The notes below the pieces were generated by a model. It was not told the DNA's origin and searched no databases. It saw only the letters and a program-made list of their open reading frames with translations. A program made the translations under genes and the position numbers. Of a stretch of 49,249 bases of DNA, positions 1 to 49,249 are shown in pieces. This DNA comes from a virus. How positions within the stretch are numbered: the stretch's first letter is position 1; every line of letters begins with the position of its first letter. Where the stretch lies: IMG/VR virus record IMGVR_UViG_3300032516_000043, positions 1 to 49,249 of that record; one strand, written 5' to 3'.

Positions 1-229
1 CGAAAGAGGCGATCTTCTTTGACCGGACCGGCCAGATCATGGGCGAGGCCTCGATGGTGGGCGCGGAACTGGCCCGCTGGCAGGACGAGGTCATCATGTG
101 CACCCTCATCGACCTCGATGCGACGGCCTACGACCTCGGCGACATGTTCAGCGGGGGCAACTCGAACTCCTACTCCGGCGCGGCCACCGCGCTCGGCACG
201 GCGGCGTTCGAAACCATGCTGACGTACTA
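1..229. repeat. Terminal overlap repeat, left copy
   Basis: Bases 1-229 match 49021-49249 except at 102 (A) versus 49122 (G), which changes a Thr codon to Ala in the capsid gene. It lies wholly inside one gene, so it looks like the overlap of a circular assembly rather than a biological terminal repeat. It shows the sequence is complete at about 49,020 bp. Confidence 0.9.
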
Positions 230-626
230 CCGAAAAAAGACGGACGAGCGCGGGAGGAAGATCAATACTCTCCCTGGCAAGCCCGTCCTCATGCACCCTG
301 CGGACTTGGAATTCACCGTGGACAAGTTGTTGAACAACGAGAAAGGCCCCATCGGAACGGCGGCCCAATCGGACGTCAACACGGCACGTGGAAAATTCCA
401 GCCGATCCTCAACCCGTACTTTACCTCCACGACCGCTTGGCTCTTGGGTGACTTCAAGAACTCGGCGCGGTGGGAAGAAGTGTGGCCTCTGGAGACTTAC
501 CAGCGGATAGGCGGATTGACGGAAGATGGGTTCAAAAAGGACGTCGTCGCGGAGTACAAAGGCAGCATCTACGGTGGGTGCGGATACGACGACATCCATC
601 GGGTGATCGAGTTCGCGGGAGCCTAA
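1..626 (+). CDS. Major capsid protein, C-terminal part (gene continues from the window end)
   Basis: This is the 3' part of the gene that starts at 48561. Joining 49020 to base 1 keeps the frame, the first whole codon being at base 3, and gives one 361-residue protein ending at TAA 624-626. It should build the icosahedral capsid shell. The call rests on position (after terminase, portal, MuF protein, protease-scaffold and decoration protein, before head-tail connectors), length, and a capsid-like composition with a conserved-looking segment KEAIFFDRTGQ near residue 155. No motif by itself proves the fold. The ATG at 39 is internal and is not the start. Confidence 0.8.
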   Translation, partial: KEAIFFDRTGQIMGEASMVGAELARWQDEVIMCTLIDLDATAYDLGDMFSGGNSNSYSGAATALGTAAFETMLTYYRKKTDERGRKINTLPGKPVLMHPADLEFTVDKLLNNEKGPIGTAAQSDVNTARGKFQPILNPYFTSTTAWLLGDFKNSARWEEVWPLETYQRIGGLTEDGFKKDVVAEYKGSIYGGCGYDDIHRVIEFAGA

Positions 627-631
627 AACTT

Positions 632-673
632 CCGAGTGCAGGAACCCTCCCCCTTGAGCACTCGGGGGGAGGG
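632..673 (+). promoter_or_regulatory. Two competing GC-rich hairpins after the capsid gene
   Basis: Hairpin A pairs 632-639 with 658-665 (8 bp, all Watson-Crick). Hairpin B pairs 645-653 with 665-673 (9 bp, all Watson-Crick). The 5' arm of B lies in the loop of A and the 3' arm of A lies in the loop of B. With no nucleotides left to span stem A, both cannot form fully, so they look like alternatives. No T-run follows, so it is not a classical intrinsic terminator. Between the capsid stop and the next ribosome binding site (682-687) it could tune capsid mRNA stability or read-through. Confidence 0.55.
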
Positions 674-694
674 AAAGATTAAAGGAGGAAACAA

Positions 695-1573
695 ATGTTA
701 AAGAAATTTTTGTCTATGTTCCTCGTCGGGTATATGCTCATGGGCGGGTTTTCTCCTTCTGCTCTTTTTGCGTATACCGACGCTTTGGCAACAAAAATGC
801 CAGGTGATCTGAAATGCACCGACCTCAAACTCGGCGGGAACGACGTCCTCGATTCGAACGGGACGACCCGCCTGACGGTGGGATCCACCAATTCTGTGGT
901 TGGAGACCTCTCGGTCAGTGGAACCGTGACGGGAAGCAATTATGCGACCGTCGCGTCGTCTGGATCATTCACTCACCGAATTTTGATGGGTCAAACCACG
1001 GCCATCAGCACCTTCACCCCGACCGCCCTTACTTTGGACGATGGGTTAACACTGACGGTCAACGGCCCGACGAAATTGGATGGGACAGTGGGATCGAATA
1101 CAGCATCGATCACCATCTCCACTCACATTGGCGTGACGGGGGATGTCTCGGCCAGCGGAGTTGTTTCGTCAGAAGATTCTCTTGTAGACGATGCGGCCAT
1201 TCACGAGACCCTTTACCTGGGGCTTACGACGGCCATTTCCTCGTTCACACCTACGGCGATTACGTTAGATGACGGTCTTACACTAACCGCCAACGGAACG
1301 CTGAACGTCAATGGAAACATGACTTCGACCGGCGCGGATGTGACTATAGCCACAAACGCGACCATATCGGGCACGTTAACATTGAGCGGCGGACTTATTC
1401 TAAGCGACCCGTATTCCGCCACTGAGACGGAGTTGAAGGCCTCCACCCCCACGGTAGTTGGCCAGATGTATTGGGATGAGACGAACCTGGCGATGATCGT
1501 ATCGACGGGCATCACCAACTGCGCGTCCTTTGGGTTGATCTACAACGGAGCATTGGCTCCCACTGGTTGGTAA
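695..1573 (+). CDS. Secreted beta-rich repeat protein, possible virion fibre or adhesin
   Basis: 292 residues. The N-terminus is a textbook Sec signal peptide: basic MLKK, a hydrophobic stretch to about residue 22, and a probable cleavage after SALFA (residues 22-26). The rest is low-complexity Thr/Ser/Gly-rich sequence of the kind found in fibres, with an internal repeat: FTPTALTLDDGLTL and FTPTAITLDDGLTL about 80 residues apart. The C-terminal segment (ASTP, about 20 residues, then VSTG-TNCASF) resembles the C-terminus of the large fibre ending at 12976. The start is set by AAAGGAGG just upstream. It sits directly after the major capsid gene, where head decoration genes occur, but an exported virion protein would be odd. 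Function is inferred only. Confidence 0.7.
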   Translation: MLKKFLSMFLVGYMLMGGFSPSALFAYTDALATKMPGDLKCTDLKLGGNDVLDSNGTTRLTVGSTNSVVGDLSVSGTVTGSNYATVASSGSFTHRILMGQTTAISTFTPTALTLDDGLTLTVNGPTKLDGTVGSNTASITISTHIGVTGDVSASGVVSSEDSLVDDAAIHETLYLGLTTAISSFTPTAITLDDGLTLTANGTLNVNGNMTSTGADVTIATNATISGTLTLSGGLILSDPYSATETELKASTPTVVGQMYWDETNLAMIVSTGITNCASFGLIYNGALAPTGW

Positions 1574-1585
1574 AGGAGAAAAGCC

Positions 1586-1972
1586 ATGCGCAAGCTCAAC
1601 GCATTGATCCCTCTCCTGCTCTTGGCTTTTGCGGGGCAGTTGCGGGCTGAATCTGGTGCCGTCACCATCTCCACGAGCAAGCGTGTGGCGGTTTCCACGA
1701 GTACTGCAACGACTCTTCTGTCCGCAGATCCTCAGGCGAAGAAGACGTGCCTCATTAACACGACGACGGATTATATCCTGATCGGCGACGCTGACACTAC
1801 GTTCTCGACGAGCGCGACGACAGGAACTTTCCGTCTGCCAGGAACTGTCTCCGGAACCAGCCCCAGCGGTTATTGTTTCGACGGCCCTAATTTTTCATAC
1901 AAGGGTGCGTTGAAGGCAATGGCGCCAGGAGCATCGGCGGCAGTGGTTGTTGACGTTATCAGGGAGAAATAG
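1586..1972 (+). CDS. Small secreted protein of unknown function
   Basis: 128 residues, start set by AAAGGAG 8-14 bases upstream. It begins with a Sec signal peptide (MRK, hydrophobic LIPLLLLAFAG, cleavage site near LRA-ES at residue 21). The mature part is about 107 residues, Thr/Ser rich, with two cysteines that could pair and no family I recognise. It follows the secreted protein at 695 by 12 bp and precedes head-tail connector genes, so it is probably co-transcribed with them. It may be a decoration or host-surface protein; nothing in the sequence decides this. Confidence 0.65.
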   Translation: MRKLNALIPLLLLAFAGQLRAESGAVTISTSKRVAVSTSTATTLLSADPQAKKTCLINTTTDYILIGDADTTFSTSATTGTFRLPGTVSGTSPSGYCFDGPNFSYKGALKAMAPGASAAVVVDVIREK

Positions 1973-1974
1973 TT

Positions 1975-2250
1975 ATGTCCGATACCACCGCCCACTACTC
2001 CGCTCTTCTCACCAGGATTGATCTGAAAATTTCAGCCCTGGTTGAAAATCCTCAGGTGGATTATCAAGTGGGCGGTGGGAACGGGACAGTCAAAATCACA
2101 GCGAGTCAAAAGCTTGACCAATTGATGAAGCTTCGTGAATCGATTCTGAAAAGGATTACTTCTAAACCAGAAGAAGTGATCGAAACTCTCCAGACGGATT
2201 TCTCCGCCTTCGGAGAAGATTTTAACACCTATATCAACGAGGATCTCTGA
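1975..2250 (+). CDS. Probable head-tail connector protein (gpW-like size and place)
   Basis: 91 residues. Predicted mostly helical with a short Gly-rich turn (YQVGGGNGTVKI, around residue 30) followed by a helix ending LMKLRESIL. That pattern and the length recall small gpW-type head-tail joining proteins, which use a Gly-rich hairpin followed by a LxxLR helix. The stop overlaps the next start (TGATG at 2248-2252), so translation is probably coupled to the neck protein that follows. The family assignment is by pattern and synteny only. Confidence 0.6.
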   Translation: MSDTTAHYSALLTRIDLKISALVENPQVDYQVGGGNGTVKITASQKLDQLMKLRESILKRITSKPEEVIETLQTDFSAFGEDFNTYINEDL

Positions 2251-2609
2251 TGCCATGGTCTCAACTCGATCAAGCAAAGCTGGACATCTCCGGGCTGATC
2301 TCGGAGTGGGGGGTCGCCTCGGTCGTGTCACGGGCTTCGGGAAGTTTGAACGGGAGCGGGCGGTTTTCCGGTACGTTCGTCAACAAGACCTCTGGGACGA
2401 TCTGGATTCAACCGAATGTGGGGAACTATCGGCGCGATCTTCCCGGAGTTTTGGAAGAAACAACCCACGTGGCTTTTGCCAGAAAGACGTTGAGCGTTCT
2501 CTCCGGAGATCGAATACTTCCGACGGGAGACACCTACGAGTACGACGTTCTTGACATCCAGGAAAATCCAACGCACAACGTCGTTATGATGCGGAGGGTA
2601 AAACGATGA
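2250..2609 (+). CDS. Probable head-tail stopper/joining protein
   Basis: 119 residues. The C-terminal half (GDRILPTGDTYEYDVLDI near residues 86-103) is the kind of beta-strand sequence seen in small head-closure proteins that report a measurement-like motif followed by a basic tail (MMRRVKR). It overlaps the gene before it by one base and the next by four (ATGA at 2606). In siphoviruses this slot, between connector and tail completion protein, normally holds the stopper that plugs the filled head and receives the tail. Assignment is mainly positional. Confidence 0.6.
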   Translation: MPWSQLDQAKLDISGLISEWGVASVVSRASGSLNGSGRFSGTFVNKTSGTIWIQPNVGNYRRDLPGVLEETTHVAFARKTLSVLSGDRILPTGDTYEYDVLDIQENPTHNVVMMRRVKR

Positions 2610-2995
2610 GCGTGGCGGTTCTCGGCCGAGAGCAGCTAGTCACCAACCTGTCGAAGTTCAAGCAAGACCTGGTCGACCGACTGGTTACGGCGGTGGAGAT
2701 TGTTCAAACAAAAGTCACAGAACATGCTCGGACGAAACACGGAGCAGACGCGCATCGAAGCGATCGATTTGTTACACGAACCGGCGGACTGGAAGCGAGT
2801 ATTCAACAGGGTGAAGTTAAGATTTCCAACGATATGATTTCTGGAGATGTAGAAGCGAGAATGCCGTACGCAAGTTTTGTCGAGGATGGAACCTCAAGGA
2901 ATCGTGCGTACCCTTTTATGAAGCCTGCGCTTTTCGCCAACACGAAGGAACTGCAAAATCGGGCGCGGCAGGCTTTGAAACAAACGGGAGCATAA
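2606..2995 (+). CDS. HK97 gp10-like neck/tail completion protein
   Basis: 129 residues. The middle and C-terminal pattern is typical of the HK97 gp10 family: a TGGLEASI segment (residues 59-66), then MPYASFVEDGTSRNRAYPFMKPAL (about residues 88-111, that is the YA..vE.GT ... PFm.pA signature), then a helical tail. Members of this family sit at the neck and help tails attach. It is translationally coupled to the gene before it through ATGA and is followed after 1 bp by a tail terminator-like gene, the usual order. Confidence 0.78.
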   Translation: MSVAVLGREQLVTNLSKFKQDLVDRLVTAVEIVQTKVTEHARTKHGADAHRSDRFVTRTGGLEASIQQGEVKISNDMISGDVEARMPYASFVEDGTSRNRAYPFMKPALFANTKELQNRARQALKQTGA

Positions 2996-2996
2996 A

Positions 2997-3404
2997 ATGG
3001 AATCGGTAGAGAAGGCAATTTACACGAGGTTGACGGGCGACACGACCCTCCAAAATTTGCTTGGAGCGTCAGGCCGGATTCGTCATGCCCAGGAAAACGT
3101 CCTCCCTCTCGATGCCGGCACCGTGACATTTTCAAATGTTTCTGTTGTCCCAGGATTCGTGGATTTCTTGACGGACGTGGAACTTTACCAATTCAATATT
3201 TATTCCAACAAGGCTGAGTCCATCAAGGACAGGATCCGTCGTTTACTGGAAGGGTACCAATTCCCTACGCCGACGGACGTGGGAATAAAGAGTTGCATGT
3301 TCGACTGGGAAGGCGGGGATGAGTTTGACACCCCTCTCCAGGTCGAGGTAAAAAGGATTCGTTTCAGAATTGCAATCTGCCGGTTCTCTCAAGCACCGGT
3401 CTAG
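2997..3404 (+). CDS. Probable tail terminator protein (DUF3168-like)
   Basis: 135 residues. It begins with a helix MESVEKAIYTRLTGD, followed by strands and a helix containing SIKDRIRRLLEGY (about residues 74-86). This alpha/beta layout with an early ..aiy..Lt.d.tl..LLg.. pattern is typical of tail terminators that cap the tail tube and join it to the head. Position between the gp10-like neck gene and the tail tube gene supports the call. Confidence 0.7.
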   Translation: MESVEKAIYTRLTGDTTLQNLLGASGRIRHAQENVLPLDAGTVTFSNVSVVPGFVDFLTDVELYQFNIYSNKAESIKDRIRRLLEGYQFPTPTDVGIKSCMFDWEGGDEFDTPLQVEVKRIRFRIAICRFSQAPV

Positions 3405-3419
3405 AAGGAGGAAAGAATC

Positions 3420-4205
3420 ATGCCATACGCAGAGCCAAAAAGGTTACTTCTCGGACCAGGTGACCTTTACATCAACGACGTTTTCGTCGGGAATGTAAAG
3501 GAGAGCGTCGAGTTCAAGTACGATCCGAACTACGCTTACCAACGTCCGGGTAATTGCATCGCCGATGTGAAAGGCGAGCGCACGTCCGAAGCGGCCACGT
3601 TGACGGCCAAGCTATGCGACTTCAAGGTGAGTCAGTTGCGACGAGCCTTCGGAGTTGCTGAAGCCGTCTCCTCGGGGAGTTTCCGTCTCCGAAACCAAGA
3701 GGTTATCAAGATGTCTGGTACGGGGGCCATTGCACTGGCGAAAACCGCGTGCACGGGTTCGCTCAAAGTGAGCAAACTCGACCGCGCAACGGTTGGAGCC
3801 TCGGGAACCTGGGGATCGGCATCTTACAAATCCGGAACCGACTTCTCGGCCACGGTCAGCGCGGTGTCCCGTGTTTCAGCGGGAACCATTGCCGACCAGC
3901 AGTACGTGGTTGTGGAATACGACTTCCTCGACGCGAACGCCAATGCCGTCCGGGTTGGTGGCGAGAAGACCGCGCCGGAGACCTTCGAGTTGAACTTCGT
4001 TCACAAGCAGTCGAATGGGAAACACATTCAGATCACCTTCTACAAGGCGATGTCAAATTCCGACATCACCCTCCCGTTCAACGAAAAGTCCTCTGGGAAT
4101 TACACGCTCCACCAGATCGGCTTCAAGGCACTCGTGGATCTGACGAAACCCGAAGGCCGGAATCTCTTCGAGATCATCGAAGAATCCCCGAAAGTGGCGT
4201 CGTAA
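3420..4205 (+). CDS. Probable major tail (tube) protein
   Basis: 261 residues, start set by AGAAGGAGG at about 3404-3412. The N-terminus (LLLGPGDLYINDVFVGNVKES) and the repeated beta-strand character fit the tail tube/major tail fold; Thr/Ala/Ser-rich inserts lie near residues 100-150. It follows the tail terminator and comes before the chaperone and tape measure genes, as a tube gene does, but here three glycosylation genes separate it from the chaperones. It would polymerise around the tape measure to form a non-contractile tail; no sheath gene is seen. Confidence 0.72.
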   Translation: MPYAEPKRLLLGPGDLYINDVFVGNVKESVEFKYDPNYAYQRPGNCIADVKGERTSEAATLTAKLCDFKVSQLRRAFGVAEAVSSGSFRLRNQEVIKMSGTGAIALAKTACTGSLKVSKLDRATVGASGTWGSASYKSGTDFSATVSAVSRVSAGTIADQQYVVVEYDFLDANANAVRVGGEKTAPETFELNFVHKQSNGKHIQITFYKAMSNSDITLPFNEKSSGNYTLHQIGFKALVDLTKPEGRNLFEIIEESPKVAS

Positions 4206-4258
4206 GTTTCAAACCCGCGCCCGCAAGCGGAGCGCACAGAAAGGAGAGAATAGAGCAA

Positions 4259-5317
4259 ATGCAAAACGAAACGCCTACTCTCATTGAAAAACAGTTGGAA
4301 GAATTGAAATCCGCCGGCGCCAATATATTCTCGGGGCAGGTCCAGGCGCACAAGCCTGGGGAGAAAGGTGCTAACCGCGCCATCCTTGAGAAATGGCTCC
4401 CCGCCTGGATTCGAAACTCCTATCTTAATTTTGAAATAGCCCGCAATTCTCCTGGACTTTCTTTCTTAAAGTCCTCGGCAAAGGGCCTGCCCGCCGTCGT
4501 CGTTGGAATCGGCCCAAGCCTCGACCATACGGTCGAACGGCTCATCAATTTCCAAAGGAACTGCATCATTATCTCAACCGACGCCGCTCTCCGCCCCCTG
4601 ACTGCCCGAAAAATTAAACCCCACATCGTTGTCAATGTGGATGCAAGCGACGTTCAGGAAGTTCTCTTCAAGGACGTCGACACCCATGACATTGTGCTGG
4701 TTGCCCCGACTTCGACACATCCGTGGACGCTGGCGGCGTGGAAAGGCCCGATCATTTTTTTCAACATGGTTCACCCTGGGATCGAGTTCATGGACATTGT
4801 TCTGCCGACCGTTTTCCCATGCCAGGGCGAAATGTGTGTGCATGGGACTGTCGGCAATACGGCGACCCTCCTGGCTTACCAGATGGGATGCAAACAGATC
4901 ATTGCCATCGGCATGGACCTCTGCTATGGGAAGGTCGGTGAAACCTGGAAGTACCGGTGCCAGGATTTTGAATGGTTCGACGACGGCGCGGAACATTTTT
5001 TCTGGAAACCGAAGGAATGCAGGATCCTTTACGACAACGATTTGCGGCTTAAACAGGCGTACGAGATTGAGGTCAAAGGCAAAAAGTTTATGGTGGACCC
5101 GGAACTTGAATTATATAGGAAGTCACTTTTTGAACTTGTCGGTTCTTTTGTCAACGTTTCTTTCACGGACTGTTCCGAAGGCGGAATCCTCGGGGCGGCA
5201 GGGTTTTATACCCAGAAATTCGAAGACGCTTTGCTGGAGCACTGCGGTCGACAAATTCAAGAGGGAGAGTCAGTTGTATTGCACCTCCCTAAAATCCTCC
5301 AAAGGAGAGAACAATGA
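4259..5317 (+). CDS. Maf/DUF115-like motility accessory factor type glycosyltransferase
   Basis: 352 residues, ATG at 4259 preceded by AAAGGAGAG. The central segment has VVVGIGPSLDHTVERL (about residues 80-95), then IISTDAALRPLTARKIKP and a VNVD strand. This G-x-GPSL...Tnga/Tdaal..L...gi.PhivV.vD pattern is diagnostic of the DUF115/Maf (6-hydroxymethylpterin pyrophosphokinase-like) family, whose bacterial members transfer nonulosonic acids to flagellin. A second conserved part (GNTATLLAYQMGCKQIIAIG, about residue 198) follows. It overlaps the next glycosyltransferase gene by ATGA. Most likely it helps glycosylate a phage structural protein, given its place right after the tail tube gene; the actual acceptor is unknown. 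Confidence 0.75.
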   Translation: MQNETPTLIEKQLEELKSAGANIFSGQVQAHKPGEKGANRAILEKWLPAWIRNSYLNFEIARNSPGLSFLKSSAKGLPAVVVGIGPSLDHTVERLINFQRNCIIISTDAALRPLTARKIKPHIVVNVDASDVQEVLFKDVDTHDIVLVAPTSTHPWTLAAWKGPIIFFNMVHPGIEFMDIVLPTVFPCQGEMCVHGTVGNTATLLAYQMGCKQIIAIGMDLCYGKVGETWKYRCQDFEWFDDGAEHFFWKPKECRILYDNDLRLKQAYEIEVKGKKFMVDPELELYRKSLFELVGSFVNVSFTDCSEGGILGAAGFYTQKFEDALLEHCGRQIQEGESVVLHLPKILQRREQ

Positions 5318-6324
5318 AAATACTTCACATCACAACGACGGATCCTGCGGGTTCCGTTCTAAACTTCGTCAACGCAATCAATTATCACACGCCTCACAGG
5401 GCGCGGCTCATCACTACCGTTCCGAACGCATTCAATTTTCCGACGGACATTGGCGGAATTTACGACGGTGGGGACGAGATCGAGGCTCTGCTCCGCGAGG
5501 CCGATGTCATTCACCTCCATAAAGTCCACGAGGACTTCGAAATTCCCGTCAACATGGAGAAGCGGGGAACCTTCCGCAAGTTCATTGTCGCCGACACCCT
5601 CAAGGCCTACCCGTCCAAGAAGCTGGTCTGCCACATTCACGGCCATCCCTTCGAGCGGAACAACGTCAAGGAGAACGCGGCGCACTACAAGAGGTTGGGT
5701 GTCAAGGTTCTATGCTCCACGCCGGACTTGGAAGAGATGTATCAGCCAGAATATTCGGAGGTCTCCTACTTTCCGAACTGCGTCCCGATCAACGACGTCC
5801 GATACCTCCCCCGCGCGAGCGACCGCCCGCTCATGATGGCGGACGGGAGCGAACGACTCTGTGTCTGCCACATGCCTACGCACGCGCTTCTCAAAAATGT
5901 CAACGAGATTCAGAGCATCATGAAGCGGATCGGCGGGGAGACGAACAGTTTTCTCATGAACATCCAGGGCGTTGACCACGAGCAAGCCATTCGTCACAAG
6001 CGAAACGCCCACGTCGTCTTCGATCACATGCAGGGCTACTACGGACTCTCCAGCCTTGAGGGGTTGTCGATGGGCAAGCCGACGATTGCCGGACTATCCA
6101 AATATACGCTGGACGCCATAATGAAATTCTTTGGAGTGGAGTTAGGAAAAATCCCGTGGGTGATTGCAACGAACGAATCAGAGTTGGAAACTCGATTGAT
6201 TGGGTTATTAGGTAGCGAGGCACATCGGCGTAGTATTGGGGAAATTTCCCGTAAATTCATGATGGAGGTCTGGAGTGATCGAGCTATCGGACAACGGCTG
6301 GCCGCATTCTACCAGTCCCTTTAG
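5314..6324 (+). CDS. GT-B (GT4-like) glycosyltransferase
   Basis: 336 residues. It opens with MKILHITTTDPAGS, a typical GT-B N-terminal strand and loop, then has a DVIHLHKVHED segment, and in the C-terminal half GYYGLSSLEGLSMGKPTIAG (about residues 243-262). That last part is the E-x7-E-like nucleotide-sugar site of GT4 enzymes (slsslEgLsmGkPtia). It is coupled to the Maf-like gene before it (ATGA at 5314) and overlaps the next glycosyltransferase by 50 bp. The sugar donor and acceptor cannot be read from sequence. Confidence 0.75.
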   Translation: MKILHITTTDPAGSVLNFVNAINYHTPHRARLITTVPNAFNFPTDIGGIYDGGDEIEALLREADVIHLHKVHEDFEIPVNMEKRGTFRKFIVADTLKAYPSKKLVCHIHGHPFERNNVKENAAHYKRLGVKVLCSTPDLEEMYQPEYSEVSYFPNCVPINDVRYLPRASDRPLMMADGSERLCVCHMPTHALLKNVNEIQSIMKRIGGETNSFLMNIQGVDHEQAIRHKRNAHVVFDHMQGYYGLSSLEGLSMGKPTIAGLSKYTLDAIMKFFGVELGKIPWVIATNESELETRLIGLLGSEAHRRSIGEISRKFMMEVWSDRAIGQRLAAFYQSL

Positions 6325-7036
6325 AGCAGACCCCCCGCTCAATTCTGTCGGGATTGTGATCCCGATGCGGGATGGAATGAAGTTCTTCAAACTGTGCCTT
6401 TACAGTGTGTTGAATTTCACCTTCCCACCATACACTTTGACGGTGGTGGATAATCTGTCTGGGCTTCGAACGAAAAAACAACTCCGTTCTCTTTCCCAGA
6501 ATCATCCGTTCGAAGTTGTTCGATACGATGAGCCGTTCAATTTTGCGGCGCAAGTAAACCTCGGACTTCGGCATGCATTCCGATTTCCCAACATTCGGTA
6601 CGGGCTGATTCTCAATGCGGACACGGTTGTGGAACCTGACTGGCTGACTCGTTTGTTGGAGGCAATTCAATCGGATAACTACGGGGCTGTCGGCCCGATC
6701 AGCAACGTAGCAATACCTGAGCAGGAAGTCGGGCGAAAAGAATCCATGGTCAAAAAAGTCGAACGTCTTTCTGGATTCTGTATGCTGATCCGGAGGGAGG
6801 CGTTTGAAAATACAGATGGGTTCGATGAACAGTTCAGCGGTGGGGGTTACGAGGATCAAGATTTTTCCATTCGACTCTCGAAGTTGGGATGGTTGTTGGG
6901 CGTTGACCGACGTGTTCACGTCCACCATTTCCACAGAGGGTTTCGTGTGGACAAAAAGCACACCGAGGAGATGCAGGAAAATCGGGTGCGATTTTTTGAG
7001 AAGCATTCAGCTCTCAAGGAGGAATCAAATGCCTGA
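6275..7036 (+). CDS. Family 2 (GT-A) glycosyltransferase
   Basis: 253 residues from GTG 6275, with GGAGG at 6264-6268. Motifs in order: SVGIVIPMRDGMKFFKLC (GT2 nucleotide-binding start), VVDNLSG, LILNADTVVEPDWL (the DxD-like metal/nucleotide site, here NAD-T) and FSGGGYEDQDFSIRL (the ED catalytic base region with GFDE upstream). This is the rhamnosyltransferase-like GT2 layout. It overlaps the gene before it by 50 bp and the tail chaperone by 8 bp, so the three glycosyltransferase genes are embedded in the tail operon. Confidence 0.82.
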   Translation: MIELSDNGWPHSTSPFRADPPLNSVGIVIPMRDGMKFFKLCLYSVLNFTFPPYTLTVVDNLSGLRTKKQLRSLSQNHPFEVVRYDEPFNFAAQVNLGLRHAFRFPNIRYGLILNADTVVEPDWLTRLLEAIQSDNYGAVGPISNVAIPEQEVGRKESMVKKVERLSGFCMLIRREAFENTDGFDEQFSGGGYEDQDFSIRLSKLGWLLGVDRRVHVHHFHRGFRVDKKHTEEMQENRVRFFEKHSALKEESNA

Positions 7037-7409
7037 AGCATTCGAAGATAGAACATTGTCGTACGTGGTTGGAGACAAGATTCTGATGATGAAGCCCTTG
7101 ACTTTGGGCCAGTTGAAGAAAGCCTTGCAGGTTGTCGAGAGTGCGGGGGCTAGTTTAATGCAAGCGGGCCCTAAAGACCCTGTGGCTTTTGTTCAAACTC
7201 TCCCGCCAATCATCGCGGGCAAGTTTGTTGAGATTGCTCCGATTCTTTTTCCAAACCAGGGATTAACGAAGGAGTGGATCGACGAGAACTTCGATGTTCC
7301 GATGGCGCGAAAAGTCATTATGGACGCGGCGCGGATCAACGACGTGACCGATTTTTTAGTCCATCTCCGGGGCCAGATGGAGAGTCAGGTCCCGGTGGCG
7401 AAGGTCTAA
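7029..7409 (+). CDS. Tail assembly chaperone, short form (lambda gpG-like)
   Basis: 126 residues, start set by AAGGAGG at 7017-7023. In siphoviruses this gene encodes the chaperone that coats the tape measure protein during tail assembly, and a fraction of ribosomes shift by -1 to make a longer product. Its place directly before the tape measure gene and the slippery site near its 3' end (7352-7358) support this identity; sequence similarity to known gpG proteins is not obvious by eye. Confidence 0.75.
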   Translation: MPEAFEDRTLSYVVGDKILMMKPLTLGQLKKALQVVESAGASLMQAGPKDPVAFVQTLPPIIAGKFVEIAPILFPNQGLTKEWIDENFDVPMARKVIMDAARINDVTDFLVHLRGQMESQVPVAKV

Positions 7410-7642
7410 TTTACCACACCTTCGGAGTTGCGTATGGCTGGACAGTGGAGCAAGTCAACGAAAGAACGTGGCCGCAGATCAAGGCGCTTCTGAAGTTGAT
7501 CAACCAGCTTCCTCCGCCCAGTGTTTTAGAGGGGCAACGTTTCTACTATAGCAATGTAAAGAAAGAAAGTTTGGACACCTTGCAAGGATCCGGGATACCG
7601 GTTAGGCAAGGGAAAGTTAAGTGGAGGGAAAATGGCTCTTGA
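7029..7642 (+). CDS. Tail assembly chaperone, -1 frameshift form (gpGT-like)
   Basis: Predicted 204-residue product: 110 residues of the short form, then 94 residues read in the -1 frame from 7358 to a TGA at 7640-7642. The join is followed by a flexible linker (SPSPGPDGESGPGGEG) and then a folded-looking domain starting LIYHTFGVAYGW. The second frame has no good start codon or ribosome binding site of its own, so frameshifting is the simplest way to express it. The end overlaps the tape measure start by 11 bp, as in lambda-like tails. Confidence 0.72.
7352..7395 (+). promoter_or_regulatory. Programmed -1 ribosomal frameshift site (U UUU UUA plus stem-loop)
   Basis: T TTT TTA at 7352-7358 is in the correct phase (zero-frame codons GAT TTT TTA) for tandem slippage. 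An 8-bp stem with one G-U pair, 7367-7374 with 7388-7395, starts 8 nt after the slippery heptamer, a usual distance. A second 6-bp pairing, 7361-7366 with 7375-7380, competes with or adds to it. Confidence 0.75.
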
Positions 7643-9482
7643 CGTTGGGGAACTTTTAGTCTCAATCAAGGCGGATCTGACCGATCTCAAGAAAGGCCTT
7701 GACGAGGCCAATACCAAGGTAGGCGGTTTTGGAACTGGGACTGTTGCCATGGGCAACCTCATTTCTGCTGCCGTCCAAAAATTCAGCGGGGAGGTTGCCC
7801 GCTACGGGATGGACTGCATCAAAGCCTTCGGCGAGGAACAACTGGCAATAGGACGACTTGAAGTTGCCCTACGAAATGCTGGCAGTGAGGTAACAAACAC
7901 CTCCAAGGATCTCCAGGAATACGCAATGAGCTTGATGAAAACAACAACGTATTCACATGAAACTTCTCTTGAGATGATGTCCCTCCTAACGACATTCGGG
8001 TTGACGGGCGACGAGATGAAGAAAGCTCTGCAAGCGGCAATGGACTTGTCCGCCGGAGTCGGGATCGATCTTAGAATCGCAGTTCTTGCAATGGGTAAGG
8101 CGGCGATTGGTGAAAACCCGACGATCAGAGGGATCGGGAACCTCCTGGCTGATGGAACACCAAAAGCGCTGATGTTTTCGGAAGCAATCAAGGCGGTCAA
8201 CAGTCGTTTTGGGGGATCAGAAGCGGCTAAAATGGAAACGTCCATAGGAAAAATTGCCGCACTCTCAAACCAATTCGACGAACTCAAAGAGACGATCGGC
8301 GAACTCCTCATGCCCGTCTTTAATTTTTACATTCAGAGACTACTTGTCCTCTTCCAGGTGATTGACGGCGTTAAGGGGTCTTTCAGAAATCTTGGAATGG
8401 CGGCGTTGGAATTGAGTAAATCGGTTACCGTAATTGGCGACGCGTTCGGTGTTCTTTTCCCTATATTCAAACTTTTCGGAATCAATGTTGAAGCGGCAAT
8501 GTTAAAAGTCAACGGAGCCATCGATAAGCAGATAGCGAAACTCAATCAGTGGGGTCGTCAGGAAGAAAAAGTTATAGATAATTCGGTCAACAATTATAAA
8601 GTGCGAAACCGCCTCAAGGAACGGATGGATCAAGAGGAGGAGAACGAACGAAAAAAGAAATTGGCAAAGGAATCCGCAGACACTGACAAACAAACAGTGG
8701 ACATGTTGGCAAAATATACGACCCGCAATGACATGATGGTTGTTCTCCAGACAAAGTTCACGGCGGCGCAGTCGTCGATCCTGAATAACTTTCTTGACGT
8801 GTCAGCACAGAAGGAGCTTCTGGATCAAGTTACCCGCTTAGAAAACCAAGGCAAATTTGACGACGCCCGCCTACTTAAGGAAACCACCCTCAAAGACGCG
8901 ACGGTCAAGATGGGCGTGGAACAGAACACTGAACTCACCCGCCAGAATCAGTTGAGGATGCAAAATTTACAGACCGTTCTTGGTCAGATTTCGACGTTGT
9001 CGTCGGTGAAAAACAAAGAACTGGCGGCGATAGGGAAGGCGGCGGCGATCAGCATGGCGACGATGGATACCCTGGCGGCGGCGACAAAGGCATTGAACGC
9101 AACGCCCTGGCCGCCTGCAAATGCTGTGATGGCGGCGGCGGTCTACGCGGCGGGCATGGCGAACGTGGCGAAAATCGTAGGAGTGAAGCTTGCGAGGGGC
9201 GGTGTTGTCATGCCTCAGGATGGCGGGGTCACCGCGACCATCGGCGAGGGCGGGAGCGCGGAGGCGGTCATCCCGCTCAACGACCCCCGCGCCAAAAGAG
9301 AAATGGCCGGCGCAATGGGCGGCGGGACGAACATCACCGTCCAGATATCCGGCCAGTTCATTGAGGGAAGTCCGTCGAAGATGCAGAAGCTCGTACGGGA
9401 GACCCTTGTCCCGGAAATCCGTCGGTTCACCGACTACAATTCAAAGGGACCTTTCACCCGGCGCAGAGGGAGGAGCAATTAA
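7632..9482 (+). CDS. Tape measure protein
   Basis: 616 residues. It is long and mostly helical, Ala/Lys/Glu rich, with hydrophobic stretches in the middle (around residues 215-290) and the N-terminal pattern VGELLVSIKADLTDLKKGL that is common in tape measure proteins. The C-terminal part contains VVMPQDGGVTATIGEGGSAE and AVIPLND, a common end module of these proteins. Length implies a tail of roughly 90 nm if about 0.15 nm per residue applies. It follows the frameshifted chaperone, the classical order. Confidence 0.88.
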   Translation: MALDVGELLVSIKADLTDLKKGLDEANTKVGGFGTGTVAMGNLISAAVQKFSGEVARYGMDCIKAFGEEQLAIGRLEVALRNAGSEVTNTSKDLQEYAMSLMKTTTYSHETSLEMMSLLTTFGLTGDEMKKALQAAMDLSAGVGIDLRIAVLAMGKAAIGENPTIRGIGNLLADGTPKALMFSEAIKAVNSRFGGSEAAKMETSIGKIAALSNQFDELKETIGELLMPVFNFYIQRLLVLFQVIDGVKGSFRNLGMAALELSKSVTVIGDAFGVLFPIFKLFGINVEAAMLKVNGAIDKQIAKLNQWGRQEEKVIDNSVNNYKVRNRLKERMDQEEENERKKKLAKESADTDKQTVDMLAKYTTRNDMMVVLQTKFTAAQSSILNNFLDVSAQKELLDQVTRLENQGKFDDARLLKETTLKDATVKMGVEQNTELTRQNQLRMQNLQTVLGQISTLSSVKNKELAAIGKAAAISMATMDTLAAATKALNATPWPPANAVMAAAVYAAGMANVAKIVGVKLARGGVVMPQDGGVTATIGEGGSAEAVIPLNDPRAKREMAGAMGGGTNITVQISGQFIEGSPSKMQKLVRETLVPEIRRFTDYNSKGPFTRRRGRSN

Positions 9483-10169
9483 ATGGCAGAAAACGCGGCG
9501 ATTTTCCACACCACCTCGATCGTCTTGGACTGGGATAACGTGGTCGGCGCCAACCTCTACTCCATTCAGGTGAGCGTCTACCCCGATTTCAGGGTAGCGC
9601 TTGAGTCGAGCAACGCATTGGGCACCTCAACACATTCCTTTACGGACGCCGGCGCGGACGACGCAAAACGGTATTGGCGCTGGCGATATTCGACCGATTC
9701 CGGAACGACCTGGTCGGCCTGGAGCGAAGTCGGTTCCTACTGGCTGGACATCGGTCTCACGGCGGGTTATACGCCTGCGCAGGGCGGATGGGCTTTGGTG
9801 GATCCGGACGACGTTACGGACGCCTATGTTTTAGAGGTAGCCCCAAGACATACCGTCGTGGAAAGTTCTATCAATCGGGTTAAAATTCGCAACCGTCAAG
9901 GCGAACTTTTGAGCGAATACCTGACAACGAAAGGAATCATTACCCTCGAATTTCCAGAGGACGGTTTCATGCATCATGAGCAGTTCCGTGAGTTCTGCCG
10001 GTTCCACACAGAGATCAAGACGTTCTTCCTGGTGGCAAACACAGACAATGGTCGCGACCATGTCACGAAAATATGGAAAGTACAGGTAACGGAAGACCCC
10101 GCGCTGACGATGTTTGCGGCCGGGCGAGAAGATCTCATGACCGGAACGGTCGAGCTTGAGGAGGTTTGA
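9483..10169 (+). CDS. Distal tail-like protein with N-terminal Ig/FN3-like domain
   Basis: 228 residues. Residues 1-85 look like a fibronectin type III or Ig-like domain: TSIVLDWDNVVGANLYSIQV, then RYWRWRYSTDSGTTWSAWSE. Residues 95-228 form a second beta-rich domain (TTKGIITLEFPEDGF, then KIWKVQVTEDPAL) that resembles small distal tail proteins. Placement after the tape measure and before a large fibre and the hub fits a Dit-like role in joining the tube to the tail tip. The call is by position and domain look. Confidence 0.6.
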   Translation: MAENAAIFHTTSIVLDWDNVVGANLYSIQVSVYPDFRVALESSNALGTSTHSFTDAGADDAKRYWRWRYSTDSGTTWSAWSEVGSYWLDIGLTAGYTPAQGGWALVDPDDVTDAYVLEVAPRHTVVESSINRVKIRNRQGELLSEYLTTKGIITLEFPEDGFMHHEQFREFCRFHTEIKTFFLVANTDNGRDHVTKIWKVQVTEDPALTMFAAGREDLMTGTVELEEV

Positions 10170-10171
10170 AA

Positions 10172-12976
10172 ATGAAGAGACTAATTATTGCTGGTGTTGT
10201 AGGCATTGCCCTTTTTGGAATTGCATTTGCGACGGCGAACTTTCCGGCGTCCGTGAGCACGGACGCGAATCTTTATGTGGCCGTCAATAATTGTTATACG
10301 ACGTTGTCCGTTACGATCAGCGCATCGACGCCCATAATCAGTGCTATAACCACGGCCAATTTTCCGTCGGTGGGATATATTCTCATCGAAAACGAAGCCA
10401 TCAAATATACGGCTAAGACGGGAGTCAGTTTCACGGGCTGCACCCGTGGATCCGACGGGACGTCCGCAACAACGCATGCCTCCGGGAAATCGATTTATTT
10501 GTCCATCATCGCCGCGCATCACAACGTTCTCAAGGATGAGGTCAAAGCGATCGAGAGCTATTTTCTTGAGGGGAGTACTATCCACATCGACACAACCAAC
10601 GTACGCGTAGGGATCAATAACGCGACGCCGGCGCACACGCTCGACGTGGGCGGAAGCATTTACTCATCCAGCCAGATTGTTTGCAATCGTTTCGGCGCCG
10701 GAACAACCGCGCCAACGGAGGAACTGCACATTCTTGACGGAACTGCCCGGTATGAAAACTCACTCCTATCATTTGCGGATGCGGCAAGCACGGATCTCGT
10801 CCATGTCGACTTGAATTCGGGATCTACAGAAATGGCTTTGTCATTGAGAGGTATGTATGCCTCGGGAAGATCAAGAACTGCCCTCGATTTGAGGCCGCCG
10901 TCTGAGACTTGGGCCTCTCCTGGAGTGACAGAGATTTTAACCTATGGCACTGGCGATGGCGGAGCGGTGAGTCCGTATCATAGGTTGCTGATGGGGTTCA
11001 ATTGCTATAGAAACCAGTTTTATTCAATGCACGAGGAGAGTGGAACCGGAGAAAGTGCACACCCAATAACCTTTTCATTAGCCGACCACACCAACGGAGT
11101 GAACGTAGAATCGATGAAAATTCTCGGATGGTTGACTGAACCGGGTAGCGTATCGCATCCTGTGGGAAGAATTGGTTCAGTGGTGTTCGGGGAATTTTCG
11201 CAAAAAACCGGCGAGACGGCGATTGATTATGATCCTTATGATATGGTTATTCTTCATCCCAACGACCTCATCGCTTCAGGATATAAGGACAGTCATGGTC
11301 TTGTTTTTTCAGGGAACGGATATGATTCTGTTGCCCATCGTTCCGATGTTCGGCTCAGCAACGTCATGGTGAGCAGTGCCGGTGCATCCCGGTTCACTAT
11401 CAGCAACCGTATCGACTCGGATCCATTTGTTGAAAGGGTGACCCTATCTTCCGTTGGGGATTTTGGCGTTAACGTAAGCACGCCACAAGAAAAACTGCAT
11501 GTCAAGGATGGGAACATTCTTCTAGAGAATGGTCAGTTTCAATTTGAGGATGACGCCAGTACCCCTCTCGCAAAAGTTTATTTAAATACAGGCGATACGG
11601 AAATGGCGCTCTCCTTGACGGGGCTTTATGCTTCTGGCAGATCACGAACGGCTTTTGATGTTCGGTGCCCATCGGAAACATGGGCCGATCCGGGGGTAAC
11701 AGAATTACAGGTCTATGGAAAAGGAGACGGTGGGGCTTCAAGCCCTTATCATCGCTTCATGATGGGGTTTGACTCCTACTGGCACCAAGCATATTCCATC
11801 CACCAGGAAAGCGGCGAAGGTGAAAATGCGCATCCGATTACATTTTCCGTTGCCGACCACACAAATGGAATCAACGTCGAGTCAATGAAAATACTGGGCT
11901 ACCTAACCGAGCCCGGTTCACAACCACATCCGGTAGGACGTATCGGCTCTGTAGTGTTTGGCGAGTTTTCTCAAAAAACAGGGGAGACTGTTACGGACTA
12001 TGAAGCATACGACATGGTTATCCTTCACCCTAACAATTTAGTCGCAAACGGGAAAACCAATTCCCACGGACTTGTTTGGAGCGCGAACGGATATACGTCG
12101 AGCGCTTTCAGAAATGATTGGAGAGCAAATGTCGTCCAGACGAGTAGTTCAACTGAGAGCTATTGGAATTTGGCGTCAAGCACAAATTCGACAACATTTT
12201 ACGATCGGTTGACGGTAACAAATACAGGGTATGTCGGGATTGGGACAACTAATCCTGCTTATGGGTTAGATGTATACAAAGATGAAGTCAGAATAAATAG
12301 TCCATCTTCTAATCCTGTATTGAGATTGGACAACAACGGGACAACCGCTGGTTTAATTACTGGTTCCAACACACTTGGACTTTCGCTCGAATCTAATGGG
12401 GCTCTTTCGGTAATTGTGCAGACCAACTCGCTTGAGCGAATTAGAATTGATGAAAATGGGTATGTCGGGATATCGACTTCCAACCCTCAGTCAACGCTTG
12501 ACGTGGCTGGGAACATTATGTGTTCATCCCTCACTGTTAGTGGTTCTTATGGTGCTACTGGATTACAATTTACGGGGGCGCTCGGAGTAATACACACCGA
12601 TACGGTTGATGGGTCCGACAGTAAGGCTTTGTCAATAGGGTCTGGTGGGATTTCGATGTCTCAATCTCGTGGAGCGGGGATTACTCTGTATGGTAACGAG
12701 CATGGATCCTTGCCTGGAAAACTTACGATAAATGCTGGTGACGCGTCGGGGAACGGAACGATTACTTTTAATACGGCCTCGACGACACGGATGACGTTGA
12801 CATACGATGGACTTCTATTGATGAGTCAGATGTCGTCACCGGAAATTGCGGCGTCAACGCCTTCGATTACGATGGGCTACATCACAAACACGACGATTGG
12901 AATGCTTTGTATTTCGACCGGAACGACGACATGCGGTTCTTACAAACGCGTCGATACTGGCGGATCATGTCAATAA
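10172..12976 (+). CDS. Large tail fibre-like protein with Sec signal peptide and tandem duplication
   Basis: 934 residues from ATG 10172, with GAGGAGG at 10158-10164; an in-frame TTG at 10166 is a poorer start. The N-terminus MKRLIIAGVVGIALFGIAFA is a Sec signal peptide, unusual for a tail protein. After an N-terminal domain (about residues 20-130) there are repeated fibre elements of the form GI-x-T-x-P-x-x-x-LDV, and two 257-residue units follow each other directly (10694-11464 and 11465-12235). The C-terminus (ASTP ... ISTGTTTC) resembles that of the protein at 695. It probably forms a trimeric host-binding fibre; how a signal peptide fits is unclear. Confidence 0.7.
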   Translation: MKRLIIAGVVGIALFGIAFATANFPASVSTDANLYVAVNNCYTTLSVTISASTPIISAITTANFPSVGYILIENEAIKYTAKTGVSFTGCTRGSDGTSATTHASGKSIYLSIIAAHHNVLKDEVKAIESYFLEGSTIHIDTTNVRVGINNATPAHTLDVGGSIYSSSQIVCNRFGAGTTAPTEELHILDGTARYENSLLSFADAASTDLVHVDLNSGSTEMALSLRGMYASGRSRTALDLRPPSETWASPGVTEILTYGTGDGGAVSPYHRLLMGFNCYRNQFYSMHEESGTGESAHPITFSLADHTNGVNVESMKILGWLTEPGSVSHPVGRIGSVVFGEFSQKTGETAIDYDPYDMVILHPNDLIASGYKDSHGLVFSGNGYDSVAHRSDVRLSNVMVSSAGASRFTISNRIDSDPFVERVTLSSVGDFGVNVSTPQEKLHVKDGNILLENGQFQFEDDASTPLAKVYLNTGDTEMALSLTGLYASGRSRTAFDVRCPSETWADPGVTELQVYGKGDGGASSPYHRFMMGFDSYWHQAYSIHQESGEGENAHPITFSVADHTNGINVESMKILGYLTEPGSQPHPVGRIGSVVFGEFSQKTGETVTDYEAYDMVILHPNNLVANGKTNSHGLVWSANGYTSSAFRNDWRANVVQTSSSTESYWNLASSTNSTTFYDRLTVTNTGYVGIGTTNPAYGLDVYKDEVRINSPSSNPVLRLDNNGTTAGLITGSNTLGLSLESNGALSVIVQTNSLERIRIDENGYVGISTSNPQSTLDVAGNIMCSSLTVSGSYGATGLQFTGALGVIHTDTVDGSDSKALSIGSGGISMSQSRGAGITLYGNEHGSLPGKLTINAGDASGNGTITFNTASTTRMTLTYDGLLLMSQMSSPEIAASTPSITMGYITNTTIGMLCISTGTTTCGSYKRVDTGGSCQ
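10694..12235 (+). repeat. Tandem duplication of a 771-bp unit inside the fibre gene
   Basis: Unit 1 is 10694-11464 and unit 2 is 11465-12235; both are 257 codons, and the next GI-x-TTNP element begins exactly at 12236. Shared strings include NVESMKILG, HPVGRIGSVVFGEFSQKTG and YDMVILHPN. The nucleotide copies have diverged, so it is an old duplication kept in register. Confidence 0.85.
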
Positions 12977-12991
12977 CATAGAAGGTATTCG

Positions 12992-14698
12992 ATGACACTG
13001 TACGGTCCACATTTATATGGTCCAGAACTTTATGGTGGTGCCGGCTCTACCGAGGAGCAGGATTTCCTCAATGAGATGGCAAGGCTCCGCGATTCCACTC
13101 CTCAAATCAAGGTGGAACACATCGCCGTCGATGGAACTGTCACGGACATTTCGGATTACTACGAATCCGGCGGAAACTTTACACGAGAAAAAGAGCGTGC
13201 CCCAGATGAAATACAGGCGGGGGATTTCGACATCACCCTGATAAATCACGATGACTATTTTTCGGAATACAAGGCGGGCTCTCTTTTTTACGGAGTTCAG
13301 TACCACTTTTCGAGGATTCGGATATCGGTCGGATTTATGTTGCCCGACGGTTCCACAGTTCTGATGGATATGTGCTATGGCTACATTGACGAATTGGTGG
13401 CGCACAGCGACGAGTCGAAAGTGACGCTTCGGTGCCGTGATCTCATGCACCGCGTGATCGATGAAAATTTCCATTTGCGCCCATCAGAGGAAACGCCTAC
13501 CGCCGGCGGAACGAATGTGGGGAACGGAACATGTTCGGCGATTAACACCAAACCGTTCGCCACCGTCAATGAGTCCTGGACGGTCACTTGCACGACGCCA
13601 GGGGCGGACGGAGTGGCTAAATTCTCCGTGGTGGGAACCGTCTCCGGAAGCATTGGCCCAGCCACCAGCGGAACCGAGTTCTCTTCAACGGCGAGAGGAC
13701 TAAAATTTACAATCACCGCGGGCGCCACGCCTTGGGCGCTCAACGATGCTTTCACCTTTCAGACATTTCGGCATCCGGAATGGACTCAAGAGAACCCCGC
13801 AAAAATCATATGGTCAGTTTTAACCGGCTACAACTACGACGCCAATACAGTCGAGGCTTGGGCCGATAGCGTCCTTGACCTGGATTCGACGCAGGACGAT
13901 GCCAACACCGATATCGATTACGAATCCTTCGTCAACGCCATCGACCGGGTGTCAACGTTCACGCTCACGGGATTCGTAGATTACAACGAGGGGGCACAGG
14001 AATTTTTGGAGAACTTGCTTTTGCTTTTCCTCGGTTCCCTCTATACCGCGGCGGACGGCCGCATTACCATCCGGACATGGACTCCTTCTTTTCAGTCTTC
14101 CGTCCGTGTTTTCGCCGATTCCGAAAAGATGACAGACTTTGGATATTCGCGAACCGTAAACGAGATCATTAACCATGTCCGGGTGACCTACAAGAAAACG
14201 GACTCATGGGAATTTTCGGACGAAGACGTGACCTATGATGGCTGGTATGTGGCGAAGGACACCGGCTCGATTACAAAATACGGGAAGCTCTCCGAGGAGT
14301 TTACCACGCGCTGGTATATGTCCGGAGGGACGCATGTGGAAGATTTTGCGACGCGGTTGCTGGATCGCTACGCAGAACCGCCCCTAGTCATCGGTTTCAT
14401 CACGGGCGCCGATGGATTATTGAGTGAGATCGGTGAAAAAATATATATCACAGACGACAAATATGGATTTACACGAGTTGGGGCGGAGATATCGAAGATC
14501 ACCAAAAACTTTGATGCATCCCCACTTAATGTAGAAATCACAGCCAGGCGCGATCTTTCACTCGACACGCTCTACGGATATCTGGGCAGCCGGATAGACG
14601 AGGGCGACGGCTACAGCCCGCAGGCGTCCGATTGGGCGAGCGCGACAGACCAGGATAAACTCTTCTGCTATTTGGGCAGAGGATACAAAATGTACTGA
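12992..14698 (+). CDS. Tail hub / baseplate-like protein
   Basis: 568 residues. The N-terminus is Tyr/Gly rich (LYGPHLYGPELYGG), a short repeat often seen in tail tip proteins. Residues 55-155 (DISDYY ... FDITLINHDDYF ... VTLRCRDLMHRV) and 330-520 (FLENLL, TWTPSF, VNEIINHVRVTY, ITARRDLSL) are like the beta-barrel domains of tail hub proteins. An inserted Gly/Thr-rich domain lies at about residues 170-260. It follows the fibre and overlaps no gene; TGATATGG at its end couples to the next gene. It likely forms the tail-tip ring that contacts the tube. Confidence 0.62.
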   Translation: MTLYGPHLYGPELYGGAGSTEEQDFLNEMARLRDSTPQIKVEHIAVDGTVTDISDYYESGGNFTREKERAPDEIQAGDFDITLINHDDYFSEYKAGSLFYGVQYHFSRIRISVGFMLPDGSTVLMDMCYGYIDELVAHSDESKVTLRCRDLMHRVIDENFHLRPSEETPTAGGTNVGNGTCSAINTKPFATVNESWTVTCTTPGADGVAKFSVVGTVSGSIGPATSGTEFSSTARGLKFTITAGATPWALNDAFTFQTFRHPEWTQENPAKIIWSVLTGYNYDANTVEAWADSVLDLDSTQDDANTDIDYESFVNAIDRVSTFTLTGFVDYNEGAQEFLENLLLLFLGSLYTAADGRITIRTWTPSFQSSVRVFADSEKMTDFGYSRTVNEIINHVRVTYKKTDSWEFSDEDVTYDGWYVAKDTGSITKYGKLSEEFTTRWYMSGGTHVEDFATRLLDRYAEPPLVIGFITGADGLLSEIGEKIYITDDKYGFTRVGAEISKITKNFDASPLNVEITARRDLSLDTLYGYLGSRIDEGDGYSPQASDWASATDQDKLFCYLGRGYKMY

Positions 14699-14699
14699 T

Positions 14700-16460
14700 A
14701 TGGCGGACTACACAGACCTCAGGGGACGATTTGTTTACAAAAGGCCGGTCTACTGGGCGGAACTTGACACGCTTGCGGAAAACGACGCCCATCTCAAGAA
14801 CGACGATTGGGAGGATGGGTGCAAGACTCTTTTCTTTGACGCGTCTCCGATTGGCTGGACGAAGGTGACGGACGCAGGATTGATGGGGCGAACCCTCCGA
14901 CTGGTCAGCGGAAGCGGAGGCGTGACCGGCGGTGGTGCCCAGTTGATCGAAAACGCCATCACTCTTGCGCACACCCACGGAATGACCGCCGCCGCAAACC
15001 ACACGCACACCCAACCCCATCGCCACAATTGGGACACCGGTGCGGATGTCCAGGGCGGACTACCAGGGCACGCGTCTTCTTGTTACACGGTATTATGGGG
15101 AGCATTTCTGATACAGGCGAAAAGGGGGACTACACCCCATGACGCCGCCTCCCCTTGGACAGAATCAACAGATCCCACCACGGGCGCGGGCGGAGCGCAC
15201 GACCACGGGACGACCGGATCAAAACTCACCGACATAACTCTTGCCTACGTGGACGTGATTCTATGTTCAAAGGACACAACTGCCGGCTACACGGATCTGA
15301 CCGCATACTTTAGTTATGGGCTTGACATCGATACAGTGCCTTTCGATCAGTTTGCCGACAATGACGCGCACGCAAAAGTCCGACTGATGCCACAGGGCGC
15401 GGTGTTGTACTTCTTCCAGGAGACTGCGCCAGTCGGATGGCTAAAAACTAACTGGATGAACGATAGGGCACTTCGTCTGGTTCCGGTGATGGGAGGAACC
15501 TCGGGTGGTTCTTCGGCAATAAGCTCCACAATTTCATTAGCGCATAGTTCTCACACTGTTACTCCCGTGGCCGCGCACGCTCACACCGTCCCCAACCATG
15601 TACACGTGATATCCGATGAAGGGGAGGCTTTAACGGACGTATCATTTACCATCCAGAACTACTTCGGCATAGACGGTTCAGGCGATATTAAGCGTCTCGA
15701 CGGTTCGGTAGTTTCGGCGGCTTGCGTAAGGAGCCAGACCGCAACCGACGGAGAAGGATCAACCGCAAACGACGACAGGGGAGCAACCCACACACACGGA
15801 ACAGCATCCGAACTTTCGAACATAACTCTGGCGTACGCCAACGCCATAATTGCAATGAAACAGGCCTATAATGATGGGTATACTGATATGACGTCCTTCT
15901 TTTCCGACGACCATCTACTGGCATGGCAAGATCTCGAAACGCTGGCGCAGAACGATGAAAACATCCACAGCCAGCAAATGCCTGCCGCGTCAATTACGTT
16001 CTTCTACCAGGCCGCCGCCCCACTGAACTGGACCAAGCTCACGAGTCACAACGATAAAATATTGAGAATCATTTCAGGTGCCGGAGGGGGAACTGTCGGA
16101 GGTGTGACCGGGATTAGTTCCGTATTTTCCCTGGCGCACACGCATGTCATATCCTCCTCGTCCCATCGGCACTACATAAATTCACACACGCACAATATCT
16201 TAACGACGGACGTGGTGAACGCTGGCGTTCTGGAAGCTTACTACGCCTATCTATACGAGTACGCAGGGTCGTTCGCGGTCATGGTGGACACCGCGCCATA
16301 CATCAACAAGCCCAGGATGAAAAAAACTTTCTCAAGCCTTTATGCGTCCAGCTATCAATACGGAAGCTATGATTCCAACAATCACGGCGGCGCGACCGGT
16401 TCCGCCTTGGCGGATACAACGCTGGCATATGCCGATGTCATAGCGTGCCAGAAAAACTGA
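14700..16460 (+). CDS. Triple-repeat tail collar-like protein, His-rich
   Basis: 586 residues made of three diverged repeats of about 195 residues (starting near residues 1, 196 and 395). Each begins YTDL/YTDM, then has a LxxNDxH segment, a strand ending P-x-GW/NW-x-K, and LRLV/LRII followed by a Gly-rich turn and His-rich loops (NHTHTQPHRH; AHAHTVPNHVH; SHRHYINSHTH). It ends each time with TLAYxxVI. Short-fibre collar domains use such HxH motifs to bind metal ions. One polypeptide carrying three could replace a homotrimer. A virion role at the tail tip is likely. Confidence 0.65.
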   Translation: MADYTDLRGRFVYKRPVYWAELDTLAENDAHLKNDDWEDGCKTLFFDASPIGWTKVTDAGLMGRTLRLVSGSGGVTGGGAQLIENAITLAHTHGMTAAANHTHTQPHRHNWDTGADVQGGLPGHASSCYTVLWGAFLIQAKRGTTPHDAASPWTESTDPTTGAGGAHDHGTTGSKLTDITLAYVDVILCSKDTTAGYTDLTAYFSYGLDIDTVPFDQFADNDAHAKVRLMPQGAVLYFFQETAPVGWLKTNWMNDRALRLVPVMGGTSGGSSAISSTISLAHSSHTVTPVAAHAHTVPNHVHVISDEGEALTDVSFTIQNYFGIDGSGDIKRLDGSVVSAACVRSQTATDGEGSTANDDRGATHTHGTASELSNITLAYANAIIAMKQAYNDGYTDMTSFFSDDHLLAWQDLETLAQNDENIHSQQMPAASITFFYQAAAPLNWTKLTSHNDKILRIISGAGGGTVGGVTGISSVFSLAHTHVISSSSHRHYINSHTHNILTTDVVNAGVLEAYYAYLYEYAGSFAVMVDTAPYINKPRMKKTFSSLYASSYQYGSYDSNNHGGATGSALADTTLAYADVIACQKN

Positions 16461-16476
16461 GCCCAGGAGGGACTCC

Positions 16477-16857
16477 ATGATGCACGACCACAATGAGAAA
16501 AAGAAGCCGATGTTCTGCACGCTGATGGGCGAGATTTGCGTAGAGGGATGGACTTCGAAGATGGGGGAGAATCCAGAAACCCATGAGCGCCCACGATGCA
16601 ACAAATGGGTTGGCGTCTTTGTCAACAACAAGGTCAAGAAGCAAGTCGAGGAAGTCTTCGACTGCAACGAGCAGTGGGCAACTGACATGATCCAGCAGGT
16701 GGCGGAGGAGGTTTACCAGAATGCCGTGGCCACCGAGCAGGCGCGGAACCTCATCGCCGATCAAACAACCGGACTCAAGCAAGTGACCCAGGTTTTTTCA
16801 GGGATTTTAGAACAGGTTAAACGAAGGCAAAATCAAATCGAGGGGAAGCAAACATGA
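16477..16857 (+). CDS. Small Cys-containing phage protein of unknown function
   Basis: 126 residues, start set by CAGGAGGG. N-terminal half has four cysteines (FCTLMGEICVEGW, then RCNKW and DCNEQW), perhaps a metal site; C-terminal half is a long helix/coiled coil (about residues 65-126) ending RRQNQIEGKQT. The gene overlaps the membrane protein gene that follows (ATGA). Its place after the tail tip genes suggests a tail or lysis accessory role, but I do not recognise the family. Confidence 0.6.
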   Translation: MMHDHNEKKKPMFCTLMGEICVEGWTSKMGENPETHERPRCNKWVGVFVNNKVKKQVEEVFDCNEQWATDMIQQVAEEVYQNAVATEQARNLIADQTTGLKQVTQVFSGILEQVKRRQNQIEGKQT

Positions 16858-17126
16858 CGACGCACGAACATCCATTTGATCGTAGGAAATTTTTGAATTC
16901 GGAACGCCTCAGCAACTGGATTGCGGTGGCGGCGTTCATAGGATCCGCGCTGTTTTTTCTCAATCAGGTCAAAGAACTTCCGGACCGCGTCAACACACTC
17001 GACGTTCGCGTGACGAAAAACGAACAAACCGTTGCCGTCCACTGCGCCCGGCAGGAACAGTTTGAGGCGGACCTTGTCAGGCAACTGGAAAAAATGGACA
17101 GAAAATTGGATCGAATATTGAAATGA
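16854..17126 (+). CDS. Small membrane protein with coiled coil (possible holin accessory)
   Basis: 90 residues. One transmembrane helix at about residues 20-38 (NWIAVAAFIGSALFFL), then a charged helix likely to form a coiled coil (VNTLDVRVTKNEQ ... LEKMDRKLDRIL). One TM plus a soluble coiled coil recalls XhlA-type or Rz-like lysis accessories, but here the TM precedes the coil and there is no partner lipoprotein adjacent. It overlaps both neighbours by ATGA, so it is coupled in an operon with them. Confidence 0.55.
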   Translation: MTTHEHPFDRRKFLNSERLSNWIAVAAFIGSALFFLNQVKELPDRVNTLDVRVTKNEQTVAVHCARQEQFEADLVRQLEKMDRKLDRILK

Positions 17127-17140
17127 CGAGGAGGCCAGTG

Positions 17141-17437
17141 ATGAAAAAGCTCATACCGTTTCTTTTGTTGATGGCGACGTTGACATGGGTTCCGTCTTTT
17201 GTATTTCCGGACACAACTGCCGAATGTAAAGTCACAGAAACGGAATCGGTAATGAATGTTGATTGCACGACAGCGGATGGTCAGACAATTTTCATTGGTC
17301 AATTTGATAACACCGTGTCGTCAACGACGGTTGACGCGGCCATAGTTGCGAAACTTAAAACGAGTGTAAAGCCAACGAATGCCAAAATAGTTAAAACTGC
17401 TATCGAAAGTAAAACCTATTCGGTAGCGGTGAAATAG
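17141..17437 (+). CDS. Small secreted protein
   Basis: 98 residues from ATG 17141, preceded by GAGGAGG at 17128-17134. An in-frame ATG at 17123 overlaps the previous stop but would put a charged extension ahead of the signal. The N-terminus MKKLIPFLLLMATLTWVPS is a Sec signal peptide; the mature part is about 75 residues with two Cys (AECKV, VDCTT) that could form a disulfide. No family recognised. It is one of a run of short exported proteins before the giant protein at 17900. Confidence 0.6.
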   Translation: MKKLIPFLLLMATLTWVPSFVFPDTTAECKVTETESVMNVDCTTADGQTIFIGQFDNTVSSTTVDAAIVAKLKTSVKPTNAKIVKTAIESKTYSVAVK

Positions 17438-17445
17438 GAGGAACC

Positions 17446-17775
17446 ATGAAACTATCAGCAGTTGTTTACGCTTTGGGGTTAGTATCGGTTTTGTCGATGT
17501 TCGGATATTCGGACGTCGGAATTGTCAAGCCGTGGGTATATGTTTCGGTGAGTGATTCTCATTGCAAGTATTTGTTTATGACCGACGACGGCCACAATCT
17601 TGAAACGGAAAACATCTTGAAGGCGGGGTTGTCGGAGGCGATTATTGTTGCGGCCATCAACAAACGGGCGACTGAATATGATAAGGCGCGGGCTTTGGCG
17701 GACGTTGCGAAGGCACAGGCGGATATGGACAAACGCCTTCCGTGGACAGTTACGACAGGGGTAGCTAAACCATGA
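17446..17775 (+). CDS. Small exported or membrane-anchored protein
   Basis: 109 residues, with AGGAGG just upstream. Hydrophobic N-terminus MKLSAVVYALGLVSVLSMFG is a signal peptide or membrane anchor, followed by a short beta segment and a helical Ala/Lys-rich tail (residues 60-100). The stop overlaps the next start by ATGA. I do not recognise it. An inner-membrane or periplasmic role during infection or lysis is possible. Confidence 0.55.
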   Translation: MKLSAVVYALGLVSVLSMFGYSDVGIVKPWVYVSVSDSHCKYLFMTDDGHNLETENILKAGLSEAIIVAAINKRATEYDKARALADVAKAQADMDKRLPWTVTTGVAKP

Positions 17776-17897
17776 CGGAAAATGAAGATGAAGTTGAACG
17801 GAAAATCATTGAAAAAATAATCAATGAATCGGTTGATATTCCCGCCGATTTTATGAATTTTTTGGTGGATAGTAAATTTGATTTGATGGGAAAATAG
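17772..17897 (+). CDS. 41-residue hypothetical peptide
   Basis: ATG 17772 overlaps the previous stop (ATGA), and the frame runs to TAG 17895-17897, with the following gene starting two bases later. The product is acidic and helical (MTENEDEVERKIIEKIINES then IPADFMNFLVDSKFDLMGK). Translation would be coupled on both sides. It looks coding because it exactly fills the gap between two genes. Function unknown. Confidence 0.5.
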   Translation: MTENEDEVERKIIEKIINESVDIPADFMNFLVDSKFDLMGK

Positions 17898-17899
17898 TG

Positions 17900-20800
17900 A
17901 TGAAGAATCTCTTTCTCCGAGCGTTGTTGGTTTCGCTGATCGCCTCAAATTCAATGGCGGCGAACCTGATTGCCACGGCAACGGGGGTTATGAGTGCGGC
18001 GGGGACGTGGAGCCTTGGGGGTGCCTACGCTTTCCCGGAATCATACACATCCACAAATAATCTTTCCGCCACTAACGCAACAGAACGATATACGGCACCG
18101 TTTACATCGGTAGCCGGTTCTACAACGACTGGCGTTATACTCTGGGTCTATGTGCCATCGGTGGCATCAACAAATTTTTGGGTACAGCTTTACGACGGAA
18201 CTACTCTTGTTGCCGGGTCTACCGTAACATTCCAGATATCTTCCGGGACAACGGTAGCTCCATGTCACGGGCCATTCTTTTTCAAATTTGGGACGCCCTA
18301 TCTTCACACTGGCGCAACTTTGTGTAAATTCGGGGCCAGATCAGCTTCGGCAACGGCGGTCGCTTTCCGATACAGCACGTCAACGACGCTGGCCTACCTC
18401 CAAGTGAGGGCGGACGCACAGGCTCCGGCGGCAACGGGGGACAGTCTTTTCATCGTTGGGGGCGGGACGGCTGCCGGGACGATCAATTCCTACGTTGTAA
18501 CGGTTGACACCAGCATATCCGTCGGGAATGTCAATGCCTCAACGGAAGCAATTCAGGTTGGGGCGGGTGGAACACTAACCTGGGGAACATCGCAGTCGGA
18601 TTCTTACACCATTACGTCGTCAAACACCATCAGAATATTTTCGTCATATCCTGGGGCGAATGGATTTGAGATGGGAACATCCGCTACCCCACTTTCAACC
18701 ACGTCGGTTCAGAGTTTAATATTCGCGGCGGGTGCTACTTCCAAGGGTTTAACGACTGCTAGCGGGAACTCAATCAACAACAACTATCATCCGCCGTCAA
18801 TTTCAATCCACGGAAATTATGCGTTCAATCAGGCGTCGCAAGCACTCTACAAAACGTCGGCCTCGGCCACATCGGAGATTGGGTGGACAACGATGACGTT
18901 CACTGATGATTTGGGGCTAAGGGTTGGCGGCGGCGACCTCATCTGCGTCGGGGCGAGTGAAAGCGCAGTCCAAAATGAAACATTAACGTCGTCGGCTTAC
19001 AATAGCGCGACAAAGCAAGTGACTTTTTCCACCCCATTCGCTTACAAACATTCCACGGGGACGTGGGTGTGGAATTTAACGAGCAACGCGGTCATAAAAT
19101 CTACCAGTCCGGTTACGGCGACGTTTATTTCGTGTTCAGGCTATGCAACAAATTCACTCTCCAAACCGCATGTTGCGATAGAGAATCTGGAAATGCAATA
19201 CATTTCGCAATTGGCACTAAACGTCACGGATGTGTCATCGTATGTTCGGTATGTTCGGTCACGGAATAGTTTACCGGCGGGCACATCGCCCATGTTTTAC
19301 ATGCCGTTTGGGACTATTTCAAATTCAATTTACCAGAGTGCCGCGAATATGATCGCTGGTTTATCAAATTTGACAAGCGTTGACGCTATTTTCACAGCGG
19401 CGAACAAATACGTTTCCGTGTTAGGCGCAAGCCTTATTTGGAATGGTGGGATTATCGACAGCGGTTACATATATTTTTCAGGCGCGTCGAGTGGTTGCCG
19501 ATTCACCGACATACAGCAGTATGGCGCGGGTGCGGCAATATACAGTAACTCCAACAATTATGAAAGCTATTTTTATAATTTTGAGGAAGGAAGGCCGATT
19601 AAAAATACCTATGCTGTTGGATGGAATAGTGCCCTCAATACCATAATGACTCTTGTCAATCCAATATTCAACTCAGACACGACAGTCAGGGACGATATGT
19701 TGGCATTGGATTATGCGGATTGTCAACTACGGGTACAAAATGCGGACGCGGTTGCCGGACAGGGCATCTTGTATAAAACAGAGGGCACGATTGAAACGAG
19801 TGGCGCGGGGATGACGGATTCGACAACGCGCACCGTCGGTCGATTGGCGATAAAATTAACTCCACGAAATGACATGACGCTTTCAACGGAAAATCTGTAC
19901 TACAAAATCATGAAAGCCGTCCCCGCGAATCAGGGCGTCACCGTTTCTTGTTACATGCAACGCAATGCCTCTTACGGCCAGGTGTTGGCGGAGCAACCGC
20001 AGATCACTCTTGAATCGTCGGATGGTGCAATCAATCAAACCGTGTCAATGTCAACGACGACGGCGGCCAGCACCTGGGAGCTTATTCTTGTTGGTGGTCA
20101 AATGGGAACGACAGAGGGTGGTTACGTGACGATCACCGTCAAAACGCCCACAACGACAAGCGGCGCGGTGGCGTATGTGGCGAATATGTTCACTTACGTT
20201 GGCCCTCCCTCAGAAGGCTGGGCGAACGGTTATGGATGTTCCGAGATTTGGCGGGAAGGACGACCGTCATGCGATTTCAGCGGAGGGGTATCGGTTCAAT
20301 CTGATTTTCTTAAAACGATCATTTCCCAGTCCACGGCGGCAGCGGTGTCGGGAACGGTGGGGAGCGTGACGGGGAACGTGGGTGGAAATGTCACAGGTTC
20401 AGTTGGAAGCGTATCCAACGTTTCCACTATTGTCACCGGTTACGAATCCTCCACAATGACAGTGGCACTGGCGACGACGACCCATCAAACGATGGTTTAT
20501 GCCAACGCCTCGGCAACAACGACGGCCTCGGTTAGCGCGGCTGACTTGATTGCCGGAACCACGGGCGGTCTTGTTTTGCAGGGCTACACCACGGCCAGGG
20601 CGGGGTACCTGGACAACATCAACAACGCGGCCCTACAGACCATGACGGATGCAACCATAGGCACTACGACCGCAAATCAGGTATGGGAAGAGTTAATGTC
20701 CGCTCACTTGACGACCGGAACGTATGGACAACGGCTGAACGCTATTTATTCCGGGCAGGCTGTTTCCGGTGCGGCCACATCATTAACCCTGGATTCGGGA

Positions 20801-21535
20801 GCGTCGGCTACTGCTCAAATATATCGAAACTGTGTCATTTTTTTAACGGGCGGGACGGGAGCAGGTCAAGCGCGTTTCATTACTGATTATCAGGGAACGT
20901 CACGGTTGGTCACTGTCCCGGCGTGGGCAGTAACGCCTGGGGCAACTACGAAATACGTGATTATTCCGATGGGCGATGTTTCATCTGCCGTATGGGACGC
21001 CCTCGTCAACACATACAACACCAGTGGATCTTTTGGAAATTCCGCAGGGCTTGGTGGTGTGCGAGTCAACACCGTCGGGACAGCCTCAATCTGGTCGGAT
21101 ACGACAGCGCAGGCGAAAATAATGCTGGGGGTTAACTCGTCAACAATGACGGTGGCTATAGCGACTACGACGAACGCTACGGAAGCATACGCATACACGG
21201 CCAGCACGCGCCCTAGCGTGGCAACGTCGGACATCCAGGCGGGTTGCACGGCGGCGTTAACCGTTCAAGGCTACACGACCACCAGGGCGGGATATCTGGA
21301 CAACATCAACAACAGCGGACTACAAACCCTCACGACGACGACCATTGCAACGGCAGTTCCGGCGGTATCAACGGCGGCGGTGCAATCAGCGTGCCAGGCG
21401 GCCATTAGCGCTTCAACCCCCACTCTGGCAGGGGCGCTACTCAACGCGTCTACGGAACAATACAAAACCCAGGGAACATTTGGATGGTTATGGGGATGGA
21501 TTCGGGCGTATTTAACAACGATCAGGGGGAGATAA
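17900..21535 (+). CDS. Giant secreted repeat protein (1211 residues), probable fibre or adhesin
   Basis: Start at ATG 17900 (an in-frame GTG at 17897 is also possible); no clear ribosome binding site, so it is probably coupled to the small gene before it. The N-terminus MKNLFLRALLVSLIASNSMA is a Sec signal peptide. The rest is Thr/Ser/Gly/Ala rich and predicted beta: a jelly-roll-like part (about residues 20-170), beta-helix-like middle (200-600), and a C-terminal part with two related blocks about 229 residues apart containing SSTMTVA-ATTT and RAGYLDNINN. AGYLDNI-type repeats are common in environmental phage structural proteins. A surface or virion fibre is likely; export of a virion protein would be unusual. 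Confidence 0.65.
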   Translation: MKNLFLRALLVSLIASNSMAANLIATATGVMSAAGTWSLGGAYAFPESYTSTNNLSATNATERYTAPFTSVAGSTTTGVILWVYVPSVASTNFWVQLYDGTTLVAGSTVTFQISSGTTVAPCHGPFFFKFGTPYLHTGATLCKFGARSASATAVAFRYSTSTTLAYLQVRADAQAPAATGDSLFIVGGGTAAGTINSYVVTVDTSISVGNVNASTEAIQVGAGGTLTWGTSQSDSYTITSSNTIRIFSSYPGANGFEMGTSATPLSTTSVQSLIFAAGATSKGLTTASGNSINNNYHPPSISIHGNYAFNQASQALYKTSASATSEIGWTTMTFTDDLGLRVGGGDLICVGASESAVQNETLTSSAYNSATKQVTFSTPFAYKHSTGTWVWNLTSNAVIKSTSPVTATFISCSGYATNSLSKPHVAIENLEMQYISQLALNVTDVSSYVRYVRSRNSLPAGTSPMFYMPFGTISNSIYQSAANMIAGLSNLTSVDAIFTAANKYVSVLGASLIWNGGIIDSGYIYFSGASSGCRFTDIQQYGAGAAIYSNSNNYESYFYNFEEGRPIKNTYAVGWNSALNTIMTLVNPIFNSDTTVRDDMLALDYADCQLRVQNADAVAGQGILYKTEGTIETSGAGMTDSTTRTVGRLAIKLTPRNDMTLSTENLYYKIMKAVPANQGVTVSCYMQRNASYGQVLAEQPQITLESSDGAINQTVSMSTTTAASTWELILVGGQMGTTEGGYVTITVKTPTTTSGAVAYVANMFTYVGPPSEGWANGYGCSEIWREGRPSCDFSGGVSVQSDFLKTIISQSTAAAVSGTVGSVTGNVGGNVTGSVGSVSNVSTIVTGYESSTMTVALATTTHQTMVYANASATTTASVSAADLIAGTTGGLVLQGYTTARAGYLDNINNAALQTMTDATIGTTTANQVWEELMSAHLTTGTYGQRLNAIYSGQAVSGAATSLTLDSGASATAQIYRNCVIFLTGGTGAGQARFITDYQGTSRLVTVPAWAVTPGATTKYVIIPMGDVSSAVWDALVNTYNTSGSFGNSAGLGGVRVNTVGTASIWSDTTAQAKIMLGVNSSTMTVAIATTTNATEAYAYTASTRPSVATSDIQAGCTAALTVQGYTTTRAGYLDNINNSGLQTLTTTTIATAVPAVSTAAVQSACQAAISASTPTLAGALLNASTEQYKTQGTFGWLWGWIRAYLTTIRGR
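20449..21340 (+). repeat. Paired internal repeat blocks in the giant protein gene
   Basis: The block with SSTMTVALATTT ... QGYTTARAGYLDNINN (around 20449-20640) recurs as SSTMTVAIATTT ... QGYTTTRAGYLDNINN (around 21138-21330), the two QGYTT-x-RAGYLDN segments being 687 bp apart. Confidence 0.75.
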
Positions 21536-21537
21536 AA

Positions 21538-21900
21538 ATGGAAAGATTGAAAACAATTCTCAAATCAACGACCTTCATCGGTTCGGTTTTCACCTATGGC
21601 GCGGTTATTATTGCGGCGGGGCGCGGGTTGCGTGGCGACATAGCGTTTCCCCTCGTCGCAGGTCTTGCGGCGGTGTTCATCGCGGGCCGGACGCTCCGGA
21701 AACTCTACCGCCTGGCCGAAACCCACCCCGACTACCTTTCGACCGAGCACATCGCTCTATGGGCAAGCCACGCTGCGCAGGTTTACGGCTATCTCAAAGG
21801 TCTTGACCCTGCCATTGCTTCGGTGGGAATGGTGGCAGTCCAGTCAATTTATAACTGGAGCATGGGCGCACGTCGGAAAATCGTAATCGTGGGAAAATGA
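21538..21900 (+). CDS. Holin-like membrane protein
   Basis: 120 residues from ATG 21538. Hydrophobic segments at about residues 12-27 (FIGSVFTYGAVIIAAG) and 35-50 (FPLVAGLAAVFIAG), with a third weaker one near residues 85-105 (DPAIASVGMVAVQSIY), and a basic C-terminus (ARRKIVIVGK). Size and topology suit a class I-like holin, and it lies 450 bp upstream of the M23 endopeptidase. No family signature is recognised, so the call rests on topology and context. Confidence 0.5.
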   Translation: MERLKTILKSTTFIGSVFTYGAVIIAAGRGLRGDIAFPLVAGLAAVFIAGRTLRKLYRLAETHPDYLSTEHIALWASHAAQVYGYLKGLDPAIASVGMVAVQSIYNWSMGARRKIVIVGK

Positions 21901-21901
21901 A

Positions 21902-22138
21902 ATGGACAACTTTGAAGCGTACATCATCAAACATTATTTCGCCTACACCGTTCCGGACATACGCCTCGACTATAATGAGAATCTCATGGCGATTTACAAA
22001 GGATATTGCCGTGCAGGAACTCCGGAAAGCGGCGATCACATCATTGTCAAAGTAACTTACAACGAGAACCTTCTCCCTGTCAAGGTTCAGTCGGCGATCA
22101 ACAAATCTTGGGATGGAAGGGTGTCTCATTTTTCGTAA
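21902..22138 (+). CDS. Hypothetical small protein
   Basis: 78 residues, starting one base after the holin candidate stops. It looks like a compact alpha/beta protein (repeated DYNENLMAIYKGY and TYNENLLPVKV elements about 25 residues apart). Cytoplasmic; no motif recognised. Likely co-translated with neighbours. Confidence 0.5.
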   Translation: MDNFEAYIIKHYFAYTVPDIRLDYNENLMAIYKGYCRAGTPESGDHIIVKVTYNENLLPVKVQSAINKSWDGRVSHFS

Positions 22139-22166
22139 CCTGAAATATTGGATCTGGAGGCATAGC

Positions 22167-22355
22167 ATGGAAGACATATCTGGAACTTCAAAAAGTCTTT
22201 GTCCACAATGCCGACAATTTTACGATGCAAAAACTGGACGAAAAATACCGTCCCTTTCACACATCACAGTTTCAATTATTGAGGAAAAGCATCTTTGCCG
22301 AGACTGTGCTGAAGAACGTGAAGCATGGGGCGCGAACGGCCCGGAGGCCACATGA
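22167..22355 (+). CDS. Small putative zinc-binding protein
   Basis: 62 residues, start set by TGGAGG. Two CxxC pairs (CPQC at residues 12-15 and CRDC near residues 44-47) are spaced as in a zinc ribbon. The stop overlaps the endolysin start (ATGA). Function unknown. Confidence 0.55.
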   Translation: MEDISGTSKSLCPQCRQFYDAKTGRKIPSLSHITVSIIEEKHLCRDCAEEREAWGANGPEAT

Positions 22356-22840
22356 GAGAAGTCGAACTTTTGCGACCAGATGGTGAAAAATTTCCGATAG
22401 GAAAAGCGGGTTTTTTGGCGTGGGGAAAAGCATGGGGATGGCACTACGACGACCACAACCAATGGGTACGCGGACAGGTCAACGGTGTTGGCCAGCATGA
22501 GGGCTACGACATTGAGGTGCCGGAGGGCACCCCCCTGATGGCACCGTGTTCGGGCGTTATTTCGATTGTCGGGGCGGATCACAGGTGGCCGTCGTTCGGG
22601 TTGATGGTTCAGATCATCTACAGCCCAACGCGCCCTTACACCCTAATCAATCTCGCTCACTTTTCACGGGTGGATGTTGAGCAAGGGCACCTTGTGGAGG
22701 CCGGGTCTACCGTTTTGGGGTTGTCTGGACACACTGGGAATACTTTTGGCCCGCACCTCCACATCGGGGCGCGGGGCGAATATGGTGAACCACTTCCTAT
22801 TAAATGGCTTCAAAGGGAGGCGTGCTATGGAAGGGTTTGA
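22352..22840 (+). CDS. M23-family peptidoglycan endopeptidase (endolysin)
   Basis: 162 residues from ATG 22352, with GGAGG just upstream. LytM/M23 zinc motifs are present: GQHEGYDIEVPEGTP (HxxxD, the first His and Asp ligands) and GNTFGPHLHIG (HxH with the second zinc His); APCSGVI and VEAGSTVLGLSGHTG are the usual strands between them. It would cleave peptide cross-bridges in the host cell wall at lysis. There is no signal peptide, so it needs the holin for export. Neighbours are a holin candidate and a DUF1353 protein; it overlaps the latter by 14 bp. Confidence 0.88.
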   Translation: MREVELLRPDGEKFPIGKAGFLAWGKAWGWHYDDHNQWVRGQVNGVGQHEGYDIEVPEGTPLMAPCSGVISIVGADHRWPSFGLMVQIIYSPTRPYTLINLAHFSRVDVEQGHLVEAGSTVLGLSGHTGNTFGPHLHIGARGEYGEPLPIKWLQREACYGRV

Positions 22841-23207
22841 CAAAGAAATTCTGGCAACCCGGAGCGCGGATGGCCGCCACGTTACTACGCTTGAGGAGTT
22901 TTCCTATACCACGAAGGCGGGCGAGGTCATTATCGTTCCTGCAGGCACACAGTCGGACGGCGCAAGCACCCCCCGAATCTTCTGGCGATTCCTTCCTCCT
23001 TTCGGTCCGTATTGGCTCCCCGCCCTTTTACATGATTTCCTCTACCAGAAGGGGCTTTTCCCACAGCCAAAATGCGACCAAATTTTTAAGGAAGCCATGC
23101 TCTTCAATAAAGTCAACAGCTTAAAAGCCTGGGTTATATATACCGGCGTCCGAATAGGCGGTTGGGTGGCCTACGGAAATTACAGAAAAAAGGAGAAACA
23201 AAAATGA
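22827..23207 (+). CDS. DUF1353 family protein
   Basis: 126 residues. The DUF1353 signature is clear: VPAGTQSDGASTPRIFWRF, PPFGPYWLPALLHDFLYQKG, then a helix with EAMLFN and AWVIYTGVRIGGW. It contains the conserved HD pair (residues near 69-70) typical of the family. The family is common in phages next to lysis genes and its function is not settled. It overlaps the endolysin gene at its start and the following gene at its stop (ATGA). Confidence 0.85.
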   Translation: MEGFDKEILATRSADGRHVTTLEEFSYTTKAGEVIIVPAGTQSDGASTPRIFWRFLPPFGPYWLPALLHDFLYQKGLFPQPKCDQIFKEAMLFNKVNSLKAWVIYTGVRIGGWVAYGNYRKKEKQK

Positions 23208-23590
23208 AAAAGTTACTTGCATTGATAACGTTGTTGCTTCCGATGGTTGCGCAAGCCAAGCCGGTGGAATTCAAGTTGTCCGATAAGACGACTTTCATTC
23301 TTCCGCTTCAAGTTGTGCAAGCCGTTCAGTTGTACTGCCCAGAGGAAGGGAAGGGATTTCCTGGGTTAGAGACTGTGCTTGTGGAACGAAAGTCCTGGAG
23401 GTTATCAGCTGGCGCGGCACCGGTCCTTGGAACGGATGTCAACGTTCCCTTCGTCTCCGTATCAACGAGGCTTTCGCCGGTCATCTTCGACACCTCCGAT
23501 AATACGATTTACTTCGGAGTCTGGGCAGGGAAACCTTCCAACAAACGACACGCTGTGTTCGGTTTGTCGGCGGGGATTCCTCTTTGGTGA
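23204..23590 (+). CDS. Small secreted protein
   Basis: 128 residues from ATG 23204, preceded by AAAGGAG; an upstream in-frame start at 23162 would bury the signal. N-terminal MKKLLALITLLLPMVAQA is a Sec signal peptide with a standard AQA cleavage site at residue 18. The mature beta-rich domain of about 110 residues resembles nothing I can name. It is the last gene of the structural/lysis block, and a terminator-like hairpin follows within about 20 bp. Confidence 0.6.
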   Translation: MKKLLALITLLLPMVAQAKPVEFKLSDKTTFILPLQVVQAVQLYCPEEGKGFPGLETVLVERKSWRLSAGAAPVLGTDVNVPFVSVSTRLSPVIFDTSDNTIYFGVWAGKPSNKRHAVFGLSAGIPLW

Positions 23591-23603
23591 ATTGATATCT
23601 AAT

Positions 23604-23693
23604 AAGGGCCCAATCGCTCCCCCGCCCGACTGAACTATCTCGGCTAGCTTCAGGACGGCGGGGGGGGCCTTACCTCTCTTTTCTCTTCCTTTT
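23604..23693 (+). terminator. Putative intrinsic terminator at the end of the late operon
   Basis: Nested pairings: 23604-23607 with 23668-23671, 23619-23626 with 23657-23664 (CCCCCGCC/GGCGGGGG, 8 bp), and 23630-23634 with 23649-23653 in the loop. A pyrimidine/T-rich tract (23674-23693) follows. The stem is GC-rich but the loop is long, so efficiency is uncertain. Confidence 0.6.
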
Positions 23694-23730
23694 AATAAAA
23701 AAAAATATTGATTGGGCGAAGAAACCACCC
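23688..23730 (+). repeat. Left arm of a long-range inverted repeat bracketing the early module
   Basis: This A-rich tract followed by GATTGGGCGAAGA (23710-23722) and an ACC-rich end matches the reverse complement of 40779-40822, with a 13-bp identical core and the poly-A plus CTTTTAAT-like flank also shared. Confidence 0.75.
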
Positions 23731-24009
23731 TTAACACCCCTCGTTATCGGATCTATCCACCTCTCAAATCGTCGGTGAAAAGGCAAATAAACGCAAAATT
23801 AGAGGTTTATTTTGGAGTTCTAAAATATATTTTCTCAGACGGAAAACATCTGAAAAACGATGATTTGCACTGTATTTGAGGCGTAAAATATTTTTCAAAA
23901 TGAAGTCTCTAAATAAGTTGAATATCATCGCTTTTCAAGCGAATATAAATTCCGAATTTTTTATTTTCAAAAAAGCTCACAAAGTCATCAGTTTTCACGA
24001 TAAAAAAAC

Positions 24010-24040
24010 TTTTGCAATTTTCGCAAAAAAGAGTTATAAT
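24010..24040 (+). promoter_or_regulatory. Sigma70 early promoter with overlapping inverted repeat
   Basis: The -35 box TTGCAA (24012-24017) and the perfect -10 box TATAAT (24035-24040) are 17 bp apart. Transcription would start near 24047 and give a leader of about 38 nt before the ATG at 24085. TTTTGC (24010-24015) and GCAAAA (24023-24028), separated by 7 bp, form an inverted repeat over the -35 box, a likely repressor or activator site. Confidence 0.82.
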
Positions 24041-24084
24041 ACGGGTGTAGCAAGTTTAGGAAGTATAAATCCGGAGGTGCGAAA

Positions 24085-24423
24085 ATGAAAACCACTCAAG
24101 AAAAATGGAATGACTTGGTTGCCAAGTTCCACAAAGAATCTGGACTGGTCAAGCTCGTCACGAAAGAGCTAGGGACGTACGAAGGCAAGAAGACCTTTGG
24201 CACGGTTCGCTTCGAGCTAATTCTGGACGTCTCGGATCAACCCTTCCTCGACCATGAAACCTACAAAAAGGGAAACGCCTACGTGTATTTTTCCCAGAAA
24301 ATGTATGACTTCTTGACGGACGCTGTTGAAGAAACCTTCGGTGCAGAGGTGGGTTGGAACAATACGAGAACAACTGGTTGGGTTTTTTTCAACTTGAAAA
24401 GCGAAGTGAAGGTGTTGTCGTGA
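24085..24423 (+). CDS. First early protein, unknown function
   Basis: 112 residues; strong ribosome binding site GGAGGTG at 24073-24079. This is the first gene after the early promoter. It reads as a compact alpha/beta protein (MKTTQEKWNDLVAKFHKESG helix, then strands RFELILDV and VGWNNTRTTGWVFFNL) and matches no family I know. First-transcribed phage genes are often host take-over or antidefence factors. Its ribosome binding site is perfectly complementary over 13 nt to 24533-24545 downstream. Confidence 0.65.
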   Translation: MKTTQEKWNDLVAKFHKESGLVKLVTKELGTYEGKKTFGTVRFELILDVSDQPFLDHETYKKGNAYVYFSQKMYDFLTDAVEETFGAEVGWNNTRTTGWVFFNLKSEVKVLS

Positions 24424-24599
24424 AAACAACAACTTCCTTCCTTTCAAGAGCGCGGGTCTGTGCGATGAGGAAAACCCGAAATGGGCTTTCTTTCCTTAAA
24501 AAGAACGGCTTCATAAAGAATCTTCCCCGAAGTTCGCACCTCCGGGGACCTTCCCGCCGTCGGCCTTCCTCCTCCCAGGAGGCACCGGCGGCGCGGTAA
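24420..24599 (+). CDS. Doubtful Arg/Ser-rich peptide overlapping a structured segment
   Basis: A 59-codon frame from GTG 24420 (GTGA overlap with the previous stop) gives a basic peptide rich in Arg, Ser and Pro (ending SSSQEAPAAR). The latter half lies in GC-rich hairpins and looks like translation of structured RNA rather than protein sequence. No good ribosome binding site. I list it because it fills the gap, but an RNA function for this stretch is more likely. Confidence 0.22.
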   Translation: MKTTTSFLSRARVCAMRKTRNGLSFLKKNGFIKNLPRSSHLRGPSRRRPSSSQEAPAAR

Positions 24600-24640
24600 G
24601 GCGAGGCTCGTGTCCGCCCCCTCCACGTGGGGAGCCTTGG
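24520..24640 (+). ncRNA. Candidate structured RNA with a loop antisense to nearby ribosome binding sites
   Basis: Three GC-rich hairpins in series: H1 24524-24529/24543-24548 (6 bp); H2 24555-24563/24585-24593 (9 bp with one G-U) topped by 24568-24572/24578-24582; H3 24604-24609/24632-24637. TTCGCACCTCCGG, in the loop and 3' arm of H1 (24533-24545), is exactly complementary to the ribosome binding site of the 24085 gene (24071-24083), to 10 nt of that for 24686 (24676-24685) and 11 nt of that for 24801 (24787-24797). It may work in cis on the early transcript or be released as a small RNA. No known RNA family recognised. Confidence 0.5.
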
Positions 24641-24685
24641 GTTGTTTGCTGAGAACGGACCATTCGAAACAAGACGAGGTGCGAA

Positions 24686-25030
24686 ATGCGAATAGTATTG
24701 TTGACCTTGATGGCGATAGGGCTTCAAGGATGTGGGTGGCTCAGTCAGAATATTCAGTACTGGCCGAGTTGCCCGCCATGCGAAAACCGGAGGTGCGCAG
24801 ATGAATGGAATAATCGTATCCTTAAAAAAGAAGTTCAACCAGATCGCGCTGGTGGTTTGGGTATTCCCAACCGGCGAGGTCCGCTCAGCGTCATCTTTGA
24901 CGGCCAAGGAACAGGAATGGTTCAGTTCCCAGAAACCACCAACCAGTTTCGCGAGTCAATTGCTGGCAGTCCGTTATCTCCAGTTGAAAGGCTGGAAGAT
25001 CCAAACGACCAGAGATTGGCAAGAAGCTGA
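24686..25030 (+). CDS. Putative lipoprotein (3' part uncertain)
   Basis: 114 residues. The first 20 residues are a lipoprotein signal: MRIVLLTLMAIGLQGCGW with lipobox LQGC at residues 13-16. Preceded by GAGGTGCGAA. The next part has CPPC and RRC. From codon 39 onward the frame overlaps the gene at 24801 in a different frame, and that part (Pro/Gly/Arg-rich) looks like a shadow, so the true product may be shorter than the frame suggests or the two may be overprinted. It would be anchored in the host envelope, perhaps for superinfection exclusion. Confidence 0.45.
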   Translation: MRIVLLTLMAIGLQGCGWLSQNIQYWPSCPPCENRRCADEWNNRILKKEVQPDRAGGLGIPNRRGPLSVIFDGQGTGMVQFPETTNQFRESIAGSPLSPVERLEDPNDQRLARS

Positions 25031-25037
25031 GGTCTGA
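24801..25037 (+). CDS. Small hypothetical protein
   Basis: 78 residues, with CCGGAGGTGCG at 24787-24797 just upstream. It reads like a folded protein (NGIIVSLKKKFNQIALVVWV, then a Ser-rich turn and LLAVRYLQLKGWKI). It lies inside the 3' half of the lipoprotein frame but in another frame. Function unknown. Its ribosome binding site is one of three that match the H1 loop. Confidence 0.6.
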   Translation: MNGIIVSLKKKFNQIALVVWVFPTGEVRSASSLTAKEQEWFSSQKPPTSFASQLLAVRYLQLKGWKIQTTRDWQEAEV

Positions 25038-25040
25038 ATC

Positions 25041-25625
25041 ATGGGACTGAAAATAAAGAAAGCAAGTACGCCGGTTCCTTCCGGTTTAATTGCAGGAGAG
25101 GAAAACCCCCGTATGCGGTGTGGCCATAAGGAATCAAGTAGAACTGAGGATGGTGGTTGTTGGAATTGTCATGCGACACGGCTTAGGAAATTGTGGTATC
25201 CATCCAAAGCCGATAAACGACGACAGGAGAAAACAATGGAAATCAAGCTGGATAAAGAAGCAGTGTCAGTGAAGCCGGTCAAGGTTGTAGAAAAGTCCGA
25301 GAAGAAAGTGGCAGTCAAATCTGAAGGTCCGGTCAAACGGATCGAGGGAAAGACTCTCAAAATGGGAGTCAATCAGACTTGGGTGCATCTTTTCCAGAAA
25401 AACGAAACGCTCCCTGGTGCGAAGCGTCTCGGGGATATGGAAATTAGCGAGTTCTTGAAGAAAGAATTCCCTGATCGCCACTCCAGAGTCTTCGATGCGG
25501 TCCCGACTGTTCGCTCCCGCTACAATCGGGGACTTTTGACCCAGGGCGAAAAACCTAAGACGCAATCCAATCCTTACAACAAGGAGGCCGCGCCGGTCAA
25601 GTCGCCTGTCAAATCCAAAAAATAA
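25041..25625 (+). CDS. Hypothetical Lys-rich protein with a probable internal start
   Basis: 194 residues. Residues 25-45 hold a possible zinc knuckle (RCGHKES ... GGCWNCH). Residues 66-194 are Lys/Val/Pro rich and include a folded-looking part (WVHLFQKNETLPGAKRLGD ... FLKKEFPDRHSRVFDAV) with a basic tail KSPVKSKK. The outer start at 25041 has a weak site (GAGG about 10 bp upstream), while an in-frame ATG at 25236 has AGGAG at 25225-25229, so a 129-residue short form probably exists. Function unknown; DNA-binding is possible from the charge. Confidence 0.55.
   Translation: MGLKIKKASTPVPSGLIAGEENPRMRCGHKESSRTEDGGCWNCHATRLRKLWYPSKADKRRQEKTMEIKLDKEAVSVKPVKVVEKSEKKVAVKSEGPVKRIEGKTLKMGVNQTWVHLFQKNETLPGAKRLGDMEISEFLKKEFPDRHSRVFDAVPTVRSRYNRGLLTQGEKPKTQSNPYNKEAAPVKSPVKSKK
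25236..25625 (+). promoter_or_regulatory. Internal start site giving a shorter product of the 25041 gene
   Basis: ATG 25236 is in frame and preceded by AGGAG at 25225-25229, a better site than that for 25041. It would make a 129-residue protein lacking the Cys-rich N-terminus. Confidence 0.45.
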
Positions 25626-25630
25626 ATGCC

Positions 25631-25670
25631 CAAGAGCGCGGCGGGATTCCTAAATTCTTCCGCGCTCTTG
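25631..25670 (+). terminator. Perfect 11-bp hairpin between early genes
   Basis: CAAGAGCGCGG at 25631-25641 pairs fully with 25660-25670; the 18-nt loop is AT-rich. The following bases (TTGCGT) hold no T-run, so it is more likely an attenuator, RNase processing site or weak terminator than a full stop. Confidence 0.5.
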
Positions 25671-25687
25671 TTGCGTAAAGTCAAAAT

Positions 25688-27085
25688 ATGAAAAAGAATA
25701 CTGAACTTGAACGAAAAGAGCGGAGCCTTTTCCCTCATCAGGAACGCGCCCTTGAATATTGTCGGTCAACCAAGCATCCGGCACTGTTCATGGAAATGCG
25801 GCTGGGGAAAACCAAGGTCATGATCGAATGGCTTCGACGCGCGACTGGCAAGATCTTGGTTGTCGCGCCACTTTCCGTGGTTCGCTCCTGGGATGAGGAA
25901 CTCCAGATGGAAGGGGAATCCCGCCCAGTTCTACTTTTGGGAGCATCTGGTGAGAAGCTAGCCTCATTTAGTGCTGGCCTGGAAGCAGGAGCCAAGTGGT
26001 TTTTGGTCAATTTTGAAGGAATAACGCGCTGTCAACAACTCGTTTCGAATTACCGGTGGGACGCCATCATCGTGGATGAGTCAACCCGCCTTAAGAACCC
26101 CAAAGCCCAGGTCACCAAAACGTTGATCCAGTACCGCGCCAACGCTGACCGGCGGGCCATTCTTTCTGGCAACCCCGCGCCAGAGGGGCCGCTTGACTAC
26201 TGCGAACAGTTCAGGTTTTTGCATGGGAGCTTTTTAGGGATTGATTCTTACTGGAAGTTTCGAAACGTTGCCTTCTTTCCGGTGGGGCGCGGTTTTGAAT
26301 GGCTCATAAAAAAACCTTTCAAAGAAAAGATAAAATATTTTATCCAAAAATTCACGTTTACCTGCAAGAGAGCGGACGTCGGTCTTGCCAACCAGAAATT
26401 TTACGAAAAGCGAATGGTTCAAATGGAACCGGAGCAGAAGAAATTGATGAAAAAGTTAGAGTCGGATTTCGTTTTGGAACTTCCCTCTGGGGAAGAAAAA
26501 CAAACAATCTGGGTTCCCGTCAAATTGGCGTGGATGGCTCGGCTTGCAGGAGGATACGTCGATGGAAAAAAGTGGTTTGAAGGAAAGTTCGAAGAACTTC
26601 GAAGTCTTTTGCTTGGAGAGCTTAAGGAAGAACAGGTCGTTGTTTGGTTCCGATTTAACTCGGAAATTCACCATGCGCTCAAGTCATACGGATCATTGGG
26701 TAAAGATTTTGCTTTTATCGATGGAACCGTTGCTGAGGATGATCGCGCCGTCGTTCGAAAGAATTTTATGGAAAAAAGAATACGCGTCCTTTTCCTCCAG
26801 TCAAAAGTTGGCATGTTTGGGTTGGATCTTTCTTGCGCTAGCACAGCGATTTACTTCTCCAACAACTACTCCTCCGAAATAAGGACTCAGTCTGAAGACC
26901 GGATTGAACACCCTCTCAAAAAGGAACCTCTCTTGATTATCGACTTAGTCACTGAAGGATCTTTAGACGAAGACGCCGTCAAGGCACTCCGGCGAAAAAA
27001 GAAAGAGAGCGACAGCTACCTAATCCGTGAAATCGCAAATTCTATAAAGGAGCGAAACCGTGCAAAGATCGATCATAGCAATTGA
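25688..27085 (+). CDS. SNF2-like superfamily 2 helicase
   Basis: 465 residues. Motifs in order: LFPHQERALEYC (Q-like motif, residue 14), EMRLGKTK (motif I/Walker A, residues 36-43), VVAPLSVVRSW (Ia), IIVDEST (motif II, DES at 130-132), ILSGNPAPEGP (III), GMFGLDLSCASTAIYFSN (V) and QSEDRIEH (VI, a QxxxR-type helix). This is the compact phage SNF2/DEAD-like helicase often found with replication and recombination genes. It probably remodels or unwinds DNA using ATP. It overlaps the RuvC-like gene by 26 bp. Confidence 0.88.
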   Translation: MKKNTELERKERSLFPHQERALEYCRSTKHPALFMEMRLGKTKVMIEWLRRATGKILVVAPLSVVRSWDEELQMEGESRPVLLLGASGEKLASFSAGLEAGAKWFLVNFEGITRCQQLVSNYRWDAIIVDESTRLKNPKAQVTKTLIQYRANADRRAILSGNPAPEGPLDYCEQFRFLHGSFLGIDSYWKFRNVAFFPVGRGFEWLIKKPFKEKIKYFIQKFTFTCKRADVGLANQKFYEKRMVQMEPEQKKLMKKLESDFVLELPSGEEKQTIWVPVKLAWMARLAGGYVDGKKWFEGKFEELRSLLLGELKEEQVVVWFRFNSEIHHALKSYGSLGKDFAFIDGTVAEDDRAVVRKNFMEKRIRVLFLQSKVGMFGLDLSCASTAIYFSNNYSSEIRTQSEDRIEHPLKKEPLLIIDLVTEGSLDEDAVKALRRKKKESDSYLIREIANSIKERNRAKIDHSN

Positions 27086-27551
27086 TCCAGGGATTGGTTC
27101 GACCGGCTGGGCATATTGGGAAGCCAGAGCGGGACGAGTTCCGACAGCGGTCGGCCTGGTACGTGAAGGATCTGACGGTGAGTGGCAGGACAGAGCCTTT
27201 TATCAGGCGCGGCGATTAATGAATGAGCTGCCGAACCGGAACGATGTAGATTTTTACTGTGAGATGCCGATTTTCTTCGCAGGCACGACAGGCGGTATTG
27301 CTTCGGTAGGGACTGGTTCGCTCCAGAAATTGTGCTTCTACATCGGTTGTGTTCGTGCATTGACAGCGTTTTTTTATAAATATTCTGACTTTCATCCTGT
27401 TCTTGTTCGGGACTGGAAAGGTCAGCTTCCGAAAAAGATTGTCAACAAGAGGATTGTTCAATTGTTAGGTGCGGCGAATTGTGAAGATTTCAAAGTTGAT
27501 ATATGGGACGCAGTAGGAATCGGCCTCTGGGCTAAAGGAGTTTTCAAATGA
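27060..27551 (+). CDS. RuvC-like Holliday junction resolvase
   Basis: 163 residues from GTG 27060, preceded by AAAGGAG. RNase H-fold acidic residues are seen in order: D9 in IIAIDPGIGSTGWA, E68 in FYCEMPIF, and D147/D150 in VDIWDAVGIGLW; a Lys-rich segment (LPKKIVNKR) precedes the last pair. This is the RuvC/phage resolvase layout. It would cut branched DNA before packaging or in recombination. Overlaps both neighbours. Confidence 0.82.
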   Translation: MQRSIIAIDPGIGSTGWAYWEARAGRVPTAVGLVREGSDGEWQDRAFYQARRLMNELPNRNDVDFYCEMPIFFAGTTGGIASVGTGSLQKLCFYIGCVRALTAFFYKYSDFHPVLVRDWKGQLPKKIVNKRIVQLLGAANCEDFKVDIWDAVGIGLWAKGVFK

Positions 27552-28114
27552 ACATTCAGCGCCAGCTGTGGGACGCAATGCTGGGGAGTTATGAGGACTG
27601 TCAATCCTGCGATATAGGAACCTTCGCCAAAAAACATGTCTTCGGGCGCGGGCCGCTTGACTCAAAAATTGTTTTTATAGGTGAGGGCCCAGGCAAGCTT
27701 GAAGACCTTGAGGGAAAGCCTTTCGTTGGACGCGCCGGTCAATTGCTTTCGAAGGCGATTAAAGCGACGGGGAGCAAGCTCAATTGCTTTTACACAAATC
27801 TCGTACTCTGTCGCCCGTGCGACCGGCTTGGCGGGCCAAACCGTCCGCCGACGGAACAGGAGGTCAACAATTGCAAAGAGCGTTTGAGAGTGACTCTCCG
27901 AACGATAAATCCTCGGGTCGTTGTTTTGCTTGGGCGAACGGCCAGAATGGCTTTGGGAAACGAAAAGCCTTTGCTTGGAGATCCTATGTTTGCAAAACTG
28001 AAGGTTTTCACGATGGAACATCCGGCGTTTATCCTTCGTGTGGGCGGAACAAAGAGTCCCGCTTTTCCGATTTATGTTCAAAAAATAAAGGAGGCATTAA
28101 ATGCCGCAGTTTAA
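27548..28114 (+). CDS. Family 4-type uracil-DNA glycosylase
   Basis: 188 residues. GEGPG (residues 45-49) followed by LEDLEGKPFVGRAGQLL, the family 4 motif 1, and EHPAFILR near the C-terminus, motif 2. Four Fe-S cysteines fit: C18 and C21 (CQSC), then LCRPC and NNC in the CRP...NRxPT-x-E-x-x-x-C part typical of the family. It removes uracil from DNA. Located between the resolvase and the recombination nuclease, it is translated after AAAGGAG at 27534. Phages more often inhibit this activity than encode it. Confidence 0.88.
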   Translation: MNIQRQLWDAMLGSYEDCQSCDIGTFAKKHVFGRGPLDSKIVFIGEGPGKLEDLEGKPFVGRAGQLLSKAIKATGSKLNCFYTNLVLCRPCDRLGGPNRPPTEQEVNNCKERLRVTLRTINPRVVVLLGRTARMALGNEKPLLGDPMFAKLKVFTMEHPAFILRVGGTKSPAFPIYVQKIKEALNAAV

Positions 28115-29048
28115 CCCGCTCAAAGAAGGAATAAGTCAATCGTTGTTGTGTGGTTTTTTGAAATGCCGACAGATGTCAAAGATAAACCTTGAAGGGTGGA
28201 CTCCTCTCAAGACAGCAAGCGTACTTCAATTCGGAGAGATGGCTCATGGCGTCTTGGAAAGACTCTACACTGAGGATCGTAAGAAACCGCCAACAACGGA
28301 AGAGGTGTTGAGGTTCATCAAAGAACAAGTCGACATCTGGGAAAAGTCCCCACGGGGCCAGCGCGCGAGTGGGGAAGATGCGGAGCAATTGGAGATGAAC
28401 ACCGCTCTTCTAGAAGCTGTCCTGCCGTCCTACTTCAAGTTTTGGGGCAAGGAAGACTTCGGTGGATTGAAGTGGCTGGCGCTTGAAAAGGAATTCGAGA
28501 TTGACTTCCAGGGTTACAAACTCCGGGGGAAAATCGACGGCGTCTACAACAAGGGCGGGATCTGGGTGTTCGAAACCAAGACTAAAGGGCGAATTGAGGA
28601 GCAAAATATCGCTGAACTTTTGGCTTTTGACTTTCAGTCGGATTACTACACCCTGGCCTGCGAAAAGATGTACGGAAAAATGCCTGTCGGAATGCGGTAT
28701 AACATCATCCGTCGTCCCGGACAAAAGCTTGGGAAGAAAGAAAACCTGTCCAGTTTCAAGACGAGGGTCGAGGACGAGGTCTTGGCGGATCCGAAACACT
28801 ACTTCATTCGGTATCGCGTCGACAAAACCAAAAAGGATCTGGACATCTTCAAAAAGGAACTGCGGCAGATCCTGGACGAATTCAGAGACTGGGTCGAGGG
28901 GAAACTTCCAACGTACAAGAATCCAGTTTCCTGTATGGACAAATACGGGGCTTGCCGGTATCTCCGAATTTGCGCTTCAGGAAACTACACCGGATTTTAC
29001 AAACGCCAGCATCTGTTTTCAGAATTAACAAACAAAAAGGAGGCATGA
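28101..29048 (+). CDS. Cas4/RecB-like PD-(D/E)XK nuclease
   Basis: 315 residues. The nuclease core is GKIDGVYNKGGIWVFETKTKG (about residues 139-159), with D in KIDGV and E-T-K in FETKTK, preceded by a conserved His/Glu region LQFGEMAHGVLERL. Cys in LLCGFLKC near the start and CMDKYGACRYLRIC near the end would hold a 4Fe-4S cluster as in Cas4/AddB-type nucleases. Likely the 5'-3' exonuclease of the phage recombination system; the next two genes are a Sak4-like ATPase and an SSB, a standard trio. Confidence 0.85.
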   Translation: MPQFNPLKEGISQSLLCGFLKCRQMSKINLEGWTPLKTASVLQFGEMAHGVLERLYTEDRKKPPTTEEVLRFIKEQVDIWEKSPRGQRASGEDAEQLEMNTALLEAVLPSYFKFWGKEDFGGLKWLALEKEFEIDFQGYKLRGKIDGVYNKGGIWVFETKTKGRIEEQNIAELLAFDFQSDYYTLACEKMYGKMPVGMRYNIIRRPGQKLGKKENLSSFKTRVEDEVLADPKHYFIRYRVDKTKKDLDIFKKELRQILDEFRDWVEGKLPTYKNPVSCMDKYGACRYLRICASGNYTGFYKRQHLFSELTNKKEA

Positions 29049-29049
29049 A

Positions 29050-29844
29050 ATGAAACTTGAGACCACGAAACGGTCGGCTCTTGCTTTTCCGGCCAAGAAG
29101 TCAATCCCACGCCAGGACCTCGGGGAGTTTAGTATCCTGATTTTCGGGCGAGAAAAGATCGGCAAGACGAGCTTCGCGGCGGAGTTCGAAGACGCGCTAT
29201 TTCTTATGTGTGAACCAGGAGGACGCGATCTCGAGATATACCAGAAGGAAGTAGTCGACTGGAAGGAGTTCAAGGGGTATGTGGAACTTCTGGAGCAAGA
29301 CCGTAGTTCCTTCCGGACGGTCGTGGTCGATACGGCCGATCGGTGTTTCAAGATGTGCGAAGAATACATGCTAAAGAAAATGGTAATCCAGCACGCTTCC
29401 GACGAGGACTACGGCAAGGGTTGGTCGATGATCCGCGATGAGTTCGCCTCGGTTGTCCTCCGGTTACTCAAGACGGAGCGGGGCGTGATATTTACGAGCC
29501 ACGCAATGGAGCGCGAGATCAAAGCACGCGACGGGAGAAAGTACGATCGCGTCGTTCCAACGATGCCGAAGCAAGCGAGGGAAATTCTGGAACCGATCGT
29601 CGACATCTGGGGGTACATGGAATATGATCCCCAGGAAGGGCGGACGCTCCGCTTGCGTGGCGATTCACAGGTGGCCTGTGGACACCGGCTTCAAAACCAT
29701 TTCATCGGGGTTGAAGCTGTTCCTATGGGCAAGACGGCTAAACAAGCTTACGAAAATTTCGTGAGAGCCTTTAACAATGACCTCACGGATAAACCTTCCG
29801 CTCCTGCAGGGAAGGAATCGAAGTTGATAATCAGGAGGAAGTAG
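29050..29844 (+). CDS. Sak4-like RecA-type ATPase (single-strand annealing/recombinase)
   Basis: 264 residues. Walker A FGREKIGKTSF (about residues 32-42) and Walker B RTVVVDTADR (D94) with a following switch region IFTSHAMEREIK (about residues 146-157). This small AAA_24/Sak4 layout is a phage single-strand recombinase group that works with an SSB. It sits between the Cas4-like nuclease and the DUF669-like SSB. The C-terminus ends KLIIRRK, close to the SSB terminus KMVVRRK. Confidence 0.82.
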   Translation: MKLETTKRSALAFPAKKSIPRQDLGEFSILIFGREKIGKTSFAAEFEDALFLMCEPGGRDLEIYQKEVVDWKEFKGYVELLEQDRSSFRTVVVDTADRCFKMCEEYMLKKMVIQHASDEDYGKGWSMIRDEFASVVLRLLKTERGVIFTSHAMEREIKARDGRKYDRVVPTMPKQAREILEPIVDIWGYMEYDPQEGRTLRLRGDSQVACGHRLQNHFIGVEAVPMGKTAKQAYENFVRAFNNDLTDKPSAPAGKESKLIIRRK

Positions 29845-29846
29845 CC

Positions 29847-30605
29847 ATGGCTAAAGAGCAATTCAAACTGTCGAAGTCAGTGTTATCCAAGGCCTGGAAA
29901 GACGCGCACCAAGCCAAGGAGGAGTTCAAGGGCGGGCAAGGGACGGTATTCGAAGACGGTCGGTACGCCGTCGCCTTGACGGATGCTGAGCGCGGGGAAA
30001 GCAAGGCCTCCGGGCGGGATCAGGTGATGTTCGAGTTCACCTTCCTGGACGGAGATTACAAGGGCCAGACCAAGAGGGACTACAACGGTCTCGACCGCGC
30101 CGAAAGTATCCCCTACCTTATCGCGAAGATCGAAGCGATGGGCGGAGAAGCTCCGGAGGATATCAATGATCTTGAGGACTCTCTCAAGGCGTTGGTCAAG
30201 AAACGTCCTCAAATCCGGGTCGTTCTGAAAACCAAGAACGATTACCAGAACGTGTACGTTGACCGTCTCCTCGAAGAAGGAGATGAATCCTCGGAGCTTC
30301 CGACGGTAGAAACTCCCGTTGAGGAACCGGTGGTTGAGCGTTCGCGTGTTTCCAAGGAAAAGCCCGAACCTGCCGAACAGTCTGAATCCGATGAGGCTGT
30401 TGACATCGAGGTCGGGATGCCGGTTCGTTGCATGGAAGGAGAGGATGAAGTCGGGACTGGAACGATTCTTTCCATCAACGAAGAAGACGCCGAAGTCACC
30501 GTCAAGGTGGAAAACGGGAGAAAGCAAATCTTCCCCGCGGCGGATCTCCGCCTCATCGAGAAACCGGAACCTCCGAAAAAGAAGATGGTGGTTCGCCGGA
30601 AATAA
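29847..30605 (+). CDS. DUF669-like single-stranded DNA-binding protein with C-terminal SH3-like domain
   Basis: 252 residues. Residues 25-140 fit the DUF669 OB-fold pattern (VFEDGRYAVALTDAERGESKASGRDQVMFEFT ... split here: GRYAVALTDAER, GRDQVMFEFTFLDGDYKGQ, and IRVVLKTKNDYQNVYVDRLL). A Glu/Pro-rich linker (145-185) follows, then an SH3/KOW-like domain (EVGMPVRCMEGEDEVGTGT, about 190-235) and a basic tail KKKMVVRRK. It would coat ssDNA during replication and recombination. The tail matches that of the recombinase before it, which suggests a shared binding partner. Confidence 0.78.
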   Translation: MAKEQFKLSKSVLSKAWKDAHQAKEEFKGGQGTVFEDGRYAVALTDAERGESKASGRDQVMFEFTFLDGDYKGQTKRDYNGLDRAESIPYLIAKIEAMGGEAPEDINDLEDSLKALVKKRPQIRVVLKTKNDYQNVYVDRLLEEGDESSELPTVETPVEEPVVERSRVSKEKPEPAEQSESDEAVDIEVGMPVRCMEGEDEVGTGTILSINEEDAEVTVKVENGRKQIFPAADLRLIEKPEPPKKKMVVRRK

Positions 30606-30656
30606 GAACAAATTGGCGGGGTGCGCATGCTTGTTGAACACGCACGGAGAACAAAA

Positions 30657-31193
30657 ATGCAAAAAGAAATTCCAGGAGTCATGAAGCAAATTGAGCCGGA
30701 GTACCGGTCCGTTTATCTGGCTGGGCCGTTTTTCAATTCCATCCAGATTGATATTATAAAACGAATTGAAGACCTATGCGACGCGATGGGTATTTTGTGT
30801 AATTCTCCCAGAAAATTTTTGGTTTTAAAGCCAAAAGCTTGCTGGGAGGAGAGAGGGTTAGTTTTTAGGGATAATCTCCTGAAAATTCAGTCAAGCGGAA
30901 TAACGTTGGCTTGCTTGGACAATCCTGACAGTAAGGGAAACCCGCGCCCGCCCGATCCGGGGACGATCTGGGAGATGGGGTATGCGTACGCAATTGGGCG
31001 TCCTGTGGTGGCGTTTTCAACGGATGAGCTCCTCCGGATCAACGTCATGCTGGCACAAGGATGCAGAGGATTTTTGCGCGGGCTTCCAGAGGTCGGGGAA
31101 TTCCTGGAGGGACATGAGGACCTCAATGATAAAAATTCGTCTTGGGATTACAACTGGGGTATCGCCCAGGAATGGCGAAAGGAGATACAATGA
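30657..31193 (+). CDS. Nucleoside 2-deoxyribosyltransferase-like protein
   Basis: 178 residues from ATG 30657 (CGGAGAA upstream; alternatives at 30621 and 30681). SVYLAGPFFNS near residue 18 is the family's N-terminal motif and DPGTIWEMGYAYAIGRPVVA (about residue 100) holds the catalytic Glu-like position of GT-x-E-x-G-y-A. These enzymes exchange bases on deoxyribosides or hydrolyse them; phage versions adjust nucleotide pools or take part in base modification. A small hairpin (30621-30625/30641-30645) lies in the 51-bp leader. Confidence 0.75.
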   Translation: MQKEIPGVMKQIEPEYRSVYLAGPFFNSIQIDIIKRIEDLCDAMGILCNSPRKFLVLKPKACWEERGLVFRDNLLKIQSSGITLACLDNPDSKGNPRPPDPGTIWEMGYAYAIGRPVVAFSTDELLRINVMLAQGCRGFLRGLPEVGEFLEGHEDLNDKNSSWDYNWGIAQEWRKEIQ

Positions 31194-31795
31194 TGCTTCA
31201 AATCAAACTCAAAAACATGGTCTGTGGCATCGGGAATCAACTACGGTATGTCGATAGATTTTCCACGTGTCGACGGAATCACAAGGAGAATATTGCGGAG
31301 CACCAATTCTTTACCGCCTTTTTCACTCTGTTGATCTGTGAACATTGCGATCCGCCGGTGGACAAGGGTAGGGCCCTGGCCCGCGCCTTGATTCACGATG
31401 TTGAAGAGCATTACACAGGGGACATCATTCGCCCAGTCAAACACGGATCGGAGGCACTGGAAGAGGCGATGGAAAAGACCGGAATGGAATTTACGTTGAA
31501 ACTTTTCCAGTCCGTGACGTGCAATAAATACATTGCCGAAACCATGACTCGTTACTGGAAGGACGCCAAGGACGCTACACAGGAGGGCAGGATTGTTCGC
31601 TTTGCCGATTACCTTTCTGTCTTAGCATATCTCCACCAGGAAGTCAAGTCGGGCAACCGGCTTGTCATGGAAAATGTGAATCAACTTGAGGCGTATTCGT
31701 TGAACTTCATCGGAGACGAGTACGAGTTTATTCGACCCCTTGTCAACCAATCGGTCGAACTTATAAGGGAGATCAACGATGACTCAAAAAACTAA
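31190..31795 (+). CDS. YfbR-like HD-domain nucleotide phosphohydrolase
   Basis: 201 residues, with AAAGGAG 6 bp upstream of ATG 31190. HD-domain ligands: H38 in NIAEHQFFTAFF, H69-D70 in ALIHDVEEH, and D140 in IVRFADYLSVL. This is the YfbR/5'-deoxynucleotidase pattern, which releases phosphate from dNMPs. Next to a deoxyribosyltransferase-like and a ThyX gene, it points to reworking of the dNTP pool. Confidence 0.82.
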   Translation: MMLQIKLKNMVCGIGNQLRYVDRFSTCRRNHKENIAEHQFFTAFFTLLICEHCDPPVDKGRALARALIHDVEEHYTGDIIRPVKHGSEALEEAMEKTGMEFTLKLFQSVTCNKYIAETMTRYWKDAKDATQEGRIVRFADYLSVLAYLHQEVKSGNRLVMENVNQLEAYSLNFIGDEYEFIRPLVNQSVELIREINDDSKN

Positions 31796-32096
31796 GCACG
31801 TCGAGGAAAGAATAAGGAAAGACAGAACGAGTCGTTACGGCGACCATGTTGCAGGCCACCGTAATCTCGGATTGGCGTGGACAGGGTTGATCCAGAACCA
31901 TTACGGTATATGCTTGGCCCATCCGCTTCCAGCGCATCTGGTCGAGATAATGATGGCGGCCAACAAAGCCAATCGGATAGCCATTAACCCGTCAGGGCGG
32001 GATCATTACAATGACGGACGGATCTACATATCAATGGCTGAAGAAGCCTCGGAGCAAGAGGTTGAGGGCGGGGTAGTTGAACCAAAAGAAGTCTAA
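31779..32096 (+). CDS. DUF6378/MazG-like small protein
   Basis: 105 residues. RYGDHVAGHRNLGLAWTGLI, then LAHPLPAHLVEIMMAANKANR, NPSGRDHYNDGRIYI. This RYGD...H...W...L...M...K..R...P...D...D..Y pattern is that of a small all-helical phage family related to MazG-like pyrophosphohydrolases; the same pattern begins the protein at 38376. It may hydrolyse or bind nucleotides. Overlaps the HD gene by 17 bp. Confidence 0.65.
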   Translation: MTQKTKHVEERIRKDRTSRYGDHVAGHRNLGLAWTGLIQNHYGICLAHPLPAHLVEIMMAANKANRIAINPSGRDHYNDGRIYISMAEEASEQEVEGGVVEPKEV

Positions 32097-32110
32097 CCAA
32101 GGAGGAAACT

Positions 32111-33133
32111 GTGGATATTCGCGACGACATAAAGTTTTACGGAAAGCTGGCTCAACGAAAAGGCGGGTACGTGGCGGGTCAGATCGAGGTCACATCTGAC
32201 TGTTACCAGAATTGCCACGCGTGCGATTCTTGGAAAGCCCACAAGACCGGCGTGGCGCGGGGGACGTTGACGATGGACGATGTCGTAAATATATGTCGGC
32301 AGTTGTCCGAAATGCCGACGTTCGAACATCTGTCTTTCACTGGGGGAGATCCTCAAAAGTGGTTTCTGGAAAGTTTTTTGTTGAACCACCGCGATCGCTT
32401 CCATTTTTCCCTCCAGGTAAACACAGCCCTGGCGGTTGACGGAAACTGGGAGCTGTATCGGCGCGGGATCAATCGTCTACGGGTCTCGTTGGATGGGGTG
32501 ACCAAAGCTACGTACCAGAAAATGCGAGGGGTTCAGACTAATCCGGAAGATGTTCTGGAGCGTATGGAACTTCTCGGGCGAGGATCGAAAAATTCAGAAG
32601 GAATTTCGATCGCAACGAATACGTGCGTGAGTGATCGAAACATTGACGAGGTTCCGCTGATCATCAAGAGGCTCAACAAAATGAAGAATCCTCCAAGGAA
32701 GGCGATGTTTTTGGCAGTCTTGGGACTGGAAGTCGGTAAAGATTTCTGGGATAAATTTGCCAAACTCAAAGAGATTTCATCCCCGAAAGTTCCGACAAGT
32801 TTCAGTGAGGACGTAGAGTGGGTTAGGAAGTTTACAAAAAGTGAACACGCCGACTCTATCCCTTGCTACGCGGGGGGAATAACTTTTCACATCAAATGCG
32901 ACGGGGACGTTTACCCTTGTTGTTTGACTGGCGGGGAGGCAATCGCCATGCATCCGGAGTTCGTGATGGGGAATGCGCTGAGTGAACCGCTCTCCGAAAT
33001 ATCAAAGCGATATCGCCCAACGTTCCATTACAAAGGGAAAAAGGGGCCCTGCGTTTCCATCTGTCAGTACAAGCAATTGCAATTGAATCGCGCGGCGGAT
33101 GAGGCTTCGAAAACAATGATGACGATGCCTTGA
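32111..33133 (+). CDS. Radical SAM enzyme with SPASM-like C-terminal domain
   Basis: 340 residues from GTG 32111, with AGGAGG just upstream. The radical SAM motif CxxxCxxC is C31, C35, C38 in CYQNCHAC, followed by SFTGGDP (GGE-like motif). The C-terminal third has C252, C263, C270, C271, C314 and C318 (CYAGG, KCDGDVYPCC, CVSIC), the spacing of a SPASM/twitch auxiliary Fe-S cluster domain. Such enzymes usually modify peptides (RiPPs) or sugars. It is followed after 11 bp by a 55-residue Cys-rich peptide. In a phage early operon with ThyX and nucleotide enzymes, the substrate could be a base, tRNA or a peptide. Confidence 0.85.
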   Translation: MDIRDDIKFYGKLAQRKGGYVAGQIEVTSDCYQNCHACDSWKAHKTGVARGTLTMDDVVNICRQLSEMPTFEHLSFTGGDPQKWFLESFLLNHRDRFHFSLQVNTALAVDGNWELYRRGINRLRVSLDGVTKATYQKMRGVQTNPEDVLERMELLGRGSKNSEGISIATNTCVSDRNIDEVPLIIKRLNKMKNPPRKAMFLAVLGLEVGKDFWDKFAKLKEISSPKVPTSFSEDVEWVRKFTKSEHADSIPCYAGGITFHIKCDGDVYPCCLTGGEAIAMHPEFVMGNALSEPLSEISKRYRPTFHYKGKKGPCVSICQYKQLQLNRAADEASKTMMTMP

Positions 33134-33144
33134 AAGGAGATTCC

Positions 33145-33312
33145 GTGAAAAAATTAGTTTGCACGATCTGTAAAAAGAAGGTCAAGGAGTTGTTTGGAAT
33201 TTTTCAACCGTACGCTTGCAAAACTTGCATTGCAAAACTTCGGGTGGATGCGGACAGGCGGGGGGATCGATGTGGTATTTGTGGAGCACTAAGGATGGAC
33301 TGCTGTTGTTAA
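33145..33312 (+). CDS. 55-residue Cys-rich peptide next to the radical SAM gene
   Basis: Start at GTG 33145 with AAAGGAG at 33133-33139. Nine cysteines in 55 residues: CTIC (6-9), CKTC (25-28), CGIC (43-46) and the C-terminal triplet CCC (53-55). The CxxC spacing suggests a zinc ribbon, but small size, Cys-rich C-terminus and the place directly after a SPASM radical SAM gene also fit a RiPP precursor. No leader peptide motif is recognised. The sequence alone does not decide. Confidence 0.6.
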   Translation: MKKLVCTICKKKVKELFGIFQPYACKTCIAKLRVDADRRGDRCGICGALRMDCCC

Positions 33313-33324
33313 AGGAGAAACCAA

Positions 33325-34236
33325 ATGAATCTACCAAAAGTAACATTATTGTCGTGGACAATCAACCCGATCGAGACGATTTACGAGATCTGGGAGGCAA
33401 GCAAAACGAACCGTCCGTTCAAAGAAATTCAACACGAGGCGGTCTCGAACAGCTACATCGAGAAGAAAATGGAGGTGTTCAGGAAGGTGATCGACTCGAA
33501 AATCCCAGTTGCTGAAAACCTCGACTTCGTTTTCCTCCTGGAGAACGTGTCGATCAGTTTCAGAGAACAGATGGTACGCCACCGCATCGGGGTTAAGGTC
33601 GGGCCGCGCCTGGGTTGCGATATCGTTCCCGACATTCCCGACTCAACGTGGTGGAGCCAGAGCATGCGGATCCTGGATATGGGGAAGTTCGCAGACGAGG
33701 GGAAATATCGAACACCAGAAGGATTGACCGTCGATCAAAAGGAGAAATTCCATGTTTCAATGCGCATTGCTCAAGACGCCTACAATAGACTCGTCGACGC
33801 TGGGGTACCTATGGAAGAAGCCCGTGAGATCATCCCGCTCGGCGCGACGCACCGGATCACTTGGAAGCTCAACCTGGCCTCTCTTCAACACATCATCGGC
33901 AAGCGCGGATGCCAGATCCTCCAGCTCGGGCTGTGGGAGCCTATCATACGAGGCATGGTTGACGAACTTGCGGAGAAAGTCCATCCGTACTTTCGTGCAT
34001 TGATCTGTCCCCCCTGCATGAAGGGAGAAAAATTCACCGGCTGTCTTTTCAAACTGGACAATGAACGACGGGTCAGCGGGGAGGACAAACTGCCTCCTTG
34101 TACTCTCTACATGCAGAAAGAACATAGCGCTTGGGAGATTGGTAGATGCGAGCACGAATGGCCTGCGATCGAAGGAATTGCCAAGCGATACAAGGCTCTC
34201 TGGGGCCGAAACCCGTGGAGCGGACAATGCCTCTAG
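33325..34236 (+). CDS. ThyX-like flavin-dependent thymidylate synthase, variant
   Basis: 303 residues, with AAAGGAG upstream. FREQMVRHRIG (RHR 85-87) is the ThyX motif start, and later EEAREIIPLGATHRITWKLN then HIIGKRGCQILQ gives the second substrate-site part. The usual S-x-N-x-x-S-x-RY that follows RHR is replaced by a longer segment containing DSTWWSQSMRI. The last 80 residues are Cys-rich (CPPC, CL, C, C, C). It may methylate dUMP or act on another pyrimidine nucleotide. Overlaps the DNA polymerase gene by 10 bp. Confidence 0.78.
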   Translation: MNLPKVTLLSWTINPIETIYEIWEASKTNRPFKEIQHEAVSNSYIEKKMEVFRKVIDSKIPVAENLDFVFLLENVSISFREQMVRHRIGVKVGPRLGCDIVPDIPDSTWWSQSMRILDMGKFADEGKYRTPEGLTVDQKEKFHVSMRIAQDAYNRLVDAGVPMEEAREIIPLGATHRITWKLNLASLQHIIGKRGCQILQLGLWEPIIRGMVDELAEKVHPYFRALICPPCMKGEKFTGCLFKLDNERRVSGEDKLPPCTLYMQKEHSAWEIGRCEHEWPAIEGIAKRYKALWGRNPWSGQCL

Positions 34237-36098
34237 ATCGTATCCCAAAGGGCAAGGTTATCGCCTGTGACACTGAAACGACTGGGGTTTACCCTTGGAC
34301 CGGTGCCCGTCCGTTTTACTTTTCCTTCTGCAATCCAGAAGGGGAGACGGGCCGATTCAGGTGGAAGGTTGACCCTTTTACCCGAAAGCCAATCCCGATC
34401 GAAGCCGACATTCGCCAGATGAAAGACTTTTTCGAAGACGAAAGGATCACAAAAGTCTTTCACGTTTCAAAGTTTGATATTCGAATGTTGCAGTTCACAG
34501 GGATCGAGGTTCGTGGGCGCGTGGAGGATACGTACTTCGCGGCACATACTCTCCGAACAAACGAGATGACCCACGCACTCAAACCTTTGGCGAAAAAGTA
34601 TGTAGGGTTTTCCGACGCCGATGAAAAAACACTTGACAAAGAAGTCAGCAGGTTGAGAAGGAAGGCAAAAGCGAAAGGATGGAATATCGGCCAGAAAGGA
34701 CGAGACGGGAAAAACCCGATCAAGACGGATATGTGGCTGGCTTCCGATGAATTCCTAGATCCTTACGGCTGTGGGGATGTTGAACGAACAATTCTCCTGT
34801 GGAAAGTTTTTGAGGACGCGCTCAACAACGATCCCGCTTGCCGAAAGTTTTATGAACGGGAATTGCGACTTCAAAAAGTAACGATGGAGATGGAGGCGCG
34901 GGGAGTTCGCGTAAAACACGAAATAATTGTTAAGGAGATAAAAAATCAAAATGCCGAAATTGAAAGGTGCAAAAAGATACTCCAAAAAGAAATCGGACAA
35001 GATTTCAATTCGAACAGTCCGCTCCAAGTCTCAGCGTACATTTACAAAACCCTTGGGATGCCCGTCCGACACTGGACAGATTCAGGACAACCGTCCGTCG
35101 ATGCGAAAGCTCTCCAGGAAATCGACCACCCAACCGTCAAGGTCCTCAGGCAACACAACTCAGCTGAGAAAGCGATCAGTAATTTCTTCCAGAAGTACTT
35201 GGACACCGCAGTGCTCGACGAAGAAGGGTGCTGGATACTTCATCCAGACTTCAACCAAGTCGGACCGGCAACGGGACGATATTCTTGTCGAAACCCTAAC
35301 CTACAGAACGCGGCCAACGCGCTCTCAACCCGATCGGACATTCCTATACAAGCAAGGACGCCCTTTTGTCCTCGACCTGGATACGTGTGGTTGAGTGCCG
35401 ATTATTCTGGGGAAGAAATCTGGATTTTTGCAGACGGGTCGAACGGCGACGCCATGCTTCGTGCCCTCTACGATGGGCGCGATTTGCATAGCGATGCGGC
35501 GCGGTTCATCTGGGGGGATGAACAGGTCGATCGGGAAAAACGAGAGGGGAGAAAGACGAGTAGAGCGAAAGCCAAGATGTTCTTTTTCGGGATCCTTTAT
35601 GGTATGCAAGAAAAGTCCATGGCCGCTTTCCTCGACTGCCCCCGGAGTGAAGCCCGCGCAACCCTCCGCAGGTATTACACCCTTTATCCGAACGTGGAAA
35701 CGTTCATGGATTTCATCCAGGAAACCGTCCGTCGGCAAGGTTTCATCCAGACTGCCTGGGGCCGAAAGATATTTGTTGACCCAGACTTCGCGTACAAAGC
35801 GACGAATTATTACGTCCAGGGAACAGGCGCGGATGTAATAAAAGATGCGATGATTCGGGTCAATGCATGGTTCAAAAAAGAAAAGCTGGATGCGCACATC
35901 GTGATGACGATTCACGACGAGCTCGTTGTTGAGATTCGAAAGGATTTATTGACACGAGCGGTTGCGGAAAAAATCCGCGCTTTGATGGAGGATCACGGGG
36001 GAAACTTGAAAATCAAAAAGCTTCCGGTAGAGCTGGCGTTGGTGACGAAACGGTGGGATCAAAAGGAGGAACATCTGGACACATCAAAACTCGGTTAA
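34227..36098 (+). CDS. Family A DNA polymerase with 3'-5' exonuclease
   Basis: 623 residues from ATG 34227 (GGAG 6 bp upstream). Exonuclease motifs: IACDTETTG (DxE, residues 14-18), HVSKFDIRML and the YGCGDVERT region. Polymerase motifs: RYSCRNPNLQN (motif 2), SADYSGEEIWIFA (motif A), RAKAKMFFFGILYG (O-helix, R754-K758-F762-Y766 equivalents) and MTIHDELVVEI (motif C). It replicates the phage genome. Phe at the 762 position is the wild-type state associated with virulent phages. No 5'-3' exonuclease domain is present. Confidence 0.93.
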   Translation: MPLDRIPKGKVIACDTETTGVYPWTGARPFYFSFCNPEGETGRFRWKVDPFTRKPIPIEADIRQMKDFFEDERITKVFHVSKFDIRMLQFTGIEVRGRVEDTYFAAHTLRTNEMTHALKPLAKKYVGFSDADEKTLDKEVSRLRRKAKAKGWNIGQKGRDGKNPIKTDMWLASDEFLDPYGCGDVERTILLWKVFEDALNNDPACRKFYERELRLQKVTMEMEARGVRVKHEIIVKEIKNQNAEIERCKKILQKEIGQDFNSNSPLQVSAYIYKTLGMPVRHWTDSGQPSVDAKALQEIDHPTVKVLRQHNSAEKAISNFFQKYLDTAVLDEEGCWILHPDFNQVGPATGRYSCRNPNLQNAANALSTRSDIPIQARTPFCPRPGYVWLSADYSGEEIWIFADGSNGDAMLRALYDGRDLHSDAARFIWGDEQVDREKREGRKTSRAKAKMFFFGILYGMQEKSMAAFLDCPRSEARATLRRYYTLYPNVETFMDFIQETVRRQGFIQTAWGRKIFVDPDFAYKATNYYVQGTGADVIKDAMIRVNAWFKKEKLDAHIVMTIHDELVVEIRKDLLTRAVAEKIRALMEDHGGNLKIKKLPVELALVTKRWDQKEEHLDTSKLG

Positions 36099-36110
36099 CG
36101 GGAGGACGGG

Positions 36111-36320
36111 ATGAAGAAGGTGGAGCTGGCGAAGAGAATCTGTTCAATGGTTCGGGTAGATAGGAAAAATTCTGAACACCCTGACCTTTCATTCGAAGAG
36201 ATGGTTTTCATATTGAGCTGGCTGCTTTTGCTGTCGGATTTGTCTGAGTGCGTTGCTAAAAAAATTCCAAAGGAGAAAATTCAAAATGCGCTTGACGTCA
36301 TCGAAAACGCCTCCCGATAA
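36111..36320 (+). CDS. Small hypothetical protein
   Basis: 69 residues, with GGAGG upstream. All helical, with a hydrophobic helix at about residues 31-44 (MVFILSWLLLLSDL) that may be a membrane or packing helix, then a basic/acidic helix. It overlaps the primase-helicase gene by 35 bp. Unknown function. Confidence 0.55.
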   Translation: MKKVELAKRICSMVRVDRKNSEHPDLSFEEMVFILSWLLLLSDLSECVAKKIPKEKIQNALDVIENASR

Positions 36321-38379
36321 TCTCAACGGGTTTAGGCAACATGGTATTGAATTTTCTCGTGAGTCTTCCGGTAATGCTGTAGGAGATTGCCCATTCTGCG
36401 ACAAGGACGGTCATTTTTATGCCAACAAGGAAACCAAGCTGTGGGATTGCAAACGCTGTGGGGAGCACGGTAATTTCGAAGATCTTCTCGGAGCATTCGC
36501 AGGGAATTACGAAGAATCGATTTCTGAAGAACGTCTTCGCCAATTGGCCGACGATCGTGGATTGCCTGTCGAAGCGTTTAGAAATCTCGGGATCGGATGG
36601 TCAGGAAATCGGTATTCGATTCCTGTTCAGAATGCAAAAGGAAGAATACTCGACATACGAATGTATCGTCCTGGAGGAAAGCTCCTGTCCACGCCAACAT
36701 CGAATACAGGATTATTTAACCTCAGGGATCTGGTTTCTGAGGAGGGTCGGGCCAAGCGAGTCTATATTTGCGAAGGCGAGTGGGACGCTATTGCATGGCG
36801 TTGGTTGCTGCGCCATGTTGGTGAGTCGGGGGTTGTCGTTGGTGTGCCTGGTGCCAACACATTCAAAGGCTTTTGGGTTCCCTTCTTTGAAGGAAGGGAT
36901 GTGGTTGTCCTCTATGACAATGATGGAGCTGGGCGGGCCGGTGAACTTATCGTTCGAAGCAAGCTCTCCGGGACAGCCAAAACCCTCCGATATTTGCATT
37001 GGCCCGGAGGACTGGAAAACGGGTGGGACATCCGAGACCATATCAAAAAGAACGCACTGCTCAACAATCATCCAAGGGAAGCGTTTGACTATGTTGTCAA
37101 AAACCTCAAAACCGCCCCACGCGAGGACCAGGAAGCGGTTAAAAGAAATGGCAAAACGGATACGGCAGGAGGTGGCCTGGGAGAAGAGGAAGAAGTATTT
37201 CAACCGATTACGACGAAAGCATTGATCGAAGACTACAAGAAATGGCTCCACATGAAGAACGACGACGCGCTCAAGGTCATGTACGGCGCGATCCTGGCGA
37301 ACAAAATGGGCGGGGATCCGCTCTGGCTTTTCTTGGTTGCCCCGCCAGGGGGAATGAAGAGCGAGCTACTGATGTCGTTGTCAAAAGGGGAAGGCGTCCA
37401 CGCGCTGTCTTCCTTGACTCCGCACACCTTGATCTCGGGGGCAACTTGGAAAGAGGGTCAGGACCCTTCGCTTCTTCCAAAGCTGAACCAGAAAATGCTT
37501 ATCATCAAGGACTTCACAACACTGTTGACACTGCACTATTCCGTTCGCGACGAAATTTTCGGAACCCTTCGTGATGTCTACGACGGAAATACTGAAAAAG
37601 TTTTCGGTAATGGAATTCGCAGAAAGTACGAGAGCCGGTTCGGAATCTTGGCCGGTGTGACTCCCGCAATCGAGGCCTTCAATACAATCCACGCCGGTTT
37701 GGGCGAACGCTTCTTAAAGTTTCGCCTGTGTGGGAATTGGGATCAAGACTCTGAAGAAGCTAAGATCATGAGGGCCCTCAACAACATCGGCCACGAGGAT
37801 CAGATGCGAAATGAGCTCACCAAGATCGGATCGCGCTGGCTGGCGAATCTCAAAGTTCCAGCCGTTAACCCTGAACTGTCCTCAGCGATGAAGCTCCGGA
37901 TCGTCCACCTGGCCAAGTGGAGCGCCAGATTGCGAGGCGTAGTCGAAAGGGACCGGTTCTCAGGGACAGTCATGTACAAGCCGTCCAGTGAGGTTGGGAC
38001 GCGCTTAGCGAAGCAACTGGCAAAGCTCGGCCAGGGAATAGCCATGTTTCTGGGGAAGAACATCGTGGACGACGAGGTTTACAAGCTTGTTTTGAGGGTG
38101 GCCTTGGACACCGTCCCAGACCGTGTCGAGGACATAATCCGGGCGTTGTGGGATTTGACTGATGGTCGGGCGGGCGCCACTTGCCAAACTGTGGATATCA
38201 TGATCAAAACTCGTCTCCCCCAGAGTACGGTGTTTCGGTGTCTGCAAGACATGAACCTCCTCAAGCTCGTGGAAAACTGCGCGGCGCGGGGTAGTGCGGC
38301 ATGGACTCTTTCGGATAAGGTTCGGGAACACATCAACATCGGGAAGATTTACAAACAAAAAGAGAGGGGAGAAAAATGA
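36286..38379 (+). CDS. Primase-helicase with zinc finger and TOPRIM domain
   Basis: 697 residues, start set by AAAGGAG. Zinc finger CPFC/CKRC (C35, C38, C55, C58), TOPRIM domain with VYICEGEWDAIAW (E163) and VVLYDNDGAGRAG (D211, D213), then an ATPase domain with Walker A APPGGMKSE (351-359) and Walker B LIIKDF. The C-terminus (residues about 600-690) looks like a winged helix. It would synthesise primers and unwind DNA at the fork. The Walker A is APPGGMKS rather than GxxxxGK, so helicase activity is less certain. Confidence 0.85.
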   Translation: MRLTSSKTPPDNLNGFRQHGIEFSRESSGNAVGDCPFCDKDGHFYANKETKLWDCKRCGEHGNFEDLLGAFAGNYEESISEERLRQLADDRGLPVEAFRNLGIGWSGNRYSIPVQNAKGRILDIRMYRPGGKLLSTPTSNTGLFNLRDLVSEEGRAKRVYICEGEWDAIAWRWLLRHVGESGVVVGVPGANTFKGFWVPFFEGRDVVVLYDNDGAGRAGELIVRSKLSGTAKTLRYLHWPGGLENGWDIRDHIKKNALLNNHPREAFDYVVKNLKTAPREDQEAVKRNGKTDTAGGGLGEEEEVFQPITTKALIEDYKKWLHMKNDDALKVMYGAILANKMGGDPLWLFLVAPPGGMKSELLMSLSKGEGVHALSSLTPHTLISGATWKEGQDPSLLPKLNQKMLIIKDFTTLLTLHYSVRDEIFGTLRDVYDGNTEKVFGNGIRRKYESRFGILAGVTPAIEAFNTIHAGLGERFLKFRLCGNWDQDSEEAKIMRALNNIGHEDQMRNELTKIGSRWLANLKVPAVNPELSSAMKLRIVHLAKWSARLRGVVERDRFSGTVMYKPSSEVGTRLAKQLAKLGQGIAMFLGKNIVDDEVYKLVLRVALDTVPDRVEDIIRALWDLTDGRAGATCQTVDIMIKTRLPQSTVFRCLQDMNLLKLVENCAARGSAAWTLSDKVREHINIGKIYKQKERGEK

Positions 38380-39080
38380 CTGACAAAACGACTGAAATTC
38401 TTGAAGCGCGAGGGAAACGATATGGAGATTTTGCGGGCCACGCCCAGATCACCCAGGATTTAAAGGAACTGATGAAGGGAGTCATTGGTTGGACAAAGCT
38501 AAACAACGCTATGCGTGAGTCTTTGGAAATGATCGCACACAAGATCGGCCGAATACTCAATGGCGATCCGTTTTACGACGACAGCTGGGCGGATATTGCG
38601 GGGTACGCTGAGCTCGTTACCAATCAACTGCATACCCCCATTGCTCCGAAACAAATACCTGTCACAACAACGGTAGCTACCGACGAGGTTGAAGATCCCC
38701 GCGCTGTGGGTAAGCGCAAGGTTCTCCGGTTGACCTGGGAGGACGTCTTTGGGCGGATTGGGCGAATTCCGATGCCGATGGTCTCGGGCCGGAAAACAAT
38801 GATCCATGGTATTCCCAGAGGAGGAGCGATTGTCGCTGGACTCTTGGTAGCTAAGTTTGGAGATTGCCAGATCGTCGAATCTGCCGGAATTGCGGACGTG
38901 ATCGTAGACGACATTCGTGACTCAGGGAAAACCCTGGAGCAGTTCAAACTTGACGACAAGAGAACGTTCGTCCTCGTGGACAAGGCGAAGGAAAATATTC
39001 CTGACGAGGTGTGGGTCAAGTTTCCCTGGGAAGCTGAAACAGAGCTCCCTGAGGAGTTGCGCGATGCGCCTCAAAATTAA
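38376..39080 (+). CDS. MazG-like/DUF6378 fused to a phosphoribosyltransferase domain
   Basis: 234 residues. Residues 1-85 match the small RYGDF...H...D...M.H.IgRi.ngdp..DdsWaDiaGYa family (as at 31779). Residues 115-234 look like a type I phosphoribosyltransferase: GIPRGGAIVAGLL (145-157) and the PRPP loop VIVDDIRDSGKT (176-187). A two-domain enzyme joining NTP-cleanup and base salvage would control nucleotide supply. It overlaps the primase gene (ATGA) and the next gene. Confidence 0.75.
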   Translation: MTDKTTEILEARGKRYGDFAGHAQITQDLKELMKGVIGWTKLNNAMRESLEMIAHKIGRILNGDPFYDDSWADIAGYAELVTNQLHTPIAPKQIPVTTTVATDEVEDPRAVGKRKVLRLTWEDVFGRIGRIPMPMVSGRKTMIHGIPRGGAIVAGLLVAKFGDCQIVESAGIADVIVDDIRDSGKTLEQFKLDDKRTFVLVDKAKENIPDEVWVKFPWEAETELPEELRDAPQN

Positions 39081-39294
39081 ACGAGCGGGAGATCCCAAGG
39101 TTTTGCACGTTGTGGAGATGGTTCACGACATGGCACGGGGTTCGCGCCTGGGGATCATTCGGCCGGAGGATGAGCCGACGTTCATCGACTGGTTCAAGGT
39201 CCCAGAAGGATCGCGGGCTTTGAAGCTGGAAATCAAAGGGATGCAAATGCGGTTTACGTTCTACAAAAAAGGAGAAAACAAATGCGAACAATAA
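39064..39294 (+). CDS. Small hypothetical protein
   Basis: 76 residues. It starts inside the end of the fusion gene and overlaps the lipoprotein that follows by 13 bp. Compact alpha/beta look with a basic start (RLKIKRAGDPK) and FTFYKKGENK. No family recognised. Confidence 0.5.
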   Translation: MRLKIKRAGDPKVLHVVEMVHDMARGSRLGIIRPEDEPTFIDWFKVPEGSRALKLEIKGMQMRFTFYKKGENKCEQ

Positions 39295-39692
39295 TCATGG
39301 TGGCTTGTGGACTGATGATGCTTGGGTTGATCTTTGTACTGACCGGCTGTGGGCGATATGGTGACAAGTTATTAAATCGCGAACCCGAAAAGCAGGTACA
39401 GTATTCTCCTGACCCTGCGCCAGTGTTGCAAGTTGTGGATATTCCTGCATCGGAGATTGCGGACGTCAACCGACGGATCATGTTGAATCGGGCATTCCTG
39501 ACGGCACGGGACGTTGCTATCATGGTGTTTGTTGAAGGGCAATCAGAGCCGGTGGAGCTGCCATATATAAACCGCCAGAGCTGGGTAGTCTCGAATTACG
39601 TTGTGGATCGGTCGATGGTTTCTGTCTTCAACGTCAAGACTGCAATCCCTGGGGCGGAGAAGATTCGCATTCAGTATCTTCCCTTGCCATGA
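39282..39692 (+). CDS. Putative lipoprotein
   Basis: 136 residues. Signal MRTIIMVACGLMMLGLIFVL and lipobox LTGC (about residues 20-23), so it would be lipid-anchored in the host envelope; the mature part is a beta-rich domain of about 110 residues. Early phage lipoproteins often block superinfection, but this is inference. Ribosome binding site AAAGGAG is at 39267-39273. Confidence 0.65.
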   Translation: MRTIIMVACGLMMLGLIFVLTGCGRYGDKLLNREPEKQVQYSPDPAPVLQVVDIPASEIADVNRRIMLNRAFLTARDVAIMVFVEGQSEPVELPYINRQSWVVSNYVVDRSMVSVFNVKTAIPGAEKIRIQYLPLP

Positions 39693-39898
39693 ACTGCCTG
39701 GGCTGGATTCACTTCGGGCGGCGGTTGGTTCACAGCGGGCGCATTGAGTGGACGGACAAACCCAACAGCGCGTGCGGGACGGGAATGCTTTTGACGCACT
39801 CGTGGGAAGCAGAAGTTTATTCTTGTTTGTGCGGAGAGAGCTTGCTGGTTAGAGGTTTAAGGAACCACACAACGGAACGAAAGGAGCCCGTCCGATGA
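39689..39898 (+). CDS. Small hypothetical protein
   Basis: 69 residues with four Cys (NCLG, ACGTG, SCLCG), overlapping both neighbours by ATGA, so co-translated. Nothing recognised; a metal-binding fold is possible. Confidence 0.45.
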   Translation: MNCLGWIHFGRRLVHSGRIEWTDKPNSACGTGMLLTHSWEAEVYSCLCGESLLVRGLRNHTTERKEPVR

Positions 39899-40182
39899 GC
39901 GATACGTCCGACGACATGGAAGCAGGCGCGGCGTTGTACGAACGTTCGTGGCTATCGTCGGGACGGAGGGTTAAGATCTTCACAGCACGAGCGCACAGTC
40001 CTGAAGCTGTTGAAGCCATTGAGGATTGGTGCAAGGTTCACCTTGGTCAGAAACTTGAAGTCACGGCAATGAAGGATTGTCAGATGGTCGAATTGTGGGA
40101 TGATCGAGTGATTCAGGTTGAACGAAACACAGGGAGGCAGTTGATCCCTGCAATTGAAACAAAGCTAAAAAGGAGGATGTAA
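39895..40182 (+). CDS. HAD-like phosphatase fragment/small protein
   Basis: 95 residues. RRVKIFTARAHSPEAVEAIE (about residues 24-43), then VTAMKDCQMVELWDDRVIQV (about 56-75) match the C-terminal half of small phage HAD-like proteins, in which IFTAR and K...ELyDDRa.qv are motifs II-IV. The catalytic DxD motif I of a full HAD is missing, so it may be a reduced or inactive version. Coupled to the preceding gene. Confidence 0.6.
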   Translation: MSDTSDDMEAGAALYERSWLSSGRRVKIFTARAHSPEAVEAIEDWCKVHLGQKLEVTAMKDCQMVELWDDRVIQVERNTGRQLIPAIETKLKRRM

Positions 40183-40401
40183 ATGGTGATCAAAACGTCG
40201 TCGAAAAAGGTGTCAAAACCGGAGTGTCTGGTTGTCAAAGGCAAGGTCAAGAAAATCATCAGAGAGGCGGGGTTTCGATCGGGCGGGGATTTTTTGCGAG
40301 CTCTCTCCGATAAGATTCAAAACATTGTGGATGGGGCTATTCAACAAACCAAAGAAGACGGCAAGAAGTTGACTTTGGGCGCGGAAGATGTGCCGGTGTA
40401 A
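40183..40401 (+). CDS. Histone-fold-like small basic protein
   Basis: 72 residues, with AAAGGAGG upstream. Basic N-terminus, then VVKGKVKKIIREAGFRSGGD, a long helix FLRALSDKIQNIVDGAIQQT and a C-terminal KEDGKKLTLGAEDV. That is the pattern of a single histone fold (helix, long helix, then K-T-L-x-x-x-D) as in DUF1931-type bacterial and archaeal histones. It may compact or organise phage DNA or bind the host chromosome. Fold assignment is by pattern only. Confidence 0.6.
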   Translation: MVIKTSSKKVSKPECLVVKGKVKKIIREAGFRSGGDFLRALSDKIQNIVDGAIQQTKEDGKKLTLGAEDVPV

Positions 40402-40499
40402 ATGCTTCAGAATACAGCTACTGTGCAATTTTCCCTGCCAGAATATCGGTGGGGAAGTTGCATGGTAGCCTTTAAATATTAATTGGTAAGGAGCTAAAG

Positions 40500-40670
40500 A
40501 TGCGTAAAATAGTGGCAACTTTGGAGAGGATTTCGGGCGAATTGAAGCAGATAAATAAGGAGCTGGAGCGCCATGGAGTGGGGGTTGGCGGGGTTAAGAA
40601 CAACTTGTTGGCGGCCAAAAATCTGTTAGAACTTGCGGTTCGGGAGTTGGGTAAAAATAGCGGAAAGTGA
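40500..40670 (+). CDS. Small helical protein
   Basis: 56 residues, with AAGGAG 7 bp upstream. Two amphipathic helices (MRKIVATLERISGELKQINK and LLAAKNLLELAVRELG) joined by a Gly-rich turn HGVGVGGV. Unknown; it could be a DNA-binding or coiled-coil partner. It is the last gene of the early module. Confidence 0.55.
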   Translation: MRKIVATLERISGELKQINKELERHGVGVGGVKNNLLAAKNLLELAVRELGKNSGK

Positions 40671-40749
40671 TTCTAGGTGAGTTAAATGGGCGGAATTTGA
40701 TCTCTAGAATTAGGGTTATTTATTATTTTTGAGACGGAGGTCGACTGAC

Positions 40750-40858
40750 AAACTTGGTTGACGTGGGGGACCCAGGGTAGGGTGTCTTCGCCCAATCCAA
40801 ATTTTTTTTTTTAATTAAAGACAAAAGGCACCTGGGGTCCCCCACGTACACCAAGTTT
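40750..40858. repeat. Near-palindrome with 25-bp arms in the early/late boundary
   Basis: 40750-40776 pairs with 40831-40858: 9 bp, two mismatches (40759-40760 with 40848-40849), 13 bp (40761-40773 with 40835-40847), a one-base bulge at 40834, then 3 bp. The 54-base loop holds an 11-T run (40802-40812), TTAATTAA (40811-40818) and the long-range repeat arm. It lies between the last early gene and the gene at 40923. It could be an origin, packaging or terminator element. Confidence 0.8.
40779..40822 (-). repeat. Right arm of the long-range inverted repeat bracketing the early module
   Basis: Reverse complement matches 23688-23730: the 13-bp core (40785-40797) is identical and the A/T run and CTTTAAT flank are alike. 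It sits in the loop of the near-palindrome. Confidence 0.75.
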
Positions 40859-40922
40859 TCATAGGTGGCTGAGAAGGAAAAGTTGTCAATAAACCAAGTT
40901 ATAGAATACAAAAGGAGGTTTT

Positions 40923-41255
40923 ATGGAGAATGAAGTGGATCATTGGGGAGTTCTGTTGCCAAATAAAAAATTGGTGGCGAATGAATACAGAGATGTTCTT
41001 AAAGACTGGCGAAAAAACAAGAGATCTGGAATTAAGGCAGAGAGAATAAGGAAAGCTCGGATTGCACGTAAAGTTCTGCGAGGAATACGGGATGGTGAGA
41101 ATTGGGTAGTTGAATGGATGAAAGCGCGTAGGACAAAAAAGGAACGGTTAGAACTTTGGGCGAAAGGAGAATATCACACTGGCAAGAATCGGTGGGCCAA
41201 GAAAAGTTTTGAAGAGACAGGCATGGGGATCTGGAAGCGGAGGGGACTGCTGTGA
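40923..41255 (+). CDS. Small basic protein, unknown function
   Basis: 110 residues, with AAAGGAGG upstream. Very Lys/Arg-rich and helical (DVLKDWRKNKRS, ERIRKARIARKVLRGIR, KARRTKKERLELWAKG). It may bind nucleic acid. It is the first gene after the boundary element, so it is probably the first gene of the late/packaging operon, and it overlaps the next gene by GTGA. Confidence 0.55.
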   Translation: MENEVDHWGVLLPNKKLVANEYRDVLKDWRKNKRSGIKAERIRKARIARKVLRGIRDGENWVVEWMKARRTKKERLELWAKGEYHTGKNRWAKKSFEETGMGIWKRRGLL

Positions 41256-41584
41256 AACTGGATCAGGACAAATTTTATTTCAAGTGGCGAACGTTGGCGT
41301 ATGTACTTAGAATTCCTGAACGGACTTTGAGAAGGATTATGCGTGAGAAAGAATTTAAAGGATTTGTGTTTCGTGGGGCGCTATGCATGCCAAAAGTGCA
41401 TTTGCCAAACCTCGTTTCTCGGTTCGGACGGCCAAAAGTGACGGATCCATTTGCAATTTCTCCTCCAAAGAGTTATACTAATGACAGTACCACTGTGCAT
41501 ATCGCAGCATTGAGGAGACAGACGAATGCGAGGAAGATGTTTCGTCAAGGGAGACCCAAGAATAAACCGCAAGGGAACCAGTAA
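41252..41584 (+). CDS. Putative HTH DNA-binding protein
   Basis: 110 residues from GTG 41252. The N-terminal half (KWRTLAYVLRIPERTLRRIM, then KGFVFRGALCMPKVHLPNLV) has the shape of a helix-turn-helix of excisionase/MerR-like type, used in many phages for regulation or as part of the small terminase. The C-terminal half is basic and disordered (KMFRQGRPKNKPQGNQ). It overlaps the next gene by 59 bp. It could bind the packaging site near 40.8 kb. Confidence 0.55.
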   Translation: MKLDQDKFYFKWRTLAYVLRIPERTLRRIMREKEFKGFVFRGALCMPKVHLPNLVSRFGRPKVTDPFAISPPKSYTNDSTTVHIAALRRQTNARKMFRQGRPKNKPQGNQ

Positions 41585-42017
41585 CCCTGGGAACTCCGGG
41601 CGTCCTTCCGAGATTCACCGCGCCCAGTGTCGCAAGCTCTTCGAAGAAAACAAATTCCGCGAATTTCTCTGCTCTGCCGCCAACGGCGAAAACGTCGATA
41701 TGACGATCACGATGGGCGGCAAGATTGTAAAAATCCCCACACACTTCGGCAACAAACTCAAAGCGATCGCATGGCTTGGCGAACAGGGATACGGAAAAGC
41801 TCCTCAAGAAATTCAACATGCTATATCCCCAGAGACTCTCGAAAAGTTTGAACGCCAGCTTTTGAGTATTTTCAACGCGCACATTCCGAAGATGTGCCCT
41901 CACTGCCGGACAGCATTGAAGCTGTCACCGGATCTGGCAAAAGAAATAATGGAACTCTCCCAGATTTTTGAAAAGGAGGAAGTGCGTGTCACTGTCCCCG
42001 CTGAAGAAACGGTCTGA
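41526..42017 (+). CDS. Probable small terminase subunit
   Basis: 163 residues from ATG 41526 (GAGGAG upstream). It starts with a basic Gly/Pro/Asn-rich segment GDPRINRKG then NPGNSGRP, a pattern frequent at the start of small terminases, followed by helices and a CPHC near residue 123. It is directly before the large terminase and overlaps it by 32 bp. Function is inferred from position and the N-terminal motif. Confidence 0.6.
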   Translation: MRGRCFVKGDPRINRKGTSNPGNSGRPSEIHRAQCRKLFEENKFREFLCSAANGENVDMTITMGGKIVKIPTHFGNKLKAIAWLGEQGYGKAPQEIQHAISPETLEKFERQLLSIFNAHIPKMCPHCRTALKLSPDLAKEIMELSQIFEKEEVRVTVPAEETV

Positions 42018-43527
42018 CGCCGAAGCGTTGGCTGACGTCGTTCGGCGCGTGGGTCAGGGTATGGTTCCTAATGAGATGAGTTTGAAAGAATTTGTGGAAC
42101 GTGGATGGCGGATCATCGAACCTGCAACTCCCCTCGAACTTAATTGGCATCACGAACTAATTCTCGAACATCTTGAGCTTGCCTTCAAGCGACAAATCAA
42201 ACGCCTCGTCATCAATGTTCCCCCGCGCTCTCTCAAATCAATTCTCACGTCGGTGTTGTGGCCTGCTTGGGGTTGGACCCGCGCACCATGGAGTCGTTGG
42301 ATGTTCACATCTTATTCCCAGAGTTTGGCGACGGAGTTTTCGACTCGGCGTCGGCGCGTGATCAAAGACGACTGGTACCAGAGTCAGTGGGGGAAGTTTG
42401 TGAATCTGGCGCTTGACCAAGACATGAAAACGGAATTTGAAAATACTCAGACGGGCAAGATGCAAAGCACTTCGACTGGTGGAACTACGACAGGCAAGGG
42501 CGCGGATTATATCGTGATGGATGATCCTCAGAATCCAAAGATGGCAGAGTCCGAAGCTGAGCGAAAGAGCACGAACGATTTTTATACCAACACTCTCCTC
42601 TCCCGACTTAATAACAAAAAGACAGATGTCATGGTGCTCGTACAACAAAGGCTTCACGCGGAGGACACTACTTCGCTTGTTTTGAAGGAAGGAGGGTGGG
42701 AACATGTGTGTGTTCAAGCGCGGGCGCAGGCGAGGAAGATTTACTCTTTCCCCATTTCCAAAAAGAAAGCGGTGGTCAAGGAAGGGGAATACCTGCAGAC
42801 GGGACGCGAAGGGCCAGTAGAATATGAGAAGCTCCGCAAAGGAATGGGTGAGCGGACGCACGACGCACAGTATCAGCAGATTCCGACGTCCGAAACGGGC
42901 AACATCTGGAAGAGGCATTACTGGAATTTTTACAGTGTTCTTCCGAAAGCTTTTGACTTTGTTCTCCAATCCTGGGACATGACTTTCACGGACACGAGTG
43001 GGTCTTCCTTTGTGAGCGGGCAGGTTTGGGGGATGCTTGGTTCCAAGAAATATTTACTTGATGAAGTCCATGCCCAGCTAAATTATCCGAATTCCAAACG
43101 GGCAATGCTCTCGTTGGTAGCGAAGTGGCCCTCGACTCGTGCCATCCTCGTTGAGGACAAAGCGAATGGGCCCGCCATCGTCGCTGACCTTAAGAGCACG
43201 ATCCCAGGCATGATTCCTGTGACCCCTCTTGGAGACAAAATTGTGCGGGCCGTGGCTGTGACGCCTACGATTGAGGCGGGCGACTGTTATGTTCCTTCTC
43301 CAGAGATAGCACCTTGGATTAACGACTGGCTCAACGAGACTGCCGCCTTTCCTGAACAGAAGTTGAAAGACCGTGTGGACGCGGCGAGCCAAGCATTGAG
43401 CCGGATGGACGAGCTTGCCCTTGTGCTTGCGGGCGCGAAGGATGCGCAGGCGGAGCGCGAGGACGCGAACGAAGAACTTGGCGATTCTGTTTTCCAAGAC
43501 GAGACGGAGGTATTCGCAAATGTTTGA
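41986..43527 (+). CDS. Terminase large subunit
   Basis: 513 residues from GTG 41986, with AAAAGGAGG at 41971-41979; an in-frame TTG at 41968 is poorer. ATPase: Walker A-like VPPRSLKSI (about residues 65-73), Walker B YIVMDDP (about 177-183) and VLVQQRLHAEDT coupling motif. Nuclease: VLQSWDMTFTD (first Asp), AILVEDKANG (second acidic pair) and a final Asp in LKDRVDAASQAL. These are the terminase_6/psiM2-like signatures. It translocates DNA into the head and cuts the concatemer. Overlaps the portal gene by 8 bp. Confidence 0.93.
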   Translation: MSLSPLKKRSDAEALADVVRRVGQGMVPNEMSLKEFVERGWRIIEPATPLELNWHHELILEHLELAFKRQIKRLVINVPPRSLKSILTSVLWPAWGWTRAPWSRWMFTSYSQSLATEFSTRRRRVIKDDWYQSQWGKFVNLALDQDMKTEFENTQTGKMQSTSTGGTTTGKGADYIVMDDPQNPKMAESEAERKSTNDFYTNTLLSRLNNKKTDVMVLVQQRLHAEDTTSLVLKEGGWEHVCVQARAQARKIYSFPISKKKAVVKEGEYLQTGREGPVEYEKLRKGMGERTHDAQYQQIPTSETGNIWKRHYWNFYSVLPKAFDFVLQSWDMTFTDTSGSSFVSGQVWGMLGSKKYLLDEVHAQLNYPNSKRAMLSLVAKWPSTRAILVEDKANGPAIVADLKSTIPGMIPVTPLGDKIVRAVAVTPTIEAGDCYVPSPEIAPWINDWLNETAAFPEQKLKDRVDAASQALSRMDELALVLAGAKDAQAEREDANEELGDSVFQDETEVFANV

Positions 43528-45304
43528 CCTTCTCAAAACATGGTACAGTACCCGCCTCGAAGAGGGAAAGATTCGTCTGGCCCAAGCACAGAATCGGCTT
43601 GACATGGAAGACGTACTGTCCTCGACCATCGAAGAGGCTTCAAACTTGGTAACAGAAAAGTCTTCAGTAGCCGGTTGGGATAGGACGGGCGGAGTCTCCG
43701 CATATTCACATACTCCTGCCGATCAGCAGTCGATGCTCAAGCAATGCCGGAACTTTGCACGATTTGATCCGAACGCGAAGGCCGCGCTTCTGACCGCTAT
43801 TTATTACATTGTTGGCGAAGGTGTCAAGGTCAATCCGCAATCGGAAGATCCCCGCGTTCATAAGCTATGGCGGGAGTTTTGGGATTCCCCGCGCAATCAA
43901 ATGGCTCTTCGATTCCCAGAAATTGTTCTTCGTACTTTCAGAGACGGGGAAGTCCTTTTGCAGTATTACAACAAAGACGATCAGAACCTTCCTTCTTGGA
44001 AAACCGCCGTCCGCTTTCGGGACGTCGAGCTTTTGACAACCCCACCGTCAGATGTGAGTGGTGCGGCGTCGCAAGGGATTCTCGTTGATCCCAACGATCC
44101 TGAGAAACCTCTCACGTACTTCCTCCGAAGAAATTATTTGAGTAGTGATGTTGAGCCGGTTGACGCGAAAGAAATCCAGCACATAAAGATTCTTTGCGAT
44201 TCTGAACAGAAGCGCGGCGAGTCGTACCTTCAAGCAGCCCTTGAGCTTTTTGCTCAGTACAAGGATTGGCTCAAGTACCGGATCATTCTCAACAAAGTTC
44301 GAACGGCTATCGTCTTGATTCGAAAGATTGAAGGCGGGACGTCGGATGATGTCAAAGCAATCGCCAACAAAATTTCAGAATCTTCGTCGGCTCGAACGGG
44401 CGAAGTTAAGAAACAACTCCCACGTCCAGGCACAATTCTTAACGCGAACAGTGGCGTGGACTATCGGTTTGAATCCGCCAACATTAACGCAGGCGATGCG
44501 GCCGAAGATGGGCGAAACATTAAACTCGGAATGGCCGCGGCGACAAACATGCCAGAGTATGTCTTCGGAGATGCGAGCAACGCGAACTATGCGTCGACGA
44601 TGATAGCTGAATCGCCCTTCGTGAAAGGGATTCGGTTCTGGCAGACTTTCTTCGAACAACACGTCAAGGAAATGTTTCGACGCGTGGTTCAATCGGCGGT
44701 TGACGCGGGCAAGCTCGTAGCTCCGCCGGAAGAAGACATTTTTCAGGAGACAGGATCAAAGCAAATTGCGGAGGCCGTTGGGAATCCACCGCCCAACCCG
44801 GAGTCCAAACCCGACGCTGTTCCCTCAAAGGGGCAGACCAGTGATCCGGAATCGGATCAATCGGACGAAGGGGATTCTTCCGCGACTGGCTCACTGATTT
44901 CGGAGGCTGAGGCGTTCTTCAAGTGCGATGTCCAATGGCCGGAGATCGTGCACCGTGACATGAAGGAAACGACAGATGCCGTTGTTGCGCAGGTCAATGC
45001 AAAACTTGTCAGTGAGCCCACCGCCTCACAGATGCTCGGGCACGACTACGACGAAGAAGTGCGACGACAGCAACTCGTCGAAGCAGAGAAGGAAAACAAT
45101 CCCTTCAAGCAATCGATGAGTCCATTCGACGACCCCAACATGCAAGCGGAGATCGACTCGGCGATGGCAGACTTATCTCCAGAAGAATCGGATGCCATCC
45201 TCAAGAGTGGTGATGCAAGCAGTGTCATGCAATTGCTCAAAAAGAAAAAAGGATCTAAACCGGGTATGCCTGGTGGGAAACCGCCAGTTCCTCCGGTCAA
45301 ATAA
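43520..45304 (+). CDS. Portal protein
   Basis: 594 residues from ATG 43520, with GGAGG at 43506-43510. Sequence features fit a portal: an N-terminal helix, LLQYYNKDD and VRFRDVELLTTPPSD in the stem/wing region, DWLKYRIILNKVRTAIVLI in the clip/crown helices, and a charged Pro/Gly/Lys-rich C-terminus. It forms the dodecameric channel at one head vertex. Terminase before and MuF protein after give the standard order. The longer frame starting at 43415 lies within the terminase gene and is not used. Confidence 0.88.
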   Translation: MFDLLKTWYSTRLEEGKIRLAQAQNRLDMEDVLSSTIEEASNLVTEKSSVAGWDRTGGVSAYSHTPADQQSMLKQCRNFARFDPNAKAALLTAIYYIVGEGVKVNPQSEDPRVHKLWREFWDSPRNQMALRFPEIVLRTFRDGEVLLQYYNKDDQNLPSWKTAVRFRDVELLTTPPSDVSGAASQGILVDPNDPEKPLTYFLRRNYLSSDVEPVDAKEIQHIKILCDSEQKRGESYLQAALELFAQYKDWLKYRIILNKVRTAIVLIRKIEGGTSDDVKAIANKISESSSARTGEVKKQLPRPGTILNANSGVDYRFESANINAGDAAEDGRNIKLGMAAATNMPEYVFGDASNANYASTMIAESPFVKGIRFWQTFFEQHVKEMFRRVVQSAVDAGKLVAPPEEDIFQETGSKQIAEAVGNPPPNPESKPDAVPSKGQTSDPESDQSDEGDSSATGSLISEAEAFFKCDVQWPEIVHRDMKETTDAVVAQVNAKLVSEPTASQMLGHDYDEEVRRQQLVEAEKENNPFKQSMSPFDDPNMQAEIDSAMADLSPEESDAILKSGDASSVMQLLKKKKGSKPGMPGGKPPVPPVK

Positions 45305-45305
45305 A

Positions 45306-46421
45306 ATGGCTAAAATCCTCGGCTCGATTGAAGCGAAGAAACTCTACTCCCGCTACCCCGCGCTTGCACGCACGAGCACGTGGGGAACGATTGACGATCT
45401 GCTCCGGGCTGGTCGAGTCGAGGCGGCTTGGGCCCTTGCAGACAAAGTCTCCAAAGCGTCCAAACAGATCAACGCACAAAACATAACGGCCAGAAAGATT
45501 CGCGCTGAACGGCTAAAGTTTTTTGCCTTGCAAAGCACGATGGGGATAGAGCTCCAAGTTTTGATGCAGGCGGCAGGAAAGCGAGTCGCTGACCAAGTGC
45601 AGGGGGCCACGCCAACGACTGCTTCCTTGCGCAACGTCAAGCGAATGGTGACGGTTGAGATGGGGATTCTCAGGCGGGCCATGATGAAGTGGGTGACGGA
45701 TGCTGTCTGGGGCTCTGTGGAGATGGGATTCAAGAACGTGGAAGCTGCACTCCTGCCAGTGTTCAAGGACAACCAAGAAAGTCTTGATCGGGAGACCTGG
45801 AAGGAAATGAATTTAATGGAAGAGCGATTAACCTTTAGTATGGCGAAGACACTGGCAAATAATGGAACCCCGCAAATGGCTAAGAGTTCCCAGGCCTACC
45901 AAGTCGCCACTGACAAGGCCTATCGAAACATTGTGCAAAAAAACAACGCGGGGCTCCAGCTCTCTTCCAGGATATGGGATCTGACGAAGCGTTCGGAGTT
46001 GGACCTTCAACGAATTTTGGAACGCGATATCTCCATCGGGACTTCAAGTCGCAACATTGCCAAGGACATCAAGGGCTACCTTTCGGACGAACCCGTCTCT
46101 GGCCCAGGGGTTTACAACAAACCAATGGCGAATGCCATGCGGATTGCGCGGACGGAAACTAACCGTGCGTATGTGAGTGCCCAGGCGGAGTGGGCGAAGA
46201 CTCGGGGGTGGGTTGACGGTTTGATGGTCACATTATCTTCCGCACACGACGGTGGATCAGAGTGTGACTGCGAGGCGAACGCGGGCAAGGTCATGGATCC
46301 GGAGACCTTCGCGGACACAGTGCCCTTCCACCCCCATTGCATGTGTTACGCGACGGTCGTCATCAAGGATGAATACGTAAATTTCGAGGAGGGGGTCAAA
46401 AATGCCGTCGCCGTTCTTTGA
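45306..46421 (+). CDS. MuF-like minor head protein
   Basis: 371 residues from ATG 45306, one base after the portal stop. The C-terminus holds the MuF/SPP1 gp7 signature: MRIARTETNRAYVSAQAEW, then a CDCEANAG and FHPHCMCYATVV ending, in which paired Cys and His suit metal binding. The N-terminal part is helical and probably binds the portal. It is packaged with the head and can act on injection. It overlaps the glycosyltransferase gene by 20 bp. Confidence 0.88.
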   Translation: MAKILGSIEAKKLYSRYPALARTSTWGTIDDLLRAGRVEAAWALADKVSKASKQINAQNITARKIRAERLKFFALQSTMGIELQVLMQAAGKRVADQVQGATPTTASLRNVKRMVTVEMGILRRAMMKWVTDAVWGSVEMGFKNVEAALLPVFKDNQESLDRETWKEMNLMEERLTFSMAKTLANNGTPQMAKSSQAYQVATDKAYRNIVQKNNAGLQLSSRIWDLTKRSELDLQRILERDISIGTSSRNIAKDIKGYLSDEPVSGPGVYNKPMANAMRIARTETNRAYVSAQAEWAKTRGWVDGLMVTLSSAHDGGSECDCEANAGKVMDPETFADTVPFHPHCMCYATVVIKDEYVNFEEGVKNAVAVL

Positions 46422-47118
46422 AATCATTCTTCCTTCATGCAACCGGCCGCGACTCTTGAAACGAGCCGTTGCTTCCGCTTTGGCGCAGACGTACCAAAAC
46501 TTTCGACTCTGGGTGCTCGACATGTCGTCTCCGGAAAACTGGGAACGGATACAGAAAGACTGGAATGACCATATTTTCCGAGGAACTCACACCATTCGGC
46601 ACTTCGATACGCCGAAGGGTGTTGTCCCATATTCCTGGATGACAAATCAGATTTGGGGCGTGCTCAAGGAAGATTCTTGGGTGAGCTACTTGACGGACGA
46701 TGCCTATTATCCTGCCGACCGTTTGGAGATATTTGCGGAGGAAATTGGCGCCCATCCGGAAATTGAAGCCCTTTATGGTCAGCAGATTCGCATCAACTGC
46801 GGGGCGAAAAAGTTTCCTGTAGGTGAACATGTGAAGTTCATGGTGGCGCGGTCCGTCGATAAGAAGGAACTGGCGGAGCATAACTGGATTGACCATAACG
46901 CTCTCGTTCATAAAGTTGATCTCCTCAAAGAGGAAAAAACACCCTGGGTGATAGAACTGAAATGGATCAAGGTGGGCGACTGGAAGTGTTGGCACAAGAT
47001 CATCGAAAAGACGGACATCTCATATGTTAAACGAGTGGTGGCTTTTGACGAGTGGTGGCCAAACGGGTTATCAGAAAGTTCCGATTTGCAATTGAAAGAA
47101 AAATTCGGTGCCCTGTGA
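46402..47118 (+). CDS. GT-A family glycosyltransferase inside the head operon
   Basis: 238 residues, with GAGGAGGGGG upstream. FEIILPSCNRPRLLKRAVAS at the start is the GT2 nucleotide-binding fold, and YLTDDAYYPADRLE (about residue 94) is the DxD-like site (TDD). The C-terminal part lacks a clear ED motif but includes KWIKVGDWKCWHKII. It sits between the MuF gene and the protease-scaffold gene, so it likely acts on a head protein, perhaps the capsid, or a host sugar. Together with the three genes at 4259-7036 it makes four glycosyltransferase-type genes. Confidence 0.78.
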   Translation: MPSPFFEIILPSCNRPRLLKRAVASALAQTYQNFRLWVLDMSSPENWERIQKDWNDHIFRGTHTIRHFDTPKGVVPYSWMTNQIWGVLKEDSWVSYLTDDAYYPADRLEIFAEEIGAHPEIEALYGQQIRINCGAKKFPVGEHVKFMVARSVDKKELAEHNWIDHNALVHKVDLLKEEKTPWVIELKWIKVGDWKCWHKIIEKTDISYVKRVVAFDEWWPNGLSESSDLQLKEKFGAL

Positions 47119-47133
47119 TAAGAGGAGGCGTCT

Positions 47134-48093
47134 ATGAAAGAAAAATTGATGGATCTGGGTGAGAGCATGGATTTGAGTGAGTCGCTCGGCGGCGCGAAGA
47201 TCGATGAGGCGGCGGGCGTGATCCACGACGTCGTCCTGATGACGGGCAACGTGATTTCGGAAAACAAAACGAAGTACAGCGCGAAGGCCGTCCAGGAGGG
47301 GCTGACCCGGTATGAGGGAGCGAAGATGTACCTCGACCACCCGCGAACGGACGAACTCAAGGAGCGGCGTGGCAATCGGTCTATCCGGGACCTTGCGGGG
47401 GTCTTCCGCAATCTCCATGTCGAGGAAGGGCCGACCCCGAGGCTCCGGGGGAACCTGCATTTGATGGAATCCGTCAAGAATATCGTGATTTCCATAGCGA
47501 AGAATCCACCGAAGCATACGGGGCTTTCGCTCCGTGACCGGGGATTCTACCGCCAGGAAAAAGGAGTGACCTTAGTCGAGGGATTCGAGGAGGGGGTTGA
47601 CTACAGCGTTGACCTCGTCACTCGGGCTTCCCTCAACAAGAGTCTGTTTGAATCTACACAAGAAGGAGGAGGTGAAGAAACCATGGACCTGACAAAGTTG
47701 ACGATTGAAGAACTCAAGGAGGGGCGCAAAGACCTCGTTGAGTCCATCCAGAAGGAGGCGACCTCCGCGATCTCCAAGCAATTGGAGGAGGCGGGTGTCA
47801 AATCCCTGGAGGCCAGCAAACTCGTGGCGCTGGCCGAAAGCGGTATGCCGGTGGAGTTCAAGGACTCCATCCGTCCCGCCATCATGAAGGCTGAGGTCAC
47901 TCTGGAAGAGGCGAAGAAAATCATCCTCCTCCAAGAGTCTTTGGCTACGAAATTCTCGGTGAAGTCCGAGGAAAAGAAACCCGCCGGAAACGGTGAACCC
48001 GCCGTGAAGGCAGGAAGTGCGCGTCCCATCGAAGAGGGCAAGAAACAAGACGCCCCCGATGAAGCCGCGTTTGTTTCTGCATTCAAGCGGTAA
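47134..48093 (+). CDS. Prohead protease fused to scaffold
   Basis: 319 residues, with AGAGGAGG upstream. N-terminal half: a beta-rich protease with YLDHPRTDE (likely catalytic His, about residue 67) and HTGLSLRDRG (Ser in the G-L-S pattern, about residue 130), similar to S78-like head proteases. C-terminal half from about residue 184: charged coiled-coil scaffold (LTKLTIEELKEGRKDLVES ... KAEVTLEEAKKI). It would shape the procapsid and then cut itself and the capsid protein. The scaffold is also made separately from 47683. Confidence 0.8.
   Translation: MKEKLMDLGESMDLSESLGGAKIDEAAGVIHDVVLMTGNVISENKTKYSAKAVQEGLTRYEGAKMYLDHPRTDELKERRGNRSIRDLAGVFRNLHVEEGPTPRLRGNLHLMESVKNIVISIAKNPPKHTGLSLRDRGFYRQEKGVTLVEGFEEGVDYSVDLVTRASLNKSLFESTQEGGGEETMDLTKLTIEELKEGRKDLVESIQKEATSAISKQLEEAGVKSLEASKLVALAESGMPVEFKDSIRPAIMKAEVTLEEAKKIILLQESLATKFSVKSEEKKPAGNGEPAVKAGSARPIEEGKKQDAPDEAAFVSAFKR
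47683..48093 (+). CDS. Scaffold protein from a nested in-frame start
   Basis: 136 residues. ATG 47683 is in frame with the protease gene and is preceded by AGGAGGTG at 47667-47674, an 8-bp match to the anti-Shine-Dalgarno sequence with an 8-base spacer. This gives the scaffold alone, as Nu3 is made within lambda gene C. It would be made in excess of the protease and help assemble the procapsid. Confidence 0.75.
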   Translation: MDLTKLTIEELKEGRKDLVESIQKEATSAISKQLEEAGVKSLEASKLVALAESGMPVEFKDSIRPAIMKAEVTLEEAKKIILLQESLATKFSVKSEEKKPAGNGEPAVKAGSARPIEEGKKQDAPDEAAFVSAFKR

Positions 48094-48116
48094 CTTGAAA
48101 CAAGGAGGAACAAAAC

Positions 48117-48548
48117 ATGTCAAATAAATTCAACTACCGTTCCGGCCCGAAGGACGTTGTTCGTGTGCCTATCGCGTCGGGTGTGGTGGTAGAGATCGGT
48201 GACCTTCTCAAGCTCTCCTCGGGGAGAGCGGTGTTGATGGCCACCACGACCGACAACCTCACCTTCATCGGTGTGGCGGAGGAAGCGCACCTGGCGACGG
48301 ATCCCTCGGGATCAATTTCCATGGCGAAGGCCAACCTTCAAACGGTGTATGAATACACCTTGGACGCGGAAACGGCAATCACCTATGGTGATATCCTGCA
48401 GTACGACGCGGCCAAGACGCTGAAAAAATCAACGACCGACGGAATCGCAATTGCTGTTCGGTCCGAACTGGCCGCCACGACCGTACTCTGCATGTTCCGC
48501 CCGATTCAGGCGGCAGGCAATCTGTGCGATCTCGGCGACCCGAGCTAA
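48117..48548 (+). CDS. Capsid decoration-type protein
   Basis: 143 residues, with AAGGAGG upstream. Beta-rich, with RVPIASGVVVEIGDLLKLS, then GVAEEAH and YGDILQYDAAKTL. This looks like the DUF2190/capsid decoration group, in which a beta-tulip domain trims the shell. It precedes the major capsid gene by 12 bp. Identity is by pattern and place. Confidence 0.7.
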   Translation: MSNKFNYRSGPKDVVRVPIASGVVVEIGDLLKLSSGRAVLMATTTDNLTFIGVAEEAHLATDPSGSISMAKANLQTVYEYTLDAETAITYGDILQYDAAKTLKKSTTDGIAIAVRSELAATTVLCMFRPIQAAGNLCDLGDPS

Positions 48549-48560
48549 GGAGGAACGACC

Positions 48561-49249
48561 ATGAAAGGAATCGCAGTCAGAGACCTTTTTGAGTCCTTCG
48601 CCCGCGACCACACGGATCCGAAAGTTGCGAACCGTGCGTTCAGCAATAAGGTGATGGGTCTCATCAAGGAAAAGAAAATCAGCATCTCGGATGTTTCCCT
48701 CAAGGAACTCTGGGAAGGCCTGGTGGTTGCCCGTGGGATGGAAGAGTCCGCCTCTTCCACCGCGTTCCCGACGATCGCGGGGGAGATTATCTCCAGCGTC
48801 ATGATCGCCGGTTACGATCAGTTCCCGAAACAAGGTCTTAGCCTTGTTCGCGTGGTTCCCTCGAAACAGAAGATCAGCCAGATTGTCGGCTGGCAGGGGA
48901 TTGGCAAGCTGAGTCGTTCGAGCGAGGTCCGCGAGAAGGAAGACTACCCCGCGATCACCCCGCCCGAGGAGAAGGAAATTCGTATTAAGAATAAAAAGAA
49001 CGGTCTGGTGGTTGCCGTGACGAAAGAGGCGATCTTCTTTGACCGGACCGGCCAGATCATGGGCGAGGCCTCGATGGTGGGCGCGGAACTGGCCCGCTGG
49101 CAGGACGAGGTCATCATGTGCGCCCTCATCGACCTCGATGCGACGGCCTACGACCTCGGCGACATGTTCAGCGGGGGCAACTCGAACTCCTACTCCGGCG
49201 CGGCCACCGCGCTCGGCACGGCGGCGTTCGAAACCATGCTGACGTACTA
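48561..49249 (+). CDS. Major capsid protein, N-terminal part (continues at base 1)
   Basis: ATG 48561 with AAGGAGG upstream. Residues 1-45 are helical and charged (ARDHTDPKVANRAFSNKVMG), a candidate delta-like region; there is no obvious protease site. The gene is cut by the window end at 49249, with the last 229 bases repeated at the left end. Joined, it gives a 361-residue shell protein ending at 626. Confidence 0.85.
   Translation, partial: MKGIAVRDLFESFARDHTDPKVANRAFSNKVMGLIKEKKISISDVSLKELWEGLVVARGMEESASSTAFPTIAGEIISSVMIAGYDQFPKQGLSLVRVVPSKQKISQIVGWQGIGKLSRSSEVREKEDYPAITPPEEKEIRIKNKKNGLVVAVTKEAIFFDRTGQIMGEASMVGAELARWQDEVIMCALIDLDATAYDLGDMFSGGNSNSYSGAATALGTAAFETMLTY
49021..49249. repeat. 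Terminal overlap repeat, right copy
   Basis: Second copy of the 229-bp overlap, with G at 49122 where the left copy has A at 102. The two bases probably represent a polymorphism in the sampled phage population or a read error. Confidence 0.9.

Follow-up and report, generated by a model that had tools for sequence, protein, structure and literature searches.

The C4 antisense RNA of phages P1 and P7 arises by processing of a longer transcript and presents loops that pair with the target mRNA, one of these pairings partly occluding ribosome binding sites (RBSs), and Rfam includes a C4 family (PMC5320573). The outcome is a trans-acting repression of Ant synthesis (PMC8546580). In Vibrio cholerae, OppZ and CarZ are RNAs from the interior or the end of an operon that pair with that same operon and inhibit its translation (PMC7398697). 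Phages also carry minimal HDV-like and theta ribozymes: the tRNA-associated theta ribozymes lie at the 3′ ends of tRNAs, and ribozyme matches away from tRNAs have been reported without an assigned function (PMC10879173). In the open-licence literature we found no description of HDV-like ribozymes with phage sRNAs or 3′UTRs, or between phage genes.

Here we present a locus of an uncultured phage, taken from positions 1-49,249 of the IMG/VR record IMGVR_UViG_3300032516_000043. This whole stretch of 49,249 nucleotides is called the window, and coordinates are those of the window unless a relative is named. Judging from the sequences of the locus and its relatives, we give a probability of about 0.6 to the reading that it encodes a phage riboregulator which sequesters the phage's own early RBSs, owes its 3′ end to a ribozyme, and lowers early translation. 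A phage anti-RBS RNA, a shared extended RBS motif and a 3′ end made by an HDV-like ribozyme were not found together in the literature searched.

Results

The phage and its relatives

The window carries a direct terminal repeat of 229 bp (1-229 and 49021-49249, identical at 228 of 229 positions), which makes it probable that the window is an entire phage genome, assembled as a circle. A search of 50,697 phage records gave no near or distant DNA match to it, and the best helicase matches from cultured phages, among the matches listed, are just 26-28% identical. The whole element described below is present in two IMG/VR contigs, IMGVR_UViG_3300021440_000040 (L002/L007) and IMGVR_UViG_3300044766_000195 (L005/L008), whose helicases are 66% and 62% identical, respectively, to that of the window. 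Two more distant helicase relatives, IMGVR_UViG_3300001338_000004 (L024) and IMGVR_UViG_3300028840_006267 (L029), also enter the comparison.

Searching with a covariance model built on the complete element gave no copies beyond the three in the window, L002 and L008; the structure that RNAalifold derived automatically for this model differs from the one proposed here, and for that reason the automatic fold is given no weight. No additional copy of the element came from scans with the bare core CCCCTCCACGTGGGG or with only the hairpin; what they did show was a ribozyme array on another contig, described below. A two-part pattern scan of genome contigs returned 37 matches, mostly in GC-rich genomes, and since none of them gave a ribozyme under the strict descriptor, they were used as a chance control.

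An anti-RBS sequence within the early operon

The early operon and the RBSs of its first three genes are laid out as follows.

24012..24040, + strand: sigma-70-like promoter of the early operon (TTGCAA-17-TATAAT), from a consensus scan with 10/12 matches; position only
24071..24083, + strand: target 1, extended RBS CCGGAGGTGCGAA of gene 24085-24423, a 13-nt exact complement of 24533-24545
24085..24423, + strand: first early gene, 112 aa, without Pfam match
24676..24685, + strand: target 2, RBS GAGGTGCGAA of gene 24686, a 10-nt exact match
24686..25030, + strand: second early gene, with a lipobox-like N-terminus and an out-of-frame overlap with the next gene
24787..24797, + strand: target 3, RBS CCGGAGGTGCG of gene 24801, an 11-nt exact match
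24801..25037, + strand: third early gene, 78 aa; its L002 homologue also has the extended RBS

The transcript of this operon would start near 24047. The N-terminus of gene 24686 reads MRIVLLTLMAIGLQGC, its overlap with gene 24801 exceeds 200 nt, and its counterpart in L002 is a lipoprotein-like ORF that is much shorter. An ORF on the minus strand (24389-24907) was judged spurious. The sequence that is antisense to the three RBSs lies after the first gene, in the first of two hairpins.

24533..24545, + strand: anti-RBS sequence UUCGCACCUCCGG, exactly complementary to the RBSs and conserved in relatives
24524..24548, + strand: hairpin 1, stem UCCCCG/CGGGGA (6 pairs) with the 13-nt loop AAGUUCGCACCUC, from the fold, conserved in L002 and L008
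24549..24601, + strand: hairpin 2, a long GC-rich stem from the fold, ending 1 nt before a predicted cleavage site

The 13-mer TTCGCACCTCCGG occurs once in the window, at 24533, and its reverse complement once, at 24071-24083, against an order-2 Markov expectation of 0.0008 copies in the window; CGCACCTCC has a second window copy at 22752, within a coding region. On the gene strand, the three copies of GAGGTGCG in the 49,249-base window are all RBSs of early genes 1-3, and at each of these sites the start codon follows 10 or 11 bases after the motif begins. The duplex of the anti-RBS with target 1 has a calculated energy of -28.0 kcal/mol, and the capacity of the loop to pair with these sites can be read directly from the letters.

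A preliminary description of this DNA had reported that 24533-24545 is the exact reverse complement of the RBS of the first early gene at 24071-24083, with exact 10-nt and 11-nt matches at the next two genes, and that the antisense letters occupy the loop and 3′ arm of a stable GC-rich hairpin; each of these points holds, the hairpin being the fold at 24524-24548, with the anti-RBS in the 13-nt loop and 3′ arm of hairpin 1. It had also counted two further strong hairpins, one of which stands as hairpin 2, while the other (24603-24638) is made of P1 and P3 of a predicted self-cleaving ribozyme that had been overlooked and by which the 3′ end of the RNA should be set.

Hairpins 1 and 2 together (24515-24602) fold at -44.9 kcal/mol with z = -4.2, and the larger fold of 24420-24700 is unexceptional (z = -0.76). 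The stem pairs of hairpin 1 are kept in L002 and L008 with one double change, so that covariation within the stem is slight; hairpin 2 has an equivalent in both relatives, different in sequence. An ORF runs through the hairpins in all three phages (24420-24599 in the window, 4420-4722 in L002, and from an ATG near 3863 in L008) and ends within a few bases of the predicted cleavage site in each, possibly by chance. A coding explanation for the conserved anti-RBS was considered and rejected: the sequence falls in different reading frames in the three ORFs, and its conservation is thus not at the protein level.

Joint change of loop and RBSs in relatives

In L002 and L008 the hairpin is kept, and four RBSs of the early operon in each phage carry the extended motif CGGAGGUGCG at Shine-Dalgarno (SD) distance, with one antisense copy each, in the hairpin. 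The matches span 12, 12, 11 and 10 nt in L002 and 13, 12, 11 and 11 nt in L008. One U-to-C change in the L002 anti-RBS shortens its pairing, and the L002 RBS at 4790, GGAGGTACA, matches it poorly.

A sequence-independent scan, which asked only for one antisense site matching at least three RBSs, placed L024 and L029 among its top scores. L024 has the RBS GGAGGCAGCC three times and a single antisense copy, CGGCTGCCTCCG (CGGCUGCCUCCG), which sits in a long intergenic stem structure (z = -5.7). The third addressed RBS of L024 (4576-4591) is itself part of a small predicted hairpin, ACAGGAGGCAGCCUGU, that would mask the SD as well. L029 has the RBS GGAGGUGUGG (GGAGGTGTGG) four times and a single antisense copy, TCCCACACCTCCAT (UCCCACACCUCCAU), which is in a hairpin just 5′ of the helicase, with a z of -1.8 that makes the fold itself unremarkable. 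Scans of the relatives' contigs for the cores (G001, 45 kb; G002, 16 kb; G003, 55 kb; G004, 16 kb) showed that every gene-strand copy is either an early RBS or the lone antisense site. Cognate duplexes between loops and early RBSs average -24 to -28 kcal/mol, whereas L024 or L029 paired with the other classes mostly give -12 to -18 kcal/mol, rising to -21 to -24 where GGAGGUG is shared; the cognate and swapped energies indicate that it is the pairing that has been kept, not the letters. Comparable anti-RBS sequences are absent from most of the helicase relatives scanned (about 40 loci), which makes the device patchy.

The preliminary description had proposed a riboregulator pairing with the early RBSs and had set covariation between loop and sites in related phages as a test in advance. 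Such covariation was found in two distant relatives with different letters, and this co-change in L024 and L029 supports the proposal as far as sequence comparison can. The same description had offered a chance resemblance as its alternative: the three RBSs would simply look alike and include an SD core. On such a view the hairpin would be an unrelated GC-rich structure or a part of the ribozyme leader. SD cores alone do produce many 9-nt antisense matches in phage DNA, and some GC-rich loci have high three-target scores by chance; among all the loci scanned these phages stand at the top of that score, but a GC-rich palindromic chance site (L102) outscores L024. The longest antisense words, however, have expected counts of 0.00002 to about 0.01 per genome, L024 being statistically the weakest case with a 12-mer expected 0.011 times per genome and many genomes examined. 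Since both partners are conserved in two relatives and the antisense letters change together with the RBS letters in two further lineages, we regard coincidence as very improbable.

Stoperators of mycobacteriophage L5 are short asymmetric sites near start codons. Sites of this kind occur in phages, and the 13-bp motif could by the same token be an operator or stoperator, a protein site in duplex DNA of which the antisense sequence is just an inverted copy. A duplex site, though, would not predict a rule of orientation, an SD core in all versions or an adjoining ribozyme. The 18 direct copies are each found at SD distance before a start codon, whereas the five inverted ones occur elsewhere than at RBSs, within hairpin loops or next to them, and this explanation therefore appears highly improbable to us.

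A predicted HDV-like ribozyme downstream of the hairpins

Directly after hairpin 2, the window can be folded, both by hand and by a strict descriptor, into a small ribozyme.

24603..24660, + strand: predicted minimal (P4-less) HDV-like self-cleaving ribozyme, from a sub-threshold match to Rfam RF02682, the strict descriptor and P1/P2 covariation
24603-24609/24632-24638, + strand: P1, GAGGCUC/GAGCCUU; the pair next to the cut is G.U
24612-24616/24656-24660, + strand: P2 pseudoknot, GUCCG/CGGAC
24619-24621/24629-24631, + strand: P3, CCC/GGG
L3: UCCACGU
24623-24624/24639-24640, + strand: P1.1, CC/GG
24649, + strand: catalytic C, first position of J4/2, in CUGAG

The catalytic C stands in CAGAG, CCAAG and CUAAG in other ribozyme sequences. 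In the window and its relatives, P2 remains paired with differing letters (GUCCG/CGGAC, AUUCGC/GCGAAU, GGCCAU/AUGGCC), and P1 differs between the window and L002/L008 yet stays paired. Across four ribozymes (those of the window, L002 and L008, plus one in an unrelated contig), both partners have changed in 10 of the 18 pairs and 95.7% of cells are paired. The covariation score of 0.56 compares with 0.05-0.11 when the partners are slid; P1 and P2 covary, and P3 and P1.1 are invariant. Over 1.5 Mb of loci, read on both strands, the strict motif is confined to the elements of the window, L002 and L008 and to contig L084. Descriptors with the catalytic C swapped for A or T had no match in the 1.5 Mb, and a swap to G had no independent match there, all that it gave being the window site in a variant register. 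Rfam family RF02682 (HDV-F-prausnitzii) matches the window end to end at 22.6 bits (E 0.15), below its gathering threshold of 44 bits, and L002 at 19.1 bits, also sub-threshold and end to end; it gave no match in L008, and no Rfam family reached its gathering threshold in the window. Covariation and the specificity of the strict motif make the ribozyme well supported as a fold, from which we infer cleavage, at a site predicted between 24602 and 24603.

No ribozyme was detected in L024 or L029, so release there must differ, or is not needed; the long stem of L024 might suit RNase III, and a host nuclease may act in both phages. This bears on the possibility that the 3′UTR hairpin works only in cis, folding back on RBSs of the same or a neighbouring mRNA and setting the relative translation or stability of the cistrons, with no free trans-acting RNA. 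Loop and targets do share one operon in 5/5 phages, and the want of a releasing ribozyme in L029 and L024 would fit. Against it, the ribozyme of the window's group would sever the loop from the downstream targets, whose motif persists, and one loop matching three or four RBSs is better suited to action in trans; we consider it unlikely that the hairpin acts in cis only.

A ribozyme array in an unrelated contig

The minus strand of IMGVR_UViG_3300043442_000931 (L084; reverse-complement 22250-30054) holds 11 minimal HDV-like ribozymes in about 8 kb. They are mostly intergenic, lying between the stop codon of one gene and the start of the next, and the neighbouring genes include ParB-like and anti-restriction proteins. 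Most of the ribozymes directly follow a short GC-rich stem-loop that ends a few bases before the cleavage site (for example GGGGCTTCGGCCCC AT/GGCACC, with the slash at the cut); a few sites do not conform, or overlap an ORF from the mechanical listing. The array has the look of a polycistronic phage mRNA punctuated by ribozymes. Its geometry of hairpin, cut, ribozyme and next RBS is the same as that of the window, which suggests that a stem-loop plus ribozyme may be a more widespread phage device that separates mRNAs and leaves them with protected 3′ ends.

Such a device could account for the window in terms of mRNA processing only: the ribozyme and hairpin 2 would together split gene 24085 off from the cistrons that follow and give it a capped 3′ end, and the anti-RBS loop would be secondary, or a decoy for host mRNAs with strong SD sequences. 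Most of the 11 intergenic ribozymes follow their stem-loops without a recognised anti-RBS loop, as this would have it. In the window and its relatives, by contrast, the complementarity does not stop at the SD core but takes in phage-specific letters, and it covaries with each phage's own RBSs; it seems quite improbable that processing is the whole function.

Discussion

We favour a riboregulator directed at the phage's own early genes. In this scheme, the minimal HDV-like ribozyme would cut the early-operon transcript co-transcriptionally at the predicted site. The upstream product would end at a defined 3′ position, closed off by hairpin 2, and would display the anti-RBS loop of hairpin 1, its 5′ end being that of the whole mRNA or of a trimmed 3′UTR fragment, and the downstream product would be an mRNA starting with the folded ribozyme and a 5′-OH. 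The loop would then pair over 10-13 bp with the extended early RBSs on both sides of the cut and block binding of the 30S subunit, so that early translation would fall as the RNA accumulates, as negative feedback or as an early shut-off timer. Its capacity to pair with early RBSs on either cleavage product favours action in trans and repression of translation by what would be a discrete, released RNA.

A wider reading is that the shared RBS serves as an address, that one ribozyme-released anti-address RNA shuts all of the addressed genes, and that the two co-evolve between phages; we hold this to be about an even bet. Loop and RBS are simply complementary, which suggests a compact natural design in which one RNA switches off a set of genes. 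If true, this reading would give a biological role to some of the minimal HDV-like ribozymes of phages that are not associated with tRNAs, and it offers a testable job for some of those lying away from tRNAs. The co-change of RBS and anti-RBS is itself a way to find such regulators from sequence only.

Among known systems, the predicted ribozyme shares with theta ribozymes the P4-less fold (P1, P1.1, P2, P3 and a catalytic C first in J4/2), its presence in a phage, and a cleavage, here predicted, 3′ of a structured RNA. That upstream RNA is, unlike the one next to theta ribozymes, a two-hairpin anti-RBS element; tRNA-associated theta ribozymes cleave at most 5 nt from a tRNA 3′ end, and the window has no tRNA. 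The layout of P1, P3, L3 and J4/2 aligns end to end with RF02682 in the window and L002, but P4 is absent, and the family scores sub-threshold in these two and without a match in L008. The nested double pseudoknot of HDV-like ribozymes (P1, P2, P3 and P1.1, with covariation) and their catalytic C at the first position of J4/2 were both found, and its predicted fold places the window ribozyme in the minimal HDV-like group, of which the theta ribozymes are part.

With OppZ and CarZ, the locus would share a logic of negative feedback by an RNA against its own operon, and, in position and complementarity only, it has the own-operon origin and start-site complementarity of a 3′UTR-derived autoregulatory sRNA. 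RNase E frees those RNAs from a bacterial mRNA; here a ribozyme is predicted to effect release and the carrier is a phage, and, unlike OppZ and CarZ, several target RBSs have one extended motif matching the loop. As in C4, a phage RNA from a larger transcript, with processing here predicted from sequence, would turn a loop against RBSs. Host RNase P makes the 5′ end of C4, whereas an HDV-like ribozyme is predicted to make the 3′ end here, and the three stem-loops of C4, with loops a′ and b′, contrast with the one loop here that matches three or four RBSs. No C4 match reached the gathering threshold in the window, and there was no sub-threshold C4 match at 23650-25100. By analogy, the putative RNA would resemble both C4 RNA and 3′UTR-derived autoregulatory sRNAs in its action, and we place it in neither family.
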